Shown: in pieces, positions 1 through 64,000 of the stretch | How positions within the stretch are numbered: position 1 is the stretch's first letter | Layout of the letters: each line of letters starts with the position of its first letter | Source: Candidatus Collinsella stercoripullorum | GTDB lineage: Bacteria; Actinomycetota; Coriobacteriia; Coriobacteriales; Coriobacteriaceae | Assembly (NCBI GenBank): GCA_019117005.1 | Contig: DXAO01000014.1 | Span: 124,001 to 188,000 of the forward strand | Direction of reading: 5' to 3' | Length of the DNA stretch: 64,000 nucleotides | Position numbers and translations under genes: made by a program | Notes under the pieces: generated by a model | Told to the model about the DNA's origin: nothing | What the model saw: only the letters and a program-made list of their open reading frames with translations | Database searches by the model: none

Positions 1-110
1 CCTGCCCGCAGGTCATCGAGGGCGATCGAGGCGGCCGAAGCCATGATGCAGAGCAGGCACACGGCTTCGGCCGCTCGGGAGAGGAGACGTCGATGAGCCC
101 TCGCACTCAC
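1..110 (-). CDS. start of a membrane or secreted protein (partial)
   Basis: A reading frame opens with GTG at 110, two bases after the stop of the large surface-protein gene, and runs off the left edge after 36 codons. The N-terminus is basic (two RR pairs) and is followed by a hydrophobic stretch rich in Cys, Leu, Ile and Ala, as in a signal peptide or first membrane helix. The tight spacing to a surface-protein gene suggests co-transcription. A sortase or another surface protein would fit this position, but nothing family-specific is visible. An ATG 22 codons in is an alternative start. Confidence 0.45.
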   Translation of the reverse strand, partial: MSARAHRRLLSRAAEAVCLLCIMASAASIALDDLRA

Positions 111-112
111 GA

Positions 113-3100
113 TCAGCTCGGGTCGGGGCGCCTGTGTGCGGTCGCCGCAACGGCGATGCCTCCGGCGGCGGTCGCTGCGAGCAACAGCGCGATCGGGAGG
201 ACGGCCGTCTGATCGAGCAGGGGGACGACCGTCAGGGGGACTTGGACCACCTCGTCCTCGTCATGGTCTTCCAGGCGGTCCCCGCCGCCGTTGCGGTACA
301 GGTCGAGGCGGGCTCGGTTGACGAGCTCGACGCCGTCGCGAAAGGAGCCGGTGACCCTCAGGTGCAAGACCGCGGGGGAGAGCTCTCCGGCCTGCGGGTC
401 ATCGCCCACGGGTTCCCCCTCATGTTCGCCGGGGATATCGTCCAGGTCGTCATGCGGGTCTTTCAGGTTTTCACGGTCCCATGACCCCTCGCGCGTGGTG
501 AATCCCTCCTCGACCCTTCCGTACTCGAAGCGCACCGCCACGACGCGCTCATCTTCGAGCAGTCCGAGGTCCGCGACCTCAAGGTCCCGAGGCTCCGTCG
601 TGCTGACATCGCGCTTCCACAGCCGCCATCCCGTGTAGTCGAGGACCCGCCCGTCGCCACCGATCTGATCGGTGACCGACGGGTCGCGCAGCCAGGGGTT
701 TTCATGGCCATCGTCCAGCGTCGCGTTCGCGTCGGACTGCTCGGGGTCGGCGTCCTGCCGGTTCGTGCGGTACCACACGTTCATCTTGCCGTCGAAGTCT
801 CCGCGTGCGCGCGGGGTCGTGATCCCCTCGAGCTCCGCAAAACCCTGTTCGGCTCCGTCGATCTCATCGGTCATGGTGAACTCGTCGACCCATGTCGAGC
901 TCGTGTTGCGCAGGTCGATGCTGTAATCGTATCGCCCTTCCGCGGAGACGCTCACCGATGCGGTGTTCCGCCCGTCGCCGTTCTCGCTCGTATCCGATGC
1001 GACGGGGTCGGCGATCTCCTGCCGCTTGTCCACCTCTCCCGACACCTCGACGGGCTCGTCGTACATGGTGACCGTCTGCACATCCCCGGTCTCCTCGACG
1101 GTGAACTCGACTGCCGTCGCCTGATCGTAGGTGCGCGGGGTGATGAGCTCGACGAGCGTGTAGGTTCCCGGTTCGAGCATCTCGATGCGATGGGGCTCAC
1201 TGCCCGAGGTCCACGACTCGATCATGTCGCCGTGCTCATCGATGATGGCGAGCTGCGCTCCCGGAAGCTCCTCCTCGTCAGTGATGTCGCGCTTCGAGAT
1301 ATCGACCTTCGTGACGTCGTCCTCGACGGTGATCGTGGTGTGCCCTGCTCCGTCGACCGTGCCGTCATCCGCGACATGGAACTCGACGACCGCGTCGTTC
1401 ACCAGATATCCCGCAGGGGCCTCGACCTCGCGCAGGCGGTAGGTGCCCGCCTCCAGGTGCCCGAACCGTATCCTCCCCTCATCGTCGGTCGTGTAGCGCT
1501 CCGTTTCCCCGTCTTGCCGCTTCTCACGGGGACCGGGGTCCTCCTTCACGCGCTCCAGCTCGAAGACGGCGCCGGGAACCGCGACCCCCTCTGCCCCGAG
1601 CCTGGTCTTCTCGATATCGACCCGCGTCGGTTCGTCGCTCGCCTCGACACGCGCCTCCACCACGGGCGTCTGCCGGTCCTCGTAGGAAAGGGTGAACGTC
1701 CTCGGTGTGGGATCGAGCATGTGGCCGGCGGGCGGTTCGGTCTCCACGAAGGCGTATATCGCGCTCCCGTCTCCCAAAGGAAGCTCGGAGGTCGTCGCGG
1801 TGCCGTCCTTGCCGGTGGTCACATGGTCGAGCACCTCCCCGGAACCCGCCTGGAGGGAACCGGTGGGGGAGTAGATGTCCTCCTGCGCCACGACGTCGTA
1901 TTCCGCGCCTTTCAGGGTCTTCCCGTCCTCCGAGCAGGTCTTGACGATCGTCGCCCTGCCCTTCGCAGCCTCGTTCTCGACGGAGATCACGGTGATGGGT
2001 TCGGTCGACCCCGCCTTCACCTCGAAGGGGATGTCCTCATCCGTCACGATATAGGGTTCGGGCGCCGCGACCTCCCTGATGAGGTAGGAACCGGCCCTGA
2101 GCAGCTCAGGCAGCGTGACCGATCCCGTCTCGTCGGTGGTGAAGACATCGGTCTCCACATGGTTGGGGTACCAGCAATCCTGGGAGAGGGGGTCTCCGTT
2201 CTCATCGAGGATCTGGAAGGAGAACCCGGCCAGCGGGATGCGCTCATCGGTCGCGGCATCGATCTTGACGAGCTGCAGCCGCGTCGCCACCACGCGGTTG
2301 TCCAGGATGTAGCGGAGCGTGGCCCCATCCGTGAGCTGCTCGGAGCCGATCTTCCATTCACCGATGGGCTCGAAGCCCTCCGGAACCGTCGACGGGACCT
2401 CCCGGACCGTATAGCCCGCACGGTCGTATGGCAGGGCGCCCGCTATGCCGTCGGTACGGTCTCCCTCACCGAACCACAGGCCCTCGGTGGTGGCGTACCC
2501 GTCGTCCCCGGTGGTGATGGTCCCCACTACGTCGTCGGTGGTGTTCGAGACGATCTCGAAGGACACGCCGGCGGCAGGGTCCTTGAGCTCGGAGCCGTCC
2601 GCGCTTCCGTCCTCAAGGAACTTGGCGATCTCGATATCGAAGGCGATCGGGTTCTCAGCGAAGTCATGTTCCGGCATCAGCGTGAGCTCGGCATCGCCGT
2701 TCAGGTCGTCCGGCGTGACGGTGTATTCATGGACCGTCTCGTCGAGCACATAGCCTTCCGGCGCCTTCGTCTCGGTGATGCGGATCGTGCCGAGCGGGAT
2801 CTCCCCGAACTCGATTCGGCCGTCGGCATCGGTCTCCCCGGTCCTTTCGAACCCGGGGGTCGAGACGGATACGAGCTTGTAGCGAGCGCCTTCCAGCGTC
2901 GCCCCCGGCTGGGCAATGCCGTTCGTCGCGGCGTCCCGCTTCGCGACGACGAGCGTGAAGGTCGCCGGCTCGTCGGGAAGCTCGACGGTCGAAGGGGTCA
3001 TGCCCGTCGTGAACTCGATGCGCTTGTCGTTGGGCTTGAATCCCGCCGGAGGCTCGGTCTCCAACGCGTAGTAGCGTGTATTCGGCTGGAGCTGGCAGGA

Positions 3101-4006
3101 TGCATGCCCGTCCGGACCGGTGGTCACGCTCGCGACCTTGCGGTCGTCCGATGCCCGGAAGATATCGTAGGAAGCCCCCTCAAGCGAATAGGTGCCGTTG
3201 CCGTCGGTCACGCTGGCATCGGCGGAGACCTTCGTGAAGCGTGCCGTGACCTTCTTATCCGAGGTCACGAGGCATTGGTAGTCGAAGGTCCCGTTCGGTC
3301 CGTACGGGGTGCGGTTGAGCCAGAGGGTCGCGCATCCCGCCTCGTCACCTCCGGCACCCCCGTTTTTATATGCGAGGCCGTCTTGGTAGAGTCGCCAGGC
3401 GGCGTCCTTTATGCCCTGGTCCTCGATCGCCTGCCAGCGCTCGAGATACATCTTGTTGCCATGGAAGGGCTCGTCGTATTTCGGGATGAAGTTCAGGATA
3501 TCCCCGCGCTGCTCGCCGATCGCGAGCCATACGGCGGCTGCGGTCGCGGACTCCGAGCGCGTCTCGTCGAGTCCGAAGACGGAGGTCACGACGGCTCCGT
3601 CGTATCCGTGGTACAGCACGTAGTCAAGCTCGGGGATCTCGAGCGATCCGTACCGCTCGAGCGTCTGCCCGATGGTCGGGGTCTTGAGCCAGCCTTGGGC
3701 GCAATAGGCGACGGAGGAGGTCGGGCCGTCCACACGGATGAAACGCCCTTCGCCACCTGATGAGTTCGGATTGCTCGGCAGGTCGCTTACCGTGATCGTG
3801 GAAGCGGCGGCGCGCGCGGTGACGGCGCAGGCGATGCAGGCCGCGCTGATGGCGAGCACCGCCAGAGCGACGACGCAGGAAAGGAGACGTATGCTCAACC
3901 GGGAATGCCGCCGGACGGGTCGTTCGGTGGACGTCCCGTGCCCTGCCTCCCCTCCTCTCCGTTTCCGGGGTTTCGCGATGCGGACCCGATGCTGCCAACG
4001 CTTCAT
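113..4006 (-). CDS. large cell-surface protein: thioester-like domain plus seven SpaA/Cna-B repeats
   Basis: This 1297-residue protein has an N-terminal membrane/signal helix (about residues 40-62) after a very basic leader. A domain resembling the Cys-Gln thioester domain of Gram-positive adhesins follows: Cys102 in YCAQGW, then LYHGY and a TxxAVW motif at 155-160. About seven SpaA/Cna-B-type beta-sandwich repeats follow, each ending in an ETxPxGY-like strand (ETEPPAGF, ETKAPEGY, EVEAPAGY), where isopeptide bonds usually form. Next come a DUF11-like segment from about residue 985, a C-terminal membrane helix and a short RR tail. No LPxTG-type sorting motif precedes the last helix, so sortase anchoring is not supported. 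The start has AGGAGG seven bases upstream. The likely role is adhesion on the cell surface. Confidence 0.85.
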   Translation of the reverse strand: MKRWQHRVRIAKPRKRRGGEAGHGTSTERPVRRHSRLSIRLLSCVVALAVLAISAACIACAVTARAAASTITVSDLPSNPNSSGGEGRFIRVDGPTSSVAYCAQGWLKTPTIGQTLERYGSLEIPELDYVLYHGYDGAVVTSVFGLDETRSESATAAAVWLAIGEQRGDILNFIPKYDEPFHGNKMYLERWQAIEDQGIKDAAWRLYQDGLAYKNGGAGGDEAGCATLWLNRTPYGPNGTFDYQCLVTSDKKVTARFTKVSADASVTDGNGTYSLEGASYDIFRASDDRKVASVTTGPDGHASCQLQPNTRYYALETEPPAGFKPNDKRIEFTTGMTPSTVELPDEPATFTLVVAKRDAATNGIAQPGATLEGARYKLVSVSTPGFERTGETDADGRIEFGEIPLGTIRITETKAPEGYVLDETVHEYTVTPDDLNGDAELTLMPEHDFAENPIAFDIEIAKFLEDGSADGSELKDPAAGVSFEIVSNTTDDVVGTITTGDDGYATTEGLWFGEGDRTDGIAGALPYDRAGYTVREVPSTVPEGFEPIGEWKIGSEQLTDGATLRYILDNRVVATRLQLVKIDAATDERIPLAGFSFQILDENGDPLSQDCWYPNHVETDVFTTDETGSVTLPELLRAGSYLIREVAAPEPYIVTDEDIPFEVKAGSTEPITVISVENEAAKGRATIVKTCSEDGKTLKGAEYDVVAQEDIYSPTGSLQAGSGEVLDHVTTGKDGTATTSELPLGDGSAIYAFVETEPPAGHMLDPTPRTFTLSYEDRQTPVVEARVEASDEPTRVDIEKTRLGAEGVAVPGAVFELERVKEDPGPREKRQDGETERYTTDDEGRIRFGHLEAGTYRLREVEAPAGYLVNDAVVEFHVADDGTVDGAGHTTITVEDDVTKVDISKRDITDEEELPGAQLAIIDEHGDMIESWTSGSEPHRIEMLEPGTYTLVELITPRTYDQATAVEFTVEETGDVQTVTMYDEPVEVSGEVDKRQEIADPVASDTSENGDGRNTASVSVSAEGRYDYSIDLRNTSSTWVDEFTMTDEIDGAEQGFAELEGITTPRARGDFDGKMNVWYRTNRQDADPEQSDANATLDDGHENPWLRDPSVTDQIGGDGRVLDYTGWRLWKRDVSTTEPRDLEVADLGLLEDERVVAVRFEYGRVEEGFTTREGSWDRENLKDPHDDLDDIPGEHEGEPVGDDPQAGELSPAVLHLRVTGSFRDGVELVNRARLDLYRNGGGDRLEDHDEDEVVQVPLTVVPLLDQTAVLPIALLLAATAAGGIAVAATAHRRPDPS

Positions 4007-4374
4007 GACCGACCTCCTTCGTCGTGGGAGAGCCGATCGTACGGCAGGGCCTCCGGGACCGGTCCCGATGGTCCGGACAGTGCCCCGAACACCGTCTGAA
4101 TGCTGTCTTCCCGGAATCCGAACGCGCTGGTCAAGGTGGATAGAGAGCGTTCACGTCACTCCGAACGGCCTGACATTCGGACCCTGTGTTCCCCGAACAT
4201 CCATCGAGTTCCCATACCGGCGCCAAGGATCCCGGCGGCGTCAGGGGGTGTCCGGCGCCGAGGGGCACGGCGGTGTCAGATGGGGTGTCCGGCGCTGGTG
4301 ATTCCGACGCGGGTGAGAGATGCGAATCTATTCGGGTCGTTTCGTGCGAATCGAGGACGATTCACCCTGCCGTC

Positions 4375-4403
4375 TTGTTCGGGGTGGCGCGGAGCGCTAT
4401 ACT
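4375..4403 (+). promoter_or_regulatory. promoter for tRNA-Gly
   Basis: TTGTTC at 4375-4380 and TATACT at 4398-4403 are separated by 17 bases, a sigma-70-type spacing. The tRNA begins 33 bases after the -10 box. The rest of the stretch 4007-4374, between the surface-protein start and this promoter, shows no convincing gene, only GC-rich short repeats such as TGTCCGGCGC at two places near 4250 and 4290. Confidence 0.6.
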
Positions 4404-4435
4404 GCTCCCTACGCTGATTCGTTCAGCATACATAT

Positions 4436-4510
4436 GCGGGCATCGCCAAGTGGTAAGGCATCAGCTTCCCAAGCTGACACTCGCGGGTTCGAGTCCCGTT
4501 GCCCGCTCCA
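4436..4510 (+). tRNA. tRNA-Gly (anticodon CCC)
   Basis: This is a complete 75-base cloverleaf with CCA encoded. The acceptor GCGGGCA pairs with TGCCCGC, the anticodon loop TTCCCAA gives anticodon CCC, and the T-loop is TTCGAGT. The 3' end from the T-loop onward is repeated downstream at 4673. Confidence 0.95.
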
Positions 4511-4713
4511 GGAACTTCAAGGCACCGGCGACGGTGCCTTTCCCGTTTCCGGGCCCATCTCGGGGACTCGAACCCGATGGGGTCGCGAGGCTGCGGGAAA
4601 GCGCGAGAGTTCCCCAGCGAGCGCGCGAGGGGGCCGCAGGCCCCCGGAGCATGCGGGCGCCGCAGGCGCGCGCGAGTCCCGTTGCCCGCTCCAGGAACTT
4701 CAAGGCACCGGCG
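4490..4713 (+). repeat. tRNA-linked hairpin unit downstream of tRNA-Gly (183-bp period)
   Basis: A perfect 41-base direct repeat (4490-4530 and 4673-4713) runs from the tRNA T-loop through the CCA end into the left arm of the terminator. Between the copies lie an inverted copy of the tRNA T-arm (4563-4576, GGGACTCGAACCCG) and three hairpins: 4590-4617 with a GCGA-containing loop, 4629-4645 (GGGGGCC/GGCCCCC, loop GCA) and 4657-4669 (GCGCC/GGCGC, loop GCA). The same layout follows tRNA-Lys and tRNA-Ser. The second tRNA piece is only a 3' fragment and cannot be a functional tRNA. Confidence 0.9.
4519..4547 (+). terminator. terminator of tRNA-Gly
   Basis: The stem GGCACCG/CGGTGCC with a GCGA loop (4521-4538) is followed by TTTCCCGTTT. 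Only its left arm is carried into the downstream duplicate. Confidence 0.75.
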
Positions 4714-4737
4714 CTCGCCATGTTCGCGCCGATTCCG

Positions 4738-5017
4738 TTCGTTTTTCGGAACCTGGCACGGAATCGGTGTTTGGGGGAGGGTCATCTCGAACCCAGTCCG
4801 AAGAACAAATATCGCTTTGTCCGGAATGAGCGTTTGGTCCGCTTCAAATCGAACGAAAAGGGGTTGGACCGCATGCATCGGCGGCGTCCCGGCACCTGAA
4901 AACGATCCGGGAGCACGGTTTGGCGGCAGATGGTGGCCCGCCTGCCGGGCTTCCGGGTGGCGGACGGCGCCGGGCCTCCCCCAAACACCGATTCCGTGCC
5001 AGGTTCCGAAAAACGAA
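4738..5017. repeat. 280-bp element with perfect 43-bp terminal inverted repeats
   Basis: Arms 4738-4780 and 4975-5017 are perfect reverse complements over 43 bases. Each contains CGGAACCTGGCACGG and a GTTTGGGGGAGG end. The roughly 190-base interior has no credible reading frame. This is the form of a non-autonomous (MITE- or REP-like) element. No transposase is nearby. It lies just upstream of the purB promoter region. Confidence 0.85.
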
Positions 5018-5153
5018 TGTGAACCCACCGCGAAGGGCGATGTCCCCGCAGATGCCCGTGCATGTGCGATTGACGCGGGTACCTGCACATCCGTGCCGAT
5101 AGCGTATACTCGAACGGTACCGGCAAGCGCACCGCGTCATCAAAGGAGCTTTC

Positions 5154-6497
5154 ATGATCGACCGCTACACCCGTCCCGAGATGGGCCACATCTTCTCGCT
5201 CGAGAACAAGTACCGCATCTGGCAGGAGATCGAGGTCCTCGCCTGCGAGGCGCACGCCGAGATGGGTAAGATCGGCATCACCCGCGAGGAGGCGGCGTGG
5301 ATCCGCGAGCACGCCGACTTCAACAAGGAGGAGGTCGACGCCATCGAGGCGGTCACCAACCACGATGTCATCGCGTTCCTCACCAACATGGGCGAGTACA
5401 TCGACCGCGACGTGCCCGAGGGGGAGCCCAAGCCGAGCCGCTGGGTCCATTTCGGCATGACCAGCTCCGACCTCGGCGACACCGCTCTGTGCTACCAGCT
5501 CGTCCAGGCGACCGACATCATCCTCGATGACGTGAAGAAGCTCGGCGAGATCTGCCTCCGCCGCGCCTTCGAGCAGCGCGACACCCTCTGCGTCGGCCGC
5601 ACCCACGGCATCCATGCCGAGCCGATGACCTTCGGCATGAAGTTCGGCAGCTGGGCCTGGGAGCTCAAGCGCGATTACGACCGCCTGAAGGAGGCCCGTT
5701 CCAACATCGCCTACGGCGCGATCTCCGGTGCGGTGGGAACCTACTCGTCCATCGACCCGTTCATCGAGGAGTACGTCTGCGAGCACCTGGGTCTTGTGCA
5801 CGACCCGCTGTCCACGCAGGTCATCAGCCGCGACCACCACGCCTACCTCGCCTGTGTGCTCGCCACCACGGCGGCGACCTGCGACCGCATCGCGACCGAG
5901 ATCCGCAACCTCCAGAAGACCGACACCCTCGAGGCCGAGGAGCCGTTCCGCAAGGGGCAGAAGGGCAGCTCGGCCATGCCGCACAAGCGCAACCCCATCA
6001 CCCTCGAGAAGGTCTGCGGCCTCTCGCGCATCGTGAAGGCCAACGCGCAGGTCGCGTTCGACAACGTCGCCCTGTGGCACGAGCGCGACATCTCCCACAG
6101 CTCCGCCGAGCGCGTCGCGCAGGCCGACAGCTTCATCGCGTTGGACCACATGCTGCACTGCCTGATCCGCATCGTGGACGGCCTCATTCTCTACCCCGCC
6201 CAGATGCTGGCGAACCTCAACAAGACGCGCGGCCTCATCTACTCGTCCAAGGTGCTGCTCGCGCTCGTGGAGACCGGCATCACCCGCGAGGAGGCCTACG
6301 CCATCGTTCAGGAGAACGCCATGGCGACGTGGCGCGAGGTCCAGCAGTGCGAGGCCGGGACCACCTTCCGCGAGAAGCTCGAGGCCGATCCGCGCTGCAC
6401 CGTCCCCGCCGAGCAGCTTGACGAGATCTTCGACCCCCGCGCGTTCCTGACCCGCGTCGACGTGGTGTTCGACCGTCTGGAGCAGCTCGAGTTCTGA
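5154..6497 (+). CDS. purB: adenylosuccinate lyase
   Basis: This cytosolic enzyme of purine synthesis cleaves SAICAR to AICAR and adenylosuccinate to AMP, releasing fumarate. The protein is 447 residues, close to the family norm. It carries the fumarase/aspartase-superfamily signature SSAMPHKRNP near residue 270, the loop with the catalytic serine, plus the early GRTHGIHAEP and TSSDLGDT motifs. The ATG has AAAGGAGC about eight bases upstream. A -10-like TATACT lies at 5105-5110, but I find no good -35 partner. purC, another purine gene, lies 13 kb away and is not part of the same operon. Confidence 0.97.
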   Translation: MIDRYTRPEMGHIFSLENKYRIWQEIEVLACEAHAEMGKIGITREEAAWIREHADFNKEEVDAIEAVTNHDVIAFLTNMGEYIDRDVPEGEPKPSRWVHFGMTSSDLGDTALCYQLVQATDIILDDVKKLGEICLRRAFEQRDTLCVGRTHGIHAEPMTFGMKFGSWAWELKRDYDRLKEARSNIAYGAISGAVGTYSSIDPFIEEYVCEHLGLVHDPLSTQVISRDHHAYLACVLATTAATCDRIATEIRNLQKTDTLEAEEPFRKGQKGSSAMPHKRNPITLEKVCGLSRIVKANAQVAFDNVALWHERDISHSSAERVAQADSFIALDHMLHCLIRIVDGLILYPAQMLANLNKTRGLIYSSKVLLALVETGITREEAYAIVQENAMATWREVQQCEAGTTFREKLEADPRCTVPAEQLDEIFDPRAFLTRVDVVFDRLEQLEF

Positions 6498-6521
6498 TCG
6501 CGGCGGCATATCCGTTCCCGA

Positions 6522-6556
6522 CGGGGGCATCCGGTTCACCCGGGTGCCCCCGTTTT
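6522..6556. terminator. terminator between purB and the convergent luxR-type gene
   Basis: The stem CGGGGGCAt/gTGCCCCCG encloses CCGGTTCACCCGG, which itself pairs, and is followed by TTTT on the plus strand. It ends purB. The minus-strand gene ends at 6629 and may also use it. Confidence 0.7.
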
Positions 6557-6628
6557 CCATCGCGTCCGCTGCGCGTGCGGAGCCGCATCCGCGAAGCGGC
6601 GCCGACCGATACCACGCCGGGGTACCCG

Positions 6629-8197
6629 CTACGCGCGCGGGGAGCCGTACTCGGCGATGTAATCCAGGATCTCCTGCCGCGAATGCAGGTCGGTCTTCTC
6701 GTAGATGCGCTTGATATGCGAATGGACCGTGTTGGGGGAGAGGTGGAGCTCCTCGCTCACGCGCGCCTGGGTGTGGCCGAGTGCGTAGAGCGTCAGGACC
6801 TCGATCTCACGGCCGGTCAGCCCGAACCTGCTGCCCATCTCGATGACCGACGTGGCGGTGTGGACGTCGGGCGTGCGGTTGACCATGGCCGGGGGGTTGT
6901 GCGGCGAGATGGCGAGCACGCCCATCAGGGGGATCCGGCGGATGTCGTCCTCCGTCACGGGCGCGCTCCCGCGCCCCGCGGCCTCCTGCTGGCGCTCGAC
7001 GCGCTCGCTCGGCGAGGAGAGTAGCTTGGTGAACACCACCTGCGCGGCGATGAGCACGAACAGGCTCATGATCGAGATGAGCACCGGGGTGTTTTCGGGG
7101 AACACCCGTCCGATCAGGTTGTCGGCGCGCATGCCGCAGACGAGCAGCAGCGTCATGGTGATCCATCCGACGCCGCAGTAGTAGTACGGGTCGCGCCAGC
7201 CGAAGCTGATGAAGGCGATGGTGAGATACCACAGGAACGCCTGGAGCACCAGGGACGATCCCATGACGAAGGCGGCGCCGACCGAGATGGTCTTGGGCCA
7301 GATGGAGAAGAAGACCGCACCGAGGGCGAGCAGGACCTGCATGACGACCCAGATGCTCGTGGTGATGGCCCGCATGCGCGAGGCGAGACCGAAGCGCACC
7401 CACTGCAGGGAGACGCCCACCACGAACACGAGGACCATGAAGCGCGGCACCGTGCTCATGTAGATGGCCGCGCCGTCGGAGAAGCCGAGCCCCATGCCGG
7501 TGGGGATGGAGATGAACCATATCCCGAGCATGGCGACGGCGAGGAAGCTGCGGTTCGAGAACCGGTCCTCGTCGGTGCCGAAATAGGATTCGGAGACGGC
7601 GGGGAAGGGGTCGCCGGCGGCGCCGAGGATGCGCGACGCCCGCACGGCGACGAGCTGGGCCGCGGTGAGCGGAATGCCGGCCAGGTACCAGACGAGCTCC
7701 TGGGAGAAGCTGAGGACGAAGGTCGCGAACTCCGAGAGGGCGAGCGCGCAGAACACGACGATGACCGCCGCCTGGGCGGAGGTCCCGCGCAGCTTGCGGA
7801 GCCAGTAGAACTTCACCGCGGTGCTCCCCGCCGCCACGCCCGCCTGCAGCCCGGCGGCCACGGGGAGGGCGAGCCCGGACCTCGTCGCCGAGGCGAGGGC
7901 GAGCGCGGCGCAGCACGCGCCCGCGAGCAGGAGCGAGGCGTTGAGGAAGCGGGAGACGAAGCGCTTGGTGAAGCGCGCGACCGAGAGCGTGGAGAGGTAG
8001 AGCGCCGCGAGGGCGACGGCCGCGAGCAGCATCCCGAGCCCGTTGAACGTCGACACCCCCGTGGTCCGGTGCGCCTGCTGGACCACGACGTTCACGACGG
8101 CGGAGGAGAGCGCGAGGCCGGCGACGGGGGGAATGAGCACCCGATAGGTGCCGAAGGTCACGGGCGGCATGCCCTGATCGCTGTCGCTCTGCTGCAC
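6629..8197 (-). CDS. LuxR-family regulator with a multi-pass membrane domain
   Basis: About 450 N-terminal residues form some twelve hydrophobic helices. The last roughly 65 form a LuxR-type helix-turn-helix (TGREIEVL, then LSPNTVHSHIKRIYEKTDLHSR). Such fusions are common and numerous in Coriobacteriia, where they are thought to sense membrane or extracellular signals and control neighbouring redox genes. I chose GTG at 8197 because GGGGGAG lies six bases upstream. A TTG at 8212 is in frame but has no ribosome site. The gene diverges from the redox cluster at 8330, which is its probable target. Its ligand cannot be read from the sequence. Confidence 0.85.
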   Translation of the reverse strand: MQQSDSDQGMPPVTFGTYRVLIPPVAGLALSSAVVNVVVQQAHRTTGVSTFNGLGMLLAAVALAALYLSTLSVARFTKRFVSRFLNASLLLAGACCAALALASATRSGLALPVAAGLQAGVAAGSTAVKFYWLRKLRGTSAQAAVIVVFCALALSEFATFVLSFSQELVWYLAGIPLTAAQLVAVRASRILGAAGDPFPAVSESYFGTDEDRFSNRSFLAVAMLGIWFISIPTGMGLGFSDGAAIYMSTVPRFMVLVFVVGVSLQWVRFGLASRMRAITTSIWVVMQVLLALGAVFFSIWPKTISVGAAFVMGSSLVLQAFLWYLTIAFISFGWRDPYYYCGVGWITMTLLLVCGMRADNLIGRVFPENTPVLISIMSLFVLIAAQVVFTKLLSSPSERVERQQEAAGRGSAPVTEDDIRRIPLMGVLAISPHNPPAMVNRTPDVHTATSVIEMGSRFGLTGREIEVLTLYALGHTQARVSEELHLSPNTVHSHIKRIYEKTDLHSRQEILDYIAEYGSPRA

Positions 8198-8265
8198 CGG
8201 CTGCTCCCCCAACGAAGCGGGGCGCTGAGATGCCCCGCCACCTGCCGTATCGCCAATTCAAACGA

Positions 8266-8284
8266 TACAAGAGTATACCTTGTA
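8266..8284. promoter_or_regulatory. dyad in the divergent promoter region (possible regulator site)
   Basis: TACAAG-AGTATAC-CTTGTA is a perfect 6-bp dyad with a 7-base spacer. It lies between the LuxR-type gene and the divergent gene at 8330, the usual place for a self- and target-controlling operator. LuxR-type binding is inferred. Confidence 0.5.
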
Positions 8285-8329
8285 CTACACTGATGCATGC
8301 TGATGCGGGATGCAAAACCGAGGGGGAGT

Positions 8330-9199
8330 ATGGCTGATTGCACCGAGTCCGTGCCCGAGGTGCGGGCCGATGATGCCGCCCGTGCCGATATCGGGGGCGG
8401 GGCGGGGGAGCGGCCGCGCCGAGCGGGCGAGGCGGCTTCCCTGGGCTGTTCCGAGGACGGCGGTACCTGCGATCGGGAGGCGGGGCCTGACGGGGGCGCC
8501 GCGCCCACGGAGGAGGAGCTGGAGCGCATCCGCGAGCGCAACGGGTTCATCCGGGCCGCGGACCGCGCGCTGACGGACCTCCGCCAGCGTTCCTACGAGG
8601 GCAAGCTCACGACATCCCGCCGCTGGCGGAAGCGCTCCATGCAGCCCGAGGGCACGGATGCCCGGGCGTTCGAGGAGCGCCTGCTGCTCTATATCGAGCA
8701 GCACGACCATGCGGAGGACGCCCCGGCGCTCGGCAGGATAGCCGCGCCGGAGCCGCTCGAGGCCCGCCTCGGGGGAGCCGAGGTCCCGCCCGATGAGCCC
8801 CTTCCCGAACCCGTGGTCGAGGACATCGCGCTCATCTACGGGAAGAAGGCCATCTACCTGTACTCCAAGGCGCTCATGTCCCACAGCTTCGCGCACGCCC
8901 TGTTCCAGACGATGGAGAGCGACGAGGTCGCCACCTTCGTGGACGTGGTGCGCTCGGAGTCCCGGGTCTACCCGCGCCCGGTCGCGGCCGACAGCTTCGG
9001 CAACCCGCCGTATCTGTGGGCCCCGTCCAAGACGCTCGAGGTGTACCGCAAGGTCGCGTCGTCCGGTTCGTTCCCGGACATCGAGATGACGAGGACGAGC
9101 CTCGGAGCGCCCTACTTCTACTCCACGCTGTACCTCTCCGCCGCGCAGGGCAGGGCCCTCGCCGAATGGTACGGGGTGGAGAAGGCCATGAACCCCTGA
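8330..9199 (+). CDS. uncharacterised protein heading the oxidoreductase cluster
   Basis: The 289-residue protein starts at ATG 8330 with GAGG six bases upstream. An upstream in-frame ATG at 8297 lacks this. The first 70 residues are low-complexity and acidic. The rest is a soluble, mostly helical domain without Cys motifs, a signal peptide or membrane helices, containing IYGKKAIYLYSK and TRTSLGAPYFYSTLYLS. I do not recognise the family with confidence. Its place next to ferredoxin (YdhY-like) and aldehyde-oxidoreductase (YdhV-like) genes makes a YdhW-type accessory or chaperone protein a reasonable guess. Confidence 0.6.
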   Translation: MADCTESVPEVRADDAARADIGGGAGERPRRAGEAASLGCSEDGGTCDREAGPDGGAAPTEEELERIRERNGFIRAADRALTDLRQRSYEGKLTTSRRWRKRSMQPEGTDARAFEERLLLYIEQHDHAEDAPALGRIAAPEPLEARLGGAEVPPDEPLPEPVVEDIALIYGKKAIYLYSKALMSHSFAHALFQTMESDEVATFVDVVRSESRVYPRPVAADSFGNPPYLWAPSKTLEVYRKVASSGSFPDIEMTRTSLGAPYFYSTLYLSAAQGRALAEWYGVEKAMNP

Positions 9200-9408
9200 G
9201 CCCGTATCGGCCCGGGGCCCGTGGGGGAGGACGGGCTGGGGCATAGGGTCGGTCGTCCCCGCCCTCCCCGCGTCCGGGCGGGATCGCGACGCGCTCCGTC
9301 CGCCGGCCGGCGCCGCACCCGTCGCGCTCGTGAGCCGCGGTCCCGCGGCCTCCGCCTCGAGCGGACCGACTGCATATGACAACCTGGAGGATTGAAGGAG
9401 AGGAAGCC

Positions 9409-10002
9409 ATGGCGAAGCGGAAACTCACCGAGGACACGCCGTTTCTGCGCACACCCGACATGTACCAGATCGAGAACGACGCACCGATCACGGAGTACTC
9501 CGACAAGCTCCTCGGCATCATCGCGGACACCGCCCACGGCGGCATACCCGATGGCGCGAACGCGTTCTGCAGCGTGGGCAAGGAGAAGCGCGGGACGGTG
9601 CAGATGCAGCTCTTCGCGGTGATCGATCCCGAGACTGAGACCTTCGGCGACGTGGGCTTCCGCAGCCACGGCTGCCTGGCGGCCATCGGGTGCGCGGCGG
9701 TCCTCACCGACCTTCTGCCGGGCAGGACCTTCGCGGAGGCGCTCGCCATCACCAAGGACGAGATCAACGAGATCTTAGGGGGAGTCCCGAGCGCGAAGAT
9801 GTACACCCTCATCCTGGCGACCTGCGCGATCAAGGCCGTGATCGGAGACTACCTGCTGCGCGTCAAAGGGGTCTCGCCCGATGAGCTCGACGCGCTGTTC
9901 GCATGCACGGGGATGTCGGTCGACTGCCTCATGACCGAGAACTGCTCCCTGCGCGACCTGAGGGTCGACGCGTACATGCGCGCCTGCGGGGAGATCGAGT
10001 AG
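9409..10002 (+). CDS. NifU-like iron-sulfur cluster scaffold
   Basis: The 197-residue protein resembles the N-terminal domain of NifU/IscU. It has CSVG near residue 54, SHGC near 89, then the helix LTDLLPGRTFAEALAIT and LGGVPSAK, as in NifU proteins (Cys ligands, TLEEA helix, LGGLP loop). A Cys-rich tail follows (CTGMSVDC, NCS). It probably assembles Fe-S clusters for the Fe-S protein and oxidoreductase just downstream. The start is ATG 9409 with AAGGAG eight bases before it. The 209-base gap upstream holds nothing I can identify. The third classical Cys appears as LATCAIKAV near residue 145. Confidence 0.85.
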   Translation: MAKRKLTEDTPFLRTPDMYQIENDAPITEYSDKLLGIIADTAHGGIPDGANAFCSVGKEKRGTVQMQLFAVIDPETETFGDVGFRSHGCLAAIGCAAVLTDLLPGRTFAEALAITKDEINEILGGVPSAKMYTLILATCAIKAVIGDYLLRVKGVSPDELDALFACTGMSVDCLMTENCSLRDLRVDAYMRACGEIE

Positions 10003-10276
10003 GCGATCCCCGCCCCCGAGCCCCCTCCGAACCCCCTTCATCCGCACCGTGGTGCGGTTCGGTTCGGTCAGACCGAGTCACGGTTCAGACGTATGGCGCG
10101 GCCGCAGGCCGGCAGGAGGGGGCGGGTGTTCAAATTACCCGCAAGCAGGTGAGGGGACGGGACGGCTTTGACGGCACAATAACGTCGACAGCATAGGCAT
10201 GGTCCGCATGCCATGTGATAGGCGGACGGACGCCGAGCGCCTGAGGCGCCCGCCCGGCAACCGTAGGGGAGGATCA
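10003..10276 (+). promoter_or_regulatory. promoter and possibly structured leader of the Fe-S/AOR operon
   Basis: TTGACG at 10168-10173 with CATAGG 18 bases later is a plausible promoter. Between it and the ATG at 10277 lies a GC-rich leader with short hairpins, for example GCGCC-TGA-GGCGC near 10238-10250 followed by CCCGGCAACC. I could not match it to a known riboswitch. A cofactor-sensing (molybdenum/tungsten) leader is only a possibility. Confidence 0.35.
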
Positions 10277-10999
10277 ATGAAAGAGAACACCGCTTTGGAG
10301 CAGGTAGGCTCCGGCGCGGACCGTCTCGACTCCTTCTTCACCCGTCGAGGGTTCGTGAAGGTTTCGAGCGCGTTCGTGGCCAGCATGGTGGCGCTGGGGC
10401 TGCTCCCGGACGCGGCCGCCGCCGCCCCCACGAGCTCGAAGGGCAAGGTCGACTACTACGCGACCCCGTCCCACGTGCTCAAGATCAACCGCGCCCGGTG
10501 CACGGGATGCCAGCGCTGCGAGATGAGCTGCACGCTGCTGAACGACGGCAGAAGCCAGCCCGCCGCCGCGCGCATCCACGTGAGCGACGGGTTCAACTAC
10601 GGCTCGGAGCTGGGCAGCGGCGACGGCATCTACTACTCCATGGAGTGGAACATCCGCACCTGCCACATGTGCACCACGGCCCTGTGCCAGACCTCGTGCC
10701 CCCACGGCGCCATCGTGACCGACGACAACGGCGTCCGCTCGGTCGATCCCGAGAAGTGCGTGGGCTGCGGCACCTGCGTGGCCGCCTGCCCCTGGCACAT
10801 GCCCGTGGTGAACACCGAGACCGGGAAGTCCTCCAAGTGCATCGCCTGCGGCCGCTGCGCGGAGCAGTGCCCCAACGGCGCGCTCGAGCTCGTTGAGTGG
10901 GAGAACGTCAACCATTCGTCCGGTCCGACCCGCCAGGCCGATCCGCTGCCGCTCGTCAGCGAGCAGCAGGACTTCATCGCCGGCGGCAAGATCGCGTAA
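10277..10999 (+). CDS. Tat-exported ferredoxin-like protein with four [4Fe-4S] sites (YdhY-like)
   Basis: The 240-residue protein opens with a twin-arginine signal (TRRGFVK, then a hydrophobic stretch ending in DAAAAAP). It has four Cys clusters: CTGCQRCEMSC, CHMCTTALCQTSC, CVGCGTCVAACPW and CIACGRCAEQCP, typical of four-cluster electron-transfer subunits of molybdenum or tungsten enzymes (DmsB, HybA, YdhY). It probably passes electrons between the oxidoreductase encoded 16 bases downstream and the multihaem cytochrome. The start ATG 10277 is preceded by GGGGAGG. The Tat signal places it outside the membrane, which matters for where its partner works. Confidence 0.9.
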   Translation: MKENTALEQVGSGADRLDSFFTRRGFVKVSSAFVASMVALGLLPDAAAAAPTSSKGKVDYYATPSHVLKINRARCTGCQRCEMSCTLLNDGRSQPAAARIHVSDGFNYGSELGSGDGIYYSMEWNIRTCHMCTTALCQTSCPHGAIVTDDNGVRSVDPEKCVGCGTCVAACPWHMPVVNTETGKSSKCIACGRCAEQCPNGALELVEWENVNHSSGPTRQADPLPLVSEQQDFIAGGKIA

Positions 11000-11015
11000 G
11001 TAGAGGGGAAACGAA

Positions 11016-13256
11016 ATGGCTGATAACGTCTCTTACGGTTGGATGGGCTGGATCGCCCGTGTCAACCTGACCAGCGGGGAGATCATCGAGGAGTCCGACG
11101 AGGCGCTGCAGAAGGACTACATCGGCGGCATGGGCTTCGCGAACAAGATCATGTACGACGAGGTTCCCGCCGGCGTCGACTGGATGGACGAGGAGAACAA
11201 GGCCGTCCTCGCCGTCGGCCCGCTGACCGGTGCCGGCGTCCCGCTGGCCGGGCGCTCCACCTGGGCGACCCTGTCCACCTTCACCAAGGACCACCTGGTC
11301 GTCGACTGCCACTGCGGCGGGCAGCTCGGCGCCAAGCTCAAGTACTCCGGCCACGACGGCCTGATCATCGAGGGCAAGGCCGACAAGCCGGTCTACATCC
11401 TGATCGATGACGACGAGATCTCGATCGAGGACGCCTCCGCGCTGTGGGGCAAGGGGACCCGCGAGACCACCGAGGCCCTGTGCAAGAAGCACGGCGTCGA
11501 CGTGTGCGTCGCCGCCATCGGCCCGGCGGGCGAGAACCTGCTGCCCTACGCCTGCGTCATCAACACCCGCAGCCACTCCGCGGGCGCAGGCCTGGGCGCC
11601 GTGCTCGGTTCCAAGAACGTCAAGGCGGTCGTGGTGCGCGGCACCAAGGGCGTGAACGTCGCCGACCCGCAGATGGTCGCCGACCTGTCCGACTACATGA
11701 TCGAGCAGGTCATCGGTTCCAACAACAACCATGTGGTGCCGAGCACCCAGCAATCCTGGGCCGAGTACTACGACAAGGGGTCGCGCTGGACGGCCAAGAA
11801 GGGCCTGTACTGGGCGGCCGCCGAGGGCGGCGCCATCGAGACCGGCGAGCCGAAGCCCTTCGAGCTCAACACGATGGGGTACCGCTGCATGAAGTCCACC
11901 AAGGACCTCGGCCCCGAGGCGGAGAAGTACACGGTCAAGATGGCCGGATGCCACGGTTGCCCGGTGCGCTGCTACGCCCAGGTCAAGCACCCCAAGATCC
12001 TGGAGATGACCGGATACGAGTCGATGGGCAACACCTGCGTGCCCAACTTCCCGTTCTCCTCCTACATGCAGAGCATGATGAAGGTCCCGGGCACCACCAC
12101 CGAGGACGGCGCCCTCACCGAGCAGTCCGTCCTGTACAACCTGCTCATCCAGGCGATCGTCGACGACCTCGGCCTGTGGTGCAACTACGCCCAGCTCTAC
12201 CGCGACATCGCCCACACCTACGTGGACGGCATCCTCGAGCGCGAGCTCGGCGACCAGTTCGCGGAGTACGGGTTCGACAAGATCATGGCCGGCGACCCCA
12301 CGCCGTTCATCAAGATCCTGTCGGACATCGCCTCCAACGACACGGAGAACAAGCCCATCGCCTGGCTCGGGCACGGCCCGCTCGTTTGGACGGAGAAGTG
12401 GAACGACGCCGCGTGGTACGACGATTCCCGCTCCTGCCTGATCAACTACCGCGGCTGGCCCGTGCACCACGCCATCGAGTGCTTCGGCCAGGTCGGCGGT
12501 CTCTACAACATGGTGTTCAACCGCGACGACATGATCCACTCCGCGGTCAACTTCCAGGGCTGCGGCCTGCCCATCGAGCTCAAGCAGGAGATGGGCGCCG
12601 AGATGTGGGGCGAGGGCGCGGTCGATCCGGACAAGAACTACAGCCCCATGAACGAGGCGAAGGCCGAGTTCGCCTGGTGGAGCATCGTCACCGACGTCCT
12701 GCACGACTCGCTCACCCTGTGCAACTGGGTGTGGCCCATGGCCATGGCGCCCGCCAAGGAGCGCAGCTACCGCGGCGACCTCGACCTCGAGGCGCAGTTC
12801 TACACCGCGGTCACCGGCCAGGAGGTCACCATCGACGACCTGTACAAGGCCGCCGAGCGCATCATGACGCTGCAGCGCGCCGCCACCGTGCGCGGCATGA
12901 CCGACGACGAGGGCGCCATGGGCTGCAACGACATGCGCGGCGTCCACGACATCATGACCGAGTGGCCGTTCACGAAGGACCCGGATATCGAGCCGTTCAC
13001 CGCGGGCACCGATAAGATGGAGCATGAGGACTGGGAGACGGCCCTCACGATGCTCTACCAGCGCTTCGGCTGGGACGAGAAGCTCGGCTGCCCCACGGCT
13101 CAGTGCCTGGACGACCTGGGGCTCTCCGATCAGAAGGCCGATCTGGAGGAGCTCGGGCTGCTCGGCGAGGGCGGAGCCCCCTACGACGAGCGCACCCGCA
13201 CCTACGCCGGCGTCCTGGCGGACTACTGCGGCGACAACCCGGCGCTCAACGCCTAA
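11016..13256 (+). CDS. aldehyde:ferredoxin oxidoreductase family protein (YdhV-like)
   Basis: This 746-residue member of the tungsten (or molybdenum) bis-pterin oxidoreductases oxidises aldehydes or related compounds and hands electrons to an Fe-S partner. The N-terminal half shows the cofactor domain (GPLTGAGVPLAGRS, GGQLGAKLKYSG). CHGCPVRC near residue 312 supplies the CxxCxxxC ligands of a [4Fe-4S] cluster. It has no signal peptide of its own. The 16-base gap from the Tat-exported Fe-S gene and the cytochrome downstream indicate a three-part membrane-linked complex. Substrate cannot be inferred. A gene of this class (ydhV) sits in an FNR-controlled anaerobic operon in E. coli. Confidence 0.92.
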   Translation: MADNVSYGWMGWIARVNLTSGEIIEESDEALQKDYIGGMGFANKIMYDEVPAGVDWMDEENKAVLAVGPLTGAGVPLAGRSTWATLSTFTKDHLVVDCHCGGQLGAKLKYSGHDGLIIEGKADKPVYILIDDDEISIEDASALWGKGTRETTEALCKKHGVDVCVAAIGPAGENLLPYACVINTRSHSAGAGLGAVLGSKNVKAVVVRGTKGVNVADPQMVADLSDYMIEQVIGSNNNHVVPSTQQSWAEYYDKGSRWTAKKGLYWAAAEGGAIETGEPKPFELNTMGYRCMKSTKDLGPEAEKYTVKMAGCHGCPVRCYAQVKHPKILEMTGYESMGNTCVPNFPFSSYMQSMMKVPGTTTEDGALTEQSVLYNLLIQAIVDDLGLWCNYAQLYRDIAHTYVDGILERELGDQFAEYGFDKIMAGDPTPFIKILSDIASNDTENKPIAWLGHGPLVWTEKWNDAAWYDDSRSCLINYRGWPVHHAIECFGQVGGLYNMVFNRDDMIHSAVNFQGCGLPIELKQEMGAEMWGEGAVDPDKNYSPMNEAKAEFAWWSIVTDVLHDSLTLCNWVWPMAMAPAKERSYRGDLDLEAQFYTAVTGQEVTIDDLYKAAERIMTLQRAATVRGMTDDEGAMGCNDMRGVHDIMTEWPFTKDPDIEPFTAGTDKMEHEDWETALTMLYQRFGWDEKLGCPTAQCLDDLGLSDQKADLEELGLLGEGGAPYDERTRTYAGVLADYCGDNPALNA

Positions 13257-13282
13257 GAGCGGTCTCGAGAGGAGATTGAGAC

Positions 13283-13957
13283 ATGGCTGAAGATATCAAG
13301 GAGACCACGGAGGCCGCGGCCCCCGAGAAGGCTCCCAAGAAGAAGCGGAACTGGAAGGGCAAGCGCCTGCCCATCGTCATCGCGGCCGTCGTCGTGGTGA
13401 CGGTGCTCGGCGTGGCCGGCTGGGCCTGGCGCGCGACCCCGGAGTACTGCGACACCCTGTGCCACAGCACCATGGGCAAGTACTACGACTCCTTCGTGAA
13501 CGACACGGACTCGCTCGCCTACCAGCACCGCGCCGCCGTCAACAACCAGTGCCTCGGCTGCCATGAGGCCACCCTCCCGCAGACGATGCACGAGGTCCAG
13601 GCCCAGCTCGCCGGGGACTACGAGCAGCCGTTCGAGAAGGTCACCTTCTCCAACGACTTCTGCCTGCAGAGCGGCTGCCACACCGGCGCGGGCGTCATGC
13701 CCGGTGCGACCGAGTCCTCGACGGCGGACTGGTCGTTCGACCCGCACAGCACCTACCACGGCGTGCAGCAGTGCAACTCCTGCCACCTGATGCACGACCA
13801 GAGCGTCTTCACCTGCGCCGGCTGCCACCAGGTCGGTGCCTGGGAGGGCGAGGGCGGCGTGCCCGAGGGCTGGACGGTCCAGGAGCTCGGCGACGGCCAG
13901 ACCGGCGCCGTGCCCGACGGCTGGACGACGCCGTTCCTGTTCGAGGCGTCCGAGTAG
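13283..13957 (+). CDS. membrane-anchored multihaem cytochrome c (NapC/NrfH-like)
   Basis: The protein has 224 residues: a basic N-terminus, one membrane helix (about residues 28-47), then an external domain. Five possible haem sites are visible: CDTLCH (CX3CH, followed by a Met two residues on as in NrfH haem 1), CLGCH, CLQSGCH (CX4CH), CNSCH and CAGCH. Quinol-linked cytochromes of this kind exchange electrons between the menaquinone pool and external reductases. Here the partner is probably the Fe-S/oxidoreductase pair directly upstream (26-base gap, AGGAGA ribosome site). A hairpin terminator follows, so this is the last gene of the operon. Confidence 0.88.
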   Translation: MAEDIKETTEAAAPEKAPKKKRNWKGKRLPIVIAAVVVVTVLGVAGWAWRATPEYCDTLCHSTMGKYYDSFVNDTDSLAYQHRAAVNNQCLGCHEATLPQTMHEVQAQLAGDYEQPFEKVTFSNDFCLQSGCHTGAGVMPGATESSTADWSFDPHSTYHGVQQCNSCHLMHDQSVFTCAGCHQVGAWEGEGGVPEGWTVQELGDGQTGAVPDGWTTPFLFEASE

Positions 13958-14003
13958 CAACCCGGGCGCGGCGGCCGTGCGGTCGCCGACAGCGTGACGA
14001 CGA

Positions 14004-14032
14004 GGGGCGGTCCTGCGGGGCCGCCCCTTTCC
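14004..14032 (+). terminator. terminator of the oxidoreductase operon
   Basis: The stem GGGGCGG/CCGCCCC (14004-14027) is followed by TTT. The stretch from here to 14170 shows no gene. A -10-like TAGTAT near 14180 may serve the next gene. Confidence 0.65.
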
Positions 14033-14217
14033 ATACGGCGCCGGGGCCCCCGATCGTCCGCGCAGCCGCTCGAGGCCGCGCCGTTCCATGCGAACCCGGA
14101 ATCCCGCCCGGGGACGCCGCCGCGGAGGGTCATCTGCTGAAGATGCGGTGGGGGAGGCGCCGGGCGCCCTGCGTGCGGGTAGTATAGTGGCGATGAATCG
14201 CAAGGAGAGGGGTAACG

Positions 14218-14484
14218 GTGATCGTTTCCGATTTCACGCCGCGCGGCGTCTGCTCGCGCGCCATCCACGTCGAGCTGACCGATGACGGCAGGACCATCGA
14301 GCGCGTCTCGTTCGAGGGCGGCTGCAACGGCAACCTCAAGGCCATCTCCAAGCTGGTCGCCGGCATGCCGGTCGAGCAGGTCGTCTCGACCCTCAAGGGC
14401 AACACCTGCGGCCCCCGTCGGACCTCCTGCGCCGACCAGCTCACCCGTGCGCTCACCGAGGCGGCGGCGAAGGCCGGCGCATGA
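14218..14484 (+). CDS. small TSCPD-domain protein (TIGR03905 type)
   Basis: The 88-residue protein spans almost exactly one TSCPD domain: GGCNGNLKAI in the middle and CGPRRTSCADQL near the end, the family's conserved Cys pattern. The biochemical role is unknown. Related domains occur at the end of B12-dependent ribonucleotide reductases and may bind metal. It starts at GTG 14218 with AAGGAG ten bases upstream. Its last four bases overlap the start of the next gene (ATGA), so the two are translationally coupled. Confidence 0.85.
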   Translation: MIVSDFTPRGVCSRAIHVELTDDGRTIERVSFEGGCNGNLKAISKLVAGMPVEQVVSTLKGNTCGPRRTSCADQLTRALTEAAAKAGA

Positions 14485-15695
14485 GGCTGTTCGGTGGCAA
14501 GGGCATAACCCGCCGCAGGTTCGTGGCGGGGAGCGCCGCCGCGACCGCGGCGGCTGCGGCCGCCGTCTCGCTCGCCGGCTGCTCCGGGGGCGAGAATACG
14601 CAGGACACGAGCGGTGAGCCCCAGGTCGTCGAGGACGAGTCCCAGATCGTCGACGCGCTCGACGAGTACTCGTCCGCAGACGCCTCGCTAGCGCCCACCT
14701 ACACCTGGACCCTGCCGCTCGGCACGCTGCTGTTCCACAGCGACGGCGCGTGGTCGGCCGCCATGATGACCCCCGAGTCCGCGACCTCGATCAACACCAT
14801 CGGCGTGCTCTCGCTCAGCTCGGGCAGCCTCGTCACCCTGGTGACGACGCCGACGGGGGGCGGGAACCGGGATTTCTTCGACGTGCGCTGCGGATCCGGG
14901 GTCTTCGCGTGGGTCGAGATCGACTACAACACCCTGGACTGGAGCCTGCTGGCGGCTCCCTTCGCCGACGGATCGCTCACCGGCGACCCCGTCGAGCTGG
15001 ACAGCGGGGACTCCGATTGGGATCCCACCATGTTCACCGCGGTCGGCTCGACGGTCTACTGGCTCAAGATGCCGAGCACCTCCGGCTCGTCGACGAGCGA
15101 ACCGAGCCATTGCTACAGCTGGTCGACGGGGGATTCCGACAACCGCCAGATCTACGAGTCGCCGGGCCGTTTCGCCACGCACCCGCGCGTATGCGGCGGC
15201 GTCCTCACCATCGCGCCCCGCGTGCTCGCGGACCAGGGCACCTATTACGGGATGACGGCGATCGACCTGAACGACGCGGACCTCCGCCAGATCGACCAGC
15301 TCGTGCTCCCCGCGGGCGTCCGTCCCTTCGAGGCGGTCTACATGGGGGACAGCTTCGCGTTCGCCATCGAGGCGAGCTACGACGGGAGCGGGAGCCTGGG
15401 CAACATGGGCACCTTCATCGGCCGGGAGGGCGGGCCCTATGTGTACGTGGGCCGCGAGCCGGCCGCCTGCCCGGCGGGCAAGGACTCGCGCTACCTGATC
15501 AAGGTCCGCTCGTCCCACTACCTGTTCGATACGGCGGAGCAGACCTACTCCGTGATCTCCTGCCCGGACCGGTCGCTCGATTACGGCGACTACCCGGCGA
15601 GCGAGGGGACCTGCGACCAGTTCGTCACCTACGCCGCCGTCAAGAACGTGCAGGGCATGCCGGAGAGCGTCACCGCCCGCGTCTTCACCCTGTAG
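14481..15695 (+). CDS. Tat-exported lipoprotein of unknown function
   Basis: The 404-residue protein has a combined twin-arginine and lipoprotein signal: TRRRFVAGS, an Ala-rich core, then the lipobox SLAGC near residue 34. It should be exported folded and lipid-anchored outside. The mature part is rich in Ser, Thr, Asp, Tyr and Trp, with many short beta-type segments. This would suit a beta-propeller or similar binding fold, but no family motif is recognised. It overlaps the TSCPD gene by four bases. Tat use suggests a cofactor, oligomer or fast-folding protein. Confidence 0.7.
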   Translation: MRLFGGKGITRRRFVAGSAAATAAAAAAVSLAGCSGGENTQDTSGEPQVVEDESQIVDALDEYSSADASLAPTYTWTLPLGTLLFHSDGAWSAAMMTPESATSINTIGVLSLSSGSLVTLVTTPTGGGNRDFFDVRCGSGVFAWVEIDYNTLDWSLLAAPFADGSLTGDPVELDSGDSDWDPTMFTAVGSTVYWLKMPSTSGSSTSEPSHCYSWSTGDSDNRQIYESPGRFATHPRVCGGVLTIAPRVLADQGTYYGMTAIDLNDADLRQIDQLVLPAGVRPFEAVYMGDSFAFAIEASYDGSGSLGNMGTFIGREGGPYVYVGREPAACPAGKDSRYLIKVRSSHYLFDTAEQTYSVISCPDRSLDYGDYPASEGTCDQFVTYAAVKNVQGMPESVTARVFTL

Positions 15696-15738
15696 GGCGC
15701 CCTCCCGTCCTCATGCGGTTCGGTCCGGTGCAGACGGC

Positions 15739-16341
15739 TCAGTCTGTGCAAAGGGCCGCGAACTGCTCGTTCGCCTTCTCGACGACGCGGTCGACCGCGT
15801 CGCGGTCCGGTGCGTGGCGCGGTTCGGGATGCGCGTCGAAGGGGAGCAGCTGCTTCTCCATCCAGGTGACCGACAGCCATCGGCCCAGCTTGTACCCGCA
15901 GTTGGTGTGCTCGCCGCACACCCGGTAGCCATGGGCGCGGTGGAAGGCGATGGACGCCTCGTTGTCCGAGGTGATGCACGCCTCGGACATCCGCACGCCC
16001 TGCGCGCGCATGAGGTCCTCGAGGGCCTCGAGCAGCACCGAGCCGAGGTGCCTCCCCTGATGGGCCGGGGCCAGGTAGATGGAGGTCTCGGACACCCAGT
16101 CGTAGGCGGGGCGGGAGCGGAACGCGCCGTTGTAGGCGTAGCCGGCGACCTCGTCCGTGGCCTCGTCGACGGCGACGAGGTAGGCGCAGCGCTCGGTCGT
16201 GCGCTCGATGCGGCGGCGGAACTCCTCGACGGTGGGGACCTCGACCTCGAAGCTGATGACGGAACCGGTCACGTACGGGGCGTAGACGGCGAGGATACGG
16301 GGTGCGTCGTCGGGGACGGCGGTGCGGATTCGATAGGCCAT
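15739..16341 (-). CDS. GNAT-family N-acetyltransferase (PAT-like)
   Basis: The 200-residue GNAT domain resembles phosphinothricin-type acetyltransferases: IRTAVPDDAPRILAVYAPYV at the start, VAGYAYNGAFRSRPAYDWVSETSIYLAP in the middle, the acetyl-CoA loop QGRHLGS and the late N-x-ASIAFHRAHGY motif. About 40 residues after the usual end (WMEKQLLPFD onward) are an extra acidic tail. It probably acetylates a small amine substrate, which cannot be told from sequence. It is convergent with the lipoprotein gene and divergent from the two-component genes. Confidence 0.85.
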   Translation of the reverse strand: MAYRIRTAVPDDAPRILAVYAPYVTGSVISFEVEVPTVEEFRRRIERTTERCAYLVAVDEATDEVAGYAYNGAFRSRPAYDWVSETSIYLAPAHQGRHLGSVLLEALEDLMRAQGVRMSEACITSDNEASIAFHRAHGYRVCGEHTNCGYKLGRWLSVTWMEKQLLPFDAHPEPRHAPDRDAVDRVVEKANEQFAALCTD

Positions 16342-16495
16342 GGGCTCTCCCGGTAGAAATCTGACACGATGGGAATAATGTACTTCAACTGGCGGTCACC
16401 GGTGGACCGCCGCATGCACAGGAAAGGCAGACCCCTGCAGTAATGTGCGCTAAAATGAACAGTTAGTTTCCAGTATGTAGAAGGGGAGGCCGCAC

Positions 16496-17224
16496 ATGGC
16501 TTCGGACGCAAAGAAGATTCTGCTGGTCGAGGACGAGAAGGCCATCCGCGACGCCGTGGCGGCCTACCTTGAGCGCGAGGGGTACTGGGTCGTGGGCGTC
16601 GGCGACGGCCAGTCCGCCGTCGAGGAGTTCGAGAAGCACCAGTTCGACCTCATCGTGCTCGACCTCATGCTACCCAAGCTCTCGGGCGAGCGCGTCTGCC
16701 GCGCCATCCGGGACACCTCCGACGTGCCCATCATCATGCTCACCGCGAAGGGCGAAGTCGAGGACCGCATCATCGGCCTCGAGCTCGGCGCGGACGACTA
16801 CCTCATCAAGCCGTTCTCGCCGCGCGAGCTCGTCGCCCGCGTCCGCGCGCTGTTCCGCCGCACGCATATGACCGACGAGCCGCAGGTCGAGGTGCTCGAC
16901 TTCGGCGACCTCGTGATCGATATCTCCGGCCACAAGATCCTCGTGGAGGGCAAGGAGGTCGATCTCACGGCGTCCGAGTTCAAGCTGCTCACCACCCTCG
17001 CGCGCCATCCGGGTCGCGTGTACAACCGCATGGAGCTCGTGGAGAAGGTCCTCGGCTACGACTTCGAGGGGTACGAGCGCACCATCGACAGCCATGTCAA
17101 GAACCTGCGCGCCAAGCTGGGGGACGACCCCAAGCACCCCAAGTGGCTCTACACCGTCCACGGCGTGGGCTACCGCTTCGAGGCGCCGCAGCAGCCCAAG
17201 AAGGATGAGGACAGCTCCAAGTAA
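16496..17224 (+). CDS. OmpR-family response regulator
   Basis: The 242-residue protein has a receiver domain (acidic LVEDEKA, phospho-acceptor Asp56 in VLDLMLP, Lys in YLIKPFSPREL) and a winged-helix DNA-binding domain (LTASEFKLLTTLARHPGRVYNR, then HVKNLRAKLGDD and VHGVGYRF). It is activated by phosphotransfer, most likely from the histidine kinase whose start overlaps its stop codon. An AAGGGGAGG ribosome site precedes ATG 16496. The regulon is not evident. No known phosphate, metal or antibiotic genes are adjacent. Confidence 0.95.
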   Translation: MASDAKKILLVEDEKAIRDAVAAYLEREGYWVVGVGDGQSAVEEFEKHQFDLIVLDLMLPKLSGERVCRAIRDTSDVPIIMLTAKGEVEDRIIGLELGADDYLIKPFSPRELVARVRALFRRTHMTDEPQVEVLDFGDLVIDISGHKILVEGKEVDLTASEFKLLTTLARHPGRVYNRMELVEKVLGYDFEGYERTIDSHVKNLRAKLGDDPKHPKWLYTVHGVGYRFEAPQQPKKDEDSSK

Positions 17225-18843
17225 TGGTACCTGCGCACCTGGTCATCGGACAGAACAACAAGCAGGAAGGCGGCGAGGCGGGTTCCCGGGCGAAGTGGAA
17301 CACGCCTCGTTCCGACTCCCGGGGCGGGATGAGCTACGGCACGCGCATGGCGCTGTCGTTCGCCCTCGCCTCCCTCATGACCGTGCTCATCATGGCATGC
17401 GTGGTGTCGGTGGTGTGGAGCGGCGCCTTCTCCGAGTACACGCGCGCCAACATCACCGAGATCGCCCAGCTCACCAGCCAGAAGCTCGCGAACATCTACG
17501 AGACGGGCGGCGAATGGAGCCTGTCCGACCTCGCGTCGCTCGCGGAGTCGACCATCGGCTCAGAGGACATCGGCCTGCAGGTGATGGATGCCGACGGGAC
17601 GATCCTGTACGACGACACCTGGCCGGCGGCCCCGGTCGCCGCGGAGCTCAAGCGCCTGCGCGAGCAGGAGGAGGCCGCCGAGGCGGCCCAGCAGTCCGGG
17701 CAGCCCGCGGCGGAGACCGATGACGACTCCGACTGGCCCGCCCAGTCCCACAGCCTCGTGTCGACGGCGCCCACCGACGCCGAGGGCGCGGTGACCGAGA
17801 GCATCGTCACGACCGACGGCGAGGTCATCGGGTCGGTGCGCCTGTGGGTCCTCGGCAGCGACGTGCTGCTCACCAAGGCCGACGCCACCTTCCGGGACAA
17901 CACCTTCAACGCGATGCTCATCGCCGCCTTCGTGGCGATCGCGGTGTCGCTGCTCATCGGCCTGTTCGTGTCCCGCATGCTCGTGAAGCCCATCCGGCGC
18001 ATCACCGGCACGGCGAAGCAGATCCGCGACGGAGACCTCTCGGCGCGCACGAACCTGCGCGGCGACGACGAGATCGACCAGCTCGGCGAGACCTTCGACG
18101 AGATGGCGACCTCCCTGGAGAAGGACCTCAAGCACGAGCGCCGCCTCACCTCCGACGTCGCCCACGAGCTGCGCACCCCGCTCATGGCCATGCTCGCCAC
18201 GGTGGAGGCCATGCAGGACGGCGTGTACCCCACCGACGCGGAGCATCTGGAGACGGTCGCCTCCGAGACCCGGCGCCTGGCGCGCCTCGTCCAGCAGATG
18301 CTCGACCTCTCCCGCATGGAGAACCGCACCGCTCCGCTCAACCTCGAGCCGGTCGACCTGGTGTCGCTCGCCCGCAACATCGTGAACTCGCAGGAGCAGC
18401 TGTTCATAGTGCGCGACCTGCGACTTCGGTTCGCCGACGAGACCGGCGGCCGCTCGGCCACCATCGAGGTCGATGCGGACATGGTCACGCAGGCGGTCAT
18501 CAACATCATGAGCAACGCCATGCGCTACACGCCGGAGGGCGGCTGGGTCGTGGTCTCGGTCGGGCTCGACCGCAAGCACGTGCTGATCTCCGTCGCCGAC
18601 ACGGGCATCGGCATCGCCAAGGAGGACCTGTCGCGCATCTTCGGCCGCTTCTGGCGCGCGGACGCCAGCCGGGCGCGCGAGGCGGGCGGTCTGGGCGTGG
18701 GCCTCGCCGTCACCAAGCAGATCATCGAGCGGCATCACGGGTTCATCTCCGTGGAGTCCGAACTTGGAAAGGGTACGACTTTTACGATTCATCTCCCCCG
18801 CGAGCACGCACCCGAAGCGCCTTCATCTACAATGAAGCACTAG
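17224..18843 (+). CDS. membrane sensor histidine kinase
   Basis: The 539-residue kinase has a first membrane helix at about 42-66, an external sensor of about 160 residues with an acidic, Gln-rich insert, a second helix near 230-252, a HAMP linker, a HisKA box (SDVAHELRTPL, His314) and the ATPase domain (N box IMNIMSNAMRYTPEGG, DTGIGI, FGRFWRADASR, GLGVGLAV). The ATG at 17224 overlaps the regulator's TAA. A second ATG at 17329, just before the first helix, is an alternative. The sensed signal is unknown. Confidence 0.93.
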   Translation: MVPAHLVIGQNNKQEGGEAGSRAKWNTPRSDSRGGMSYGTRMALSFALASLMTVLIMACVVSVVWSGAFSEYTRANITEIAQLTSQKLANIYETGGEWSLSDLASLAESTIGSEDIGLQVMDADGTILYDDTWPAAPVAAELKRLREQEEAAEAAQQSGQPAAETDDDSDWPAQSHSLVSTAPTDAEGAVTESIVTTDGEVIGSVRLWVLGSDVLLTKADATFRDNTFNAMLIAAFVAIAVSLLIGLFVSRMLVKPIRRITGTAKQIRDGDLSARTNLRGDDEIDQLGETFDEMATSLEKDLKHERRLTSDVAHELRTPLMAMLATVEAMQDGVYPTDAEHLETVASETRRLARLVQQMLDLSRMENRTAPLNLEPVDLVSLARNIVNSQEQLFIVRDLRLRFADETGGRSATIEVDADMVTQAVINIMSNAMRYTPEGGWVVVSVGLDRKHVLISVADTGIGIAKEDLSRIFGRFWRADASRAREAGGLGVGLAVTKQIIERHHGFISVESELGKGTTFTIHLPREHAPEAPSSTMKH

Positions 18844-18984
18844 GGAGGCGGAAGGCCCGCCGCCCTCGCGTCCTCGGGGCACCTGCCGCGGGGTGCGAGT
18901 CGCGCCCGCCCCTGCACTCCCCAGGAAACGCCGTCCCGCTCCCGTAGGGCGCCGCCGCGTCTCAGGCGCCGCGGCCCGACGGGG

Positions 18985-19000
18985 ACGCCGCCGGCGTTTC
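18985..19000 (+). terminator. weak terminator-like hairpin after the two-component genes
   Basis: ACGCC-GCC-GGCGT followed by TTTC. The 280-base gap 18844-19124 is otherwise GC-rich with no gene seen. Confidence 0.35.
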
Positions 19001-19124
19001 GTTCGGCTTGTCGTCACCGGTCAAGGAGGGGCCCCGCGCCCGCTGCCGCTCCGCGTGACGGCCGCCCCGTGTCGGCTGAGCCGCCGGCGCGGAGGTCCGC
19101 AGACATAGTAAGGAGTTGACCAAC

Positions 19125-20012
19125 GTGTCCCAGATGGAGCGCCGTCCGGATTCGCGCGGCAAGGTCCGCGACATCTACGATGCCGGAGACAACCTGCTCA
19201 TGGTTGCCACCGACCGCATCTCGGCCTACGATTTCATCCTCCCGGACGAGATCCCCTTCAAGGGCGAGGTGCTGAACCGCATCTCCGCGTTCTGGTTCGA
19301 TAAGTTCGCCGATATCGTCCCCAACCACATGGTCTCGATCGATACCGCCGATTTCCCCGAGGAGTTCGCGCAGTACCGCGACTACCTTGCCGGTCGCTCG
19401 ATGCTCGTCAAGAAGGCCGAGCCCATCATGGTCGAGTGCATCGTGCGCGGGTACCTCACCGGTTCCGGCAAGAAGACCTACGACGCGGACGGCACCGTGT
19501 GCGGCATCAAGCTGCCCGCCGGCCTGACGGAGGCCTCCAAGCTCCCCGAGCCGCTGTTCACCCCGTCCACCAAGGCCGCCATCGGCGACCACGACGAGAA
19601 CATCTCGTTCGAGCGCTGCTGCGACATCGTGGGCACCGAGGTGGCGACCCAGCTGCGCGACCTCTCCCTCAAGATCTACACCGCGGCGGCCGACTACGCG
19701 GCCACCCGGGGGATCATCATCGCCGACACCAAGTTCGAGTTCGGCATGATCGACGGCAAGGTCACCCTGATCGACGAGTGCCTGACCCCCGATTCCAGCC
19801 GCTTCTGGCCCGCCGACTCCTATGAGGAGGGCAAGGTCCAGGGCAGCTACGACAAGCAGTACGTCCGCGACTGGCTCACCGCCAACTGGGATATGACCGG
19901 TGAGCCCCCGCATCTGCCCGCCGAGGTGATCGAGGGGACCTCCGCGCGCTACCGCGAGGCCTTCGAGCTGGTTACGGGCACCGAGTTCGCGTCCATGAAG
20001 GAGAACGAGTAA
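19125..20012 (+). CDS. purC: phosphoribosylaminoimidazole-succinocarboxamide synthase (SAICAR synthetase)
   Basis: This cytosolic purine enzyme joins CAIR and aspartate using ATP to give SAICAR, the substrate of PurB. The protein is 295 residues, near the usual length of the longer PurC form. Family signatures are RGKVRDIYD near the start (nucleotide loop), VATDRISAYDF, VECIVRGYLTGSG and DTKFEFG. I chose GTG 19125 because AAGGAG lies nine bases before it. An in-frame TTG at 19116 abuts that site. A small membrane protein gene begins directly after the stop, suggesting a shared transcript. Confidence 0.95.
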   Translation: MSQMERRPDSRGKVRDIYDAGDNLLMVATDRISAYDFILPDEIPFKGEVLNRISAFWFDKFADIVPNHMVSIDTADFPEEFAQYRDYLAGRSMLVKKAEPIMVECIVRGYLTGSGKKTYDADGTVCGIKLPAGLTEASKLPEPLFTPSTKAAIGDHDENISFERCCDIVGTEVATQLRDLSLKIYTAAADYAATRGIIIADTKFEFGMIDGKVTLIDECLTPDSSRFWPADSYEEGKVQGSYDKQYVRDWLTANWDMTGEPPHLPAEVIEGTSARYREAFELVTGTEFASMKENE

Positions 20013-20630
20013 GTGAGCACCCGCAACCCCATGAACAAGCGGAGCCAGGCCCAGCAGGCCGGCGAGATCTCCGGGTTCACCCGCAAGTCCGCCGGCTCCG
20101 CGAAGCCCGCCCGCGCCGCCGCCTCCTCGGTGCGCGTGGAGCCCGCATCGTCCCGGGCGAAGCGCAAGCAGGCCGAGCGCGGAGAATCGCTGGTCGGCCT
20201 CTCCAAGGAGGAGAAGCGCGCCCGTAAACGCGAGCAGCGCCTGCGCGAGGACCGCGCGTACGCCGTGTCCAACGAGCTGCTCCGCGACGAGCCCGAGTAC
20301 AAGTCGCGCCGTCGCGTGTTCTGGGGGCTGCTCGCCGTGGGCGTCGTGGCCACCGTCATCGTCTGGATCATGATGACGATGTTCCCGGCAGGGACCGACG
20401 GCACCGTCCAGATCGCCCAGATCGCGGGCTTGGTCGTCGCCTACGCGGCGATCATCGGGTCGTTCATCTACGACCTCGCCCGGATCCGCCCGATCCGCAA
20501 CGACGCCCGCCGTCGCGCCGAGGGCATGTCCGAGTCCAAGCAGATCGCGCTGCTCGAGGCCGTCGCGGCCAAGGGCAAGGAGAAGCGCGGCAAGCGCAAG
20601 GCCGCCAAGGACGGTAAAGACGGCAAGTGA
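20013..20630 (+). CDS. small basic membrane protein of unknown function
   Basis: The 205-residue protein begins with GTG immediately after the purC stop (TAAGTGAG). It has a long charged, Arg/Lys/Ala-rich cytoplasmic N-terminus (about 105 residues, likely coiled-coil: KEEKRARKREQRLRED), two closely spaced membrane helices (about 108-128 and 135-158) and a Lys-rich C-terminal tail. I recognise no family. The topology and tails resemble small scaffold proteins of actinobacteria. Translation is probably coupled to purC, without any evident role in purine synthesis. Confidence 0.75.
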   Translation: MSTRNPMNKRSQAQQAGEISGFTRKSAGSAKPARAAASSVRVEPASSRAKRKQAERGESLVGLSKEEKRARKREQRLREDRAYAVSNELLRDEPEYKSRRRVFWGLLAVGVVATVIVWIMMTMFPAGTDGTVQIAQIAGLVVAYAAIIGSFIYDLARIRPIRNDARRRAEGMSESKQIALLEAVAAKGKEKRGKRKAAKDGKDGK

Positions 20631-20688
20631 CGCCGCGACATGCGACGACGCTCGCGACCCGTCGGGAGGCGGGCCGGATATGAGTGAG

Positions 20689-20722
20689 ACGGGGTGCGTC
20701 GCCACGCAGCGGCGCACCCCGT
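20689..20722 (+). terminator. hairpin after the purC pair
   Basis: A long stem, ACGGGGTGCG pairing with CGCACCCCGT with internal pairs, is followed by ATCGTTG. There is no full T-run, so the terminator role is probable only. Confidence 0.5.
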
Positions 20723-20768
20723 ATCGTTGAGCGCGGGATCCCGCGCCTGAGCAAGCAGGGAGACGCAT

Positions 20769-22049
20769 ATGATCAAAGCCGAGCTCACCGCCGAGGACGC
20801 CCGCGCGGGCATCCGGGCACTCGAGCCCAAGATCGACCGGTACGCCAAGCTCGTGATCCGCACGGGCGTCAACGTGAAGCCCGGGCAGGAGGTCGTGGTC
20901 CTCGCCCCGGTGGAGACCGCCGACTTCGTCCGCAAGCTGGTGCGCCACGGGTACGAGGCCGGCGCGGGCCATGTGACGGTGATCTGGAGCGATGACGAGG
21001 TGACGCGGCTCACCTACGAGAACGTGGAGACCTCGTTCTTCGAGACGACGCCGGAATGGCAGCGCGTGCAGCTCGACTCCCTCGCGGAGGACGGGGCGTG
21101 CTTCGTGTTCGTCGAGGGGGCGGACCCCGAGGCCCTCAAGGGCATCGACCCCGCCAAGCCCGCCGCCGCCTCCAAGGCGCGCAACACCCAGTGCCGGGCG
21201 TTCCGCCGCGGCCTGGACTTCAACATCAACCCCTGGTGCATCGCGGGGGCCCCGGTCGCGGCCTGGGCGACCCACGTGTTCCCGGGCATCCCCGAGGAGG
21301 CCGCGGTGTACCGGCTGTGGTGCGCCATCCTCTCCGCCGCGCGCGCCGACGGCGCCGATCCCGAGAGCGATTGGGAGCTGCACAACGCGACCTTCGAGAA
21401 GAACCTCCGCTTCCTGAACGAGCGCCATTTCACCGCGCTGCGCTACACCGCCGACAACGGCACCGACCTCACGGTGGGGCTCACGGACCGGCACCTGTGG
21501 GCCGGCGGCTGCGGGGAGACCCCCGACGGGCACCCGTTCTTCCCCAACATCCCCACCGAGGAGGTCTTCACCTCCCCGGACTGCGAGCGCGCCGACGGCA
21601 TCGTCCACTCGGCCCTGCCGCTCATCCACCACGGCAACAAGGTGGACGGCTTCTGGCTGCGCTTCGAAGGGGGCCGCGTGGTCGACTACGATGCCGTGGT
21701 CGGCAAGGACACGCTCACGAGCATCCTCGATACGGACGAGGGCGCGCGGCGTCTGGGCGAGGTGGCGCTGATCTCCAAGAACACGCCCATCCGCGAGAGC
21801 GAGACGCTGTTCTTCGACACGCTGTACGACGAGAACGCAAGCTGCCACCTGGCGCTCGGTATCGGGTTCGCGGAGTGCTACGAAGGCGGGTACGACATGA
21901 CTCCCGAGCAGCTGCGCGAGCACGGGGTCAACACCTCGAGCACGCACGTCGACTTCATGATCGGCACCGACGACCTGGACGTCACGGGCATCTGCGAGGA
22001 CGGCACCGAGGTCCCGGTGTTCGTGAACGGGCAGTGGAGCTGGGAGTAG
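20769..22049 (+). CDS. aminopeptidase, M29 family (AmpS/PepS type)
   Basis: The 426-residue metallo-aminopeptidase is close to the 410-residue family norm. It shows the M29 layout: an N-terminal LVIRTGVNVKPGQEVVV segment and a C-terminal catalytic domain with IPTEEVFTSPD (two metal-binding acids), LPLIHHGN, GVNTSSTHVDFMIG (His/Asp metal ligands) and a final short strand. Enzymes of this family remove N-terminal residues from peptides in the cytoplasm with two Zn or Co ions. No signal peptide is present. It stands alone, with a hairpin before it and tRNA-Lys after it. Confidence 0.92.
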   Translation: MIKAELTAEDARAGIRALEPKIDRYAKLVIRTGVNVKPGQEVVVLAPVETADFVRKLVRHGYEAGAGHVTVIWSDDEVTRLTYENVETSFFETTPEWQRVQLDSLAEDGACFVFVEGADPEALKGIDPAKPAAASKARNTQCRAFRRGLDFNINPWCIAGAPVAAWATHVFPGIPEEAAVYRLWCAILSAARADGADPESDWELHNATFEKNLRFLNERHFTALRYTADNGTDLTVGLTDRHLWAGGCGETPDGHPFFPNIPTEEVFTSPDCERADGIVHSALPLIHHGNKVDGFWLRFEGGRVVDYDAVVGKDTLTSILDTDEGARRLGEVALISKNTPIRESETLFFDTLYDENASCHLALGIGFAECYEGGYDMTPEQLREHGVNTSSTHVDFMIGTDDLDVTGICEDGTEVPVFVNGQWSWE

Positions 22050-22116
22050 CGGTGCCGCCGCAGAGTCCCCGAAACACCGCACCGGCACGGCACCCCCGTG
22101 GTACAATGCCACACGC

Positions 22117-22192
22117 GGGCCGTTAGCTCAGCTGGCAGAGCAGGGGACTTTTAATCCCAAGGTCTAGGGTTCGAACCCCTAACGGCCCACCA
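22117..22192 (+). tRNA. tRNA-Lys (anticodon TTT)
   Basis: A complete 76-base cloverleaf with CCA encoded. The acceptor GGGCCGT pairs with ACGGCCC, anticodon loop CTTTTAA, T-arm GGGTTCGAACCC. A -10 box TACAAT lies at 22102-22107, leaving nine bases to the tRNA. No clear -35 is seen. Confidence 0.96.
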
Positions 22193-22408
22193 CAGGTACG
22201 AGAGGGCCTCGGCGACGGGGCCCTTTTGGTTCCGGGCTCCGTGCGGGGTTCGAACCGATGAGGTCGCGAGGCTGAGCGAACGCGCGAGCGTTCGCCAGCG
22301 AGCGCGCGAGGGCGGCGGGAGCCGCCCGGAGCGCGCGGACGCCGCAGGCGGACGCGAACCCCTAACGGCCCACCACAGGTACGAGAGGGCCTCGGCGACG
22401 GGGCCCTT
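22172..22408 (+). repeat. tRNA-linked hairpin unit downstream of tRNA-Lys (183-bp period)
   Basis: A perfect 54-base direct repeat (22172-22225 and 22355-22408) runs from the T-loop through CCA and the whole terminator. The copies are 183 bases apart, the same distance as at tRNA-Gly. Between them are an inverted T-arm copy (GGGGTTCGAACC near 22244) and three hairpins: GCGAACGC-GCGA-GCGTTCGC flanked by GCTG/CAGC, GGGCGGC/GCCGCCC, and CGCC-GCA-GGCG. The core is clearly homologous to the Gly and Ser units. Confidence 0.9.
22203..22226 (+). terminator. terminator of tRNA-Lys (first copy)
   Basis: AGGGCC pairs with GGGCCCT around a GCGA-type loop, followed by TTTT. The arms are repeated at the end of the downstream unit (22386-22409), where CTTCTTAT follows. 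Confidence 0.65.
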
Positions 22409-22451
22409 CTTATATCCGATGGGGACGCGGTGCGCTGGAGGAGGATGACGC

Positions 22452-23045
22452 ATGACGCGCGACGAGGCGCTGAGCGTGCTCGGGCTCAAGTCCGGGGCGA
22501 CGCGCGACGAGGTGCGCCTGGCGTACCGGGAGCTCGCCCAGATGCTCCACCCCGACAAGTTCGGCTCGAACAAGCGCCTGCGCGAGCGGGCCGAGCAGCA
22601 GATGCGCGCCATCAACGAGGCGCGCGACGTGCTGCTGAAGGGCGCGCGCCCCTCTTCGGGCGCCCGCAGGGGCTCGGGCCGTGCGGCGTCCTCCGGGTAC
22701 GCCGCCGGCTCGCCGGAGGCGATCGCCTTCGAGGCGCGCGCCCGCGCGAACGCGGCGGAGACCGCGCGCCTCTCCGTCGTCGCGCAGCTGCGCACGATGC
22801 GCGAACGGCGTCGCGCCATGCTCGGCATGGCCGCGGTGGCGGCCCTCGTCTCCCTCGTGACGATGAGGATGCGCGGCACGCTCGGTATGCTCGCGTTCTC
22901 CATCTCGTCGATGCTCGTCCTGTGGGGCGTCGTCGACGCCGTGATCCTGTCGAGCCAGGTCGACGCGCTCAAGAAGCGCTCGGTGGAGCTGCTGCGCACG
23001 CGTGACGCGGCCCGCAGGATCGCCGAGGAGGCGGCCGGCCTGTAA
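22452..23045 (+). CDS. J-domain (DnaJ-like) membrane protein
   Basis: The 197-residue protein has an N-terminal J domain of about 65 residues with the essential HPD tripeptide (MLHPDKFGS) and the helix that contacts Hsp70. An Ala/Ser/Gly-rich linker follows, then two membrane helices near 125-165 and a charged tail. It probably recruits DnaK to a membrane site. The client is unknown. It lacks the Gly/Phe and zinc-finger regions of true DnaJ. A GGAGGAGG ribosome site lies seven bases before the ATG. Its promoter must lie within or after the tRNA-Lys duplicate. Confidence 0.85.
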   Translation: MTRDEALSVLGLKSGATRDEVRLAYRELAQMLHPDKFGSNKRLRERAEQQMRAINEARDVLLKGARPSSGARRGSGRAASSGYAAGSPEAIAFEARARANAAETARLSVVAQLRTMRERRRAMLGMAAVAALVSLVTMRMRGTLGMLAFSISSMLVLWGVVDAVILSSQVDALKKRSVELLRTRDAARRIAEEAAGL

Positions 23046-23219
23046 CCGCCCGCCCCGCGTCCCGCGCCCGCGACGGCGCTCTGGCGGGTCCGTGCGCCCC
23101 GTGCCCCCGTCTTTTCCGCGTGCGGACCACGGACCTGCGGGCTCGCGGTAGAATGTACGGGATTTCGGCTTGCGCCGCCATCGACCGCCCGTCCCGCAGG
23201 GCCCAGAGAGGAACCACCG

Positions 23220-23675
23220 ATGCCAGATACCCAGCGCAACGAGGGAGCCGTGTCGCCGGAGCTCGACGAGATGACCTGCGACCTCATCGGCCTGTTCCTC
23301 GACTCGCTCGCCGAGGGCGACGACCCCGGGGTCGTGGTGTGCGTCGAGGACGCCGCGGGTTCCCGCAGCCAGGTCGCGTTCTCCGACGACGGCGAGGAGG
23401 CCTGCCTCGCGGCCGCCCAGGCCTTCGTCACGCAGCATGCGGGCACGGGCGTGCCCGAAGACGGCGTCGGCGCCCTGGACCGCTACGCGCTCGCGTGCAC
23501 GGGCTGCGTCGACCTGGGCGACGAGGGCTACCGCAACGCCGTCCTCGTGAGCTTCTTCGAGCGGGGCCTGCCGTGCGGCTACTCCGCGTACGTCCTGTTC
23601 GACGGCATGGGCGAAGGGGACGCATTTATGTGGAGCGACCCTGAACCTGCAGGTGAGGAGCCCCCGCTTCTCTGA
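23220..23675 (+). CDS. hypothetical acidic protein
   Basis: The 151-residue acidic soluble protein starts at ATG 23220 with GAGAGGAA upstream and a -10-like TAGAAT near 23150. No signal peptide, membrane helix or metal motif is seen. Segments such as [27 protein letters not shown] look like part of a small alpha/beta fold. I recognise no family and find no functional clue from its position between a J-domain protein and typA. Codon use is like that of its neighbours. Confidence 0.6.
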
Positions 23676-23785
23676 GGTCGTTTACTATATACGTCGTTTG
23701 AAACCGGTCACCGAGAATATCGGCATGCCCGCCGATTGGCCCTGGCATGCTTCCACGTCGCTTACGAGGGGTAAGGGATAACCAC

Positions 23786-25621
<1,836 letters not shown>

Positions 25622-25767
25622 GATCCGCCTCCGCGTCGGTCTTCGCCGACGGGAAGCTGTGCGAGGGGCCCGTTCCCGGTCGTCGGGGGCGGGTCCCTCG
25701 TCATATCGCGGGGCGCGGTCGGGCTGCGCGGGAGGCGCCGCAGGCGGGCTCCCGGTGTCGGGACCGG

Positions 25768-26661
25768 CTACAGGCCGGGCCGCCGCTTGCTGCGCTGGCG
25801 GCGATGTCGCTTGAGGCGGTCGAGCGCCTCGCGCTTGCGCTCGTCGCGGCGGCGCGACTCGATGTCGGCCTGGACGCGCTCGCGCCGGCTCTCGAGCTCG
25901 TCCGCGGAGCGCGTGGTGGTGATCGAGTGCGCGGCGGCGTTGCGGACCTGCCGGCGCGACTTATGGATGACCTCGGCGATCTCCACATCGGTGGGGCTCT
26001 TGATATCGAAGTGCAGCGACAGGTAGCGCAGGATCATCGTGACCGCGACGCATACGATCAGCGAGATGATATGGGAGACGCCGGAGCTCGCGAGGACCAC
26101 GTAGGCGATGGCCCCGCCGACGGCGGCGACCGCGTAGAAGTTGCTGCGCTGGAAGATGGCGGGCGTCTGCCCGAGGCAGATGTCGCGCAGCATGCCGCCG
26201 CCGACCGCCGTGAAGAAGCCCATCATGACGCAGATAATCGGCTCGAAGCCGTAGGCGTAGGCCTTGTCGGCGCCCGTCGCGGCGAACAGGCCCACGGCGA
26301 AGATGTCGAGGACGGCGATGAGGCGGTCCTGCCGTTCCACGAACGAGGGGATGACGAACACGACCGCGGCCGTGATCATGGAGGCGGGGAGGGCGAGCGG
26401 CTGGCTGATGAAGTAGACGCTGCCCACCTGCAGAATCACATCGCGGATGAGGCCTCCGCCCAGGCTGCAGAGCACCGCGAGCGCGATGGCGCCCACGAGG
26501 TCGAGCCGCTTCTCGCGGGCGGTGAGCGCGCCGCTGATCGACGAGACGACGATGGCGAGCATCTCGAAGCCGATGGGGACGGCCACCATGGCCCCCGCCC
26601 CGGCGGCGCTTGCGTTGATGGCCCCGATGGCGGGCACGGCTATGGAGAGCAGGGCGGGCAT
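25768..26661 (-). CDS. TRIC/UPF0126-family membrane channel
   Basis: The 297-residue protein has seven hydrophobic helices in two repeated halves, each with the family's Gly-rich GGGxxRD motif (LGGGLIRDVIL and VGGGMLRDICLG). These mark TRIC-type trimeric cation channels. It probably conducts K+ or other monovalent cations across the cytoplasmic membrane. About 85 extra residues at the C-terminus are strongly basic and Arg-rich (likely coiled coil), longer than in typical members. ATG 26661 has AAAGGGA six bases upstream. It is convergent with typA. The tRNA-Ser repeat units lie immediately upstream. Confidence 0.88.
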   Translation of the reverse strand: MPALLSIAVPAIGAINASAAGAGAMVAVPIGFEMLAIVVSSISGALTAREKRLDLVGAIALAVLCSLGGGLIRDVILQVGSVYFISQPLALPASMITAAVVFVIPSFVERQDRLIAVLDIFAVGLFAATGADKAYAYGFEPIICVMMGFFTAVGGGMLRDICLGQTPAIFQRSNFYAVAAVGGAIAYVVLASSGVSHIISLIVCVAVTMILRYLSLHFDIKSPTDVEIAEVIHKSRRQVRNAAAHSITTTRSADELESRRERVQADIESRRRDERKREALDRLKRHRRQRSKRRPGL

Positions 26662-26729
26662 GCGGTCCCTTTCGGTTCGGTCGGACACGGTGCCTAGTGT
26701 ACACGGAGCGGAACCGGTGGGTGGCGTCG

Positions 26730-27123
26730 ACCGGCGGCGCTTCGCGCGCCGGTCCCGCTTCGGGCGGCTCCGCCGCCCTCGCGCACTGCGCTGGCAAAGA
26801 CGCTCACGCGCTTTGCGCAGCTCCGCGCCCTGCGGGTTCGAATCCCTCTCGCCCTCGGCTGAGAGGAGCTCCGGGCCTCGGAGGATTACCTTGTTGATAG
26901 GGGTGGCTGGCGGAGAGAGAGGGGACGGGGGGATGAGGCTGAGGGATATCCGCCGGGCTGCGCCCGGCTCCCGCTTCGGGCGGCTCCGCCGCCCTCGCGC
27001 GCTGCGCTGGCAAAGACGCTCGCGCGCTTTGCGCAGCTCCGCGCCCTGCGGGTTCGAATCCCTCTCGCCCTCGGTTGAGAGGAGCTCCGGGCCTCGGAGG
27101 ATTACCTTGTTGGTAAGGGTGAC
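26730..27123 (-). repeat. two tandem tRNA-linked hairpin units downstream of tRNA-Ser (216-bp period)
   Basis: Read on the minus strand after tRNA-Ser there are a spacer, an inverted T-arm copy (GAGAGGGATTCGAACCC), three hairpins (GCAAAG..CGC-GCGA-GCG..CTTTGC, GGGCGGC/GCCGCCC, GCCGGGC/GCCCGGC), then a second 3' tRNA fragment (26908-26923). The whole pattern then repeats. Copies are offset by exactly 216 bases (for example CCCGCTTCGGG at 26754 and 26970) and differ at only a few positions. The last unit has a diverged third hairpin and no final tRNA fragment. The core matches the Gly and Lys units. Confidence 0.88.
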
Positions 27124-27213
27124 TGGCGGAGAGAGAGGGATTCGAACCCTCGGAACGCTCGCGCGCTCAACGGTTTTCAAGACCGCCGCATTCAACCGCT
27201 CTGCCATCTCTCC
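27124..27213 (-). tRNA. tRNA-Ser (anticodon TGA)
   Basis: A 90-base class II tRNA with a long variable arm and CCA encoded. GGAGAGA pairs with TCTCTCC, the anticodon loop is CTTGAAA, and the T-arm is GGGTTCGAATCCC. A -10 box TATCAT (minus strand, 27224-27229) lies just upstream. The order tRNA-Ser, tadA, SRP RNA is seen in several Gram-positive groups. Confidence 0.95.
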
Positions 27214-27267
27214 GTGACTGGTAATGATAGCATCGAACCCGATGGCGTGAGAAGGTGGGAGGACGAC

Positions 27268-29031
27268 GTGGATACTTGCGGGACCGACGAGCGCTTCATG
27301 CGCGAGGCGCTGGCCGAGGCCGCCCGCGCCGCCGAGCTGGGCGAGGTGCCGATCGGCGCGGTGGTCGTGTACGACGGACAGGTCATCGCCCGCGCCCACA
27401 ACCTGCGCGAGCACGACGAGGACCCCTCGGCGCACGCCGAGTTCTCCGCCATGCTCGCCGCCGCCCGCGCCCTCGGTCGCTGGCGCCTCACCGGATGCAC
27501 CGTCTACGTCACGCTCGAACCGTGCCCCATGTGCGCCGGGCTCATGGTCAACGCCCGTGTCGACCGCTGCGTGTACGGCGCGCGCGACCCCAAGGGCGGG
27601 GCGGTCGGGACCCTGTACGACCTGAGCTGCGACAGCAGGCTCAACCATGCGTTCGCGGTGCGCTCCGGCGTGCTGGAGGAGGAGTGCGCGGCCCAGCTCA
27701 GGGAGTTCTTCGGATCCCTGCGCGCCGCGCGCAGGGACGGCGCCTCGGAGACGCCCGCCGTCGAGCCGAGCGCCCCCGCCGCCTTGCATCGCCCCTCTCC
27801 CGCCTCCGGCCCGGCTCCCGCCCCGCGGGTCCTGCTGGCCGTGGACTCCTTCAAGGACTCCCTGTCGAGCCCCGAGGCCGAGCGCCACATCTCCCGGGGC
27901 ATCCTGCACGCATGCCCGGGCGCGGAGGTGAGGTGCCTGCCCGTCGCGGACGGGGGAGAGGGCACCCTCGACGCCGTCTCGGCGGCGCTGGGGGGCGTGT
28001 CGCGCACCCTCGAGGTCGCGGGTCCGCTCGGCGAGCCCGTCCGCGCCCGCTACGTCCGCGCGGACGGTCCGGACGGGCCGATCGCCGTCATCGAGATGGC
28101 GGAGGCGGCGGGCATCGAATACTCCCCGCGCACGCACGAGGCCGCCCTGCGCGCCTCGACCCGGGGCGTGGGGGAGCTTCTCGCGGACGCGGTCCGGGGC
28201 GGTGCGGAGACGGTGTACTTCGCGATCGGCGGAAGCGCGACGAGCGACGGGGGCGCGGGGTTCCTGCAGGCGCTCGGCGCCCGGCTGCTCGATGCGGCGG
28301 GGGAGCCGATCGGCCCCGGCCTGGCCGGTCTGGCGGACCTGCGCTCGATAGACCTCGGCCCGGCGCTCGAGATGCTGTCCGGCCGCCTGCTCGTGGTCCT
28401 GTCCGATGTCGACAACCCGCTCGTGGGAGCGCGCGGCGCCGTCGCGGTCTACGGGCCGCAGAAGGGGCTGGCGCTCGATTCCGACGGCGCGTGCGGCCTC
28501 GGCGTGCTGGACGGGTGGATGGTCGCCTACGGGCGCCTGCTCGACGCCGCGCGGGGGGCCGGGGCGGAAGGCGGTGCGTCGCCGGCGGCCGGCGGGAGGC
28601 GCTTCCGCTCGGTGCTCGGGGTGCCCGGAGCCGGCGCGGCGGGAGGGCTCGGCGCGGCGCTGCTCGCGCTCGGCGCGCAGATGGTGTCGGGGGCCGATGC
28701 GGTCCTCGACCTGGTGGGCTTCGACGCCGCGCTCGACGATGCGGATCTGGTGGTCGTCGGGGAGGGCGCCATCGACGGGCAGACGGCGCGCGGCAAGGCG
28801 CCCGTGGGCGTCGCGCGCCGCGCGAAGCGGCGGGGAAGGCCGGTCATCGCGGTCGCGGGGTCGCGCGCGGAGGACCTCGATGCGGTGTACCGGGCCGGCA
28901 TCGACCTCGTGCTCCCCATCATCCGGCGCCCCATGACGCTCGGCGAGGCGCTCGACCCCGAGGAAGCGGCGGAGAACCTGCGCTGCGCCGGGGAGGCCGT
29001 CGTACGCGCCTACCTGCTCGGCAAGCTGTAG
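27268..29031 (+). CDS. fusion of tRNA adenosine deaminase (TadA) and glycerate kinase
   Basis: The protein is 587 residues. Residues about 1-155 form TadA, which converts A34 of tRNA-Arg(ACG) to inosine: HAEFSAM supplies the Zn His and catalytic Glu, and PCPMCAG the two Cys. A Pro/Ala-rich linker follows. Residues about 187-587 form a complete type-2 glycerate kinase (VLLAVDSFKDSLSS, GGSATSDGGAGFLQALG, VVGEGAIDGQTARGKAPVGVA), which phosphorylates glycerate with ATP. No stop or frame change separates them. GTG 27268 is chosen because GGGAGG lies five bases before it. Earlier in-frame GTGs overlap the tRNA-Ser promoter. The kinase half is unexpected. Confidence 0.88.
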   Translation: MDTCGTDERFMREALAEAARAAELGEVPIGAVVVYDGQVIARAHNLREHDEDPSAHAEFSAMLAAARALGRWRLTGCTVYVTLEPCPMCAGLMVNARVDRCVYGARDPKGGAVGTLYDLSCDSRLNHAFAVRSGVLEEECAAQLREFFGSLRAARRDGASETPAVEPSAPAALHRPSPASGPAPAPRVLLAVDSFKDSLSSPEAERHISRGILHACPGAEVRCLPVADGGEGTLDAVSAALGGVSRTLEVAGPLGEPVRARYVRADGPDGPIAVIEMAEAAGIEYSPRTHEAALRASTRGVGELLADAVRGGAETVYFAIGGSATSDGGAGFLQALGARLLDAAGEPIGPGLAGLADLRSIDLGPALEMLSGRLLVVLSDVDNPLVGARGAVAVYGPQKGLALDSDGACGLGVLDGWMVAYGRLLDAARGAGAEGGASPAAGGRRFRSVLGVPGAGAAGGLGAALLALGAQMVSGADAVLDLVGFDAALDDADLVVVGEGAIDGQTARGKAPVGVARRAKRRGRPVIAVAGSRAEDLDAVYRAGIDLVLPIIRRPMTLGEALDPEEAAENLRCAGEAVVRAYLLGKL

Positions 29032-29164
29032 GGGCCGCACGTCTCCCGCCCTATCGGGCGCTCGCCCGCACCCGGCCCCCCCGGCACCGGGTGCACCCCG
29101 CCCTTCCCGCCGCATCGGTGCGGAGCGTCCGCGCCGCCCGTGCGCCCGCGGCGGTGTGCGGCCA

Positions 29165-29202
29165 AAGGAAACGGCCGGCGCCCCGCGTGGGGTGCCGGCC
29201 GC
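29165..29202 (-). terminator. terminator of the small membrane-protein gene
   Basis: The long stem GGCCGGCgCCCC/GGGGtGCCGGCC (29173-29200) is followed on the minus strand by GTTTCCTTT. The fusion gene ends at 29031 on the other strand, and the 270-base gap holds only this hairpin. Confidence 0.6.
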
Positions 29203-29301
29203 TCGAGGCCCGGACGCGGTGTCCGTCGTCCTCCTTGGGAAGTACCGATCGGTTCGCGCCGCGTCACACCGCGGGGCGGGAAACGGTCGGCCGTCGTCCT
29301 C

Positions 29302-29430
29302 CTAGAACGTGAACTCCCAGTGGCCGCTCCATTCGGTCGAGCCCGTGAGCAGGTACATGACGACGAAGACGACGATGAGGATGACCGAGATGACGATGAA
29401 CGGGATGGGGCTCTTGGTTTTGAAGGGCAT
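29302..29430 (-). CDS. small single-pass membrane protein (42 residues)
   Basis: A 42-codon gene with a strong ribosome site (AGGAGGT three bases before ATG 29430) and a terminator hairpin 100 bases after its stop. The protein has a short basic start, one membrane helix (about residues 9-29, VISVILIVVFVVMYLL) and a short outer tail rich in Trp, Ser and Thr. I recognise no family. Similar short proteins in Gram-positives regulate or stabilise membrane complexes. It is too short for most gene finders. Confidence 0.6.
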   Translation of the reverse strand: MPFKTKSPIPFIVISVILIVVFVVMYLLTGSTEWSGHWEFTF

Positions 29431-29631
29431 GAGACCTCCTGATGACGATCGGGTGCGCCGATTGCCGGCGCCGCGCTGAAGCGCAGCCATCGTATCACGA
29501 GCCGCGACCCGCGACGCCGGGGGTGTCATTCGAAATCGTCCGGAATCGTCCGCGGCGTCCGTATCCGGCGGACCGGTTCCGCCCCGCCGCGGGCTTTCCG
29601 GGCACGGCTGGCGTGGTTTTCGCGTCCGCCC

Positions 29632-29660
29632 TCGACGCGCGCGGTGGAAGCGGGTATGAT
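29632..29660 (+). promoter_or_regulatory. promoter of the SRP RNA gene
   Basis: TCGACG (29632-29637) and TATGAT (29655-29660) are 17 bases apart, ending nine bases before the RNA. Confidence 0.55.
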
Positions 29661-29669
29661 ATCGGGCAC

Positions 29670-29790
29670 GGCGCCGAGCGCGCTCGATGGGTTCGGGTGA
29701 CGATATGTTCCGAATCTGGTCAGGTCCGGGAGGAAGCAGCCATAAGGAGCCTCTGACGGGCACCCGGATCCATCGAGCGCGCTCGGCGCC
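29670..29790 (+). ncRNA. ffs: bacterial small signal recognition particle RNA (4.5S type)
   Basis: A 121-base rod-like RNA. The ends pair perfectly (GGCGCCGAGCGCGCTCGATGG with its complement at 29770-29790). The Ffh-binding domain is present: GGTCAGGTCC, GGGAGGAAGCAGCC, then CTGAC. It works with Ffh in co-translational targeting of membrane proteins. CTTTCTTTTT directly follows as terminator. The position after tadA is a common arrangement. Confidence 0.95.
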
Positions 29791-29977
29791 CTTTCTTTTT
29801 CGGCCCCGTCCGCGGTGCACGACCCCGCCCGCTGCGGCTGTTCGCGTCGGGGAGCGCCGTTCCGCCCCGCAGCGCCGGTTGAGCGCGCCGCCAGTTTACG
29901 GATGCTTTACGGGCCCGGTCGCGCAACGGGCGTATGATAACGCGATAGAGACGTTCGCGACATCGTTTGGATTGCCG

Positions 29978-31882
29978 ATGCTTGAGCTTCTGAAGCGCTT
30001 TTCCGCCGGATACCGGCGCTATTTCATCATAGGCCCCGCCTGCAAGCTGCTCGAGGTGTTCTTCGACCTGCTCACCCCCCTGGTCATCGCGCGGATGATC
30101 GACGAGGGCGTGGGTGCGCGCGATCCGGCGGCGGTCCTGCGGTACGGCGCGCTGCTGGCCGCCATGGCGGTGGTCGGCATGGGGTTCACCCTCGTCTGCC
30201 AGAAGATGGCGGCGCTCGCCTCCCAGGGGATGGGCACGGGCATGCGCGCGGCGCTCTACCGGCGCATCAACGAGTTCGCCTACGTGGAACTCGACCGCTT
30301 CGGCACCCCGTCGCTCATCACGCGCATCACCAACGACGTCAACCAGATCCAGCTCGCCATCGCCCTCGGCGTACGCCAGCTCATCCGCTGGCCCTTCCTC
30401 GCGATCGGGTCCATGGTCGCGGCGCTGCTGATCGACGTGCGGCTCGGCCTGGTGTTCCTCGTGTCGACCCCGCTGATCGGCCTGGTCTTCTGGCTGGTCA
30501 TGGCGAGGTGCGTGCCGTACTTCAAGCAGATGCAGGCCAAGCTCGACCGCATCGGGCTCATCACGCGCGAGGGCCTGTCGGGCGTGCGCGTGATCCGCGC
30601 CTTCGTCCGCGGGGACCATGAGCGCGCGCGGTTCCGCGAGGCCGCTGAGCAGCAGGCCGGTGTCGCCATCGCGGTGGGGCGGCTGTCGAGCGTGCTGAAC
30701 CCGGTGACCTTCCTCGTCATGAACCTCGGCGTGTGCGCGATCCTGTGGATGGGCGGCATCCAGGTCGAGGTGGGCGAGCTCACACAGGGCGAGGTCATGG
30801 CCTTCGTGAACTACATGACGCAGACCCTGCTGTCCATCGTGTACGTGGCGAACCTCGTGGTGGTGTTCACCAAGGCGGGGGCGAGCGCGTCCCGCGTGAA
30901 CGAGGTGCTGCACTGCGCCCCGAGCATCACCGACGGGGGCAACACCCCGGTCGCGCTGCCCGCCCCCTCCGATGCGGGCGCCGTCCCGGCGCTGCGCCTC
31001 GATCGCGCCTGCTTCGCGTTCGAGGGCTCCGAGGTGGACACCGTGCGCGACGCGACCCTGACCTTAGGGCTCGGGCAGACGCTCGGCATCATCGGGGGCA
31101 CGGGCTCGGGCAAGTCGACGCTCGTCTCGCTGATCCCCCGTCTGTACGACGTCCGGTCGGGTTCGGTCGAGGTCATGGGGACCGACGTGCGGCGCTGGCC
31201 GCTCTCCCAGCTCCGCCGCGCGGTGGGCATCGTCCCGCAGCGGGCCGCGCTCGTCTCGGGCACCATCCGCACGAACCTGTGCTGGCGCGACGACGAGGCG
31301 CTCGACGGCGAGCTGTGGGCGGCGCTCGAGATGGCCCAGGCGGCCGAGTTCGTCCGCAAGCTGCCCCGGGGCCTCGACGCCCCCGTCGAGGCGGGCGGCA
31401 GGAACTTCTCCGGCGGCCAGCGCCAGCGCCTGACCATCGCCCGGGCGCTCGTGGGCGACCCGCTTCTGCTCATCCTGGACGACTCGGCCTCGGCGCTCGA
31501 CTTCAAGACCGATGCGGCGCTGCGCCACGCGATCCGTGCGCGATCGGGTGAGGCGGCCGACGGGGCGGGGTCGGGGCTCCCGCTCACCACGGTCATCGTC
31601 AGCCAGCGCGTCTCGTCCGTGCGCGACGCCGACCTGATCTGCGTGATGTCCCATGGCAGCGTGGCGGGGCTCGGCACCCATGACGAGCTGCTGGCGGAGT
31701 GCCCCCTCTACCGCGAGATCTGCCTGTCCCAGCTCCGCCGCGAGGAGCTCGGCGGCGCCGTCGCGGCGGGGGAGGCGCCGGCGACCCCTCCCGGTCCCGA
31801 GCCCCCCGCGGACGCGTCCCGTCCCGATGCGGGTGCCGAGGGCGCCCGCGGCCCGATCGATGCGAAGGGCGGTGCCCGATGA
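29978..31882 (+). CDS. ABC exporter half-transporter, degenerate-site subunit
   Basis: The 634-residue half-exporter has six N-terminal membrane helices followed by an ATPase domain: Walker A GGTGSGKST, signature FSGGQRQR, Walker B LLILDDSASALD. The residue after Walker B is Asp instead of the catalytic Glu, and the switch His is replaced (VSQRVSS). This marks the non-hydrolysing partner of a heterodimeric exporter. The canonical subunit is encoded next with a four-base overlap. About 45 C-terminal residues are Pro/Ala-rich. A TATGAT lies at 29933-29938. I start at ATG 29978, since residues further upstream do not look like protein. Substrate is unknown, probably drugs, lipids or peptides. 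Confidence 0.9.
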   Translation: MLELLKRFSAGYRRYFIIGPACKLLEVFFDLLTPLVIARMIDEGVGARDPAAVLRYGALLAAMAVVGMGFTLVCQKMAALASQGMGTGMRAALYRRINEFAYVELDRFGTPSLITRITNDVNQIQLAIALGVRQLIRWPFLAIGSMVAALLIDVRLGLVFLVSTPLIGLVFWLVMARCVPYFKQMQAKLDRIGLITREGLSGVRVIRAFVRGDHERARFREAAEQQAGVAIAVGRLSSVLNPVTFLVMNLGVCAILWMGGIQVEVGELTQGEVMAFVNYMTQTLLSIVYVANLVVVFTKAGASASRVNEVLHCAPSITDGGNTPVALPAPSDAGAVPALRLDRACFAFEGSEVDTVRDATLTLGLGQTLGIIGGTGSGKSTLVSLIPRLYDVRSGSVEVMGTDVRRWPLSQLRRAVGIVPQRAALVSGTIRTNLCWRDDEALDGELWAALEMAQAAEFVRKLPRGLDAPVEAGGRNFSGGQRQRLTIARALVGDPLLLILDDSASALDFKTDAALRHAIRARSGEAADGAGSGLPLTTVIVSQRVSSVRDADLICVMSHGSVAGLGTHDELLAECPLYREICLSQLRREELGGAVAAGEAPATPPGPEPPADASRPDAGAEGARGPIDAKGGAR

Positions 31883-33744
31883 ACCCGTATGCCTCCGCCG
31901 GATCGGTCTCCACGGTCACGGCAAGCGTCTCCGGCAACGACAACCTGAACGGCGAGGGCGGCCCCGGGGCCCCGCGCGACCGCATCGGCGGCGAGCGCCT
32001 CTCCACCGCCGCGGTCACGCGGCGCCTGCTCTCCTACGTAAGGCCCCACGCCGTGTCCTTCTCCGTCTCGTTCATCTCGGCCGCCGTCTCGGTCGTCCTG
32101 CAGCTCTACACGCCCATCCTCATCGGCCAGGGCATCGACCTCATCATCGGCGCCGGCCGGGTGGACTTCGCCGCCCTCGCGCCGCTCGTCCGCCTGCTCG
32201 CGCTCACCGTCGCCGGCGCGTCCGCCTTCCAATGGCTGCAGGGGTACTGCGTGAACCGGCTGAGCTACGAGACCGTCCGCGACATGCGGATCCAGGCGTA
32301 CGGGAAGCTCGACCGGATGCCGCTGTCCTTCATCGACGCCCATCCGCACGGCGACCTGATCTCGCGCGTGGTCAACGACGTCGACCAGGTGGGCGACGGC
32401 CTGCTCCAGGGCTTCACCCAGCTGTTCACCGGCGTGGTGACGATCGTGGGGACCCTCTTGTTCATGCTGAGCATCTCGGCGCCCATGGCGGTCGTCGTGG
32501 TGCTCGTGACGCCGCTGTCCGTGGCCGCCGCCGCGCTCATCGCGCGCTTCTCCAACCGGAGCTTCACCGACCAGCAGCGCAACCAGGGGCAGCTCGGCGG
32601 CTATATCGAGGAGTACGTCGGCAACCAGCGCCTCGTCGACGCGTTCGCCTACGGCGGCAGGGCGCAGGAGGGCTTCGACGCCATCAACGCGGCGCTCTAC
32701 ACGGCGGGCGAGCGGGCGCAGTTTTTGAGCTCGTTGTCCAACCCCGGGACGCGCTTCATCAACAACCTGATCTACGGCGTGGTGGCCGTGATCGGCTGCC
32801 TGGGCGTCATCACGGGCGTCCCCGCGCCGCTCACGGTCGGCGAGGTGCAGACCTTCCTGTCGTACGCCAACCAGTACACCAAGCCCTTCAACGAGGTGAC
32901 GAGCGTCATCATGCAGATCCAGACCGCCTACGCGTCCGCCCGGCGCCTGTTCGCGCTGCTCGACGCGGACGAGGAGGAGCCGGACGCCGAGGACGCGGTC
33001 GAGCTCGGGCGCCCGCGCGGCGAGGTCTGTCTGGAGCACGTCGACTTCAGCTATGTGGAGGACCGGCCGCTGCTGCGCGACATCTGCGTGGACGCGCGCG
33101 CCGGCATGCGCTTCGCCCTGGTGGGGCCGACCGGCTGCGGCAAGACGACCCTGATCAACCTGCTGCTGCGCTTCTACGATGTGGACGCGGGAACGATCAG
33201 CGTCGACGGCATCGACACCCAGCGCATCGCGCGCGCCAGTCTGAGGCGGTCGTTCGGCATGGTGCTGCAGGACACGTGGCTGTTCGAGGGGACGGTGCAC
33301 GACAACATCGCCTACGGCCGCCCGGATGCGACGCGCGAGCAGGTGGTCGACGCGGCGCGGCGGGCGCACGCGGACGCGTTCATAGCGGCGCTCCCGGACG
33401 GGTACGACACGGTGATCGGCGAGGATGGCGGATCGTTCTCCGCGGGCCAGAAGCAGCTGCTCTGCATCGCGCGCGTGATGCTCACCGACCCGGCGATCCT
33501 GCTGCTGGACGAGGCGACCTCGAGCATCGACACGCGTACCGAGCTGCAGGTCCAGGCGGCGTTCGACGAGCTCATGGATGGGAGGACGAGCTTCGTGGTG
33601 GCGCACCGCCTCTCGACGATCCGCAACGCGGACTGCATCCTGTACATGCGCGACGGGCGGATCCTCGAGCGCGGGACCCACGACGAGCTGCTCGCGCGCG
33701 GCGGGGCGTACGCGGAGCTCTACAACTCCCAGTTCAGCGCATAG
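31879..33744 (+). CDS. ABC exporter half-transporter, catalytic subunit
   Basis: The 621-residue partner of the preceding subunit overlaps it by ATGA at 31879. It has a low-complexity N-terminal 35 residues, six membrane helices, then an ATPase domain with GPTGCGKTT, SFSAGQKQL and LLLDEATSSID with the catalytic Glu, and the switch His in VVAHRLST. It therefore completes the hydrolytic site missing in its partner. Its signature is FSAGQKQ rather than FSGGQ, a mild variation. The pair stands alone with no linked regulator. The gene ends just before the scar at 33775. Confidence 0.92.
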   Translation: MNPYASAGSVSTVTASVSGNDNLNGEGGPGAPRDRIGGERLSTAAVTRRLLSYVRPHAVSFSVSFISAAVSVVLQLYTPILIGQGIDLIIGAGRVDFAALAPLVRLLALTVAGASAFQWLQGYCVNRLSYETVRDMRIQAYGKLDRMPLSFIDAHPHGDLISRVVNDVDQVGDGLLQGFTQLFTGVVTIVGTLLFMLSISAPMAVVVVLVTPLSVAAAALIARFSNRSFTDQQRNQGQLGGYIEEYVGNQRLVDAFAYGGRAQEGFDAINAALYTAGERAQFLSSLSNPGTRFINNLIYGVVAVIGCLGVITGVPAPLTVGEVQTFLSYANQYTKPFNEVTSVIMQIQTAYASARRLFALLDADEEEPDAEDAVELGRPRGEVCLEHVDFSYVEDRPLLRDICVDARAGMRFALVGPTGCGKTTLINLLLRFYDVDAGTISVDGIDTQRIARASLRRSFGMVLQDTWLFEGTVHDNIAYGRPDATREQVVDAARRAHADAFIAALPDGYDTVIGEDGGSFSAGQKQLLCIARVMLTDPAILLLDEATSSIDTRTELQVQAAFDELMDGRTSFVVAHRLSTIRNADCILYMRDGRILERGTHDELLARGGAYAELYNSQFSA

Positions 33745-33774
33745 GCCGGCGTTTCCGGGCGCGCCGGCGCGGCA

Positions 33775-33945
33775 TGGGGGCGCAGCGCCGCATCGTGCGT
33801 GACGAAGACCGCCCCGTCTCCGCCGAGGGAGACCATGACCTGGGAGACGCCGCGGCCGAGCAGCTCGCGCGCCGCCTCGACGATCCGCTCGTCGCCGGAG
33901 ACCGGGCGCCCCAGCAGGCGGCCGAGCTCGGCTGCATCGCCGGCG
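33775..33945 (-). pseudogene. internal fragment of a 1-phosphofructokinase-like (PfkB) gene
   Basis: On the minus strand about 55 codons read as part of a PfkB-family sugar kinase: AELGRLLGRPVSGDERIV, then AARELLGRGVSQVMVSLGGD and GAVFVTHD. These match the middle of FruK-type proteins (ELxxLxGRP, VVVSLGxxGA). Both ends are missing. The frame runs into the antisense of the exporter gene on one side and of a PTS EIIA fragment on the other. It is a relic left by a rearrangement and is not expected to function. Confidence 0.65.
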
Positions 33946-33950
33946 CGCCG

Positions 33951-34235
33951 GACACCACGATGCTCATGGGCATGGGTGTGGCCATCCCGCACGGCACGAA
34001 CGAGGCGAAGGACGCCGTCAGGCGGACCGGCGTGGTGCTGCAGCAGTACCCCGAGGGCGTGGACTTCGACGGGGAGAAGGCCTACCTGCTGTTCGGTATC
34101 GCCGGCAAGGGAGAGGAGCATCTCGAGGTGCTGGCCGCCATCTGCAAGGTGCTCGAGGACGAGGAGGTCCTCGAGCGGATGAAGACCACCGACGACGTGG
34201 CCTGGATCGTCGAGAAGCTGAACGCGTCGAAGTAG
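33951..34235 (+). pseudogene. truncated mannitol/fructose-type PTS EIIA domain
   Basis: About 95 codons match the C-terminal two thirds of a PTS EIIA domain of the mannitol type. The phospho-His motif VAIPHGTNEAKDAV, then VVLQQYPEGVDF, LLFGIAGKGEEHLEVLAAI and a normal C-terminus are present. The first roughly 50 residues (N-terminal helices) are absent and replaced by the inverted kinase fragment. A short product could start at ATG 33960 or 33969 but would lack part of the fold. The matching EIIBC and dehydrogenase genes are not in the window. Confidence 0.7.
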
Positions 34236-34349
34236 CGCCGAGGGGCACCGCCTCGTCGAACAACCGAATACGCATGTTGCCGAGGCGACCGGGGACCTGC
34301 AACCTCCCCGGTCGCCGTTCGCTGCACGCCTCGCCCATCCTGGGAAAAT

Positions 34350-34436
34350 GGGGACGGGCCGGGAAAATAGGGACAGGCACTTTTTTCCCAATGGCTGGGA
34401 AAAAAGTGCCTGTCCCTATTTTCCCGGCCCGTCCCC
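34350..34436. repeat. REP-like palindrome, copy A
   Basis: Perfect 41-base arms (34350-34390, 34396-34436) enclose a five-base loop and are built around GGGACAGGCAC and TTTTTTCCCA. The same unit recurs at 36654 and 37441. The stretch 34236-34349 before it holds a hairpin near 34285-34317 (CGACCGGGG/CCCCGGTCG) that may end the EIIA fragment. Confidence 0.9.
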
Positions 34437-34447
34437 GAAAAAGGGCT

Positions 34448-34502
34448 TGCACTGTGTATAGGTGTGTATATACTGTACTTAGCGGGTATACACAGTATAC
34501 CC
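34448..34502 (+). promoter_or_regulatory. promoter and operator of the GntR/ABC cassette
   Basis: TTGCAC (34448-34453) is followed by overlapping GTATA-rich -10 candidates near 34470. GGGTATAC-ACA-GTATACCC (34484-34502) is a perfect 8-bp dyad. GTGTATA near 34464 and TATACAC near 34487 form a second, wider pair. YtrA-type GntR repressors bind such AT-rich dyads, so self-regulation by the product of 34585 is likely. Confidence 0.6.
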
Positions 34503-34584
34503 GGACAGGGATGCCATCGGGACGTCGGGTGCGCATCCTGCCCGTCGGGGGACGCCCCGGCGGGCGCGTACGAAAGGACACCGT

Positions 34585-34953
34585 GTGGAGATCATCATCT
34601 CGAACTCGAGCGACCGGCCCATCTACGAGCAGATCATGACGCAGATCAAGGCGCAGATCCTCTCGGGTGAGCTGGAGGGAGGCGAGCAGCTCCCGTCCAT
34701 CCGCGCGCTGGCCAACAGCCTGCGGGTGAGCGCCATCACCACCAAGCGCGCCTACGCGGACCTGGAGGCCCAGGGGTTCATCGAGACCGTCCAGGGCAAG
34801 GGGAGCTTCGTGGCGGGAGGCAACGAGGAGCTGATCCGCGAGGAGCATCTGCGCGAGGTCGAGGGCCTCATGGGGCGTGCCGTGGAGGCGGGACGCGCCA
34901 TCGGGCTCAGCGATACCGAGCTCTCCGAGATGTTCGCCCTCACCCTCGAATGA
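34585..34953 (+). CDS. GntR-family regulator, YtrA type
   Basis: The 122-residue protein has an N-terminal winged helix (PIYEQIMTQIKAQILSGEL, LPSIRALANSLRVSAITTKRAYADLEAQGFI) and only a short C-terminal dimerisation segment, as in the YtrA subfamily, which typically represses a linked ABC transporter. GTG 34585 has AAAGGA six bases upstream. A strong dyad in the promoter and the ABC ATPase and permease genes that follow fit this picture. The inducer is not known. YtrA homologues often answer to cell-wall-active agents. Confidence 0.92.
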   Translation: MEIIISNSSDRPIYEQIMTQIKAQILSGELEGGEQLPSIRALANSLRVSAITTKRAYADLEAQGFIETVQGKGSFVAGGNEELIREEHLREVEGLMGRAVEAGRAIGLSDTELSEMFALTLE

Positions 34954-35036
34954 CGGGACAGCCCGTCTCCGGCTATCTCGCGGCAAGCGACCGGGCGGCC
35001 CCTCGGACCGACCCGATGACTTTGGAGTGTGACGAC

Positions 35037-35918
35037 ATGACGCATCTGATCGAGGCGACCGGCCTCACGAAGCATTACGAGGGGTTCTCGCTGGACGGCG
35101 TGGACCTGACGGTGGACGACGGGGAGGTCGTCGGGTTCGTCGGCAAGAACGGTGCCGGCAAGTCCACCACCATCAAGGCGCTCCTCGGCCTGATCGGCGT
35201 CGACGCCGGCGAGGCCCGCCTGCTGGGCCAGGTGTCGACCGGCGGCGATCTCGCGCCCGAGGTGCGGGAGCGCATCGGCGTGGTGTTCGACACCGTCTCC
35301 GTCCCGCCCCATCTCAAGGTGGGCGATGTGGGCCGCCTGTACGGCCGTGCCTTCCGCACATGGGAGGGGCACGCCTTCGCGCGCCGCCTCAAGGACTTCG
35401 GCCTGGACGCCGGCAAGCAGGTCAAGGAGCTCTCGCGCGGCATGGGCATGAAGCTCAGCCTCGCCTGCGCGCTCAGCCACGGCTCGAGCCTGCTCATCCT
35501 GGACGAGGCGACCGCCGGGCTGGATCCCATGGCGCGCGAGGAGGTCCTCGACATGCTGCGCGACTTCGTCGCCGCGCCGGGGAGGGCGATCCTCATGTCG
35601 AGCCATATCACGAGCGACCTCGAGCGCATCGCCGACCGCGTGGTCTGCATCGACGAGGGGCGCATCGTCTTCGACCTCGCCAAGGACGCGATCATCGACG
35701 AGATGGGCGTGGCGCGCTGCCGCGTGGCGGATTTCGAGCGGATCGCCTCGAGCGGCTTCGTGCCCGAGTCCGAGCTGCGCTACCAGCGCAACGAGTACGG
35801 CATCGACGTGCTGGTGCCCGACCGCTACGACTTCGCCCGGCGCTTCCCGGACGTGCCCTGCGACCGTATGACCATCGACGACTACATGACCTTGATGCTG
35901 AAGGGCGGTGTGCGATAG
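35037..35918 (+). CDS. ABC transporter ATP-binding protein (YtrB/CcmA type)
   Basis: The 293-residue ATPase has Walker A GKNGAGKSTT, Walker B LLILDEATAGLDP and a variant signature (LSRGMGMKLSLACAL). This is typical of ATPases paired with ABC-2 type permeases under YtrA-like control. The C-terminal 80 residues form an accessory domain. I chose ATG 35037 (GGAG nine bases upstream). An in-frame ATG at 34950 overlapping the regulator's stop is less likely but could couple translation. It pairs with the permease that begins directly after its stop. Confidence 0.92.
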   Translation: MTHLIEATGLTKHYEGFSLDGVDLTVDDGEVVGFVGKNGAGKSTTIKALLGLIGVDAGEARLLGQVSTGGDLAPEVRERIGVVFDTVSVPPHLKVGDVGRLYGRAFRTWEGHAFARRLKDFGLDAGKQVKELSRGMGMKLSLACALSHGSSLLILDEATAGLDPMAREEVLDMLRDFVAAPGRAILMSSHITSDLERIADRVVCIDEGRIVFDLAKDAIIDEMGVARCRVADFERIASSGFVPESELRYQRNEYGIDVLVPDRYDFARRFPDVPCDRMTIDDYMTLMLKGGVR

Positions 35919-36641
35919 ATGAAGCGCGCGTACCTGATCGAGATGACGGTTCTGAAGGACTACATGCGCCAGCTGATCCCGCTCGGGTTCTTCGTGGCGT
36001 TCTGCATCAGCCTCGGCATGCAGTCGATCGTGGCGGCGCCCGCGGTCATCACCATGCTGGACTTCATGATGGGCTCGATGGCCGCGGCGGCGTACGACGA
36101 GCAGAACAACTGGGGCCTGTTCCGGCTCACGATGCCCGTGACGCGCCGCGACGTGGTGCTCGCCCGCTACGCCGTGATCCTCACCCTCGGCTGCACGGGC
36201 ATGGCGATCGGCCTGCTCGCGGCGGCGGTGCTGACGGGGGTTGCGAGCGCGGTGGAGCTTCCCGGCGGCCTCTCGTCGATCCTGGCGTTCGACCCCGGCA
36301 CCGTCCTCGGCATGCTGTTCGCATCCTTCTTCTGCATGTTCATGGGCTCGGCGGTCGCGAGCGTCATCACGCCGGTGTACTTCCGGTTCGGGCAGACCAA
36401 GGCCACCCAGTACCTCCCCATGATGACCGTCCTCATCTTCATCATCCCGATGCTGATTATCGGAAGCGGCGTGCTGGATGAAGCAGCCGTCTCCATGGAG
36501 ACGCTCGCCGAGCTGCTGAAGCTCATCGAGACTCCGGCGGGCACCGCGGCGTGCATGGCGGTCTTCGCGGCGGCGTCCCTGGTCGTGCTGGGCATCTCGG
36601 CGGCGGTGTCGCTCAGGATCTACGCCCGCCGCGAGCTGTAG
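35919..36641 (+). CDS. ABC-2 type permease
   Basis: The 240-residue membrane protein has about six helices and no ATPase domain. It begins immediately after the ATPase stop. The helix 2-3 region contains NNWGLFRLTMPVTRRDVVLARY, the cytoplasmic coupling element usual in ABC-2 permeases (LPVSRxxxVxxKY). It forms a complete GntR-ATPase-permease cassette, probably exporting a hydrophobic or antimicrobial compound or responding to envelope stress. Substrate is not deducible. It is bounded downstream by palindrome copy B. Confidence 0.9.
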   Translation: MKRAYLIEMTVLKDYMRQLIPLGFFVAFCISLGMQSIVAAPAVITMLDFMMGSMAAAAYDEQNNWGLFRLTMPVTRRDVVLARYAVILTLGCTGMAIGLLAAAVLTGVASAVELPGGLSSILAFDPGTVLGMLFASFFCMFMGSAVASVITPVYFRFGQTKATQYLPMMTVLIFIIPMLIIGSGVLDEAAVSMETLAELLKLIETPAGTAACMAVFAAASLVVLGISAAVSLRIYARREL

Positions 36642-36653
36642 CACCGACGGGTG

Positions 36654-36757
36654 CGGGAAAATGGGGACAGGCTGGGAAAATAGGGACAGGCACTTTTTTC
36701 CCAGCCGTGGGAAAAAAGTGCCTGTCCCTATTTTCCCAGCCTGTCCCCATTTTCCCG
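36654..36757. repeat. REP-like palindrome, copy B
   Basis: Perfect 50-base arms (36654-36703, 36708-36757) enclose a four-base loop. Each arm contains two tandem versions of GGGAAAATnGGGACAGG. It lies 13 bases after the permease stop and may also act as its terminator. Up to 36872 nothing else is seen. Confidence 0.9.
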
Positions 36758-36872
36758 GTCTGTCCCCGATTTCCCATCTCGCGACTGCTGTGGCGAGAAC
36801 GGGGTACCCGGTACAACGGATACCGATTCACGGGCCGGCTCGGGCCGACCGCGTCCATGGGAGGGATGCGTC

Positions 36873-37406
36873 ATGAGGATTCTGATCGCGTACAACAGCC
36901 GCGGGGGAAACACCAAGCAGGTGGCTGAGTCGCTGCAGAGGGCACTCGCCCAAGCGGGTGCCGAGGTCGATATCGCGGAGGTGACCGCGGGGACCGTCGA
37001 GGAGGTCTGCGGGCGCGTCGGGGAAGCCGACGCGGTGCTCGCCGGCTTCTGGTGCGACAAGGGCACCTGCACCGCCGAGATGGACGAGCTGCTCGCGCAT
37101 CTCGGCGGCAAGCGCGTGTTCCTGTTCGGCACCGCCGGATTCGGCGGCGCGCCCGAGTATTTCGACCGCATCCTCTCCGGTGTGCGGGCGAAGCTGCCCG
37201 ACGGCGCCGCCTACGCGGGAGGGGCCATGTGCCAGGGCAGGATGGGCGAGGGGGTGCGCCGCCGCTACGAGGCGATGCTCGAGCAGAACCCCGGCGACGC
37301 CCGCGTCCAGGGGATGATCGCGAACTTCGACGCCGCGCTCGCCCACCCCGATGCCGACGACCTCGACCGCATCGCCGCGGCGGCCCGTGAGGCGCTCGGC
37401 TTCTAA
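36873..37406 (+). CDS. flavodoxin-family protein
   Basis: The 177-residue protein starts with the flavodoxin strand and phosphate loop (ILIAYNSRGGNTKQVA) that binds FMN. It continues with GFWCDKGTCTAEMDELL and VFLFGTAGFGG, as in Flavodoxin_3-type proteins of anaerobes. These act as low-potential electron carriers or small reductase partners. The partner enzyme is not in the window. The gene sits alone between palindrome copies B and C, as if carried in as a cassette. GGGAGGGATGCGTC precedes the ATG. Confidence 0.85.
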   Translation: MRILIAYNSRGGNTKQVAESLQRALAQAGAEVDIAEVTAGTVEEVCGRVGEADAVLAGFWCDKGTCTAEMDELLAHLGGKRVFLFGTAGFGGAPEYFDRILSGVRAKLPDGAAYAGGAMCQGRMGEGVRRRYEAMLEQNPGDARVQGMIANFDAALAHPDADDLDRIAAAAREALGF

Positions 37407-37440
37407 CCTCCGCTCGGAACTCGCGGGGAAATCGCGGGCC

Positions 37441-37505
37441 GGGAAAATAGGGACAGGCACTTTTTTCCCAACGGGTGGGAAAAAAGTGCCTGTCCCTATT
37501 TTCCC
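37441..37505. repeat. REP-like palindrome, copy C
   Basis: Perfect 30-base arms (37441-37470, 37476-37505) enclose a five-base loop, with the same core sequence as copies A and B but without the outer repeat. Confidence 0.9.
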
Positions 37506-37523
37506 ATGTTCCCGGCGAAACGA

Positions 37524-37560
37524 ACGGGGCCGGACGAGCTGCGTGCTCGTCCGGCCCCGT
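37524..37560. terminator. hairpin ending the sulfatase gene
   Basis: A perfect stem, ACGGGGCCGGACGAG with its complement, lies just after the minus-strand stop at 37584. Only short T content follows on the minus side. It probably serves both strands. Confidence 0.6.
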
Positions 37561-37583
37561 CGCCGTCGGCCTGTGTCCGGCCG

Positions 37584-39794
37584 TCACTTGATCTTCGTCG
37601 TGCCCGGTGCGAGGTTCGGGTCGGTCTCGTTCGCCGCGGACTGGTAGCGCTTGGTGTAGATGTCCCGCCCGTCGTAGAACATCTGGTAGTACTCCATGAC
37701 CGCGTAGTCGCCGCGCGCCTGCTCCATGGCCTGCTGCGCCGCATCGCCCCCCTCGACCGAGCTCCCGGTCAGGTACCAGCGCCCCTGGGCGTCGCAGTAG
37801 CCGGCGGAGTTGATCGCGGGCATGGCGTCGCGCAGGCTCGTGAGGGCCTTCTGGTAGTCGCTCATCGGGGCGCCGATGAGCTCCATCAGCTTGGCGCCCA
37901 GGAAGTTGGTGGACAGGTCGTCGACCTCGCTCGTCTGGTCGTTGCCCGCGACGTCGTAGTTCGCCCAGATCACGTAGTCGGTCTGCCACAGGCGCTCCTG
38001 GTGCGTCGCCTCGTCCTCGTCGGTGAACCACAGGTCGTTGAACGTGGACGGGAAGAACGGCTGGTGGTCGCCGAAGAACACCACGATCACCTTGCGGTCG
38101 AGCCGGCTCAGCTGCCCGATGAAGTTCTCGAGCGCGCGGTCGGATTCCTGGATGAGCGAGACGTACTCGTTCACCTCGGAGTTGGTCATGCCGTCGATGG
38201 ACAGGTTCAGCTGCTTGTCGTACGGCATGAGCCCGGTGTTGTAGCCGGAGTGGTTCTGCATGGTCACGTCGAAGATGAACTGCGGGTTGGAGTTGGTGTC
38301 CAGCAGCTCGAGGATCTTGTCGTAGGTCGCCTGGTCGGTCACCATGCCGCGCAGGGTCTCGGCGTCCTGGAAGTCCTCGATCGACAGGAACCGGTCGAAC
38401 CCGAAGTCCTCGTACACGTTCTCGCGGTTCCAGTTGGTCGCGTGGTTGGGGTGCATGGCCACCGTGTCGTACCCGAGGTCCTTGAACTGGGCGGCGAGGT
38501 TCTCGGTGTCCTGGAGGTTGTAGATGGTGTAGGGGTACACGCCCGACCCGAGGTTCGCCATCGAGTTGCCGGTGAGGAACTCGTACTCGGTGTTGGCGGT
38601 GCCGCCGCCGTAGGCGGAGACGTAGAGCTTGCCGCGCGACAGGCAGTCGGACATGCCCTTGAAGTACTCGGGACCGGTGTAGCCGGCGTGGAGCTGCTGG
38701 TAGATGGAGAGGTCGGAGAAGGTCTCGTTCATGATGGTGATGACCGTCGGCTGCTCCTCGGAGAACTGGGACTCGGCGGCGGCGCGCGATTCCGAGGACC
38801 CGGCGCCCTCGTCGTAGGCGGCCGCGTACTCCTCGATGGTGTCCTCCGCGCCCTCGACGGTGTAGTCGTCCGGACGCGGCGGGCGGATGGTCTGGGCGCC
38901 GGAGATGAACGAGGGCAGGAAGCCCTGGCGGTAGTAGCTCTCCAGCGGGCGCCAGGTGTAGACCTGGATGTTCAGGGTGTGGTAGTAGTCGATCAGCGTG
39001 ACGTGCGCGGCGACGCCGGCGATCAGGGCGAGGCCCACGGCCAGGTTGACGACCAGGCCGCGGCGCGTGCGGCGGGAGCGCTCGGGCCGCAGGATCCCGG
39101 CGACCTGGAGGAGCGTCATGGAGACGGCGGCGCAGGCCATGCCGTACAGGCAGAAGGCCGAGAGCGTGTAGCTGTACCCCGTGCCGGCGACGGCGGCGGC
39201 CGTGGACAGGGCGGTCAGGTCGCCCGGGGTGATGGGCATGGACTTGAAGAGGACGACGAAGTACTCGGCGATGCCGATGACGTGGAGCACGAGGGCGATG
39301 CCCGCGGAGATGCCGCCGCGGCGCTGGAAGATGAGGAAGGTGCCGGCCATCACGGCGGTGACGAGCGCCCACTCGAGCATCAGGCACAGCGGGTACATCC
39401 AGGTGATGTCGTGGTTCGAGGGGACCTCGAGCCCGAGCACGGCGAAGAAGCCGGCGACGAGCAGCAGCAGGACGCTCGCGACGAGCGGGTGGGGGAGGCG
39501 CCCCTCCGGCCCGACGAGGGCGAGCGCGCGCTCGGATACGCGGGCGCGGTTGAAGCCCGCCCAGGCGCAGCCGGTGAGCACGACGTTGAGGACGAGGGCG
39601 GACAGCAGGTCGCTCTCGACTAGGCCGATGCCCGACCAGATCGCGATGAACGCCTGGAGGAGCGCGAAGACGACGCCCCATGCGATCGCGTTCGCGGGGA
39701 TGCGGGTGCCGCCGGTGCGCGCGAAGCGCAGGGCGGAGACGGCGGAGAGCGCCGTGAGCACAAGGCCCGCGCAGGTGATGACCGTAATGAGCAT
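37584..39794 (-). CDS. LTA-synthase-like membrane sulfatase
   Basis: The 736-residue protein has about six membrane helices in the first 270 residues, then a large external alkaline-phosphatase/sulfatase domain. Catalytic features are visible: FSDLSIYQQL after ITIMNETF (metal Glu), GGGTANTEYEFLTG with the nucleophilic Thr, AMHPNHATNWNR, and FFGDHQPFFP with metal-binding Asp and His. Proteins of this family add glycerol-phosphate or similar units to lipid anchors or glycans outside the membrane. Which polymer is made here is unknown. AAGGAG lies eight bases before ATG 39794. Confidence 0.9.
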   Translation of the reverse strand: MLITVITCAGLVLTALSAVSALRFARTGGTRIPANAIAWGVVFALLQAFIAIWSGIGLVESDLLSALVLNVVLTGCAWAGFNRARVSERALALVGPEGRLPHPLVASVLLLLVAGFFAVLGLEVPSNHDITWMYPLCLMLEWALVTAVMAGTFLIFQRRGGISAGIALVLHVIGIAEYFVVLFKSMPITPGDLTALSTAAAVAGTGYSYTLSAFCLYGMACAAVSMTLLQVAGILRPERSRRTRRGLVVNLAVGLALIAGVAAHVTLIDYYHTLNIQVYTWRPLESYYRQGFLPSFISGAQTIRPPRPDDYTVEGAEDTIEEYAAAYDEGAGSSESRAAAESQFSEEQPTVITIMNETFSDLSIYQQLHAGYTGPEYFKGMSDCLSRGKLYVSAYGGGTANTEYEFLTGNSMANLGSGVYPYTIYNLQDTENLAAQFKDLGYDTVAMHPNHATNWNRENVYEDFGFDRFLSIEDFQDAETLRGMVTDQATYDKILELLDTNSNPQFIFDVTMQNHSGYNTGLMPYDKQLNLSIDGMTNSEVNEYVSLIQESDRALENFIGQLSRLDRKVIVVFFGDHQPFFPSTFNDLWFTDEDEATHQERLWQTDYVIWANYDVAGNDQTSEVDDLSTNFLGAKLMELIGAPMSDYQKALTSLRDAMPAINSAGYCDAQGRWYLTGSSVEGGDAAQQAMEQARGDYAVMEYYQMFYDGRDIYTKRYQSAANETDPNLAPGTTKIK

Positions 39795-40162
39795 GTGGCA
39801 AACTCCTTCGGATCGCGCCGGCCGGGCGCGGGGCGGGCGCGCGTGAGGGGCGTCGCCCGAGGGTCGCTGACAGGTTCATGACAACGTCTTGATGTTGCGG
39901 AAACCAATGGTACCGTTCGTTTGTCGAGATTCCGTCGATGCGCGCCGCACGGTGCGTAAAATGTGGAGAAACTTAAGGTAGGGCGCCGGTTCGCGCGGGA
40001 TGCCGGTCGCCGGGGCGGCTCCCGCGGCGACGCCCCGGCTCTTTCACGGGGTCGCCGGGGCCGGCTCGACCGGCTCTGCGGCGCGGGCGCCGGCGCAGGC
40101 TCCGGCACGGGCGGGGCCGATTCCGCCGGCCCGAGCGGACCATACAGGGAAGGAGGCCGCGC
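39795..40162. other. intergenic region with divergent promoters
   Basis: It separates the divergent sulfatase and nitroreductase genes. A -10-like TAAAAT at 39957-39962 with TCGATG 16 bases before is a weak promoter for the nitroreductase. The GC-rich stretch 39990-40140 shows no gene. Confidence 0.4.
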
Positions 40163-40960
40163 ATGGAGCGGACGGCATGGAATCAGGGGACCCTCGACCT
40201 CATCGACCGGCGCAGCTCGACGCGCCGGTTCGCCGACGGCGTCGAGGTGACCGACGAGCAGCGCGACGCCGTGCTGCGCGCCGCGTCGCGAGCCCCGACC
40301 GCCGGGGCAATGATGATGTACTCGATCATCGACATCCGCGCGCAGAAGACCCTCGACCGCCTGGCGGTCCTCTGCGACGACCAGCCCATGATCGCCCGCG
40401 CGCCGTGGGCGCTCGTCTTCGTGGTCGACTACTGCAAGTGGATCGACCTGTTCGAGCGCGTCGGGTGCTTCGAGGCGGCGTTCATCGAGCGCACGGGCAT
40501 CGCCGCGCGCCGCGCGCCGGGGCTCGGCGAGTTCGCCATCGCGGCGCAGGACGCGGTGATCGCCGCCCAGAGCGCCGTGATCGCGGCGGAGGCCGTCGGC
40601 CTCGGCACGTGCTACATCGGCGATATCGTGGAGAACGCGGAGAAGGTCCGCGATCTGCTCGACCTGCCGCCGCACACCGTGCCGCTCTCCATGCTCATCT
40701 TGGGCGAGCCCGCCAAGGAACGGCCCGCCACGCCGCACCCGGTGGAGAACCTGGTCATGCCCGAGCGCTACCGCCGGGCGGACGCGGCGACCCTCGACGC
40801 GCAAGTCGCGGAGATGGACGCGCTGTTCCGCCCGCATGCCTCCGAGCCCGGCGAGCGCGTGCTCGACATCTACACCCGCAAGCACACCTCGGACTTCATG
40901 GCCGAGATGGGCCGGTCCATGGAGCGCTGGCTCGCCAACTGGCGCGGGGACCGTCTGTGA
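40163..40960 (+). CDS. nitroreductase-family flavoprotein
   Basis: This 265-residue member of the FMN-dependent nitroreductase fold has RRSSTRRFADGVEV at the start (FMN phosphate contacts), ASRAPTAGAMMMYSI, then IAAQSAVIAAEAVGLGTCYIGDI and LSMLILGEPAKERP. It probably uses NAD(P)H to reduce nitro compounds, quinones or flavins. The physiological substrate is unknown. The extra 50 C-terminal residues are helical. AAGGAGG lies seven bases before the ATG. It is followed by a two-way terminator shared with kup. Confidence 0.9.
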   Translation: MERTAWNQGTLDLIDRRSSTRRFADGVEVTDEQRDAVLRAASRAPTAGAMMMYSIIDIRAQKTLDRLAVLCDDQPMIARAPWALVFVVDYCKWIDLFERVGCFEAAFIERTGIAARRAPGLGEFAIAAQDAVIAAQSAVIAAEAVGLGTCYIGDIVENAEKVRDLLDLPPHTVPLSMLILGEPAKERPATPHPVENLVMPERYRRADAATLDAQVAEMDALFRPHASEPGERVLDIYTRKHTSDFMAEMGRSMERWLANWRGDRL

Positions 40961-41001
40961 GGTGCCTGCCCGCAAGGCGCCTGCCGCGCATCTCAACAGG
41001 G

Positions 41002-41044
41002 AGAACCCGCCGCCCCGGTGGTCTTCGGGACGGCGGGTTCTTTC
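41002..41044. terminator. two-way terminator between nitroreductase and kup genes
   Basis: AGAACCCGCCG pairs with CGGCGGGTTCT, with TTTC on the plus side and CTCCC beyond the stem on the minus side. Confidence 0.7.
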
Positions 41045-41096
41045 ATTCGGCGAGGTCTCTGCTGCGGCGCCGCGTCGGCGCCGGGCGCATCGGGCG

Positions 41097-43136
41097 CTAC
41101 CCCTCCGGGTAGACCCTCGTCAGATGGTCGACCGCCTTGAACTTGGTGAACAGCGGCACGTACTCGTAGATGACGTTGGAGTTCTCAAGGCCGTACCACT
41201 GGACCGGCGAGCCCGCGTGGCGGCGGATCGCGTACTTGAGCGCGATGGCGGAGCGCTCGCTCGCCTCGACATCGGACTCGGGCGCGAGCGTCTTGTACAC
41301 CATGCAGAAGCGGAAGCTGCCGATGGGGCCGGGCGTGTTGTACACCGAGTAGTCGCTCTTCTGCGGGGGCAGCTCGCCGGAGGCGGACAGGTCCCCCACG
41401 ATCTGGCGCAGGTAGGCGTTCACGCGCTGGTTGACCTTGTAGCCCAGGTACAGGTGGACGCGGAACACGTAGTCGGTGCCGAAGTTCTCGACCGAGTACT
41501 CGAAGGTGCGCGGCTCGTCGGTGACCTCGACGTTCAGGAACCAGTACGCCGCGGCGCGCTTGGGGTGCTTGTCGAAGATCGAGTACAGGATGTCGCGGTC
41601 GAGGTAGTCGGTGCGGGTGTTGTTGGTGAGGTAGACCAGGTTGTCGCACAGCTTGTCGTAGGTGCTGTCGTGGCGCAGGCGGTCGAGCTGCTCCAGGTAG
41701 TTGCGGATGGGCAGCAGGTTGGCCTGGCGGCGCTCCACCGCGCTGCCGTTGTACCAGCTCACCATGATGCTCATGATCAGCAGCGCGAGCAGGATGGTGA
41801 AGTAGCCGCCGTGGAAGAACTTGGTGAGGGAGGAGACGAAGAAGAAGCCCTCGAGCGCCACGAAGAACGCGAGGAACACCCAGGGGAAGAGGCGCACGTG
41901 GCGGATCCTATGCAGGTACACGAACAGCAGGACCGTCGTGCACAGCATGGTGATGGTGATGGCAAGGCCGTAGGCCGCCTCCATATGCGCCGAGGACTGG
42001 AACAGCAGCACGACGATGATGCAGCCGACCCACATGACGTTGTTCACCATGGGGATGTAGAGCTGGCCCTTGGTCTCGGCCGGGTAGAACACCTGCATAT
42101 GCGGCATGAGGTCCAGGCGGCTCGCCTCGGAGACGAGCGAGAAGGCGCCGGTGATGAGCGCCTGCGAGGCGATGATGGCCGCGCAGGTGGACAGGATGAC
42201 GCCGAAGGGGCGGATCATGTCGGGCAGCATCTGGAAGAACGGGTTCAGGTCCGCGATGTCGGCGAGCGAGGCGTTGCCGGCGTTGGCGAGCAGCCACGCG
42301 CCCTGCCCCAGGTAGGACAGGATGAGGCAGACCTTCACGAACGGCCAGGTGGCGTAGATGTTGCCGCGGCCCACGTGGCCCATGTCGGAGTAGAGGGCCT
42401 CGGCGCCGGTCGTGGCGAGGAAGCAGCTGCCCAGGATCATGATGCCCGCATGGTTGTTGGGCGACAGCAGGAAGGCGATGCCGCGCAGCGGGTTGAAGGC
42501 GACGAGCACCACGGGGTTCTCGATCACGTGCATGAAGCCGGTGACGCCCAGGAACAGGAACCAGAAGGTCATGACCGGGCCGAACGCGCGGCCGATCTTG
42601 GAGGTGCCGGCACGCTGCACGGCGAACAGCAGGCACACGATGACGAGGGTGATGATCACGACCTTGACCTGGTTGTCGCCGATGACGGCGTGCAGCTCGG
42701 GGATGGTGCGCAGGCCCTCAACGGCCGTGGTGATGGTCACGGCGGGGGTGAGGACGCCGTCGGCGAGCAGCGCGGAGCCGCCGAGCATGGCGGGGATGAT
42801 CAGCCAGCGGGCGCAGCGGCGCACGATGCTGTACAGGGCGAAGATGCCGCCCTCGCCGTGGTTGTCGGCGCGCAGCGAGACGAGGACGTACTTGACGGTG
42901 GTGAGCAGCGTGACCGTCCAGATCACCAGGGACAGGGCGCCGAGGATGAACTCCTCGGTGACGGACATGATGCCGCCCTGCCCCGCGAGCAGCGCCTTGG
43001 TGACGTACATGGGCGAGGTGCCGATGTCACCGTAGACGACTCCCAGGGTGACGAGCATCGCGCCGATGCTGATGGGTATGCCATGGTGTTGCGAGGCGGA
43101 ACGGCCCGAAGCCGATGGCGAGGCTGAATCAGCCAT
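41097..43136 (-). CDS. kup: KUP-family potassium uptake protein
   Basis: The 679-residue membrane protein has twelve helices and a C-terminal cytoplasmic domain of about 200 residues. Family marks near the start are LGVVYGDIGTSPMYV and GGIFALYSIV, then LLADGVLTPAVTITTAVEGL. It imports K+ with protons. Length and motifs are normal. GGGAG lies eight bases before ATG 43136. No c-di-AMP (ydaO) riboswitch was recognised in the leader. Confidence 0.95.
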   Translation of the reverse strand: MADSASPSASGRSASQHHGIPISIGAMLVTLGVVYGDIGTSPMYVTKALLAGQGGIMSVTEEFILGALSLVIWTVTLLTTVKYVLVSLRADNHGEGGIFALYSIVRRCARWLIIPAMLGGSALLADGVLTPAVTITTAVEGLRTIPELHAVIGDNQVKVVIITLVIVCLLFAVQRAGTSKIGRAFGPVMTFWFLFLGVTGFMHVIENPVVLVAFNPLRGIAFLLSPNNHAGIMILGSCFLATTGAEALYSDMGHVGRGNIYATWPFVKVCLILSYLGQGAWLLANAGNASLADIADLNPFFQMLPDMIRPFGVILSTCAAIIASQALITGAFSLVSEASRLDLMPHMQVFYPAETKGQLYIPMVNNVMWVGCIIVVLLFQSSAHMEAAYGLAITITMLCTTVLLFVYLHRIRHVRLFPWVFLAFFVALEGFFFVSSLTKFFHGGYFTILLALLIMSIMVSWYNGSAVERRQANLLPIRNYLEQLDRLRHDSTYDKLCDNLVYLTNNTRTDYLDRDILYSIFDKHPKRAAAYWFLNVEVTDEPRTFEYSVENFGTDYVFRVHLYLGYKVNQRVNAYLRQIVGDLSASGELPPQKSDYSVYNTPGPIGSFRFCMVYKTLAPESDVEASERSAIALKYAIRRHAGSPVQWYGLENSNVIYEYVPLFTKFKAVDHLTRVYPEG

Positions 43137-43444
43137 GGTGGCGACTCCCTAACTCGGTTGACATGTCATCGAATGCGACCGCGTTTCATCGGTCTTAAGC
43201 TGGTAATTATCGGTGGCGTCGCGAAGAAATGCAACCGGCGGGAGCACGGCGTCCTCCGCGGGCCGGGATGTGGCGGGGGCTCGGGCCGTGCCCCGGGACC
43301 CGCTGCGGACGGCCGCGCGCCGCGGGCTGCGCCGATGCCCCCGCGGGGACCCGCCGACCGCCGCGGGCCCCCGCACCCGGCACCGCGTCGGGTGCGGGGC
43401 CGCCTACCGTCCCTCAACCCGCGGTTGTGCGCGGGCGCCCGGCC
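43137..43444. other. intergenic region upstream of kup and downstream of rlmKL
   Basis: It contains the kup leader (43137-43215, AT-richer, probably with its promoter) and about 220 bases of very GC-rich sequence in which I see no gene or known RNA motif. Confidence 0.4.
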
Positions 43445-45697
43445 TCAGCGCGCCCGTCGCACGATGTAGCAGCGATGGATGCGCGGGTTGCGGGCGAAGT
43501 CCTCGGGGATGGTCTGCGCCGAGATGTCCTTCACCTCGGCGCCCGCGCGCGCGAGCTCGGAAAGATCGGGCTCGAAGGTCCGCAGGTTGCAGGAGAAGAC
43601 GATCTCGCCGCCCGGAGCGAGCATCCGGAGCAGGCGGGCTATCAGCCCGGCGTGGTCGCGCTGGACGTCCCAGGTCCGCTCGCCCATCTTGGACGAGGAC
43701 GAGAAGGTGGGAGGGTCGCAGAATATGAGGTCCCAGCCCGTCTGGGAGCGGCTCTGGCGGTCGACCCATGCGAGCACGTCGTCGCGGACGAACCGGTGCT
43801 CCTGCCCCGTGAAGCCGTTGCGGGCCATGTTGCGCCGCGCCCATTCCAGGTAGGTGTTGGACATGTCGACGGTCGTGGTCTCGACGGCCCCGCCGTCCGC
43901 GGCGTAGCAGGTCGCGGTGCCCGTGTAGGCGAACAGGTTGAGGAAGCGCGCGCCACGTGCGCGGTCGCGGACCAGCGAGCGCGTGACGCGGTGGTCGAGG
44001 AAGATGCCGGTGTCGAGGTAGTCGTCGAAGTTCACCTCGAAGGTGAGCCCGCCCTCGAGCACGAGGGGGCCGTGCGCGCCCTGCCGCGCATGCGGCGCGC
44101 GCCCGCTCGCCGCGTACTGGGAGCCGCCCCGGGCACGGGTGCGCGAGCGGGCGGCGACGCGGTCGGGCTCCACGTCGAGCACGCGCGGCGCGATGGCGAG
44201 GATGTCGTGCATGCGGGCCGCCGCGAGCGCGGGGTCCACCGAGCGCGGCGCGGCGTACTCGGACACCACGAGCCAGCGGCCCGGGGTGTCCGGTGCCCCC
44301 TCGTAGAGGTCGATGGCCGCCGCGTAGTCGGGGAGGTCGGCGTCGTAGACGCGGTAGCAGGTGACGCCCGCCCGGCGCGCCCACTTGCGGCGAAGGCGGG
44401 CGACCTTGCGGAGCCGCGCGGCGAACTGGTCCGAGGCGGGGACGAGCACGCCCACGGGCGCGCCCTCGTCCACGTCCACGTGCGCGCGGGGCTCGGCGTC
44501 GGCTGCGGCCGCGTCGGCGCCGGGCGGGAAGCTCAGGATGCGCGCGGGGGCGTTGCCCGGCCGCACGCGGGCCCCGACGTCCCCCGCGCGGCCCAGGGCC
44601 CGATCGACCCCGCCGTCGCGCGCGAGGACGACGGCGGGCAGGCCCTCTGCCGCAGATGTGCGGCGGATCTCGGCGAGCAGGGAGCATGCGGCATCTGCGC
44701 CGCGCAGGGGGAGCTCGGACAGGTCGGCCACGACGGCGCCCGCGGCGGCCTGGGCGCCCTCGGGTACGTCGCCGCCCTCGAGCCGGCCGAGGGCGTCCTC
44801 GGGGCCGAGCGCCTCGACCGCCCCCTCGAGACCGGTGCCCTTCAGCGCGGCGCGCAGCGCCTCGACCGCCCGCGGGTCCGCGTCGGTGGCCACGATGATG
44901 CCGCGGGCGCCGGCCCTCCCGTCGGCTTCGGCCGCCCGCCGGTCCGCCTCGGCCAGCAGGTGCGTCCAGGAGCGCTCGTCGTGCTCGTTCCAGCAGGTGA
45001 AACCCCAGCGGCGCCTGCCCCGCCCCGGGGCGCGGTCGAGTGCGATCCCGGCCGCCTCCGCGGTCACGCTCCCGCCCGCGCAGGCGGCGTCGACGAGCAG
45101 CGGGGCGGCCTGCGCGGCCCCGTCCGCGGCGCAGGCGCCCGCCCATCCGGCGCACGCGAGCAGCAGGGCGGCGTAGTCCGGGCGCAGGGGGCGCTCGGCG
45201 CGCAGGCGCGGGCCGCGGTGGAACAGGGGCTCTCCCGTCAGGTCGAGCTGCAGGGTCGCGCGGTCGCCGCGCAGCGCGACGGCGATGCGCGCGTCGGGCC
45301 GCTCGGTGTCCACGTCCGCGCGCAGGCCGGTCTCGTCGGCCAGCCGGTCGCACAGGGCGTCCTTCGCACGCAGGGCGATGTAGCGCGTGTTGCGAAGCTC
45401 GTCGTTGGTGCCGCGCGCGCTGACCGCCACCGTCGAGCCGCGCCTCAGCACGCGCTCCCAGGGCACGCGGTACACACCGTCGTACAGGTCGTCGGCGTCG
45501 CGGCAGGGGAAGCGCGCGATGACGGCGAGCACGCGGCTCGCCAGGCGCGACCACAGGCAGACGCGCTCCGCGTCGACGGCCTCCCCCTCGAAGGAGACGC
45601 GTCCTTTGAGCGGGCGGACGCGCCGGATGCCGAGGGCGCGCAGCTCGTCGGCGAGGGGGCGCTCGAAGCCCTCCGGGCAGCTGGCGAAGAATTCCAT
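43445..45697 (-). CDS. rlmL: bifunctional 23S rRNA methyltransferase RlmKL-like
   Basis: The 750-residue protein has an N-terminal ferredoxin-like/THUMP region, a first Rossmann methyltransferase (RlmL-like, m2G2445) and a C-terminal one (RlmK-like, m7G2069). The RlmK half is intact: DYLDTGIFLDHR, FLNLFAYTGTATCYAA, and FCDPPTFSSSSKMGERTWDVQRDH. The RlmL half has a modified motif I (DAACAGGSVTAEAAG) and lacks the NPPY motif. VVADLSEL stands where it is expected. ATG 45697 (AAGGACG five bases upstream) begins EFFASCPEGFE, the family start. A longer frame to 45934 is not supported. Confidence 0.88.
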   Translation of the reverse strand: MEFFASCPEGFERPLADELRALGIRRVRPLKGRVSFEGEAVDAERVCLWSRLASRVLAVIARFPCRDADDLYDGVYRVPWERVLRRGSTVAVSARGTNDELRNTRYIALRAKDALCDRLADETGLRADVDTERPDARIAVALRGDRATLQLDLTGEPLFHRGPRLRAERPLRPDYAALLLACAGWAGACAADGAAQAAPLLVDAACAGGSVTAEAAGIALDRAPGRGRRRWGFTCWNEHDERSWTHLLAEADRRAAEADGRAGARGIIVATDADPRAVEALRAALKGTGLEGAVEALGPEDALGRLEGGDVPEGAQAAAGAVVADLSELPLRGADAACSLLAEIRRTSAAEGLPAVVLARDGGVDRALGRAGDVGARVRPGNAPARILSFPPGADAAAADAEPRAHVDVDEGAPVGVLVPASDQFAARLRKVARLRRKWARRAGVTCYRVYDADLPDYAAAIDLYEGAPDTPGRWLVVSEYAAPRSVDPALAAARMHDILAIAPRVLDVEPDRVAARSRTRARGGSQYAASGRAPHARQGAHGPLVLEGGLTFEVNFDDYLDTGIFLDHRVTRSLVRDRARGARFLNLFAYTGTATCYAADGGAVETTTVDMSNTYLEWARRNMARNGFTGQEHRFVRDDVLAWVDRQSRSQTGWDLIFCDPPTFSSSSKMGERTWDVQRDHAGLIARLLRMLAPGGEIVFSCNLRTFEPDLSELARAGAEVKDISAQTIPEDFARNPRIHRCYIVRRAR

Positions 45698-45936
45698 GGG
45701 TACGTCCTTGTCGGTCGCGATCGGGTGTCCGTCCATCTTACCCGGATGCGCGGTCGCGGTGCGCGGGCGCGCGGGGCGTAGCGCCGGCCCTCCTACGCCC
45801 GTCGTCCAGAGGCCGTGCGGGCGTGCGGCGCGCCATATCGCTCCGGATCCCGGGCGGATGCCCTGCGTGCCCCGCCGCGAGGGTCCGTCCGCGTGCGGGT
45901 ATGATGGTGGGCAGTGAGACGAAACGGAGCGCACCC

Positions 45937-46770
45937 ATGAACGAGAACCCCGCCCGCCGCGATATCCCCGCCGTCGTGTTCTTCGATGTCGACGGCACGC
46001 TGATCTGGCACGATCCCGCGGCGAACGCCGCCCAGAACGTCGCGAACGCCCGCCCGTCCGAGGGCGTGGCGCGCGCCTTCGCCCGGCTGCGCGAGCGTGG
46101 GCACCTGACCTTCATCTGCACCGGCCGCCCGTGCGACCTGGTGAGCGACGACCTGCTGGCGCTCGAGCCCACGGGCCTCGTCACCTCGGCGGGCGCCTGC
46201 GTGACCATGGGCGGGGAGACGGTGTACGAGAAGGTCATCGACCCGGAGCTGCTCGAGCGGACGGTCCGCTGGCTGGCCTCCGCGGGGGCGGAGGTGCTCT
46301 TCGAGGGCTCCTCCTGCTTAGCCGCCCTCATGCCGAACGGCGGGGTCTACACCGACATCCCGGGTGCGGTGACGGTCCGCTCGTGGGACGAGCTGCGCGG
46401 CAGCACGGACCTGCGGTTCAGCAAGTTCTCGTACACGTCCGAGACCTTCCCGGTCATCGCGACCATGCCCGACGACCTCCGCCGCGAGTACGGCTTCTAC
46501 GACTTGGGGCTCGGTGCGGGCGAGACGGGTATGAAGGGGGTCGACAAGGCCTACGGCGTGCGGCGCGTCCTGGATCGGCTGGGGCGCGGGACCGAGCGGA
46601 CCTACGCCTTCGGGGACTCCGAGAACGACCTGCCCATGCTCGATGCCGTGGAGATCGCGGTCGCCATGGGCAATGCCATGGAGGTCGTGAAACAGCGGGC
46701 GGATTACGTGACCGACCCCGTCGCCGACGACGGCGTGGCGACGGGGCTCGCCCATTTCGGCCTGATCTGA
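45937..46770 (+). CDS. HAD-family phosphatase (Cof type)
   Basis: The 277-residue HAD-IIB hydrolase has motif I FFDVDGTL with the Asp nucleophile, motif II ICTGRP, a Cof-type cap, and motif III/IV KGVDKAYGVRRVL plus FGDSENDLPML. Such enzymes dephosphorylate sugar phosphates or flavin precursors. Substrate is not evident. GGAG lies seven bases before ATG 45937. It diverges from rlmKL. Confidence 0.92.
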   Translation: MNENPARRDIPAVVFFDVDGTLIWHDPAANAAQNVANARPSEGVARAFARLRERGHLTFICTGRPCDLVSDDLLALEPTGLVTSAGACVTMGGETVYEKVIDPELLERTVRWLASAGAEVLFEGSSCLAALMPNGGVYTDIPGAVTVRSWDELRGSTDLRFSKFSYTSETFPVIATMPDDLRREYGFYDLGLGAGETGMKGVDKAYGVRRVLDRLGRGTERTYAFGDSENDLPMLDAVEIAVAMGNAMEVVKQRADYVTDPVADDGVATGLAHFGLI

Positions 46771-46820
46771 CCGGAAACGCGTGATCGGGCGGGTTCCGCC
46801 CCGTCTCGCGTCCCATAACC

Positions 46821-46988
46821 GGTGTCCGTCTTGGCAGGTTTGCGATATTGTGTGTATCTTTTCCGGACCACCGGGTAGACGGGGGCGCCGGTTGGGTGCC
46901 AACTGGCCTTTTGGCGGCGGAATCTCTTGCTGTGCCAGGGGCCCCGAAAAGATGCACACAATATCGAAAAAGGACCAAAACGGACAAC
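46821..46988. repeat. 168-bp element with imperfect 55-bp terminal inverted repeats
   Basis: The arms share CGATATTGTGTGnATCTTTTC and align over about 55 bases with roughly a dozen mismatches (GTCCGTnTTGG at the outer ends). No reading frame lies inside. It resembles a small non-autonomous mobile element. The rest of the gap, 46989-47335, holds only GC-rich sequence and a hairpin near 47170-47205 (GGGCCG..CGGCCC). Confidence 0.7.
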
Positions 46989-47335
46989 AGTCCGCACGGA
47001 GCCGGACGCCCCTGCGCGCGGGGCAGGAGGGCTGCCGCGGACCCGGAAGACCTCACGGGGCAGGGGGCGCCTCGGGCCCGGTGACCGTCGCGGGTCTGAC
47101 AGGAGGTCGGGACGTTTCCGCGGCCGTGAACCTGTTCGGCATACGCTCCCGGCACGGTTGCGCCGCCAGCGAAAAGGGCCGCCGACCCGAAGGTCGACGG
47201 CCCTCCATATCCGGCCCGTAGGTCGGCGCCGGACGCTGCGCGGCGCCTGGCACTGCACCGGCCTGCCGGCCCGCACCGGCCGAGGCCGGCGGGCCCGACT
47301 CCCGTCAACCGGCCCGCGCCGGCCCGCGCCCGCGC

Positions 47336-49309
47336 CTACTCCAGCTCGAAGGCGCCGGTGTAGAGCTGGTAGTACGTGCCGCGCTTGGCGATGAGCTCGT
47401 CGTGGCTGCCGCGCTCGATGATGCGGCCGTGGTCGAGCACGATGATCGCATCGGAGTTGCGGACGGTCGACAGACGGTGCGCGATCACGAAGGTCGTGCG
47501 CCCGCTCATCAGGGCGTCCATGCCGCGCTGGACGATGGCCTCGGTGCGCGTGTCGATCGACGAGGTCGCCTCGTCCAGGATCATGACCGGCGGGTCCGCC
47601 ACCGCGGCGCGCGCGATGGAGATCAGCTGGCGCTGGCCCTGGGAGAGGTTGGAGCCGTTGTCGGTCAGCATGGTGTTGTAGCCGTCGGGCAGGCGCTTGA
47701 TGAAGCCGTCGGCGCCGGCCAGGCGCGCGGCGGCCATGCACTCGCCGTCGGTCGCGTCGAGGCGGCCGTAGCGGATGTTATCCATGACGGTGCCCGTGAA
47801 CAGGTTGACGTCCTGAAGGACCATGCCGAGCGAACGGCGCAGGTCGTCCTTCTTGATCTTGTTCACGTTGATCCCGTCGTAGCGGATTTTGCCGTCGGCG
47901 ATGTCGTAGAAGCGGTTGATGAGGTTCGTGATGGTCGTCTTGCCGGCACCGGTGGCGCCCACGAAGGCGATCTTCTGCCCGGGCTTGGCCCAGACGCTCA
48001 CGTCGTGCAGGACCGTGTGGCCGGGCTTGTAGCCGAAGTCCACATGGGACAGGCGCACGTCGCCCTTGAGCGGCACGAGCTCGACGGCGCCGTCGCGATG
48101 CGGGTGCTTCCAGGCCCAGATGTTGGTGCGCGCGGAGCTCTCCACCAGCTCGTCGCCCTCGCTGCGCTGGGCGTTGACGAGCGTGACGTAGCCCTCGTCC
48201 TCCTCGGGCTGCTCGTCCATGAGCTCGAACAGGCGCTCGGCGCCCGCGAGGCCCATGACCACGGCGTTGATCTGCTGGGAGATCTGGCCGATCTGGCCGG
48301 CGAACTGACGGGTCATGTTCAGGAACGGCACGGTGACCGCGATGGAGAACCCGAGCCCCGAGATGGACGGGTTGGGCGCGCCGACCGCGATGAAGATGCC
48401 GCCGGCGAGCGCCACGATGACGTACATCAGGTTGCCGAGGTTCATGAGGATCGGGCCGAGCGTGTTGGTGTACATGTTCGCGGCGCGGGAGGCGCGGAAC
48501 AGCTTCTCGTTGCGGACGTCGAAGTCCTCCTGCGCGGCCTCCTCGTGGCAGAAGACCTTGACGACGCGCTGGCCGTTCATGATCTCCTCGACATGGCCCT
48601 CGACCACGCCGATCTCCTTCTGCTGCGCCACGAAGTTGCGCGCGGAGCGGCTGCCGAGCACCTTGGTCATGTACGCCATGAAGGCGACGCCCAGGATGAC
48701 GAGCACCGCCATGGGCACGCTGTAGTACACCATGACGCCCACGACGGACAGGCAGGTGATGACCGTGAGCGTGATGTTGGGCAGCGACTGCGAGATCATC
48801 TGGCGCAGCGTGTCGATGTCGTTGGTGTAGTGGCTCATGATGTCGCCGCGCTGATGCTGGTCGAAGTAGCTGATCGGCAGGTCCTGCATGTGATCGAACA
48901 GCTTCTCGCGGAACTTCTCGAGCGAGCCCTGGGTGATGATGGCCATCATGCGGGTGTAGACGGTGGTCGAGGTCAGCGCGACGGCGTAGACCGCGATCAG
49001 CGAGAGGACGATGCCCCCGATCTGCCCGGAGGCGGCGTCCCAGTCACCGGTCTGCCAGTGGGCGGTGACGACCTCGAGCGCCCGCTGCATGAAGGTCGCG
49101 GGCAGGGCCGACAGGATGGCGGAGATGACGATGCACACGACCACGATCGGGAGCATCTTGGGATAGAACGAGAACAGGGTGCGGATGAGGCGTCCGAGCG
49201 TGCCCCTGCGCCCGCTCTTGCGGCCTTGCGGTTCGGGCACCTGGCGGCGGGCGACGTTCTGGCGGCTCTCCTCGTACTGCTTGCGCGCGGCGTCGTTGTT
49301 AGCGCTCAT
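47336..49309 (-). CDS. ABC exporter half-transporter, catalytic subunit
   Basis: The 657-residue half-exporter has a charged N-terminus, six membrane helices, then an ATPase domain with GATGAGKTT, NLSQGQRQL and VMILDEATSSID (catalytic Glu), and switch His in VIAHRLST. It is the hydrolysing partner of the subunit encoded just upstream, whose stop overlaps its start by 11 bases. ATG 49309 has GGGAGGTG seven bases upstream. With the MarR gene it forms a three-gene operon typical of multidrug exporters. Substrate is unknown. Confidence 0.93.
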   Translation of the reverse strand: MSANNDAARKQYEESRQNVARRQVPEPQGRKSGRRGTLGRLIRTLFSFYPKMLPIVVVCIVISAILSALPATFMQRALEVVTAHWQTGDWDAASGQIGGIVLSLIAVYAVALTSTTVYTRMMAIITQGSLEKFREKLFDHMQDLPISYFDQHQRGDIMSHYTNDIDTLRQMISQSLPNITLTVITCLSVVGVMVYYSVPMAVLVILGVAFMAYMTKVLGSRSARNFVAQQKEIGVVEGHVEEIMNGQRVVKVFCHEEAAQEDFDVRNEKLFRASRAANMYTNTLGPILMNLGNLMYVIVALAGGIFIAVGAPNPSISGLGFSIAVTVPFLNMTRQFAGQIGQISQQINAVVMGLAGAERLFELMDEQPEEDEGYVTLVNAQRSEGDELVESSARTNIWAWKHPHRDGAVELVPLKGDVRLSHVDFGYKPGHTVLHDVSVWAKPGQKIAFVGATGAGKTTITNLINRFYDIADGKIRYDGINVNKIKKDDLRRSLGMVLQDVNLFTGTVMDNIRYGRLDATDGECMAAARLAGADGFIKRLPDGYNTMLTDNGSNLSQGQRQLISIARAAVADPPVMILDEATSSIDTRTEAIVQRGMDALMSGRTTFVIAHRLSTVRNSDAIIVLDHGRIIERGSHDELIAKRGTYYQLYTGAFELE

Positions 49310-51125
49310 CGGCCGCACCTCCCTTCGCGGTCTCATCTCGTCCGGCGGTCTGCTGCGCGCCCGCGTCCCCCTCGGCCTCGGCGCCGGCCTCGTCCTCGCC
49401 GGTGCGGTTCTGCTGGATGTAGGTGTCGCGGTAGATGTCGCAGGTCTCCATGAGCTCGTCGTGCGTGCCCAGACCGGCGATGTGGCCGTTGTCCAGGATC
49501 AGGATGCGGTCGGCGTGCTCCACGGAGCTCGTGCGCTGGGCGATGATGATCTTGGTGGTATCGGGCAGGTAGGTCGCCAGGCCCTCGCGGATGAGCGCAT
49601 CGGTCTTGGTGTCCACCGCGGAGGTGGAGTCGTCCAGGATCAGGACCTTGGGGTGCTTGAGCAGCGCGCGGGCGATGCACAGGCGCTGCTTCTGGCCGCC
49701 GGAGACGTTGGTGCCGCCCTGCTCGATGTAGGTGTCGTACTTGTGCGGGAAGCCCTGGATGAACTCGTCGGCCTGGGCGAGCTCGCACACCTCGCGGATC
49801 TCGTCGTCGGTGGCGTCGGCCTTGCCCCAGCGCAGGTTCTCCTTGATGGTGCCGGAGAACAGGACGTTCTTCTGCAGCACCACGGCGACGTTGTTGCGCA
49901 GGAACTCCAGGTCGTAGTCGCGCACGTCGACGCCGCCCACCTTGACGGAGCCCTTCGTCACGTCGTAGAGGCGGCTGATGAGGTTGATGAGCGAGGTCTT
50001 CGCCGAACCGGTGCCGCCCATGATGCCGAACGTCTCGCCGCTCTTGATGTGCAGGTCGATCTCGGCGAGAGCGCGGTGCTCGGCCTTCTCGGAGTACATG
50101 AAGGTGACGTCGTCGAAGTCGATCGAGCCGTCCTTCATCTCGGTGACCGGGTGCTTGGGGTTCTTGATGGTCGGCTCGGTCTCGATGACCTCGACGATGC
50201 GCTCGGCGCTCTCCTGGGCCATGGTGATCATGGCGAAGACCATGGACACCATCATGAGGCTCATGAGGATCATGAAGCCGTAGGTGGTGAGGGCCGACAT
50301 CTGGCCGACGTTCAGAAGCAGGCCCTGGCTGGAGATGATGAGCCACGAGCCGAAGCCGATGACCACCACGAAGACCAGGTCGATGGCGAAGTTCATCATC
50401 GGGGCGTTCAGGGCGAGGATCTTCTCGGCGCGGGTGAAGTCGGCGCACACGTCCTGCGCGGCGGCGCCGAACTTCTTCTTCTCGAAGTCCTGGCGCACGT
50501 AGCTCTTGACGTCGCGCATGCCCGTGACGTTCTCCTCGATGGACTCGTTCAGGGCGTCGTACTTGCGGAACACGGCGCGGAAGATCGGGTGCACGGTGCG
50601 GATGACCTTGAACAGGCCGAAGCCCAGAAGCGGGACGATGATCACGAACACGATCGCCAGCGGGCCGCCCATGACGAAGGCCATGACGATGCCGCAGATC
50701 ATGATGAGCGGGCAGCGGATGGCGGTGCGGATGATCATCATGTAGGCCAGCTGGACGTTGGTGATGTCGGTCGTGAGGCGCGTCACCAGCGACGAGCTCG
50801 AGAACTGGTCGATGTTGGCGAAGCTGAAGCGCTGTACCGCGGCGAACACGTCGTGGCGCAGGTTCTTGGCGAAGCCGCAGGACGCCTGGCTGCAGGTGAT
50901 GCCGGCGCCGATGCCGAAGCACAGCGACGCCAGGGCCATGGCGACGAGGATGCCGGCGTAGGGCAGCATCTCGGATACCGTCGCCCCCTTCTGGATGGCG
51001 TCGATGAGCTGCGCGGTGACGAAGGGGATGGCGACCTCCATCACCACCTCGCCCGATACGATGATGGGGGTGGCGATCGCGGCCCGCTTGTAGTCGCGGA
51101 TGCTCCCCATGAGCGTCTTAATCAT
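49299..51125 (-). CDS. ABC exporter half-transporter, degenerate-site subunit
   Basis: The 608-residue partner subunit has six helices, an ATPase domain with GGTGSAKTS (a Walker A variant with Ala in place of the usual Gly) and signature NVSGGQKQR. Walker B is VLILDDSTSAVD, with Asp replacing the catalytic Glu, and the switch His is changed to Gln (IIAQRTSS). This makes it the non-hydrolysing half of a heterodimer. The ATG overlaps the MarR stop by eight bases. An acidic Ala/Gly-rich tail of about 35 residues ends the protein. Confidence 0.93.
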   Translation of the reverse strand: MIKTLMGSIRDYKRAAIATPIIVSGEVVMEVAIPFVTAQLIDAIQKGATVSEMLPYAGILVAMALASLCFGIGAGITCSQASCGFAKNLRHDVFAAVQRFSFANIDQFSSSSLVTRLTTDITNVQLAYMMIIRTAIRCPLIMICGIVMAFVMGGPLAIVFVIIVPLLGFGLFKVIRTVHPIFRAVFRKYDALNESIEENVTGMRDVKSYVRQDFEKKKFGAAAQDVCADFTRAEKILALNAPMMNFAIDLVFVVVIGFGSWLIISSQGLLLNVGQMSALTTYGFMILMSLMMVSMVFAMITMAQESAERIVEVIETEPTIKNPKHPVTEMKDGSIDFDDVTFMYSEKAEHRALAEIDLHIKSGETFGIMGGTGSAKTSLINLISRLYDVTKGSVKVGGVDVRDYDLEFLRNNVAVVLQKNVLFSGTIKENLRWGKADATDDEIREVCELAQADEFIQGFPHKYDTYIEQGGTNVSGGQKQRLCIARALLKHPKVLILDDSTSAVDTKTDALIREGLATYLPDTTKIIIAQRTSSVEHADRILILDNGHIAGLGTHDELMETCDIYRDTYIQQNRTGEDEAGAEAEGDAGAQQTAGRDETAKGGAADER

Positions 51126-51669
51126 CCAATTCCTCCCAATGCGTGCGGATCTTGTCGAGCATCCCCATGAGGCTCACCTGCTCCTCCTCGGACAGGCAGG
51201 AGAACGCCGCGTTGCGGAAGTCGTCGCGGCGCCGCTGCTCCTGCGCGGCCTCCTGGGCCCCCTTCTCCGTCAGGCGGACGGAGAGCTGCCTGCGGTCCTC
51301 GGGGTTGCGGGTCCGCTCGATGAGGCCCATCCCCTCGATCTTGGCGAGGATCTCGGAGAGGGATCCCGGTTTGAGCTCGAAGAACGATCCCAGCTGCTGC
51401 TGGGACATCTCGCCGCCGTTCTTGGCGATCATGCAGATGATCGCCGCCTTGCCCGAACGGCCCCCGCTGTGGAAGTGCAGGAAGTGTCCGCAGAAGCCGA
51501 GGTTCCACAGCAGCCTGCGGGCACGGGCGCCCTCGGGGGTGTCCGTGGGCTGCGGCTCGTCCGGTGCGGGGCGGCCGGTCGCCTCGGCGGCCTCGCGCTC
51601 CCCGTCGGGGGACGGGCGGCAGGCGGTGTCGACGGTCCTGTGCTGATCGTCGTCAGCGGTATCGCACAT
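51118..51669 (-). CDS. MarR-family regulator of the ABC exporter
   Basis: The 183-residue protein has an unusual acidic N-terminal extension of about 60 residues before the winged helix (AIICMIAKNGGEMSQQQLGSFFELKPGSLSEILAKIEGMGLIERTRNPEDRRQLSVRLT, i.e. QQLG/ LKPGSLSE recognition helices and the DRRQ wing). It probably represses the exporter genes fused to its 3' end until a toxic ligand binds. ATG 51669 is chosen because AAAGGAG lies six bases upstream. A longer frame lacks this. Confidence 0.92.
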   Translation of the reverse strand: MCDTADDDQHRTVDTACRPSPDGEREAAEATGRPAPDEPQPTDTPEGARARRLLWNLGFCGHFLHFHSGGRSGKAAIICMIAKNGGEMSQQQLGSFFELKPGSLSEILAKIEGMGLIERTRNPEDRRQLSVRLTEKGAQEAAQEQRRRDDFRNAAFSCLSEEEQVSLMGMLDKIRTHWEELDD

Positions 51670-51710
51670 GCAGCGCTCCTTTCCTATTCCCATGTTCACG
51701 TTTTGACGGA

Positions 51711-51741
51711 AGTAGGTTACTACTGCGCGGGGAATAGTCAA
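51711..51741 (-). promoter_or_regulatory. promoter and candidate MarR operator
   Basis: On the minus strand TTGACT (51741-51736) is the -35. The dyad AGTAG-TAAC-CTACT (51724-51711) covers the expected -10. A repressor bound there would block the marR-ABC operon. The remaining gap to 52004 holds AT-rich sequence to about 51780, then GC-rich sequence with no gene seen. Confidence 0.55.
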
Positions 51742-52004
51742 GGTACCGAATAATTAGGCGAGCGTATTATTTTGGAAATCGACAGAATCGACAGGACGGG
51801 GCTTCCGGGCGATGTCCGGGGCGGGAGCGGAGTGCGCGCAGACGGAGCGGCCGCATGGGCGCGGCCGGTCGCTCCGTCGTGTCACGGTGCTGCGGCATCG
51901 CGCGACGGCCGGTCGCCCGCCGCGGCATGGGACCGGGGCGGGGTGCGCTGGGCGATGCCCGCGCGCGTGCCGCGAAGCGGGCCGGCCCATCGGTCGGGAG
52001 GGCG

Positions 52005-52778
52005 TCAGTAGCGCAGGTCCTTCTCCACGCGGAGCATGTTCGCGACGTTCTGCTGCTCGACGCTGTTCAGGGGGCTCGTCATGGCGTCGAATTCCTCGGG
52101 GCTGTAGAGGCGCGTGTACCACGCCTGCGAGTCGAAGTACTCCTGCAGGTAGTCGGTGCTGAAGCCGCGGCCGTAGCGCGCGTAGATCTCGTTGCGGGCG
52201 AGCTCGAGCTCGTCGGCGGTCATGGCGTAGAGCTCGCTGTCGCTGTAGACGCGCGTCGCGGAGTCGGGGCAGACGTAGTAGTTGTTGGGTGCGGTGGACT
52301 GGGGCTGGCTCTGAACCTGCGTCTCGGTGTCCGTCGTCGCGCCGTCCGCGGCATCGTCCGCCGCGTCGTCGGCGTCATCCGCGGGCTCGATCTCCGTGAC
52401 GTCGACCTCGTCGTCGGCCTCGTCCCCCTCGCCGTCGCGCGTGAGGGCGCTGACGGTGGTCCCGTCCCCCTGCTCGGCGGGCGCGCCGATCCCGAAGGGG
52501 TGGAACGCCAGAACGGCGAACGCGATGCCGCAGACCGCGAGCACGCCGACGACCGAGCCGACGAGTGCGGCGACGGGCACCCCGCGCTTGGCCGTCTGGG
52601 GCGCCGGCGCGGCGGCGGACGGGCCGGGGACCGCGGGCGCGGCGGCGGTCGCTGACGGGTCGGCCGGGGTGGCGGCGCCCTCGTCGGGCAGCGTGCCGCC
52701 GGTGGGGAAGCCGCAGGAGCGGCAGAACTTCTCGTCCCCCTGGAGGGGGTTTCCGCATCTCATGCAGAAGCGCGCCAT
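52005..52778 (-). CDS. zinc-ribbon membrane protein with YARHG domain
   Basis: The 257-residue protein starts with a zinc ribbon (CMRCGNPL..CRSCGF). A Pro/Ala-rich linker, one membrane helix near 70-93, an acidic Asp/Glu/Thr-rich spacer and a C-terminal YARHG domain follow (SDSELYAMTADELELARNEIYARYGRGF, SQAWYTRLYSP). YARHG domains are usually outside the cell and may bind wall peptides or polymers. The role is unknown. TTGGAGC lies before ATG 52778. It resembles in layout the zinc-ribbon protein encoded at 53658. Confidence 0.88.
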   Translation of the reverse strand: MARFCMRCGNPLQGDEKFCRSCGFPTGGTLPDEGAATPADPSATAAAPAVPGPSAAAPAPQTAKRGVPVAALVGSVVGVLAVCGIAFAVLAFHPFGIGAPAEQGDGTTVSALTRDGEGDEADDEVDVTEIEPADDADDAADDAADGATTDTETQVQSQPQSTAPNNYYVCPDSATRVYSDSELYAMTADELELARNEIYARYGRGFSTDYLQEYFDSQAWYTRLYSPEEFDAMTSPLNSVEQQNVANMLRVEKDLRY

Positions 52779-53050
52779 GGGTGCTCCAATCGTCCGGATG
52801 CGGGCGCTCGGGCCGCATCCCCGCATACCGGTGCCCATTTTACCGCGCGCGCCCCGCGTCGGGCGCGGCGTCCGCATGTCGGACGGGAGGCTTGAGGTCA
52901 GGTGGCCCGTGCGAGGAGGGTCCGTGACGATCGAGCTGCCCCTGTACCGCGAGGCGGGCGGATCTCCCGTGCGGGGCCGGCGCCCCCCCCCGCGTCCCGC
53001 GGCAGCCAGCGCGGATCGCCCGCCGGCCGCGGCCCGTGCGGCCCCGGCCG

Positions 53051-53497
53051 CTACAGCTGTTCGAGCAGGGCCGTGCAGCCGGCGAGGACGTCGCGGTAGG
53101 TGGCGTCGAAGTCTCCCGTGTACCACGGATCCGCGACGTCGCGGGGGCTGTCGGTCCAATCGAGCAGGCGGCTCACCTTGCCCGCGGGGTCCCCTCCCAG
53201 GATGCGCTCGAGGCCGCGCCGGTTCTCGCGGTCCATGTAGACGATGCGGTCCCAGTCCCCGTACTCGGAGGCCTCGATGCGCCGCGCGCGGTGGGGCACC
53301 ACCGGGATGCCGACCTCGCGCAGCTTGGCGACCGTGCCCCGATGCGGCGGGTTGCCGATCTCCTCGAAGCTCGTCGCGGCGGAGTCGATGGTGAACTCGC
53401 CCGAGCGCCCGGCCCGGCGGACGAGTTCGGTCATGACGGATTCGGCCATGGTCGAGCGGCAGATGTTGCCGTGGCAGATGAACAGGATGCGGGGCAT
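53051..53497 (-). CDS. low-molecular-weight protein-tyrosine phosphatase
   Basis: The 148-residue enzyme has the complete family signature: the P-loop CHGNICRST near the N-terminus with nucleophile Cys and Arg, and the general-acid Asp in VADPWYTGDFD. It removes phosphate from tyrosine or from arginine residues (the Tyr/arginine preference cannot be settled here). In other bacteria the substrates include kinases for surface polysaccharides, but none is near. AGGAGG lies four bases before ATG 53497. It is divergent from the second zinc-ribbon gene. Confidence 0.93.
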   Translation of the reverse strand: MPRILFICHGNICRSTMAESVMTELVRRAGRSGEFTIDSAATSFEEIGNPPHRGTVAKLREVGIPVVPHRARRIEASEYGDWDRIVYMDRENRRGLERILGGDPAGKVSRLLDWTDSPRDVADPWYTGDFDATYRDVLAGCTALLEQL

Positions 53498-53657
53498 GGG
53501 GCCTCCTCGGTCGGGGTCGGTCCGACCCATTGTACCGGCCCGCGCGCGCAGGCGGCCCGCCCGCGGCGCGCCGGCGGGCGCGGGCGTACAATATCCGTGA
53601 TGACGCGGCTCGGCCGGGCGGGGCCCCGCGAGCCGCATGCAAGGGAGGGAGACGCCC

Positions 53658-55256
53658 GTGAAGTGCCCAGCCTGCCATTCCGAGATCCGCGACGACGCGG
53701 TCTTCTGCTCGGTGTGCGGCTCCAATATCGCCGAGGCCGCGGCCATCGCGTCCCTCGACGGGGAGCCGGCGCCCGGCGCCGCGGCGTCCCCCGAGCAGTC
53801 GCCCGGCGCCGTGCCGCCCGAGCCCGAACCCGAACCGGTTCCCGCCTGCCCGTTCTGCGGGGAGCCCATCAACCCGGCGGACCCGTTCTGCCCCTCCTGC
53901 GGCGCGCGCCTGAGCGCCCCCATCCGGGACATCGAGTTCGAGCAGACCGGGTCCGGCCCTGCCCTGGGCCCCGACGACCCGGGCCTCACCCAGCCCGACT
54001 TCGCCCGCATGGCCGCCGTTCCGGAGGCCCCGTCCGCGCCCCCTGCGGATCCCGTGCCCGCCGCCGGCCCCGTCCAGGGGACCGTGCCCCCCGTCGCCGC
54101 GGGCCCGGGGGCACCCGCCGCCGTCCCGCCCAAGAAGCGCATGTCCGGCGGGAAGATCGCGGCGATCGTCGTGGCGGCGGTCGCCGTCGCGGCGCTCGCG
54201 GGCGGCGGGGTCTGGTTCTACCTCGACCAGCAGCACCAGCAGCAGGTGGCCGAGCAGGAGGCGAGGCGCCGGGAGCAGGAGGCCGCCAGCGCCCTGCACG
54301 ACGTGTACATCGACGTCTCGGGCGAGGGGTGGAGCACCGATGCGGGCGCCTCCCGCCTCCCGGTGCGCGTCTCCGGGACCGACCTGGACGACACCGCCGT
54401 CGACGAGGTCCAGTACGTGGACTCCTCGGGCGAGGGCGTGCGCCTGCGGCAGGGGAGCTACGAACTCAGCGTCGTGGCGTCCCCCATCGCCGCGGACGGC
54501 GCCATCTACCAGGTGCCCGATACCTCGATCCCGGTCGAGGTCTCCACGGACGACCCGAATGAGAACATCGACGCCACCTCCGAGGGCTCCTTCGTCCTCA
54601 CGCCGATCGACGCCGCCGAGGTGACCGACGAGCAGATCGAGAGCGCCTACGAGCTCGCCGCCGCCGACGACGGGGAGGGCGCCGCCGACGCCGACGCCCT
54701 GCGCGATGCCGCGGTGAAGCGCCGCGACGGCGCCGTCGCCGAGAAGGAGGCCGCCGAGGCCGCGGCGGCGGAGGAGGCCGCGCGCGAGGCGCGCCACGTG
54801 GTGGCGGCCAGCTACGAGTTCTACCTGCCCGCGTACTGGGACGGCCGCGTGACCGTCGAGGTCGACGGCAACAACGTGACCATCCGCTCCAAAGCCTATC
54901 CTCGCCTGACGGTCTGCGAGGTCCAGGTCCAGCGCGGGACCGCGCAGTTCTGGGGGGATATCGGCCGCGGGTGCATGGGCGAGGTCGATCTGGGCCAGGG
55001 GCACTACGCGAGCGTGTGGGCCACCAACTGGGGCTACACTATCGGCGAGCTCTACATGCGGAACTCGACCGACCCCGATGACTACTACAGCCTCGAGGAG
55101 GCGACCGAGATCGTCGACCTGCAGACCGGAGGGGCCGTCACCTACGAGCAGATCCGCGACGCGATGATCGCCGCGGACGCCGCCGTGTCCGGCGGGTCCG
55201 AGGCCATCCAGCCCTACCTCGAGGCGCAGATCGTCGACACCATCCAGCCGCTGTAG
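53658..55256 (+). CDS. large zinc-ribbon membrane protein with extracellular domain
   Basis: The 532-residue protein starts with two zinc ribbons (CPACHSE..CSVCGS at 3-23; CPFCGEP..CPSCGA at about 70-90). A Pro/Ala linker, one membrane helix near 165-188 and a Gln/Glu/Ala coiled-coil stretch follow, then an extracellular region of about 320 residues with beta-rich segments (VYIDVSGEGWSTDAG, YEFYLPAYWDGRVTVEVDGN). Cytoplasmic zinc ribbon plus external sensor-like domain recurs in many Gram-positives, function unknown. GTG 53658 is chosen because GGGAGGGAG lies six bases upstream. Confidence 0.85.
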   Translation: MKCPACHSEIRDDAVFCSVCGSNIAEAAAIASLDGEPAPGAAASPEQSPGAVPPEPEPEPVPACPFCGEPINPADPFCPSCGARLSAPIRDIEFEQTGSGPALGPDDPGLTQPDFARMAAVPEAPSAPPADPVPAAGPVQGTVPPVAAGPGAPAAVPPKKRMSGGKIAAIVVAAVAVAALAGGGVWFYLDQQHQQQVAEQEARRREQEAASALHDVYIDVSGEGWSTDAGASRLPVRVSGTDLDDTAVDEVQYVDSSGEGVRLRQGSYELSVVASPIAADGAIYQVPDTSIPVEVSTDDPNENIDATSEGSFVLTPIDAAEVTDEQIESAYELAAADDGEGAADADALRDAAVKRRDGAVAEKEAAEAAAAEEAAREARHVVAASYEFYLPAYWDGRVTVEVDGNNVTIRSKAYPRLTVCEVQVQRGTAQFWGDIGRGCMGEVDLGQGHYASVWATNWGYTIGELYMRNSTDPDDYYSLEEATEIVDLQTGGAVTYEQIRDAMIAADAAVSGGSEAIQPYLEAQIVDTIQPL

Positions 55257-55317
55257 GTTCGATCCGCGGCCGCCGGGGCATCGGGCCCCGGCGGCTATGC
55301 GGTGCAAAGGAGCAGCC

Positions 55318-56208
55318 ATGTCCACCGTCACCACCATCGCCCGAGACAACCTGACCGCCCGCATCGACAGCATGGGCGCGCAGCTCACGAGCCTCGCCCT
55401 CGACGGCTGCGAGTACCTGTGGCAGGCCGACCCCGTATTCTGGGGCAAGCACGCCCCGGTCCTGTTCCCGATCGTCGGCTCCCTGAGGGGCGACCGCGCG
55501 GAGTCCGCCGCGGGCCCCTGCGCCATGGCGCGCCACGGTCTCGCCCGCATCTACGAGCACGGGCTCGTCGGCGTGAGCGAGGACGGGGCGTCGGCGACCT
55601 TCTCCTTCGAGAGCACGGAGGAGACCCTGCGCGCGTACCCCTACCGCTTCCGCCTGAACATGACCTACGCCCTCACCGGCCCCGCGAGCATGACGCAGAC
55701 CTTCGCGGTCACGAACACGGGGGATGCGGACATGCCGTTCTCCGTCGGCGGGCATCCGGCGTTCAACATCCCGGTCCCCGGTGCGGACGGGGAGGCCTTC
55801 GAGGACTACGAGTTCCGCTTCGCGGAGCCCTGGACCTGCCCGAGCCCCAAGATCGTCGAGGGCGGGCTCGCGACCTACGAGGACACCTTCCCCACGGTGG
55901 AGGATTCCGACACCCTGCCCCTCACGCGCGACCTGTTCGCCCACGACACGGTCATCTGGGATCACGTGCCCGGCAACACGCTCTCGCTGGTGAGCCGGGT
56001 GAGCGGCCGTGGGGTGCGCGTGGACTTCCCGGGATTCGATTTCATCGGCATCTGGTCGGCGCCCGGTGCGCCGTTCGTCGCACTCGAGCCGTGGACGGGG
56101 CATGCGACCCTCACCACCGAGGACGACGTCCTCGAGCACAAGGAGGGCATCACCATCCTGGCGCCGGGTGCCACCGACACGCGCTCCTTCACCGTCACGC
56201 TGCTGTAG
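55318..56208 (+). CDS. aldose 1-epimerase-family protein
   Basis: The 296-residue beta-sandwich galactose-mutarotase-like protein has ARIDSMGAQLTSLALDG and LWQADPVFWGKHAPVLFPIVG near the start, HG in ARHGLAR, SVGGHPAFNIP with the catalytic-type His, and FIGIWSAPGAPFVALEPWTG near the end, as in the YeaD/LacX branch. It probably interconverts anomers of a hexose or hexose phosphate. The sugar cannot be told. AAAGGAG lies five bases before the ATG. Confidence 0.9.
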   Translation: MSTVTTIARDNLTARIDSMGAQLTSLALDGCEYLWQADPVFWGKHAPVLFPIVGSLRGDRAESAAGPCAMARHGLARIYEHGLVGVSEDGASATFSFESTEETLRAYPYRFRLNMTYALTGPASMTQTFAVTNTGDADMPFSVGGHPAFNIPVPGADGEAFEDYEFRFAEPWTCPSPKIVEGGLATYEDTFPTVEDSDTLPLTRDLFAHDTVIWDHVPGNTLSLVSRVSGRGVRVDFPGFDFIGIWSAPGAPFVALEPWTGHATLTTEDDVLEHKEGITILAPGATDTRSFTVTLL

Positions 56209-56530
56209 CGCCCCGCCTCGGCAGCCGGGCGCCGCGGCCTGCGGTGCCGTATCCGGCGGGGCCGGTCCTCCCCGATGCGGGGCGCCGGCCCCGTGCCCGC
56301 GCGCGGCATCCGGCTCGCGGGTACCGCGCCCCGCCGCCGTTCGCCGACGTCGAGCGTTACGTGCGTGTTTCCGATGCATCCGAGCTGGTAATCCGGCCCG
56401 ACCCGCGGTAAGGTTGGACACTGTGCGCGTAACTTTCTCGCATTAGGTTGCAAGGGGGAGGGGAATGGGTCCCCTCCGGTTGCGTCGCACGGAAGGGGTC
56501 ATACGCACAGCAACTGGGAAGGAACCGATC
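56209..56530 (+). other. intergenic region upstream of the amino-acid importer
   Basis: A hairpin CGGGGCCGG/CCGGCCCCG (56257-56293) may terminate the epimerase gene. The AT-richer stretch 56360-56450 probably contains the importer promoter (TTGGAC near 56411). No known riboswitch is recognised in the leader. Confidence 0.4.
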
Positions 56531-57457
56531 ATGACCAAGAAGCTCCCTGTCACCAGCCAACCGCGGCAGTGCTCCCGCCGCGACTTCCTCAAGCTCTCGG
56601 GCCTCACAGCCTTCAGCGTGGGAGGCATGATGTTCCTGACCGGCTGCGGTCCCGCCGCCGAGGGCACCGTCGACGACGCGGGCTCCTCGAGCGACGACTC
56701 CACCTCCGGCTCCGGCACCCTCGGCGACGGCACCACGCTGCGCGTCGGCATGGAGGCCGCGTACGCGCCCTATAACTGGCAGGTCAGCGAGGCCTCGGAT
56801 TACACCATCCCCATCGACAACGTGGACGGCGCCTACGCCGACGGCTACGACGTCCAGGTCGCCAAGATCATCGCCGACGGGCTGGGCATGGAGGCCGTCG
56901 CGGTCAAGCTCGACTTCTCCGCGCTCATCGATTCGCTGAACAACGGCCAGATCGACATCGTCTGCGCCGGCATGTCCGTCGACCCGGACCGCGCCGAGTC
57001 CGCCGACTTCTCCGACTCCTATATCGACGACGACATCGTCATGATCACCAGGAGCGATTCCGCCTACGCCGGCGCCACCACCTTCGCCGACCTCGCGGGC
57101 GCGTCGATCCTCGGCCAGGCGGCCACCATGTACGACACCGTCATCGACCAGATCCCGGACGTGAACCATATGACGCCCGCCGAGACCGTGCCGCTCGTGG
57201 TCGAGAACCTTTCGAGCGGGACCTGCGACATCATCACCTACTCGATGCTGTCCGTGCCCAAGCTGCTCGAGACCTACCCCGACTTCGTTGAGCTCGAGAT
57301 GGATGACAAGTTCGAGGGCTCCGTCATGCCCGATAACGCCGCCATCGCCAAGGGCCAGGACGACGTCCTCGAGCAGATCAACGAGATCATCGCCGGCATC
57401 TCCGAGGACGACCGCCAGCAGATGTGGAATGAGTGCATGGACCGCCAGCCCGCCTAA
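56531..57457 (+). CDS. amino-acid ABC transporter substrate-binding lipoprotein
   Basis: The 308-residue protein has a twin-arginine/lipoprotein signal (SRRDFLKLSG, then MFLTGCG with the lipid-modified Cys near 39). An SBP_bac_3 domain follows: LRVGMEAAYAPYNW, DGYDVQVAKIIADGLG, DFSALIDSLNNGQIDIVCAGMSVDPDR, SDSYIDDDIVMI. It captures polar amino acids outside the membrane and delivers them to the permease encoded next. The specific amino acid is not deducible. ATG 56531 has AAGGAA eight bases upstream. Tat-type signals on binding proteins are unusual but recur in this window. Confidence 0.92.
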   Translation: MTKKLPVTSQPRQCSRRDFLKLSGLTAFSVGGMMFLTGCGPAAEGTVDDAGSSSDDSTSGSGTLGDGTTLRVGMEAAYAPYNWQVSEASDYTIPIDNVDGAYADGYDVQVAKIIADGLGMEAVAVKLDFSALIDSLNNGQIDIVCAGMSVDPDRAESADFSDSYIDDDIVMITRSDSAYAGATTFADLAGASILGQAATMYDTVIDQIPDVNHMTPAETVPLVVENLSSGTCDIITYSMLSVPKLLETYPDFVELEMDDKFEGSVMPDNAAIAKGQDDVLEQINEIIAGISEDDRQQMWNECMDRQPA

Positions 57458-57576
57458 CGCTCGCGGACACGCACGCAAACCGCTGGATTCCAGGGGCGTG
57501 CGCTGGGAAGCGCGAGGGGTCGTCCCCTTACGTCACCGGCGCGCGCCCGTACCTCTCTCTACAGAAGGGAACCGCA

Positions 57577-58833
57577 ATGAGTTCCGCACCCTCAGGCGAC
57601 CGGCCGCGCGGGCGCATCGCATCGTTCATCCTCGACGACCATCGCTACGTGCTGCTCGGGACGAGCGTCGTCGCCCTCGCCGGCATGCTGCTGTCGAGCC
57701 AGCCCCGTCCCTCGATGAGCTTCCTCGCGAACGTGTTCACCGTCGAGCTGGCGATGTACTACGCTCTCGCCGCCTGGCTGGTCGTGAGCGCCGTGGCCCT
57801 CGTGTTCAAGCTCACCCACTGGCGCACGTACGCCGAGACCGCGCCGTTCGCCAAGCCGGCGGTCTGCCGCGCGCTGCGCTACGCGTCCTACGCCATGTGG
57901 GCCATCACGCTCGTGCTGGTCGTCGACCGCGTGGTCATGGGCGTCGCCTCGGCGTGGTCGGCGGCGATGGCCGCCGAGTCCCGCCCGGCGGACGACATGC
58001 TCCAGAGCATGTGCTATATCCTCTGGAACGGGCGCGACACCTTCGCCACCGGTCTCGCCACCACCATCGAGCTCGCCGTCTTCGGCACCGTCTTCGCCTT
58101 CTTCCTGGCGCTGCTGCTCGTGTTCTGCCGCATCCAGACCGTCGACCGCCCGGACAACGACTTCGTGCGCTTCCTCAAGGTCGTGGGCTCGGGCTTCGCC
58201 AAGGTCTACTCGACGGTGGTCCGCGGCACGCCCATGATGGTCCAGGCCATGATCATCTACTTCGGCGTGTTCGGCGTCCTGCGGGGCACCGACCTCACCA
58301 CCACGCAGATCAACACGATCTGGTCGGCGTTCGTCGCCGGCCTGGTCACCATCACGCTCAACTCCACCGCCTACATGATGGAGGTGCTGCGCGGCGGCAT
58401 CGAGTCGGTCGATGCCGGCCAGATGGAGGCCGCCCGCTCGCTCGGCCTGTCCCAGTGGCAGGCGATGCGCAAGGTCGTGTTCCCCCAGGGCATCAAGTAC
58501 GCCATCCCCGGCCTGTCCAACGAGCTCATCATCAACATCAAGGATTCGTCGGTGCTGTCGGTGATCGGCACCTTCGACCTCATGTTCGCCAACACGACCG
58601 TCTCGGGAATCTACTACCAGCAGTTCCAGACGAGCCTGATCGTGACCGTTGTGTACCTGATCCTCACACTGCTCGCGTCCTGGTTGCTCGGCCGCTTCGC
58701 CCGCCATTTCGACGTGACGCCCGAGCCGTTCGGCAGCACGTCCGACCAGATGGTCAAGGTCGAGGAAAGCGTCGAGGCCGTGCCGGCCCGCGACGGGGAG
58801 AACCACCGTCGCGGTTGGGGCCAGGGGAGGTAA
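57577..58833 (+). CDS. amino-acid ABC transporter permease
   Basis: The 418-residue permease has an extra N-terminal region of three helices and linkers (about 150 residues) before the usual HisM-type domain. That domain shows FATGLATTIELAVFGTVFAF, RGTPMMVQAMII and the EAA loop EAARSLGLSQWQAMRKVVFPQ. It forms the membrane channel of the importer with the binding protein upstream and the ATPase three bases downstream. The 120-base gap before it carries AAGGGA near the ATG. Members are usually 220-350 residues, so the N-terminal extension is notable. Confidence 0.93.
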   Translation: MSSAPSGDRPRGRIASFILDDHRYVLLGTSVVALAGMLLSSQPRPSMSFLANVFTVELAMYYALAAWLVVSAVALVFKLTHWRTYAETAPFAKPAVCRALRYASYAMWAITLVLVVDRVVMGVASAWSAAMAAESRPADDMLQSMCYILWNGRDTFATGLATTIELAVFGTVFAFFLALLLVFCRIQTVDRPDNDFVRFLKVVGSGFAKVYSTVVRGTPMMVQAMIIYFGVFGVLRGTDLTTTQINTIWSAFVAGLVTITLNSTAYMMEVLRGGIESVDAGQMEAARSLGLSQWQAMRKVVFPQGIKYAIPGLSNELIINIKDSSVLSVIGTFDLMFANTTVSGIYYQQFQTSLIVTVVYLILTLLASWLLGRFARHFDVTPEPFGSTSDQMVKVEESVEAVPARDGENHRRGWGQGR

Positions 58834-58836
58834 CTC

Positions 58837-59604
58837 ATGACAGACAACACCGCTTCGGCCCCCGCCGCCGAGCCCATGGTCCGCATCGAGGGCCTGCGCA
58901 AGTCCTTCGGCAGCCTCGAGGTGCTGCGCGACATCAACATGACCGTCACCCCCGGCGGGGTGGTGACCATCATCGGCGCCTCGGGTTCCGGCAAGTCCAC
59001 GCTGCTGCGCTGCATCAACCTGCTGGAGACGCCCGATGCCGGCCACGTGTGGTTCCATGGGGCGGACCTCGCCGCCGAGCACGTGGACGTCAACCGCCTG
59101 CGCGAGAAGATCGGCATGGTGTTCCAGGGCTTCAACCTGTTCAACAACATGAACGTGCTGGACAACTGCACGCTCGCGCCCGTGACGCTCAAGAAGATGC
59201 GGAAGGACGAGGCCGAGCGGGTCGCCATGGAGCACCTGGACGCCGTGGGCCTCGCCGACTTCGCCCGCGCCAACGTGGCCAACCTGTCCGGCGGCCAGAA
59301 GCAGCGCGTCGCCATCGCGCGCGCCCTGTGCATGCAGCCCGACCTCATGCTGTTCGACGAGCCCACCTCGGCGCTCGACCCCGAGATCGTGGGCGAGGTG
59401 CTCGAGGTCATGCGCGGTCTCGCGCGGGACGGCATGACCATGGTCGTGGTGACGCATGAGATGGCGTTCGCCAAGACCGTTTCCGACCGCGTGGTCTTCA
59501 TGGACAAGGGCGTCATCGCCGAGGAGGGCGCGCCCGCGCAGATCTTCGGTGCGCCCAAGCACCCTCGCACCCGCGAGTTCTTGGCACGCTACCTGGAGGA
59601 CTGA
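58837..59604 (+). CDS. amino-acid ABC transporter ATP-binding protein
   Basis: The 255-residue ATPase of the polar amino-acid uptake family has Walker [11 protein letters not shown]-loop [10 protein letters not shown], signature LSGGQKQR, Walker [14 protein letters not shown] and switch His VVTHEMAFA. It drives import by the permease encoded three bases upstream. GGAGGT lies six bases before the ATG. A GC hairpin (59630-59655) follows as probable terminator, closing a binding protein-permease-ATPase operon. Confidence 0.96.
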
Positions 59605-59682
59605 CCCTCCTCGGCGCGTCATGGCGCACGGGGCGGCCGCACGCGGGGCCGCCCCCCATCCCACCCTCCCGACAACCGCATA

Positions 59683-59866
59683 TCCACACCGAAACCGGCG
59701 CTCCCGGCAGCCAGATAGCGACGCCTGGGCACCTTCCATCCGTCGCGCGCAGACGGGCTCCGGCCTCCGGGCGAGACAATGGCGTCCGTGCACGCGAATG
59801 TCTCGCCGGCAGGCGCGCGATCCCGCCCCATTCCCCGACAACTGCGGACACCGGCTTCGGTGTGGA
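59683..59866. repeat. 184-bp element with 16-bp terminal inverted repeats and internal hairpin
   Basis: TCCACACCGAAACCGG (59683-59698) is inverted at 59851-59866 with one mismatch. Inside, GGCGAGACA (59770-59778) pairs with TGTCTCGCC (59799-59807). CCCGACAAC precedes the left end and recurs near 59835. No gene lies inside. It may be a small mobile element or a structured RNA. Confidence 0.55.
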
Positions 59867-59915
59867 CGTTTTGCGCACGTGGGCGTGCCCGCGCGCCCGA
59901 GGACCTCGCCCGCGC

Positions 59916-59943
59916 TTGCCGGATGCGCCCGGCCGGGTAAGAT
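59916..59943 (+). promoter_or_regulatory. promoter upstream of prfA
   Basis: TTGCCG (59916-59921) and TAAGAT (59938-59943) are 16 bases apart. The transcript would start about 170 bases before prfA and include the mini-gene at 59970. Confidence 0.5.
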
Positions 59944-59969
59944 AGAGGGTCGAAAGAAAGGATCCGCGC

Positions 59970-59996
59970 GTGTACCTCAGATTCGACATGCTCTAG
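59970..59996 (+). CDS. possible eight-residue leader peptide of prfA, ending in UAG
   Basis: GTG 59970 with AAAGGA seven bases upstream opens an eight-codon frame (MYLRFDML) that ends in TAG. It lies inside the expected prfA leader, followed by a GC hairpin at 60019-60037. The ribosome site and placement make translation credible. Conservation has not been checked. Because release factor 1 reads UAG, such a leader could sense RF1 supply. That role is inference. Confidence 0.4.
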   Translation: MYLRFDML

Positions 59997-60018
59997 CTGG
60001 CTTGACGCCGTGCCTCGA

Positions 60019-60037
60019 CGGGGCCCTGCAGGCCCCG
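60019..60037 (+). promoter_or_regulatory. leader hairpin between mini-gene and prfA
   Basis: CGGGGCC-CTGCA-GGCCCCG is a strong small stem 22 bases after the leader stop, without a T-run (CCCCCC follows). It could be a pause site or simply a leader structure. A further GC stretch reaches to the prfA ribosome site AAGGAG near 60109. Confidence 0.4.
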
Positions 60038-60119
60038 CCCCCCTCGCGCCGCGCGCCCGGTCCAGATATGCACCCGGTGCGCCGCGCGCAACCAAGAGAG
60101 ACGAACAAGGAGCATACCC

Positions 60120-61187
60120 ATGCGCGACAAGCTTGAGAAACTCATCTCCGCCTACTCCGAGCTCGAGAAGAAGCTCTCCGACCCCAGCGTCGTGGCGGAC
60201 CAGAAGGAATACATGCGCCTCGCGAAGGAGCACGCGCACCAGGCGGACCTCGTCGCCGCGGCGCGCCAGTACATCTCCGCCCTCGACGACATCGAGGCCG
60301 CCAAGGAGATGCTGCACGACACCTCCGACCCCGAGGAGAAGGAGATGCTCCAGATGGACATCTCCGAGAACGAGGAGAAGCTCCCGCAGCTCGAGGAGGA
60401 CATCAAGTTCATGCTCATCCCGGGCGACCCGAACGATGAGAAGAACACCATCGTGGAGATCCGCTCCGCCGCCGGCGGCGACGAGGCGGCCATCTTCGCG
60501 GGCGACCTGTTCAAAATGTACGAGCGCTTCTGCGAGAGCCGCAAGTGGAAGGTCGAGGTCCTCGACGCCAGCCCCAGCGAGGCGGGCGGCTTCAAGTCCA
60601 TCGAGTTCAAGGTGTCCGGCGACAAGGTCTACTCGGTCATGAAGTACGAGTCCGGCGTCCACCGCGTCCAGCGCGTCCCCAAGACCGAGAGCCAGGGCCG
60701 CATCCAGACCTCCACGGCCACCGTCGCCGTCCTGCCCGAGGCCGATGAGATCGACATCAAGATCGACCAGTCCGACCTGCGCATCGACACCTACTGCGCG
60801 TCCGGCCCCGGTGGCCAGTGCGTGAACACCACGTACTCCGCGGTGCGCATCACCCACCTGCCCACCAACACCGTGGTGCAGTCCCAGGAGCAGCGCTCCC
60901 AGATCCAGAACCGCGAGGTGTGCATGCAGATGCTGCGCGCCCGCCTCTACGAGATGGAGCTGCAGAAGCAGCAGGCCGAGCTCGGCGCGGAGCGCCAGAG
61001 CCAGATCGGCCACGGCAACCGCTCCGAGAAGATCCGCACCTACAACCAGCCCCAGGACCGCGTGACCGATCACCGCATCGGCTTCAACTCCACCTACAAC
61101 GGCGTGCTGCTGGGAGACCAGCTCGGGACCGTGATCGACGCGCTCGCCGCCGCCGACCGCGCCGAGAAGCTCGCCGAGGCAGTCTGA
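60120..61187 (+). CDS. prfA: peptide chain release factor 1
   Basis: The 355-residue factor ends translation at UAA and UAG. It shows the GGQ peptidyl-hydrolysis motif (SGPGGQCVNTTYSAVRITH) and the codon-reading PxT motif as PKT in RVPKTESQGR. RF2 would carry SPF instead. Length is normal. The Cys after GGQ replaces the His seen in many RF1 proteins. In other bacteria prmC often follows prfA. Here a foldase gene follows instead, 43 bases on. AAGGAG precedes the ATG. Confidence 0.96.
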   Translation: MRDKLEKLISAYSELEKKLSDPSVVADQKEYMRLAKEHAHQADLVAAARQYISALDDIEAAKEMLHDTSDPEEKEMLQMDISENEEKLPQLEEDIKFMLIPGDPNDEKNTIVEIRSAAGGDEAAIFAGDLFKMYERFCESRKWKVEVLDASPSEAGGFKSIEFKVSGDKVYSVMKYESGVHRVQRVPKTESQGRIQTSTATVAVLPEADEIDIKIDQSDLRIDTYCASGPGGQCVNTTYSAVRITHLPTNTVVQSQEQRSQIQNREVCMQMLRARLYEMELQKQQAELGAERQSQIGHGNRSEKIRTYNQPQDRVTDHRIGFNSTYNGVLLGDQLGTVIDALAAADRAEKLAEAV

Positions 61188-61230
61188 TAGCGCCCGGCCC
61201 GCGCAGCACGTTTTCGGAAAGGACGACCCG

Positions 61231-62430
61231 ATGAACAAGAAGCCCCGTATCAAGCGCGACCAGGAGCCCGCCGCCCCCAGCGCGCGCGAGCGCAAGCAGG
61301 AGCGCAAGGAGAAGATGTCGAAGGGCGTCAAGATCGTGCTCGTCGCGATCGGCTGCCTGGCGATGCTGCTGTCCGTGACCACCATGGCGTGCTCGGGCTT
61401 CCTGAACGAGGCGACCACCGAGGAGAGCTACCACCTCACCGGCGGCGTCGCCGCCACGGTCGACGGGGTGAACATCACCGAGGACACCGTCACCAAGCAG
61501 ATCATGAGCGTGCGCACCGCCTACGGCTACGGCAGCGACGGGAGCTGGGCGCAGTACCTGGTCGACAACGGCCTCACGCCCGAGACCTACCGCGAGCAGG
61601 TCATCGACTCCTATGCCAACCAGTACCTGCAGACCCAGGCCATCAACGAGTACGACGCCTCCGCCACCGACGAGGAGGTCGAGAGCGCCTGGAACGACGC
61701 CGTCGAGAACTCGGGCGGCGACGAGAAGTCGTTCATCGAGAGCCTCGCCACCTACGGGTACACGGAGAGCAGCTACAAGGAGAGCCTGCGCAACAGCCTC
61801 GAGCTCGACAAGCTGCGCTCGGCGGTCGCCTCCGTGGACGACCCGACCGACCAGGAGATCGTCGACTACCTGAACGAGAACCTCTCCACCTACAACGACG
61901 CCCGCCGCTCCTCCAACATCCTGATCTCGGTCGCGTCCGATGCCACGGATGAGGAGAAGGCCGAGGCCCAGGCCAAGGCGCAGGAGGCGCTCGACAAGAT
62001 CAACTCCGGCGAGCTCACCTTCGAGGAGGCCGCCGACCAGTACTCCGACGACACCGCGTCCAAGGAGGACGGCGGCGACGTGGGCTGGGACAAGCTCACG
62101 ACCTTCGTGACCGAGTACCAGGACGCCCTGTCGCAGCTCTCCGTCGACCAGGTCAGCGGTCTGGTCGAGAGCACCTACGGCTACCACATCATCAAGTGCA
62201 CCGACTACTTCCATGTCGACGGGCAGGTGAGCTCGATCGACGAGGTGCCCACCGAGATCCGCGACTACATCTCCAACATCGTGAAGACCGACGCGGAGGG
62301 CGATGCCTACACCACGTGGTGGAACGACTACAAGGAGCAGGCGAACATCGAGATCAACCCGATGCCCGAGGACGTCCCCTACAACGTGAGCCTCGACGGC
62401 GTCGAGCCCTCGAGCGGCAGCACCGAATAG
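61231..62430 (+). CDS. parvulin-type peptidyl-prolyl isomerase (SurA/PrsA-like foldase)
   Basis: The 399-residue protein has a basic N-terminus of about 30 residues, a membrane/signal helix near 33-52 (VKIVLVAIGCLAMLLSVTTMAC), a SurA N-like domain (AATVDGVNITEDTV..) and a parvulin domain at about 225-330 (SNILISV..FEEAADQYSDDTASKEDGGDVGWD, VSGLVESTYGYHIIKC). It should help fold proteins outside the membrane. The Cys at residue 51-52 is only a weak lipobox. The last 25 residues are Ser/Gly/Glu-rich. GGAAAGGA precedes the ATG. Confidence 0.9.
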   Translation: MNKKPRIKRDQEPAAPSARERKQERKEKMSKGVKIVLVAIGCLAMLLSVTTMACSGFLNEATTEESYHLTGGVAATVDGVNITEDTVTKQIMSVRTAYGYGSDGSWAQYLVDNGLTPETYREQVIDSYANQYLQTQAINEYDASATDEEVESAWNDAVENSGGDEKSFIESLATYGYTESSYKESLRNSLELDKLRSAVASVDDPTDQEIVDYLNENLSTYNDARRSSNILISVASDATDEEKAEAQAKAQEALDKINSGELTFEEAADQYSDDTASKEDGGDVGWDKLTTFVTEYQDALSQLSVDQVSGLVESTYGYHIIKCTDYFHVDGQVSSIDEVPTEIRDYISNIVKTDAEGDAYTTWWNDYKEQANIEINPMPEDVPYNVSLDGVEPSSGSTE

Positions 62431-62442
62431 CGACCGCGCGCA

Positions 62443-62496
62443 GGAGGGCGGATTCGCCGGGCACCGACCGAACCGGTGCCGGACGGCCCGCCCTCC
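62443..62496 (+). terminator. terminator-like long hairpin after the foldase gene
   Basis: GGAGGGCGG pairs with CCGCCCTCC and an inner stem CGGCACC-type pairs with GGTGCCG. No T-run follows, so termination is probable only. Confidence 0.5.
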
Positions 62497-62552
62497 CGTG
62501 TTCGGGGCGCCGCGCGCGATACGCCGGCGTCCGGACCCCGTAAGGAGGAACC

Positions 62553-62996
62553 ATGACCAAAGACGAGCTCCAAGCACAGATGGTGGCCGCCATGAAGGCC
62601 AAGGACAAGACCCGCCTGTCGATCATCCGCCAGGTGATGGGCGAGGTTAAGAACCTCGAGGTCGACGAGAGGCGCGACGCCACCGAGGAGGACGTCGACC
62701 GCATGATCAAGCGCCTCATCAAGCAGACCGGCGAGACGCTCGAGATGTCCATCAAGGCGGCGAACAACCAGGAGCGCACCGACACCCTGACCGAGCAGGT
62801 CGAGATCCTGGAGAGCCTGCTGCCCGAGCAGCTGTCCGGCGACGCGCTGGTCGCGCTCATCGAGCAGACGATCGCCGAGCTGGGCGCCTCCTCCAAGAAG
62901 GACATGGGCAGGGTCATGGGCGCGCTCACGAAGGCGACCGGCGGCAACTTCGACAAGCCCGCCGCCGCCCGCGAGGTCGGCGCGCGCCTGTCGTAG
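62553..62996 (+). CDS. yqeY: GatB/YqeY-domain protein
   Basis: The 147-residue helical protein matches YqeY: a first half with MVAAMKAKDKTRLSIIRQVMGEVKN and a second half LESLLPEQLSGDALVALIEQTI, then DMGRVMGALTKATGG, the tail domain shared with GatB of the tRNA-dependent amidotransferase. It probably binds tRNA or assists aminoacyl-tRNA handling; the exact role is not established. AAGGAGG lies five bases before the ATG. Confidence 0.93.
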   Translation: MTKDELQAQMVAAMKAKDKTRLSIIRQVMGEVKNLEVDERRDATEEDVDRMIKRLIKQTGETLEMSIKAANNQERTDTLTEQVEILESLLPEQLSGDALVALIEQTIAELGASSKKDMGRVMGALTKATGGNFDKPAAAREVGARLS

Positions 62997-63497
62997 GCCG
63001 CGCGCCCGTAGGGCTGCGGGGCCGGGCGGGACGGGTCCTTCCGGTCCCGTCGCGCCGGGGCGGGCATCCGGTCGGGCTCCGCCCACGGGACGCTGCGGCG
63101 CCGCATCGCCCTGCTCCGCGCTGTTTTCGCCCCGCCCGTGACCCCATCGGGCGCGGAGCGTGACGGACCCGTTCCGGGATGCATGCCGCCCTCATCGCAG
63201 GTAACAGGAGTGTTTCAAGAGCGCCCCAGAGAACGCTCCACCCAAGCGATGCGTATAATGGACCTCCAATAGGGTAAAAGCATGCGTACGTGACCGCGTC
63301 GCACATACTTTTATCGAATACCGGGTTAGCGGCGCGCTCACCGCCCCGCGTGTAACAGCTCGATTACCGAACCGTTGCACAGGCACCCGCATCCGGGTCG
63401 TCCGGTGCGCGAGACCATACAATCTGAAGTCGAGTCGCAGTCCCGCCTCGAGCGGGCGGGGAGATGCGACCACCTGAGAGGGAGAGGAACCGCGTCA
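62997..63497 (+). promoter_or_regulatory. 500-base leader region upstream of an amino-acid ABC ATPase
   Basis: No gene is supported here. The GC-rich first 180 bases contain a likely yqeY terminator region. Two -10-like boxes lie further on: TATAAT at 63254-63259 and TACAAT at 63418-63423, neither with a good -35. The long AT-richer stretch 63200-63330 before an importer gene could hold a regulatory leader, but I match no known riboswitch. Confidence 0.4.

Positions 63498-64000
<503 letters not shown>

Follow-up and report, generated by a model that had tools for sequence, protein, structure and literature searches.

The 3' ends of tRNA and tmRNA genes in Collinsella and related genera carry a recurrent, protein-free unit of about 180 bp, in which a covarying hairpin core follows the 3' end of the gene. 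We favour, with about even confidence, the reading that this unit is a non-coding, non-autonomous, RNA-structured micro-element living at the T-loops of these genes. The reading is preferred because of the placement of the core (14/14, 58/60 and 30/30 loci in three sets of genomes), its covariation and G-U bias, a tRNA-specific arm, cores that move independently of the arms, the occurrence of filled and empty syntenic sites, and a probable gain in one distant genome (G134).

The window is the whole stretch of 64,000 nucleotides analysed here (G000:C52:124001-188000), part of the 2.22-Mb draft genome of Candidatus Collinsella stercoripullorum (G000, the own genome). ARAGORN detected three tRNA genes in the window, and sequence comparison confirmed the claim of an earlier note that all three carry units (Table 1). 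Behind tRNA-Gly a segment reaching from T-loop C56 through the acceptor strand and CCA into the terminator was repeated with 41/41 identical bases and a period of 183. The repeat behind tRNA-Lys comprised 54 identical bases and had, as previously described, the same period. tRNA-Ser was followed by two 180-base units (95% alike, offset 216), the second of which differs in hairpin P3; a third tRNA 3' end is absent. Hairpin loops and linkers match among the Gly, Lys and Ser units in the way first described, and the inserts (about 140 bp) are indeed too small for an integrase, or for any other gene. The earlier description of the insert was correct for the hairpins but overlooked that an inverted copy of the T-arm of its own tRNA lies at the start of each insert (Gly, Lys and Ser). 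Searching the window with a short consensus pattern was uninformative, the matches being at chance level. Two further features were noticed in the window: perfect 43-nt inverted repeats lying 194 nt apart (4738-4780 and 4975-5017), which form a MITE-like segment (4738-5017) adjoining the Gly unit, and a Corio-PBP RNA (RF02945) at 56423-56496, found by the Rfam search with 102.7 bits.

Table 1. Units behind the three tRNA genes of the window (positions in the window)
Feature	Position	Strand	Basis
tRNA-Gly(ccc), host gene	4436..4510	+	ARAGORN, Rfam
Gly direct repeat copy 1, T-loop C56 to terminator loop	4490..4530	+	sequence comparison
Gly terminator-like hairpin AGGCACC..GGTGCCT with T run	4520..4541	+	sequence
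Gly inverted T-arm copy (anti-T) GGGGACTCGAACCCG, 5' strand of stem P0	4562..4576	+	
Gly covarying core: small hairpin, P1 (GCGA loop), P2 (GCA), P3 (GCA)	4573..4673	+	model hits, fold
Gly 3'-end copy 2: P0 3' strand, acceptor strand, CCA, half terminator	4673..4713	+	
tRNA-Lys(ttt), host gene	22117..22192	+	ARAGORN
Lys 54-bp direct repeat, copy 1	22172..22225	+	
Lys inverted T-arm copy GGGGTTCGAACC	22245..22256	+	
Lys covarying core	22254..22355	+	model hits; RNA fold z-score -3.98
Lys 54-bp direct repeat, copy 2	22355..22408	+	
tRNA-Ser(tga), host gene	27124..27213	-	ARAGORN
Ser unit 1 (core 26950-27052, inverted T-arm 27041-27066)	26960..27139	-	model hits
Ser unit 2 (core 26732-26836, inverted T-arm 26825-26850)	26744..26923	-	model hits

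A unit is counted from C56 of the T-loop to the C56 of the next copy, and contains, in this order, the 3' end of the gene, the terminator, a short spacer, the inverted T-arm copy (anti-T), a small hairpin and the hairpins P1, P2 and P3. The anti-T starts 52-57 bp behind the gene end. The host gene stays intact because the unit brings the gene's 3' end with it; the displaced 3' end sits behind the core. The direct repeat begins mostly at C56/G57 and the duplicated stretch varies in length from less than 40 to more than 140 bp. Its similarity breaks off at various points, some still within the terminator and others far into the core, which indicates that last units decay. No ORF was found in the units, and the insert has no room for one.

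The anti-T fits its own tRNA. In 64 distinct units it was complementary to positions 56-62 of the T-half of its own gene, the exceptions being G-U pairs at 59/60 (six cases) and a single mismatch at 62; all departures at positions 56-61 were thus G-U. Within the anti-T, GAACC pairs with GGTTC, and GGATTC with GAATCC. The first search pattern fixes positions 56-58, hence the comparison was rerun with a looser anchor. For 58 units the match came to 4.5 of 6 tRNA-variable positions, as compared to 3.0 after permutation of the T-halves, and none of 10,000 permutations reached as high a value. Since the displaced copy often lacks positions 56-58, the anti-T follows the gene at least as well as the copy.

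Folding gave a closing stem P0, the small hairpin, P1 with a GCGA-type loop, P2 and P3; P0 is formed by the anti-T and the displaced T-half in units whose copy begins at C56. The first covariance model of the core (R1) was built without P0, so that similarity to tRNA was unable to drive the matches, and a second one (R2) was made from 88 cores. In the R2 alignment of 85 distinct cores 93.8% of the cells were paired, and 25 of the 29 pairs showed compensatory changes on both sides. The covariation score was 0.335 as compared to 0.116 for shuffled and at most 0.074 for slid controls, a large margin for an alignment that, being fitted to the model, leans towards it. With the poorly aligned small hairpin excluded, there were 62 G-U but 16 A-C cells. 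This excess points to the core folding as RNA of the tRNA-sense strand; folding as single-stranded DNA is a less likely alternative. These features point to constraint on the core and the anti-T as tRNA-sense RNA. Among 4227 Rfam families no match above the gathering cut-off was obtained for the units, only tRNAs and sub-threshold chance matches.

Covariation also bears on the view that the units are passive by-products of slippage or template switching at hairpin-rich tRNA ends, with no selection on the product. Such errors yield tandem duplications with truncated last units as well as quasipalindromes, and the mosaic cores described below show exchange. However, homologous cores with compensated pairs are shared by different genera, lie at no genes other than those for tRNA and tmRNA, and persist in orthologues. 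Disfavoured already by the covariation, this explanation is considered very improbable.

The covariance-model search proposed in the earlier note gave many matches, nearly all at tRNA 3' ends. When the tRNAs of the own genome were examined locus by locus, at least 12 of the 47 ARAGORN-distinct tRNA genes were found to carry complete units with direct and inverted copies and six more had partial units; all 14 model matches lay in units at tRNA 3' ends. Behind the partial units of Ser-gct, Gly-tcc, Thr-tgt and Thr-cgt no distant displaced 3' end was found within the 4-16 kb examined. Tandem units may be under-counted, as the ends of several contigs of this genome (C2, C20, C22, C39, C57 and C58) fall at or within tRNA genes, that of C58 within a Gln-ttg unit. 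In eleven relatives 58 of 60 extracted match regions were at tRNA or tmRNA 3' ends. ARAGORN placed a tRNA upstream in 54 of the 60; L106 and L115 lie behind tmRNA-type 3' ends, and L136 and L143 behind tRNA 3' fragments. The only two unplaced regions, L091 and L093, are contig-end cases with the tRNA out of view. These two contig ends (genome G008) share their upstream sequence and have crossed anti-T and T-half (Lys versus Arg), probably an assembly chimera. In seven further genomes 30 of 30 checked loci were likewise at host genes, L223 at the 3' end of a tmRNA and the others at tRNA genes, and ARAGORN confirmed tmRNA as a host in G004 and G007.

R2 matches were present in 42 of 45 Collinsella genomes. 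Among 298 genomes of the class they were restricted to five genera of the own family and to three genomes of a second family, f5. The core pattern also matched contig CALULJ010000034.1 of an uncultured Collinsella MAG. The suggestion of a family of tiny tRNA-associated elements thus held, the unit recurring at 12 tRNAs of the own genome and in dozens of others. Chance repetition or artefact is ruled out by the placement at tRNA ends, the recurrence across genomes and the covariation.

The main rival holds that the unit is a host-useful RNA in cis: a structured tail of long standing on tRNA and tmRNA transcripts, which aids 3' maturation, termination or protection of the tRNA. Such a tail would spread by gene conversion and often be lost, and the anti-T would act as an RNA switch between the T-arm and the displaced 3' end. 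The same set of tRNAs is occupied across species and genera, and orthologous units at 8-20% divergence keep their pairs (29 compensatory versus 8 broken base pairs). The Leu-caa core is conserved well above its flanks: between the own genome and G022 it is 98% identical while most flanking windows are about 70-85%. The 'structural RNA tail' that the earlier note had named as an alternative is likewise supported by the G-U over A-C bias of the core and by the G-U departures of the anti-T. Against it, units are often absent: five of eight syntenic Lys-ttt loci are empty, the close relatives G015, G049, G058 and G008 lack the Leu-caa unit, and three Collinsella genomes have no hits at all. Ends and copy number vary, and as the units sit behind a terminator, they could be made only by read-through or from some other promoter. 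On balance we regard a host-useful tail as rather unlikely. Behind tRNA-Leu(caa) of G015 and G008 (L244, L246) near-perfect palindromes of about 60 bp (TGGGAAGAAAGTGCCTGCCCC...) stand between the terminator and the next gene; they represent another repeat family.

Whole units are gained, lost and multiplied in tandem, and exchange of cores takes place between tRNAs. The Lys-ttt/DnaJ-like locus was compared in eight syntenic Collinsella species: five have no unit there, and the three that are filled have the segment from T-loop to terminator duplicated. Close relatives of G013 have one unit, two identical units or exactly one fewer at the Lys-ttt locus, with flanks 98-100% identical. Tandem duplications with truncated final units are found, and the Arg-cct trailers GCAAGC and GGGAAC have swapped positions between copies in different species, which points to an old unit whose copies have undergone conversion.

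Core similarity was 0.688 between different tRNAs within a genome, 0.647 between genomes and 0.704 for the same tRNA between species. Cores at different tRNAs are hairpin-wise mosaics. In the 37 closest core pairs from different tRNAs the T-half 7-mer was common to 32%, as compared to a background of 27%, and the spacer was usually not common, except for Thr-cgt and Lys-ttt of the own genome. Near-identical cores without a common 7-mer or spacer indicate that the core travels or is converted, and that the arms are local or locally made. A pre-matched guide choosing its targets was rejected, as near-identical cores stand at tRNAs with differing 7-mers no less often than expected. That the spacer rarely accompanies a near-identical core suits gene conversion as well as insertion. 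The alignments show that arrays gain and lose whole units through direct repeats and that cores are exchanged between tRNAs.

Since loss through direct repeats is easy, empty sites prove little. The empty Lys-ttt sites of G003, G007, G010 and G043 were discarded as proof of gain, since the terminal inverted T-arm persists in them, which suggests loss through the repeats. The best case for de novo insertion is the tRNA-Glu locus in family f5, where G134 alone among 27 genomes with a locus match has an R2 core. The Glu loci inspected from other f5 genomes have the tRNA and the terminator, and no remnant. G134 has a second unit at Arg-ccg with a near-identical core and an arm of its own (GTGGG instead of GCGGG). 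By parsimony, the tRNA-Glu unit is probably a lineage-specific gain. Behind tRNA-Thr(cgt) of the own genome (L006) a sequence whose long ends are inverted (GAAAGCATGTCG...CGACATGCTTTC), possibly another small insertion, interrupts the displaced 3' end of the unit directly after CGAAC. In L282, L284, L283 and L280 (G006, G018, G004 and G009, respectively) an insertion of about 1.1 kb separates the displaced tRNA-Lys 3' end from its terminator; it holds an ORF starting MKTDRYGISGSTLKIIAAISMVLDHVSR, which resembles TraX.

Neither an enzyme nor a circle was found for the units, and no integrase lies inside or is tied to them. Reverse transcriptase was rejected as a driver: RVT_1 occurs in only 12 of 45 Collinsella genomes and in none of the unit-rich G008, G015, G017 and G022. 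Carriage by phages or plasmids was rejected as well. The plasmid search gave no match to the unit, and the matches of the phage search contain only tRNA genes. Short patterns matched 45 viral contigs, with a real unit in just one (L317, IMGVR_UViG_2921084881_000004). This unit adjoins a prophage integrated in a tRNA-Lys 3' end and is read as host flank. At the end of this prophage a 559-aa serine-recombinase-like ORF (5602-7281) is found, with the tRNA-Lys 3' end and the unit at 7082-7178; according to PMC4383910, tDNAs are not among the targets of serine recombinases.

These results have to be weighed against a DNA-level explanation, in which circles of about 180 bp are excised from a tRNA gene and return to the same one by means of a tyrosine integrase with its crossover in the T-loop. 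Hairpins and anti-T would then be accessory integrase sites and not RNA. The layout is that of an island endpoint pair, a restored gene plus a displaced 3' fragment, and tRNA T-loops are known crossover sites of genomic islands (PMC4383910). The C56/G57 boundary and the near-identical loci that differ by exactly one unit fit equally. The incoming circle, however, would already have to bring along the terminator of its target, and terminators agree within a locus but differ between species. Moreover, strong RNA-type covariation with G-U over A-C bias is unexpected of integrase sites. An integrase lies neither inside the unit nor linked to it. Overall, we judge such a micro-island to be unlikely.

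If the units are micro-elements, the active form would be a single strand in its folded shape, most probably an RNA that arises by read-through from the tRNA promoter. Joining it to the T-loop of another tRNA gene would fall to a trans-acting enzyme, and a staggered joint would duplicate the segment from T-loop to terminator, so that the tRNA survives. Refitting of the anti-T to the new tRNA could take place by copying of the target during insertion or by later hairpin (quasipalindrome) correction. The full version of this scheme, a gene-less mobile RNA element that enters any tRNA or tmRNA T-loop, rebuilds the 3' end and rewrites its guide arm for each tRNA, is put forward only tentatively. 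Against the micro-element reading are the lack of an enzyme, ORF or circle, a reverse transcriptase distribution that does not track the units, the wide occupation of the same tRNAs, the age and conservation of some units (Leu-caa core, Arg-cct trailers), and the fact that empty sites can arise by deletion. The earlier interpretation therefore stands for a tRNA-associated element family and not for mobilization in trans: no enzyme was found, units can be lost precisely via direct repeats, the spread of cores could be gene conversion, and gain is supported by parsimony only.

For bacterial islands and phages the 3' ends of tRNA genes are a major point of entry. If mobile, the units would rank with the smallest mobile elements of bacteria and have an arm that changes with the target; if they serve the host, a large part of the tRNA genes in a common gut genus would bear an RNA tail so far overlooked. 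The covariance models and coordinates make both readings testable. The Islander filter demands an integrase and a minimum of 2 kb (PMC4383910), and a family such as this would be missed by island finders that drop integrase-less or shorter items. The earlier note had not recognised the unit as anything named, and the searches made here matched no Rfam family, mobile element or paper; the literature search found no description of tRNA-tail units. The units do not appear in the main text of two structured-RNA surveys (PMC8040213, PMC2864571), whose candidate lists may hold them unnamed.

Among known systems, Collinsella-1 (RF01700) and Corio-PBP (RF02945) are also structured RNAs of Coriobacteriia, but the units match neither. 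Like MITEs and REP/BIME sequences, the units are short, non-coding, hairpin-rich and multi-copy. Unlike MITEs, they have target-specific arms, no terminal inverted repeats common to the copies and no target duplication of fixed length, and unlike REP/BIME, which are dispersed intergenic palindromes often accompanied by a RAYT gene, they occur only at tRNA/tmRNA genes. A retroelement served by reverse transcriptase in trans is at odds with the absence of that gene from several unit-rich genomes. In group I introns the internal guide sequence pairs with both sides of the target junction, and the anti-T is likewise complementary to both junction sides, a likeness of complementarity and not of splicing. 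The core of the unit, however, is about 100 nt without an Rfam match or a catalytic P3-P9 core, the host tRNA is intact without splicing, and the displaced 3' end in the conserved Leu-caa unit has no ACCA. The closest parallel in layout is with tRNA/tmRNA genomic islands, in which an element-borne 3' end restores the gene, the displaced 3' fragment lies at the far end, the boundary is in the T-loop, tmRNA is used and tandem arrays are formed. In contrast to islands, the units have neither integrase nor cargo, are about 180 bp long as compared to the 2 kb of Islander, duplicate the terminator too, and carry an inverted T-arm copy and a covarying RNA core. Set beside these systems, the unit is best read as a new kind of RNA-structured micro-element.

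Follow-up and report, generated by a model that had tools for sequence, protein, structure and literature searches.

RtT-like units with a locus-matched inverted T-arm segment at the tRNA and tmRNA tails of Collinsella

The RtT RNA (rttR) of the tyrT repeats has to our knowledge stood as an isolated curiosity of one E. coli operon. REP palindromes of the RAYT/REPIN type are short GC-rich hairpins that are dispersed over many intergenic regions and mobilised by a Y1 transposase, and the T-loop of tRNA genes is a common integrase site. RNA from the tail of a tRNA precursor could also act on its own, as exemplified by 3′ETS-leuZ (a tRNA 3′ external transcribed spacer), a case for which we know of neither a repeat nor an inverted tRNA copy. 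In the E. coli RtT system (Rfam RF00391, annotated length about 171 nt) the repeated sequence lies behind a tRNA and includes a direct copy of the tRNA 3′ end, and an inverted copy of the tRNA end closes a multi-hairpin fold, GGGGAAGGAT pairing with ATCCTTCCCC of the repeated tRNA end. One published tool classes rttR as REP-bearing (PMC12306157).

In the window, the whole 64,000-nt stretch of Collinsella DNA that was analysed, ARAGORN calls three tRNAs (Gly, Lys and Ser). All three are followed, in the same order, by a terminator-like hairpin, an inverted T-arm segment (named invT in this analysis), GC-rich hairpins and a direct copy of the tRNA 3′ end (Table 1). The Gly invT, GGGACTCGAACCCG, matches 14 nt of the tRNA-Gly T-arm exactly when read in reverse complement; the corresponding segments are GGGGTTCGAACC for tRNA-Lys and the 17-nt GAGAGGGATTCGAACCC for tRNA-Ser. 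A simple terminator scanner did not call the Gly terminator, the T-run of which is short. Two further structured RNAs score above the Rfam threshold in the window, a Corio-PBP RNA (56423-56496) and a bacterial small SRP RNA (29684-29779). About 25 nt behind the Gly direct repeat lies a near-perfect inverted repeat (4738-5019), whose two arms, TTCGTTTTTCGGAACC... and its complement, measure about 43 nt each. A related motif, CGTTTGGGGGA, was seen behind the Leu-cag and Val-tac units (L038, L024), and this repeat type is another dispersed repeat at tRNA tails.

Table 1. Features at the three tRNA loci of the window
Feature	Position	Strand	Basis
tRNA-Gly (CCC), host gene of the unit	4436..4510	+	ARAGORN; Rfam RF00005
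41-nt direct repeat, copy 1: T-loop, 3′ T-stem strand, acceptor 3′ strand, CCA, terminator start	4490..4530	+	
Gly invT: P1 5′ strand (about 4563-4569) plus junction and P2 strand	4563..4576	+	
Gly five-way-junction unit, P1-P5	4563..4680	+	fold; model R1, 108.7 bits
41-nt direct repeat, copy 2; first bases are the P1 3′ strand	4673..4713	+	
tRNA-Lys (TTT)	22117..22192	+	ARAGORN
54-nt direct repeat, copy 1, T-loop through terminator	22172..22225	+	
Lys invT	22245..22256	+	
Lys five-way-junction unit	22245..22362	+	fold; model R1, 113.9 bits
54-nt direct repeat, copy 2; first bases are the P1 3′ strand	22355..22408	+	
tRNA-Ser (TGA)	27124..27213	-	ARAGORN
Ser invT, 17 nt	27050..27066	-	
Ser unit 1	26943..27062	-	fold; model R1, 46.4 bits
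tRNA-Ser 3′ end copied in direct orientation, from the T-stem 3′ strand to the CCA; lies between units 1 and 2	26908..26923	-	
Second Ser invT, 17 nt, identical to the first (unit 2)	26834..26850	-	
Ser unit 2, without a 3′ copy behind it	26737..26846	-	model R1, 34.8 bits

The Collinsella units are RtT-like tRNA tails that are new in their core, in the range of tRNAs concerned and the inclusion of tmRNA, and in a closing helix (P1) that is matched to the locus and carries the T-loop complement. The inverted segment of the E. coli RtT spans only the 3′ T-stem strand and the acceptor, without the T-loop, whereas invT includes the complement of the T-loop. The cores differ as well. In three Collinsella loci (L028, L035, L038) RF00391 gave no match up to an E-value of 5, compared with 133-138 bits for the E. 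coli copies; it gave no match at its gathering score in 20 loci or in the window, and no Rfam model matches the units. The E. coli matches listed (15) are all annotated as RtT, with a median of 3 places per genome; in the genome containing the window, labelled G000, an invT lies behind 18 of 51 tRNAs, several of the 51 being at contig ends. The units share with REP palindromes the short GC-rich hairpins in intergenic DNA, but all 14 unit matches in G000 lie at tRNA tails and are accompanied by a locus-specific P1 and direct repeats. Likewise, their direct repeats resemble the attachment sites of tRNA-targeting integrases in running from the T-loop to beyond the CCA; unlike such sites, the repeats enclose less than 200 nt without an element gene (in the window and at the Phe sites described below), and the enclosed sequence has a conserved RNA fold and an invT.

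The invT begins 47-57 nt past the tRNA end in G000 (first column of a 19-nt window), and it follows the tRNA next to it. The sequence-only reading had described it as a locus-specific reverse complement of the adjacent T-arm, which was confirmed at all three loci of the window: none of the 42 other distinct T-arms of G000 fits better, with ties numbering 3, 1 and 0. When all 18 G000 loci were compared with local and other tRNAs, the match to the own T-arm at positions 57-65 was 7.61 of 9, against 5.88 with shuffled tRNA labels, and 0 of 10,000 shuffles scored as high. Of 102 selected loci, 94 were retained as a curated set that spans 22 genomes of Collinsella and 23 kinds of tRNA; the 8 removed include two real units in which GAAC is altered (G013 Val and G015 Ala), and the rest look like noise. 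Among the tRNAs of this set that deviate from the consensus at position 59, in the T-loop, 39 of 40 have an invT matching their own base and none has the consensus invT. The corresponding own matches were 16/16 at position 60 and 4/4 at position 57, and 33/48, 30/50 and 11/22 at positions 64, 65 and 63. Where one isoacceptor differs across genomes, invT fits its own tRNA at 82 of 108 differing positions and the other tRNA at 3. Finally, a scan of 120 genomes of the order found GTTCGAGTCC with GGACTCGAAC 60-90 nt behind it at 53 places (36 genomes) and GTTCGAATCC with GGATTCGAAC at 128 places (43 genomes), a matched total of 181 which may include a few convergent tRNA pairs, compared with a single place in one genome for the mismatched combination. 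At 20 fetched matched places, tRNAs on both sides were called at none.

Given these data, neither chance nor a constant element carrying a universal T-loop complement retains any appreciable probability. TTCGAACC is, by eye, complementary to nearly all tRNAs, as such an element would have it, but the variable positions 57, 59, 60 and 62-65 follow the own tRNA, and the label permutations together with the matched and mismatched pattern counts rule this explanation out. The inverted segments thus do not fit the single consensus that would have spoken against locus specificity. The match is mainly to the 3′ half of the T-arm, that is, the T-loop plus the 3′ T-stem strand. Mirroring of the T-arm, as originally proposed, holds mostly for these parts; for the 5′ T-stem strand, tracking by the complement is weak beyond GAACC (in G000 alone, 262 of 10,000 shuffles scored as high) but real.

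The unit, about 118 nt in length, folds as a closed five-way junction in which P1 is formed by invT and the next direct copy, and P2-P5 are hairpins; GNRA-like loops and GA-rich internal loops, as classified by eye, are frequent in P2-P5. Folding of 13 G000 units gave a P1 closing several hairpins in most, and the fold of the Lys unit reached a z of -5.5 relative to shuffles. A model, R1, built from six G000 units returned 14 places in G000, every one behind a tRNA and on the same strand, and first units begin 51-74 nt past the tRNA. In an alignment of 104 units (101 distinct) 95.8% of the cells are paired, 39 of 40 pairs show change on both sides, and covariation amounts to 0.410, compared with 0.130 for shuffled and at most 0.058 for slid alignments; the alignment was fitted to the model, so that the counts lean toward structure and the slid controls are the better yardstick. 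In the same alignment every helix shows compensatory change, P1 included, which on its own is 93.7% paired with compensatory change in 7 of 7 pairs. G-U cells number 111 and A-C cells 35, against column expectations of 243 and 192; this excess of G-U over A-C suggests that the tRNA-sense strand folds as a single strand, most likely RNA. An invT together with the right copy is present at 69 loci.

We consider it probable, with moderate confidence, that invT provides the 5′ strand of P1, the helix closing a structured RNA element at the tRNA tail, and that the duplicated T-arm strand provides the 3′ strand. Each unit consists of a direct copy of the host tRNA, running from the T-loop through the 3′ T-stem strand, the acceptor 3′ strand and the CCA to the terminator, followed by a short spacer, the invT and the core of hairpins P2-P5; the next direct copy contains the T-stem strand to which invT is complementary, and pairing of the two closes the five-way junction. 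Since P1 takes its 3′ strand from a duplicate of the host tRNA, invT has under this reading to be complementary to that tRNA, which accounts for the locus specificity, for the mirroring of mainly the 3′ half of the T-arm and for the covariation of P1. In agreement, invT tracks the tRNA with a z of 17.9 at the P1-forming positions, compared with 5.0 for the 5′ T-stem strand. Selection for pairing, one of the two possibilities raised from the sequence, is supported in some form. The element may act as an RNA in the tRNA sense, produced by read-through of the tRNA terminator, and the folding or processing of this RNA may be what keeps it; the terminator-like hairpin that precedes most units makes transcription of the unit less certain. 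We lean towards the element being a selfish passenger rather than serving the cell.

Not all of the evidence points to the downstream copy as the partner of invT. When 93 precursors were folded by minimum free energy, invT had the upstream T-arm as its partner in 79 and the downstream copy in only 4, and folding as a precursor gained on average 9.2 kcal/mol over separate folding. The universal T-loop complement, for which P1 alone has no need, is kept in invT even where the downstream copy lacks C56-A58. Furthermore, in the 60 cells at which the downstream copy departs from the tRNA, it is often the tRNA that invT fits; most of these cells are at positions 56-58, which may simply lie ahead of the start of the downstream copy. 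Good invT segments without a 3′ copy are found behind Ser-gct and Arg-cct of G023, and at a threshold of 15 of 18 no 3′ copy was detected in 11 of 12 tested invT loci, among which L227 has a weaker copy. The precursor folds, the kept T-loop complement and the loci lacking a 3′ copy weaken an account in which pairing of P1 through the 3′ copy is all that counts.

The same observations bear on the proposal that the T-arm is sequestered in the precursor. Here invT would unfold its own T-arm in read-through precursors, or the T-arm would compete with the 3′ copy, so that the tail reports or controls tRNA maturation. The precursor folds with their energy gain, the T-loop complement retained without a counterpart in the 3′ copy and the invT loci without such a copy all agree with it, as does the extension of the complement into the acceptor stem in families f5 and f6 (L261 is palindromic at 42 of 45 positions). 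However, RNAfold takes no account of tRNA tertiary contacts and modification, and the tRNAs folded alone have their T-stem in 51 of 93 cases and are misfolded in 42. The effect is also hardly specific to the locus: the T-stem is kept in 7 of 93 folds with the own invT and in 16 of 93 with an invT swapped in from other loci, which likewise abolishes it in most. The 5′ T-stem positions 51-49 track weakly, the inverted segment of the E. coli RtT has no T-loop complement, and truncation of the unit may account for the loci without a 3′ copy. Pairing between T-arm and invT in the precursor is possible, as the folding suggested from the sequence indicates, and has partial support from the comparative data; we regard sequestration as an unlikely explanation of the feature. 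Somewhat more doubtful still is a broader version, a lineage-wide, self-addressing RNA family at tRNA and tmRNA tails that acquires a T-arm-complementary address at each new site and acts either as a switch coupled to tRNA folding or as a retro-mobile RNA priming on the host tRNA. In this version pairing among T-arm, invT and T-arm copy is exclusive, and correct folding of the nascent tRNA would therefore decide whether the five-way junction forms. In view of the covariation, the E. coli case and a tracking that is much stronger for the 3′ strand, we attribute the locus specificity mainly to P1 and see in T-arm pairing a possible alternative or addition.

R1 matches 22 of 24 Collinsella genomes and 0 of 15 genomes of other genera in the order, and core-pattern matches in named genomes (45 stretches) fall in Collinsella species and close Coriobacteriaceae. 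In 91 chosen sources R1 found 104 units, 101 of them preceded on the same strand by a tRNA or tmRNA; of the three remaining units, one (L095) follows, by eye, a tmRNA sequence that was not called. Units stand behind tmRNA in G013, G015 and G023, where the T-arm stretch GAGTTCGATTCTCCGCG is mirrored, by eye, as CGCGGAGAATCGAACTC. The units that mirror the tmRNA T-arm (L087, L116, L095) imply that tRNA identity is not required, and in family f21 (L225) a 14-nt inverted match likewise lies behind tmRNA. Of 396 Actinomycetota genomes searched for the inverted segment of one T-arm type, 29 have it, namely 8 of the 9 Collinsella genomes and 21 of the remaining 387. Among 20 fetched loci from other families of the order, 11 are followed by a 3′ copy of at least 17/20, and 18 of 19 loci tried parse as units, most with P1 closed by the 3′ copy, one locus not being parsed; in a set of 21 loci, four (L226, L236, L251, L252) have no called tRNA and were left unjudged. 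In family f5 the complement runs through the acceptor stem, giving long palindromes. At L255, L257-L259 and L261 the tRNA 3′ end, the terminator and the inverted 3′ end together make up palindromes with arms of up to 45 nt, which include the acceptor and partly the CCA. Family f28 (L228-L233) has the GGATTCGAAC motif behind several tRNA terminators in what looks like a self-paired, T-arm-like hairpin and not a copy of the own tRNA. No 3′ copy was found in this family; its inverted GGATTCGAAC motifs barely extend past the searched 10 nt and may be something else.

Filled and empty sites were compared at closely related tRNA-Phe loci. The empty site (G023) consists of the tRNA, the terminator, TTTTAT and TGAGGGC, and in the filled sites (G010, G007, G003) TTTTAT is followed by spacer, invT, core and a repeat from the T-loop through TTTTAT before TGAGGGC is reached. 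The difference is exactly one unit plus one direct repeat, and would represent either gain or precise loss, between which it does not distinguish. Such a difference, together with repeats that begin in the T-loop, would also be expected of attL and attR of tRNA-targeting integrases, the unit being a decayed or mini integrative element. Against this reading stand the occurrence of one core family at more than 20 tRNA kinds plus tmRNA within one genus, the compensatory pairs and G-U excess as an RNA-type constraint, and a unit size of about 180 nt that leaves no room for an integrase gene; we regard it as very improbable.

Cores appear to have moved between loci. Those of G000 Lys-ttt and Thr-cgt differ by 2.9%, and those of G015 Gly-ccc and G000 Arg-cct by 3.0%; in core pairs less than 10% apart at different tRNAs, invT fits the own tRNA in 244 of 332 comparisons and the other in 25 (the pairs are not independent). 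Near-identical cores with a locally matched P1 indicate that cores spread and that P1 is local. The nearest neighbour of 88 first units is at the same RNA locus for 32, in the same genome for 23 and in neither for 33, compared with 4.2 and 7.1 expected for the first two, so that cores are both inherited with the locus and spread. Copying or gene conversion among tRNA and tmRNA tails could account for the spread of cores, the flanks and P1 remaining local. Two routes would give this: conversion of cores between old units, the crossover lying close to TTCGAAC and the T-loop, or copying of the local T-arm as a new unit forms. The last units of arrays are often truncated at their far side.

Shared cores with local flanks would also suit an origin by snap-back synthesis, in which a strand switch at the terminator hairpin during replication or repair synthesis led to reverse copying of the tRNA 3′ end; the feature would then be mainly a scar of unit formation. 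The terminator-centred palindromes of L255, L257, L258, L259, L261 and L264, in which 30-42 of 42-48 ungapped positions are complementary, point the same way, although terminator stems are themselves palindromic and part of these counts is trivial; some tracking by the 5′ T-stem strand is a further point in its favour. Still, a scar would decay, yet invT follows tRNA changes between species (82 of 108, compared with 3) and P1 covaries, and snap-back alone leaves the direct copy and the hairpins unexplained. We therefore entertain it only tentatively. Reverse copying of the local tRNA, the other possibility raised from the sequence, is suggested by the long palindromes of other families and may plausibly have formed the units. 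It can hold for the origin while P1 explains the upkeep, and its probability overlaps with that of the P1 reading.

No description of this feature was found in the literature covered, open-licence PMC papers. The RtT plan, with different cores, extends to about one third of the tRNA genes of one gut genome, to tmRNA and to other families of the order, so that a single anecdotal case becomes a class, whose many natural variants can be used for testing function and mobility; the matched closing helix is a clean genetic handle. If the address is written at insertion, a new mechanism is involved; if it evolved by selection, the tail has a function that nobody has assigned. Such tails can also mislead the annotation of tRNAs and attachment sites, as in L034, where ARAGORN called a false tRNA-Ala (1156-1233, minus strand) on the reverse strand of a unit. 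In one Collinsella genome (L202) three tRNA-Arg(acg) genes lie in tandem, two with full units and with a fragment of a further unit between.

Follow-up and report, generated by a model that had tools for sequence, protein, structure and literature searches.

Tandem structured repeats behind tRNA genes of Candidatus Collinsella stercoripullorum share the anatomy of the Escherichia coli tyrT/RtT repeats

The repeat array behind tRNA-Ser(TGA)

The window analysed here is a stretch of 64,000 nucleotides of the Candidatus Collinsella stercoripullorum genome (assembly GCA_019117005.1, contig DXAO01000014.1, positions 124,001 to 188,000 of the forward strand). Its minus strand carries a tRNA-Ser(TGA) gene followed by a tandem array of hairpin-rich units, beyond which lies a TRIC channel gene (PF03458) reading from about 26661. 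A direct-repeat search of the window placed 26744-26923 and 26960-27139 in one direct-repeat family of 180 nt with 95% identity and a spacing of 216, in agreement with a preliminary description of this locus as two tandem units with a 216-base period and few differences. Read along the tRNA strand, the array comprises:

27124..27213, minus strand: tRNA-Ser(TGA), called by ARAGORN and by Rfam RF00005; the units mirror its T-arm, GAGGGTTCGAATCCCTC
27063..27123, minus strand: proximal flank x1, 61 nt, from CCA to the inverted T-arm
27050..27062, minus strand: inverted T-arm of unit 1 (rcT), GGGATTCGAACCC, 13/13 identical to the reverse complement of the tRNA-Ser T-arm
26948..27049, minus strand: body of unit 1, made up of hairpins capped by GNRA and C(GNA)G loops
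26941..26947, minus strand: ATCCCTC, first part of the repeated tRNA-Ser 3' fragment, with about 22 extra bases next to it
26908..26923, minus strand: remainder of the repeated tRNA-Ser 3' fragment, 16 nt, CCCTCTCTCTCCGCCA, ending in CCA
26847..26907, minus strand: flank x2, a repeated copy of x1
26834..26846, minus strand: rcT of unit 2, an inverted T-arm copy
26731..26833, minus strand: body of unit 2, with a third hairpin (26731-26752) unlike that of unit 1 and no tRNA fragment after it

Unit 1 thus runs from the 61-nt flank through GGGATTCGAACCC, the hairpins, ATCCCTC, the extra bases and CCCTCTCTCTCCGCCA into flank 2 and unit 2, and the two bodies are 97% alike. The 16-base tRNA-Ser 3' fragment previously placed between the units is present, as the second part of a longer fragment that is interrupted by about 22 bases, and the distal unit does have the diverged third hairpin and the missing final tRNA fragment ascribed to it. 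The array ends about 70 nt from the TRIC start codon, as had been stated. The suggested effect of the array on the TRIC gene found no backing, as no promoter-like or terminator-like site was identified between array and gene. A terminator scan of the proximal flank x1 likewise identified no T-run terminator. Elsewhere, the window contains a Corio-PBP RNA (RF02945, 56423-56496) and a bacterial small SRP RNA (RF00169, 29684-29779).

A family of units behind tRNA genes

The array behind tRNA-Ser is one of many in this genome, in which 18 of 51 tRNA genes (tRNA-Ser and 17 others) carry a unit; ARAGORN made 52 calls in the examined loci, one of which was dropped for want of a T-loop. In carriers, the rcT lies 51-61 nt after CCA and matches at 11-13 of 13 positions, whereas all remaining tRNAs reach at most 10 matches at scattered offsets. 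When the unit was used as a query against the whole genome, 15 places were recovered, of which 13 share their locus with a tRNA gene. The general layout on the tRNA strand is the tRNA, a flank of about 55 nt, the rcT, a hairpin body of about 95 nt, the last 18-20 nt of the tRNA with CCA, and the next unit. Two further carriers lie within the window:

22117..22192, plus strand: tRNA-Lys(TTT), carrier (ARAGORN)
22245..22362, plus strand: unit behind tRNA-Lys, with rcT (22245-22257), body and initial bases of the repeated tRNA fragment
4436..4510, plus strand: tRNA-Gly(CCC), carrier (ARAGORN)
4563..4680, plus strand: unit behind tRNA-Gly, with rcT (4563-4575), body and initial bases of the repeated tRNA fragment

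From the T-loop past CCA and up to the rcT, the sequence recurs on either side of the body as a direct repeat of roughly 75-90 bp. This flank-body-flank arrangement is clearest at tRNA-Glu(TTC), where 77 bp, comprising the tRNA from the T-loop on and the flank, are identical on both sides. The repeated tRNA fragment starts in the T-loop in the units listed, and in most complete units it is identical to the tRNA at 17-18 of 18 positions, even where the downstream flank has diverged. The sequences show that the unit combines an inverted host T-arm with a body of about 95 nt that folds and with the repeated last 18-20 nt of the tRNA. It amounts to about 110 nt of hairpins and contains no gene or recombinase. 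Short ORFs were called across units and an apparent spurious tRNA-Ala call falls inside one of them (L010); both come from the repeat.

Unit ends follow the host tRNA

The rcT agrees with its own tRNA at the variable T-loop positions. At nt 59 this holds in 97 of 101 places, where random pairing would give 43.0, and at nt 60 it holds in 92 against 69.1; some places may have been counted repeatedly, and related genomes are not independent. The safer figure comes from 43 distinct tRNA/rcT pairs, whose summed identity of 494 exceeds the permuted mean of 439.6 (sd 5.1, maximum 458 in 5,000 shuffles); four of these pairs score below 10/13 and are not units, and such rows were left out of later counts. 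Among the listed pairs, mismatches at nt 59 and 60 in true units are changes of A to G, which keep a wobble pair with the tRNA fragment. The same correspondence extends to tmRNA (ssrA), which hosts units in two relatives (L122 and L132), the rcT being the reverse complement of the tmRNA's own T-arm.

At one locus behind tRNA-Gln (L223 1499-1610, genome G021), T-arm, acceptor, CCA and flank form a perfect inverted repeat with arms of about 51 nt, the mirror half running through flank, CCA, acceptor and T-arm ahead of the hairpin body. This is the product expected of fold-back copying. If the rcT had arisen by fold-back at the terminator hairpin, mirror symmetry around the terminator should be general; this was not supported, with 38 of 82 cases within 3 nt against 31.8 after shuffling. 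Complementarity of the flank to its own acceptor strand was marginal (3.56 versus 3.39, sd 0.083) and was dropped.

Predicted fold and likely selected strand

The body is predicted to fold into a closed junction, the closing stem of which pairs the rcT with the repeated tRNA end. Four divergent copies including the window's adopt such a fold with RNA parameters (z -3.6 to -5.5), and the body of unit 1 with its closing stem reaches -74.6 kcal/mol (z -3.57). The common fold largely disappears when DNA parameters are used. RNAalifold recovered 31 pairs, 14 of which show double-sided changes. Of 81 distinct complete units, 78 fold more stably as the tRNA strand than as its complement (mean -69.5 versus -63.8 kcal/mol), and the first-hairpin loops are GNRA in 51 of 58 cases, a figure used in preference to a separate loop count that was conditioned on G..A loops. 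G-T versus A-C pairs revealed no strand bias, with 4 versus 1 in hairpin B and 1 versus 4 in hairpin C. Taken together, folding and covariation suggest that the selected form is likely a single-stranded RNA of the tRNA strand. Many flanks elsewhere resemble, by eye, a hairpin and T-run terminator, while a strict terminator scan identified none behind the tRNA-Lys and tRNA-Gly of the window. Since many flanks look like intrinsic terminators, bodies would usually fall outside the tRNA transcript, which counts against the interpretation preferred below.

Distribution

A covariance model of the unit identified copies in 22 of 23 relatives of the same genus and in one genome of another genus (E 0.005). 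Eleven of the 12 loci found by a pattern scan belong to Collinsella and one to Candidatus Limicola. The pattern of T-arm, CCA and rcT matched in at most 37 of 396 genomes of the phylum, an upper bound because adjacent tRNAs with palindromic T-arms produce false positives (most of L209-L215); the reversed control pattern was absent among the matches listed. Two distant genomes (G299 and G383) share the anatomy with unrelated bodies, and in G299 bodies 87% alike stand behind two different tRNAs, each closed by the end of its own tRNA. An odd tRNA called as Cys(GCA) was also seen in G299 (L226 1656-1745), with an apparent long variable arm and the look of a selenocysteine-type tRNA.

Searches of 50,697 phage and 72,556 plasmid records returned no matches, and carriage by phages or plasmids was rejected. 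Scans of viral contigs gave a single contig (L201), in which the unit was read as flanking DNA. The same contig encodes a large serine integrase (5602-7281), and its prophage directly borders a tRNA-Lys array.

Copy-number turnover and probable movement between tRNA genes

The number of begun units at a given tRNA differs between species, as tallied over 95 arrays with an assigned genome: one, two or three at Glu-ttc and at Ala-cgc, and either one (truncated) or three at Thr-tgt. The copy-number comparison at orthologous tRNAs that had been proposed as a check on active turnover accordingly revealed variation, and the genomes compared do not share one copy number and sequence of the kind that would mark a fixed ancestral structure. 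Among the 83 arrays that remained after dropping those without a repeated fragment or too close to the locus end, the last unit is incomplete in 81, and 25 stop inside the rcT or within 8 nt of it. The earlier view of insertion or copying always beside the tRNA, with the older copy pushed outward and decaying, is borne out as far as turnover and decay of the distal copy are concerned. Its other part, that every unit is a fresh insertion next to the tRNA, found no such support. Two begun units occur in 38 arrays, 12 of which have bodies at least 95% alike, a pattern that fits local duplication by recombination between repeats. In the other 26 they are less than 80% alike, partly because the second unit is truncated.

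Several comparisons separate the history of the body from that of its flanks. The bodies behind Thr-cgt and Lys-ttt are identical over 60 nt (100%) between flanks that are 74% alike, and in G021 those behind Arg-cct and Arg-acg share 97% identity between flanks of 55%. Flank similarity is 0.676 between genomes at the same tRNA versus 0.54-0.55 between tRNAs. At Ala-tgc, G015 and G016 have differing body types (0.62) between orthologous flanks (0.82). tRNA-Arg(ACG) offers a comparison between species rather than between strains of one species: the native flank stands alone in G015, G016 and G000, and G022 retains only an inverted T-arm remnant, whereas G021 and G008 carry units, one a single unit and the other three begun units of differing type. 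As the flank is present in the three unit-free genomes, it is read as native and the body as foreign. Among strains of one species, no insertion was caught. The body tree, built on few columns, is poorly resolved and groups partially by tRNA (Leu-caa, Phe, Lys-ttt), which indicates that some copies were inherited in place.

Two loci of G016 (L112 behind tRNA-Gln and L113 behind tRNA-Thr) continue after the repeated tRNA end with a common unrelated sequence, AAAACAGCAGGTCAGACACGGTA..., possibly another repeat or an island border. In G013 (L148), the 5' part of tRNA-Lys is replaced and its 3' part is kept together with the units, which resembles a displaced tRNA end.

Relation to RtT and other known systems

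The tyrT repeats and the RtT RNA of E. coli were described decades ago and have been regarded as a single-locus curiosity; RtT is a stable RNA released from the tRNA transcript. The RtT covariance model (RF00391; rttR, tpr), which describes the repeats of the tyrT/tyrV operon, recovered four copies in E. coli as a positive control. It gave no match in the window at its gathering score, and relaxing the threshold to an E of 1 over 26600-27300 brought none either. The units of the window are not RtT by model and are of the RtT kind by anatomy. In both, the final ~19 nt of the tRNA, CCA included, form part of a tandem unit, and an inverted T-arm about 50-62 nt after CCA pairs with this fragment to close the fold. 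In E. coli tyrV/RtT the inverted T-arm (14/17) lies at +62, compared with +50 to +62 for the Collinsella rcT, and the 19-nt tRNA 3' end with CCA recurs at +159, +337 and +515 with a period of 178, compared with about +157 to +180 for the Collinsella fragment. Hairpins with C(GNA)G loops occur in both bodies, and two E. coli units, when folded, have an 8-bp closing stem between inverted T-arm and tRNA fragment; a closing stem between these parts is also predicted in Collinsella. A further E. coli unit lies between tyrT and tyrV. The two differ in scale, as RtT is confined to one locus and one tRNA, whereas Collinsella units occupy up to 18 tRNAs per genome and tmRNA in two relatives. Furthermore, the body sequences are unrelated, the E. 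coli inverted T-arm is mismatched in the loop whereas that of Collinsella is tailored to each tRNA, and no T-run was seen in the E. coli flank, in contrast to the terminator-like appearance by eye of many Collinsella flanks.

REPs are short extragenic palindromes with GNA-type hairpin loops that occur in many copies per genome, a description that Collinsella units share with REP/BIME elements. Contrastingly, Collinsella units are tied to tRNA 3' ends, copy the target into the end of the element and lie between direct repeats of 75-90 bp. With tRNA-targeted integrative elements of the tyrosine-integrase type they share a boundary in the T-loop, a tRNA that stays complete and a displaced 3' fragment, and they differ in lacking an integrase, in their size of about 110 nt, in the repetition of the native flank and in having near-identical bodies behind different tRNAs.

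A literature search identified no paper on tRNA-tail repeats of Collinsella or on their link to RtT, with most subscription journals, including those of the older tyrT papers, outside its coverage. The part of PMC8040213 that was available describes no such units in its text, and the available part of PMC2817692 contains nothing on such repeats; PMC10888264, in the part available, concerns another repeat. According to the accessible part of PMC2267715, clusters related to tRNA were removed in that study, which may be the reason why such families were missed.

Origin of the units and alternative explanations

The tRNA-Ser units are more likely than not an array belonging to a family of mobile structured repeats that sit directly behind tRNA and tmRNA genes and resemble the E. 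coli tyrT/RtT repeats in kind. Once a body lies between two flanks, arrays probably grow, shrink and are lost exactly via recombination between the direct repeats, as the copy-number differences and near-identical tandem bodies argue. Distal copies probably decay because no flank but the first is of use to the tRNA, consistent with the incomplete last units. Bodies would also move between tRNA genes, with the tRNA left intact each time, to which the near-identical bodies between dissimilar flanks point. The match of rcT and tRNA could be made at insertion or maintained by fold-back copying, and in the latter case template switching within the inverted repeat of T-arm and rcT might keep the rcT identical to its tRNA. 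No mobilising gene was found near the units.

Several other explanations were weighed against this reading. The units could be RNAs that serve the host, either as regulators or as aids to tRNA processing, selected behind particular tRNAs with tandem copies being incidental. The strong fold of the tRNA strand, its GNRA loops and compensatory changes would suit such a role, as would the conservation of the repeated tRNA fragment despite flank divergence and the presence of units in nearly all relatives of the genus (22/23). We nevertheless regard it as unlikely, since presence at a given tRNA varies by species, many units are truncated and the last one is nearly always incomplete (81/83). In addition, GGG/CCC T-stems occur in 13 of 18 carriers versus 10 of 33 non-carriers in the genome studied here, a bias that looks like a target preference and not an amino-acid role. 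A further possibility is that an ancient unit at each tRNA has only been duplicated locally in tandem, with no movement between tRNAs and with gene conversion making the bodies alike. This would account for the body clades that follow the tRNA and for tandem copies that are often at least 95% alike. It sits poorly with the differing body types between the orthologous Ala-tgc flanks of G015 and G016 and with relatives that have no unit at a given tRNA, and as the sole process it appears quite improbable.

Movement by known enzymes was considered as well. Integrases classically use the T-loops of tRNA and tmRNA genes, as far as the portions of the literature available to us describe it, and the repeated fragment starts in the T-loop in the units listed, which would be expected if the units were footprints of a tyrosine recombinase, each a minimal island with a tRNA 3' end. 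Islands bring their own tRNA end and flank, whereas here the flank is native and differs between tRNAs with near-identical bodies; moreover, no cargo-bearing unit was seen and the phage and plasmid records (50,697 and 72,556) held no match, so we give this origin little credence. An even slimmer chance is assigned to a REP/RAYT-type element that the RAYT-like Y1 transposases of Collinsella would mobilise. Of the 18 Collinsella genomes searched, 16 have Y1_Tnp genes, the exceptions (G001 and G005) having only one and three model hits, and RepRanger lists rttR as REP-containing, in what is a table entry only (PMC12306157). No unit was identified in 18 loci, 17 of them around Y1 genes (best E 0.97), which leaves these transposases without the flanking copies typical of RAYTs, and G014 has Y1 and no unit. 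To our knowledge, REPs give no long direct repeat of their target. Beside one Collinsella Y1 gene (L169), other palindromes, GGGAAAATAGGGAC, were found near 1176-1206 and 1769-1799, which form a separate repeat family. A reverse transcriptase as general mover was rejected, as RVT_1 exceeded the curated cut-off in only 5 of 18 Collinsella genomes and did not in the other 13; with the enzyme so often not above this cut-off in carrier genomes, assignment to a retroelement class was rejected too.

Beyond the genus, we tentatively raise a broader idea, which is possible and rather doubtful: the units may belong to a class of very small mobile elements, spread across phyla, that incorporate a copy of the target tRNA as they replicate. 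The inverted T-arm and the 3' tail would then be templated by the tRNA gene that was entered, via fold-back template switching or an RNA intermediate, and the tyrT repeats of E. coli would represent an isolated survivor of this class.

Implications

The favoured interpretation, mobile repeats of the tyrT/RtT kind, carries a practical warning for annotation, as ORFs and tRNA calls within units may stem from the repeat. In a genus outside the phylum of E. coli, the same anatomy is found behind as many as 18 tRNAs per genome and, in two relatives, behind tmRNA, and one more lineage shows it with an unrelated body. This would point to a recurrent kind of element, and the correspondence between its ends and the host tRNA provides a testable rule. 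The units of Collinsella thereby offer many natural replicates for studying the origin of such repeats, the production of RNA from them and their effects on tRNA 3' ends.
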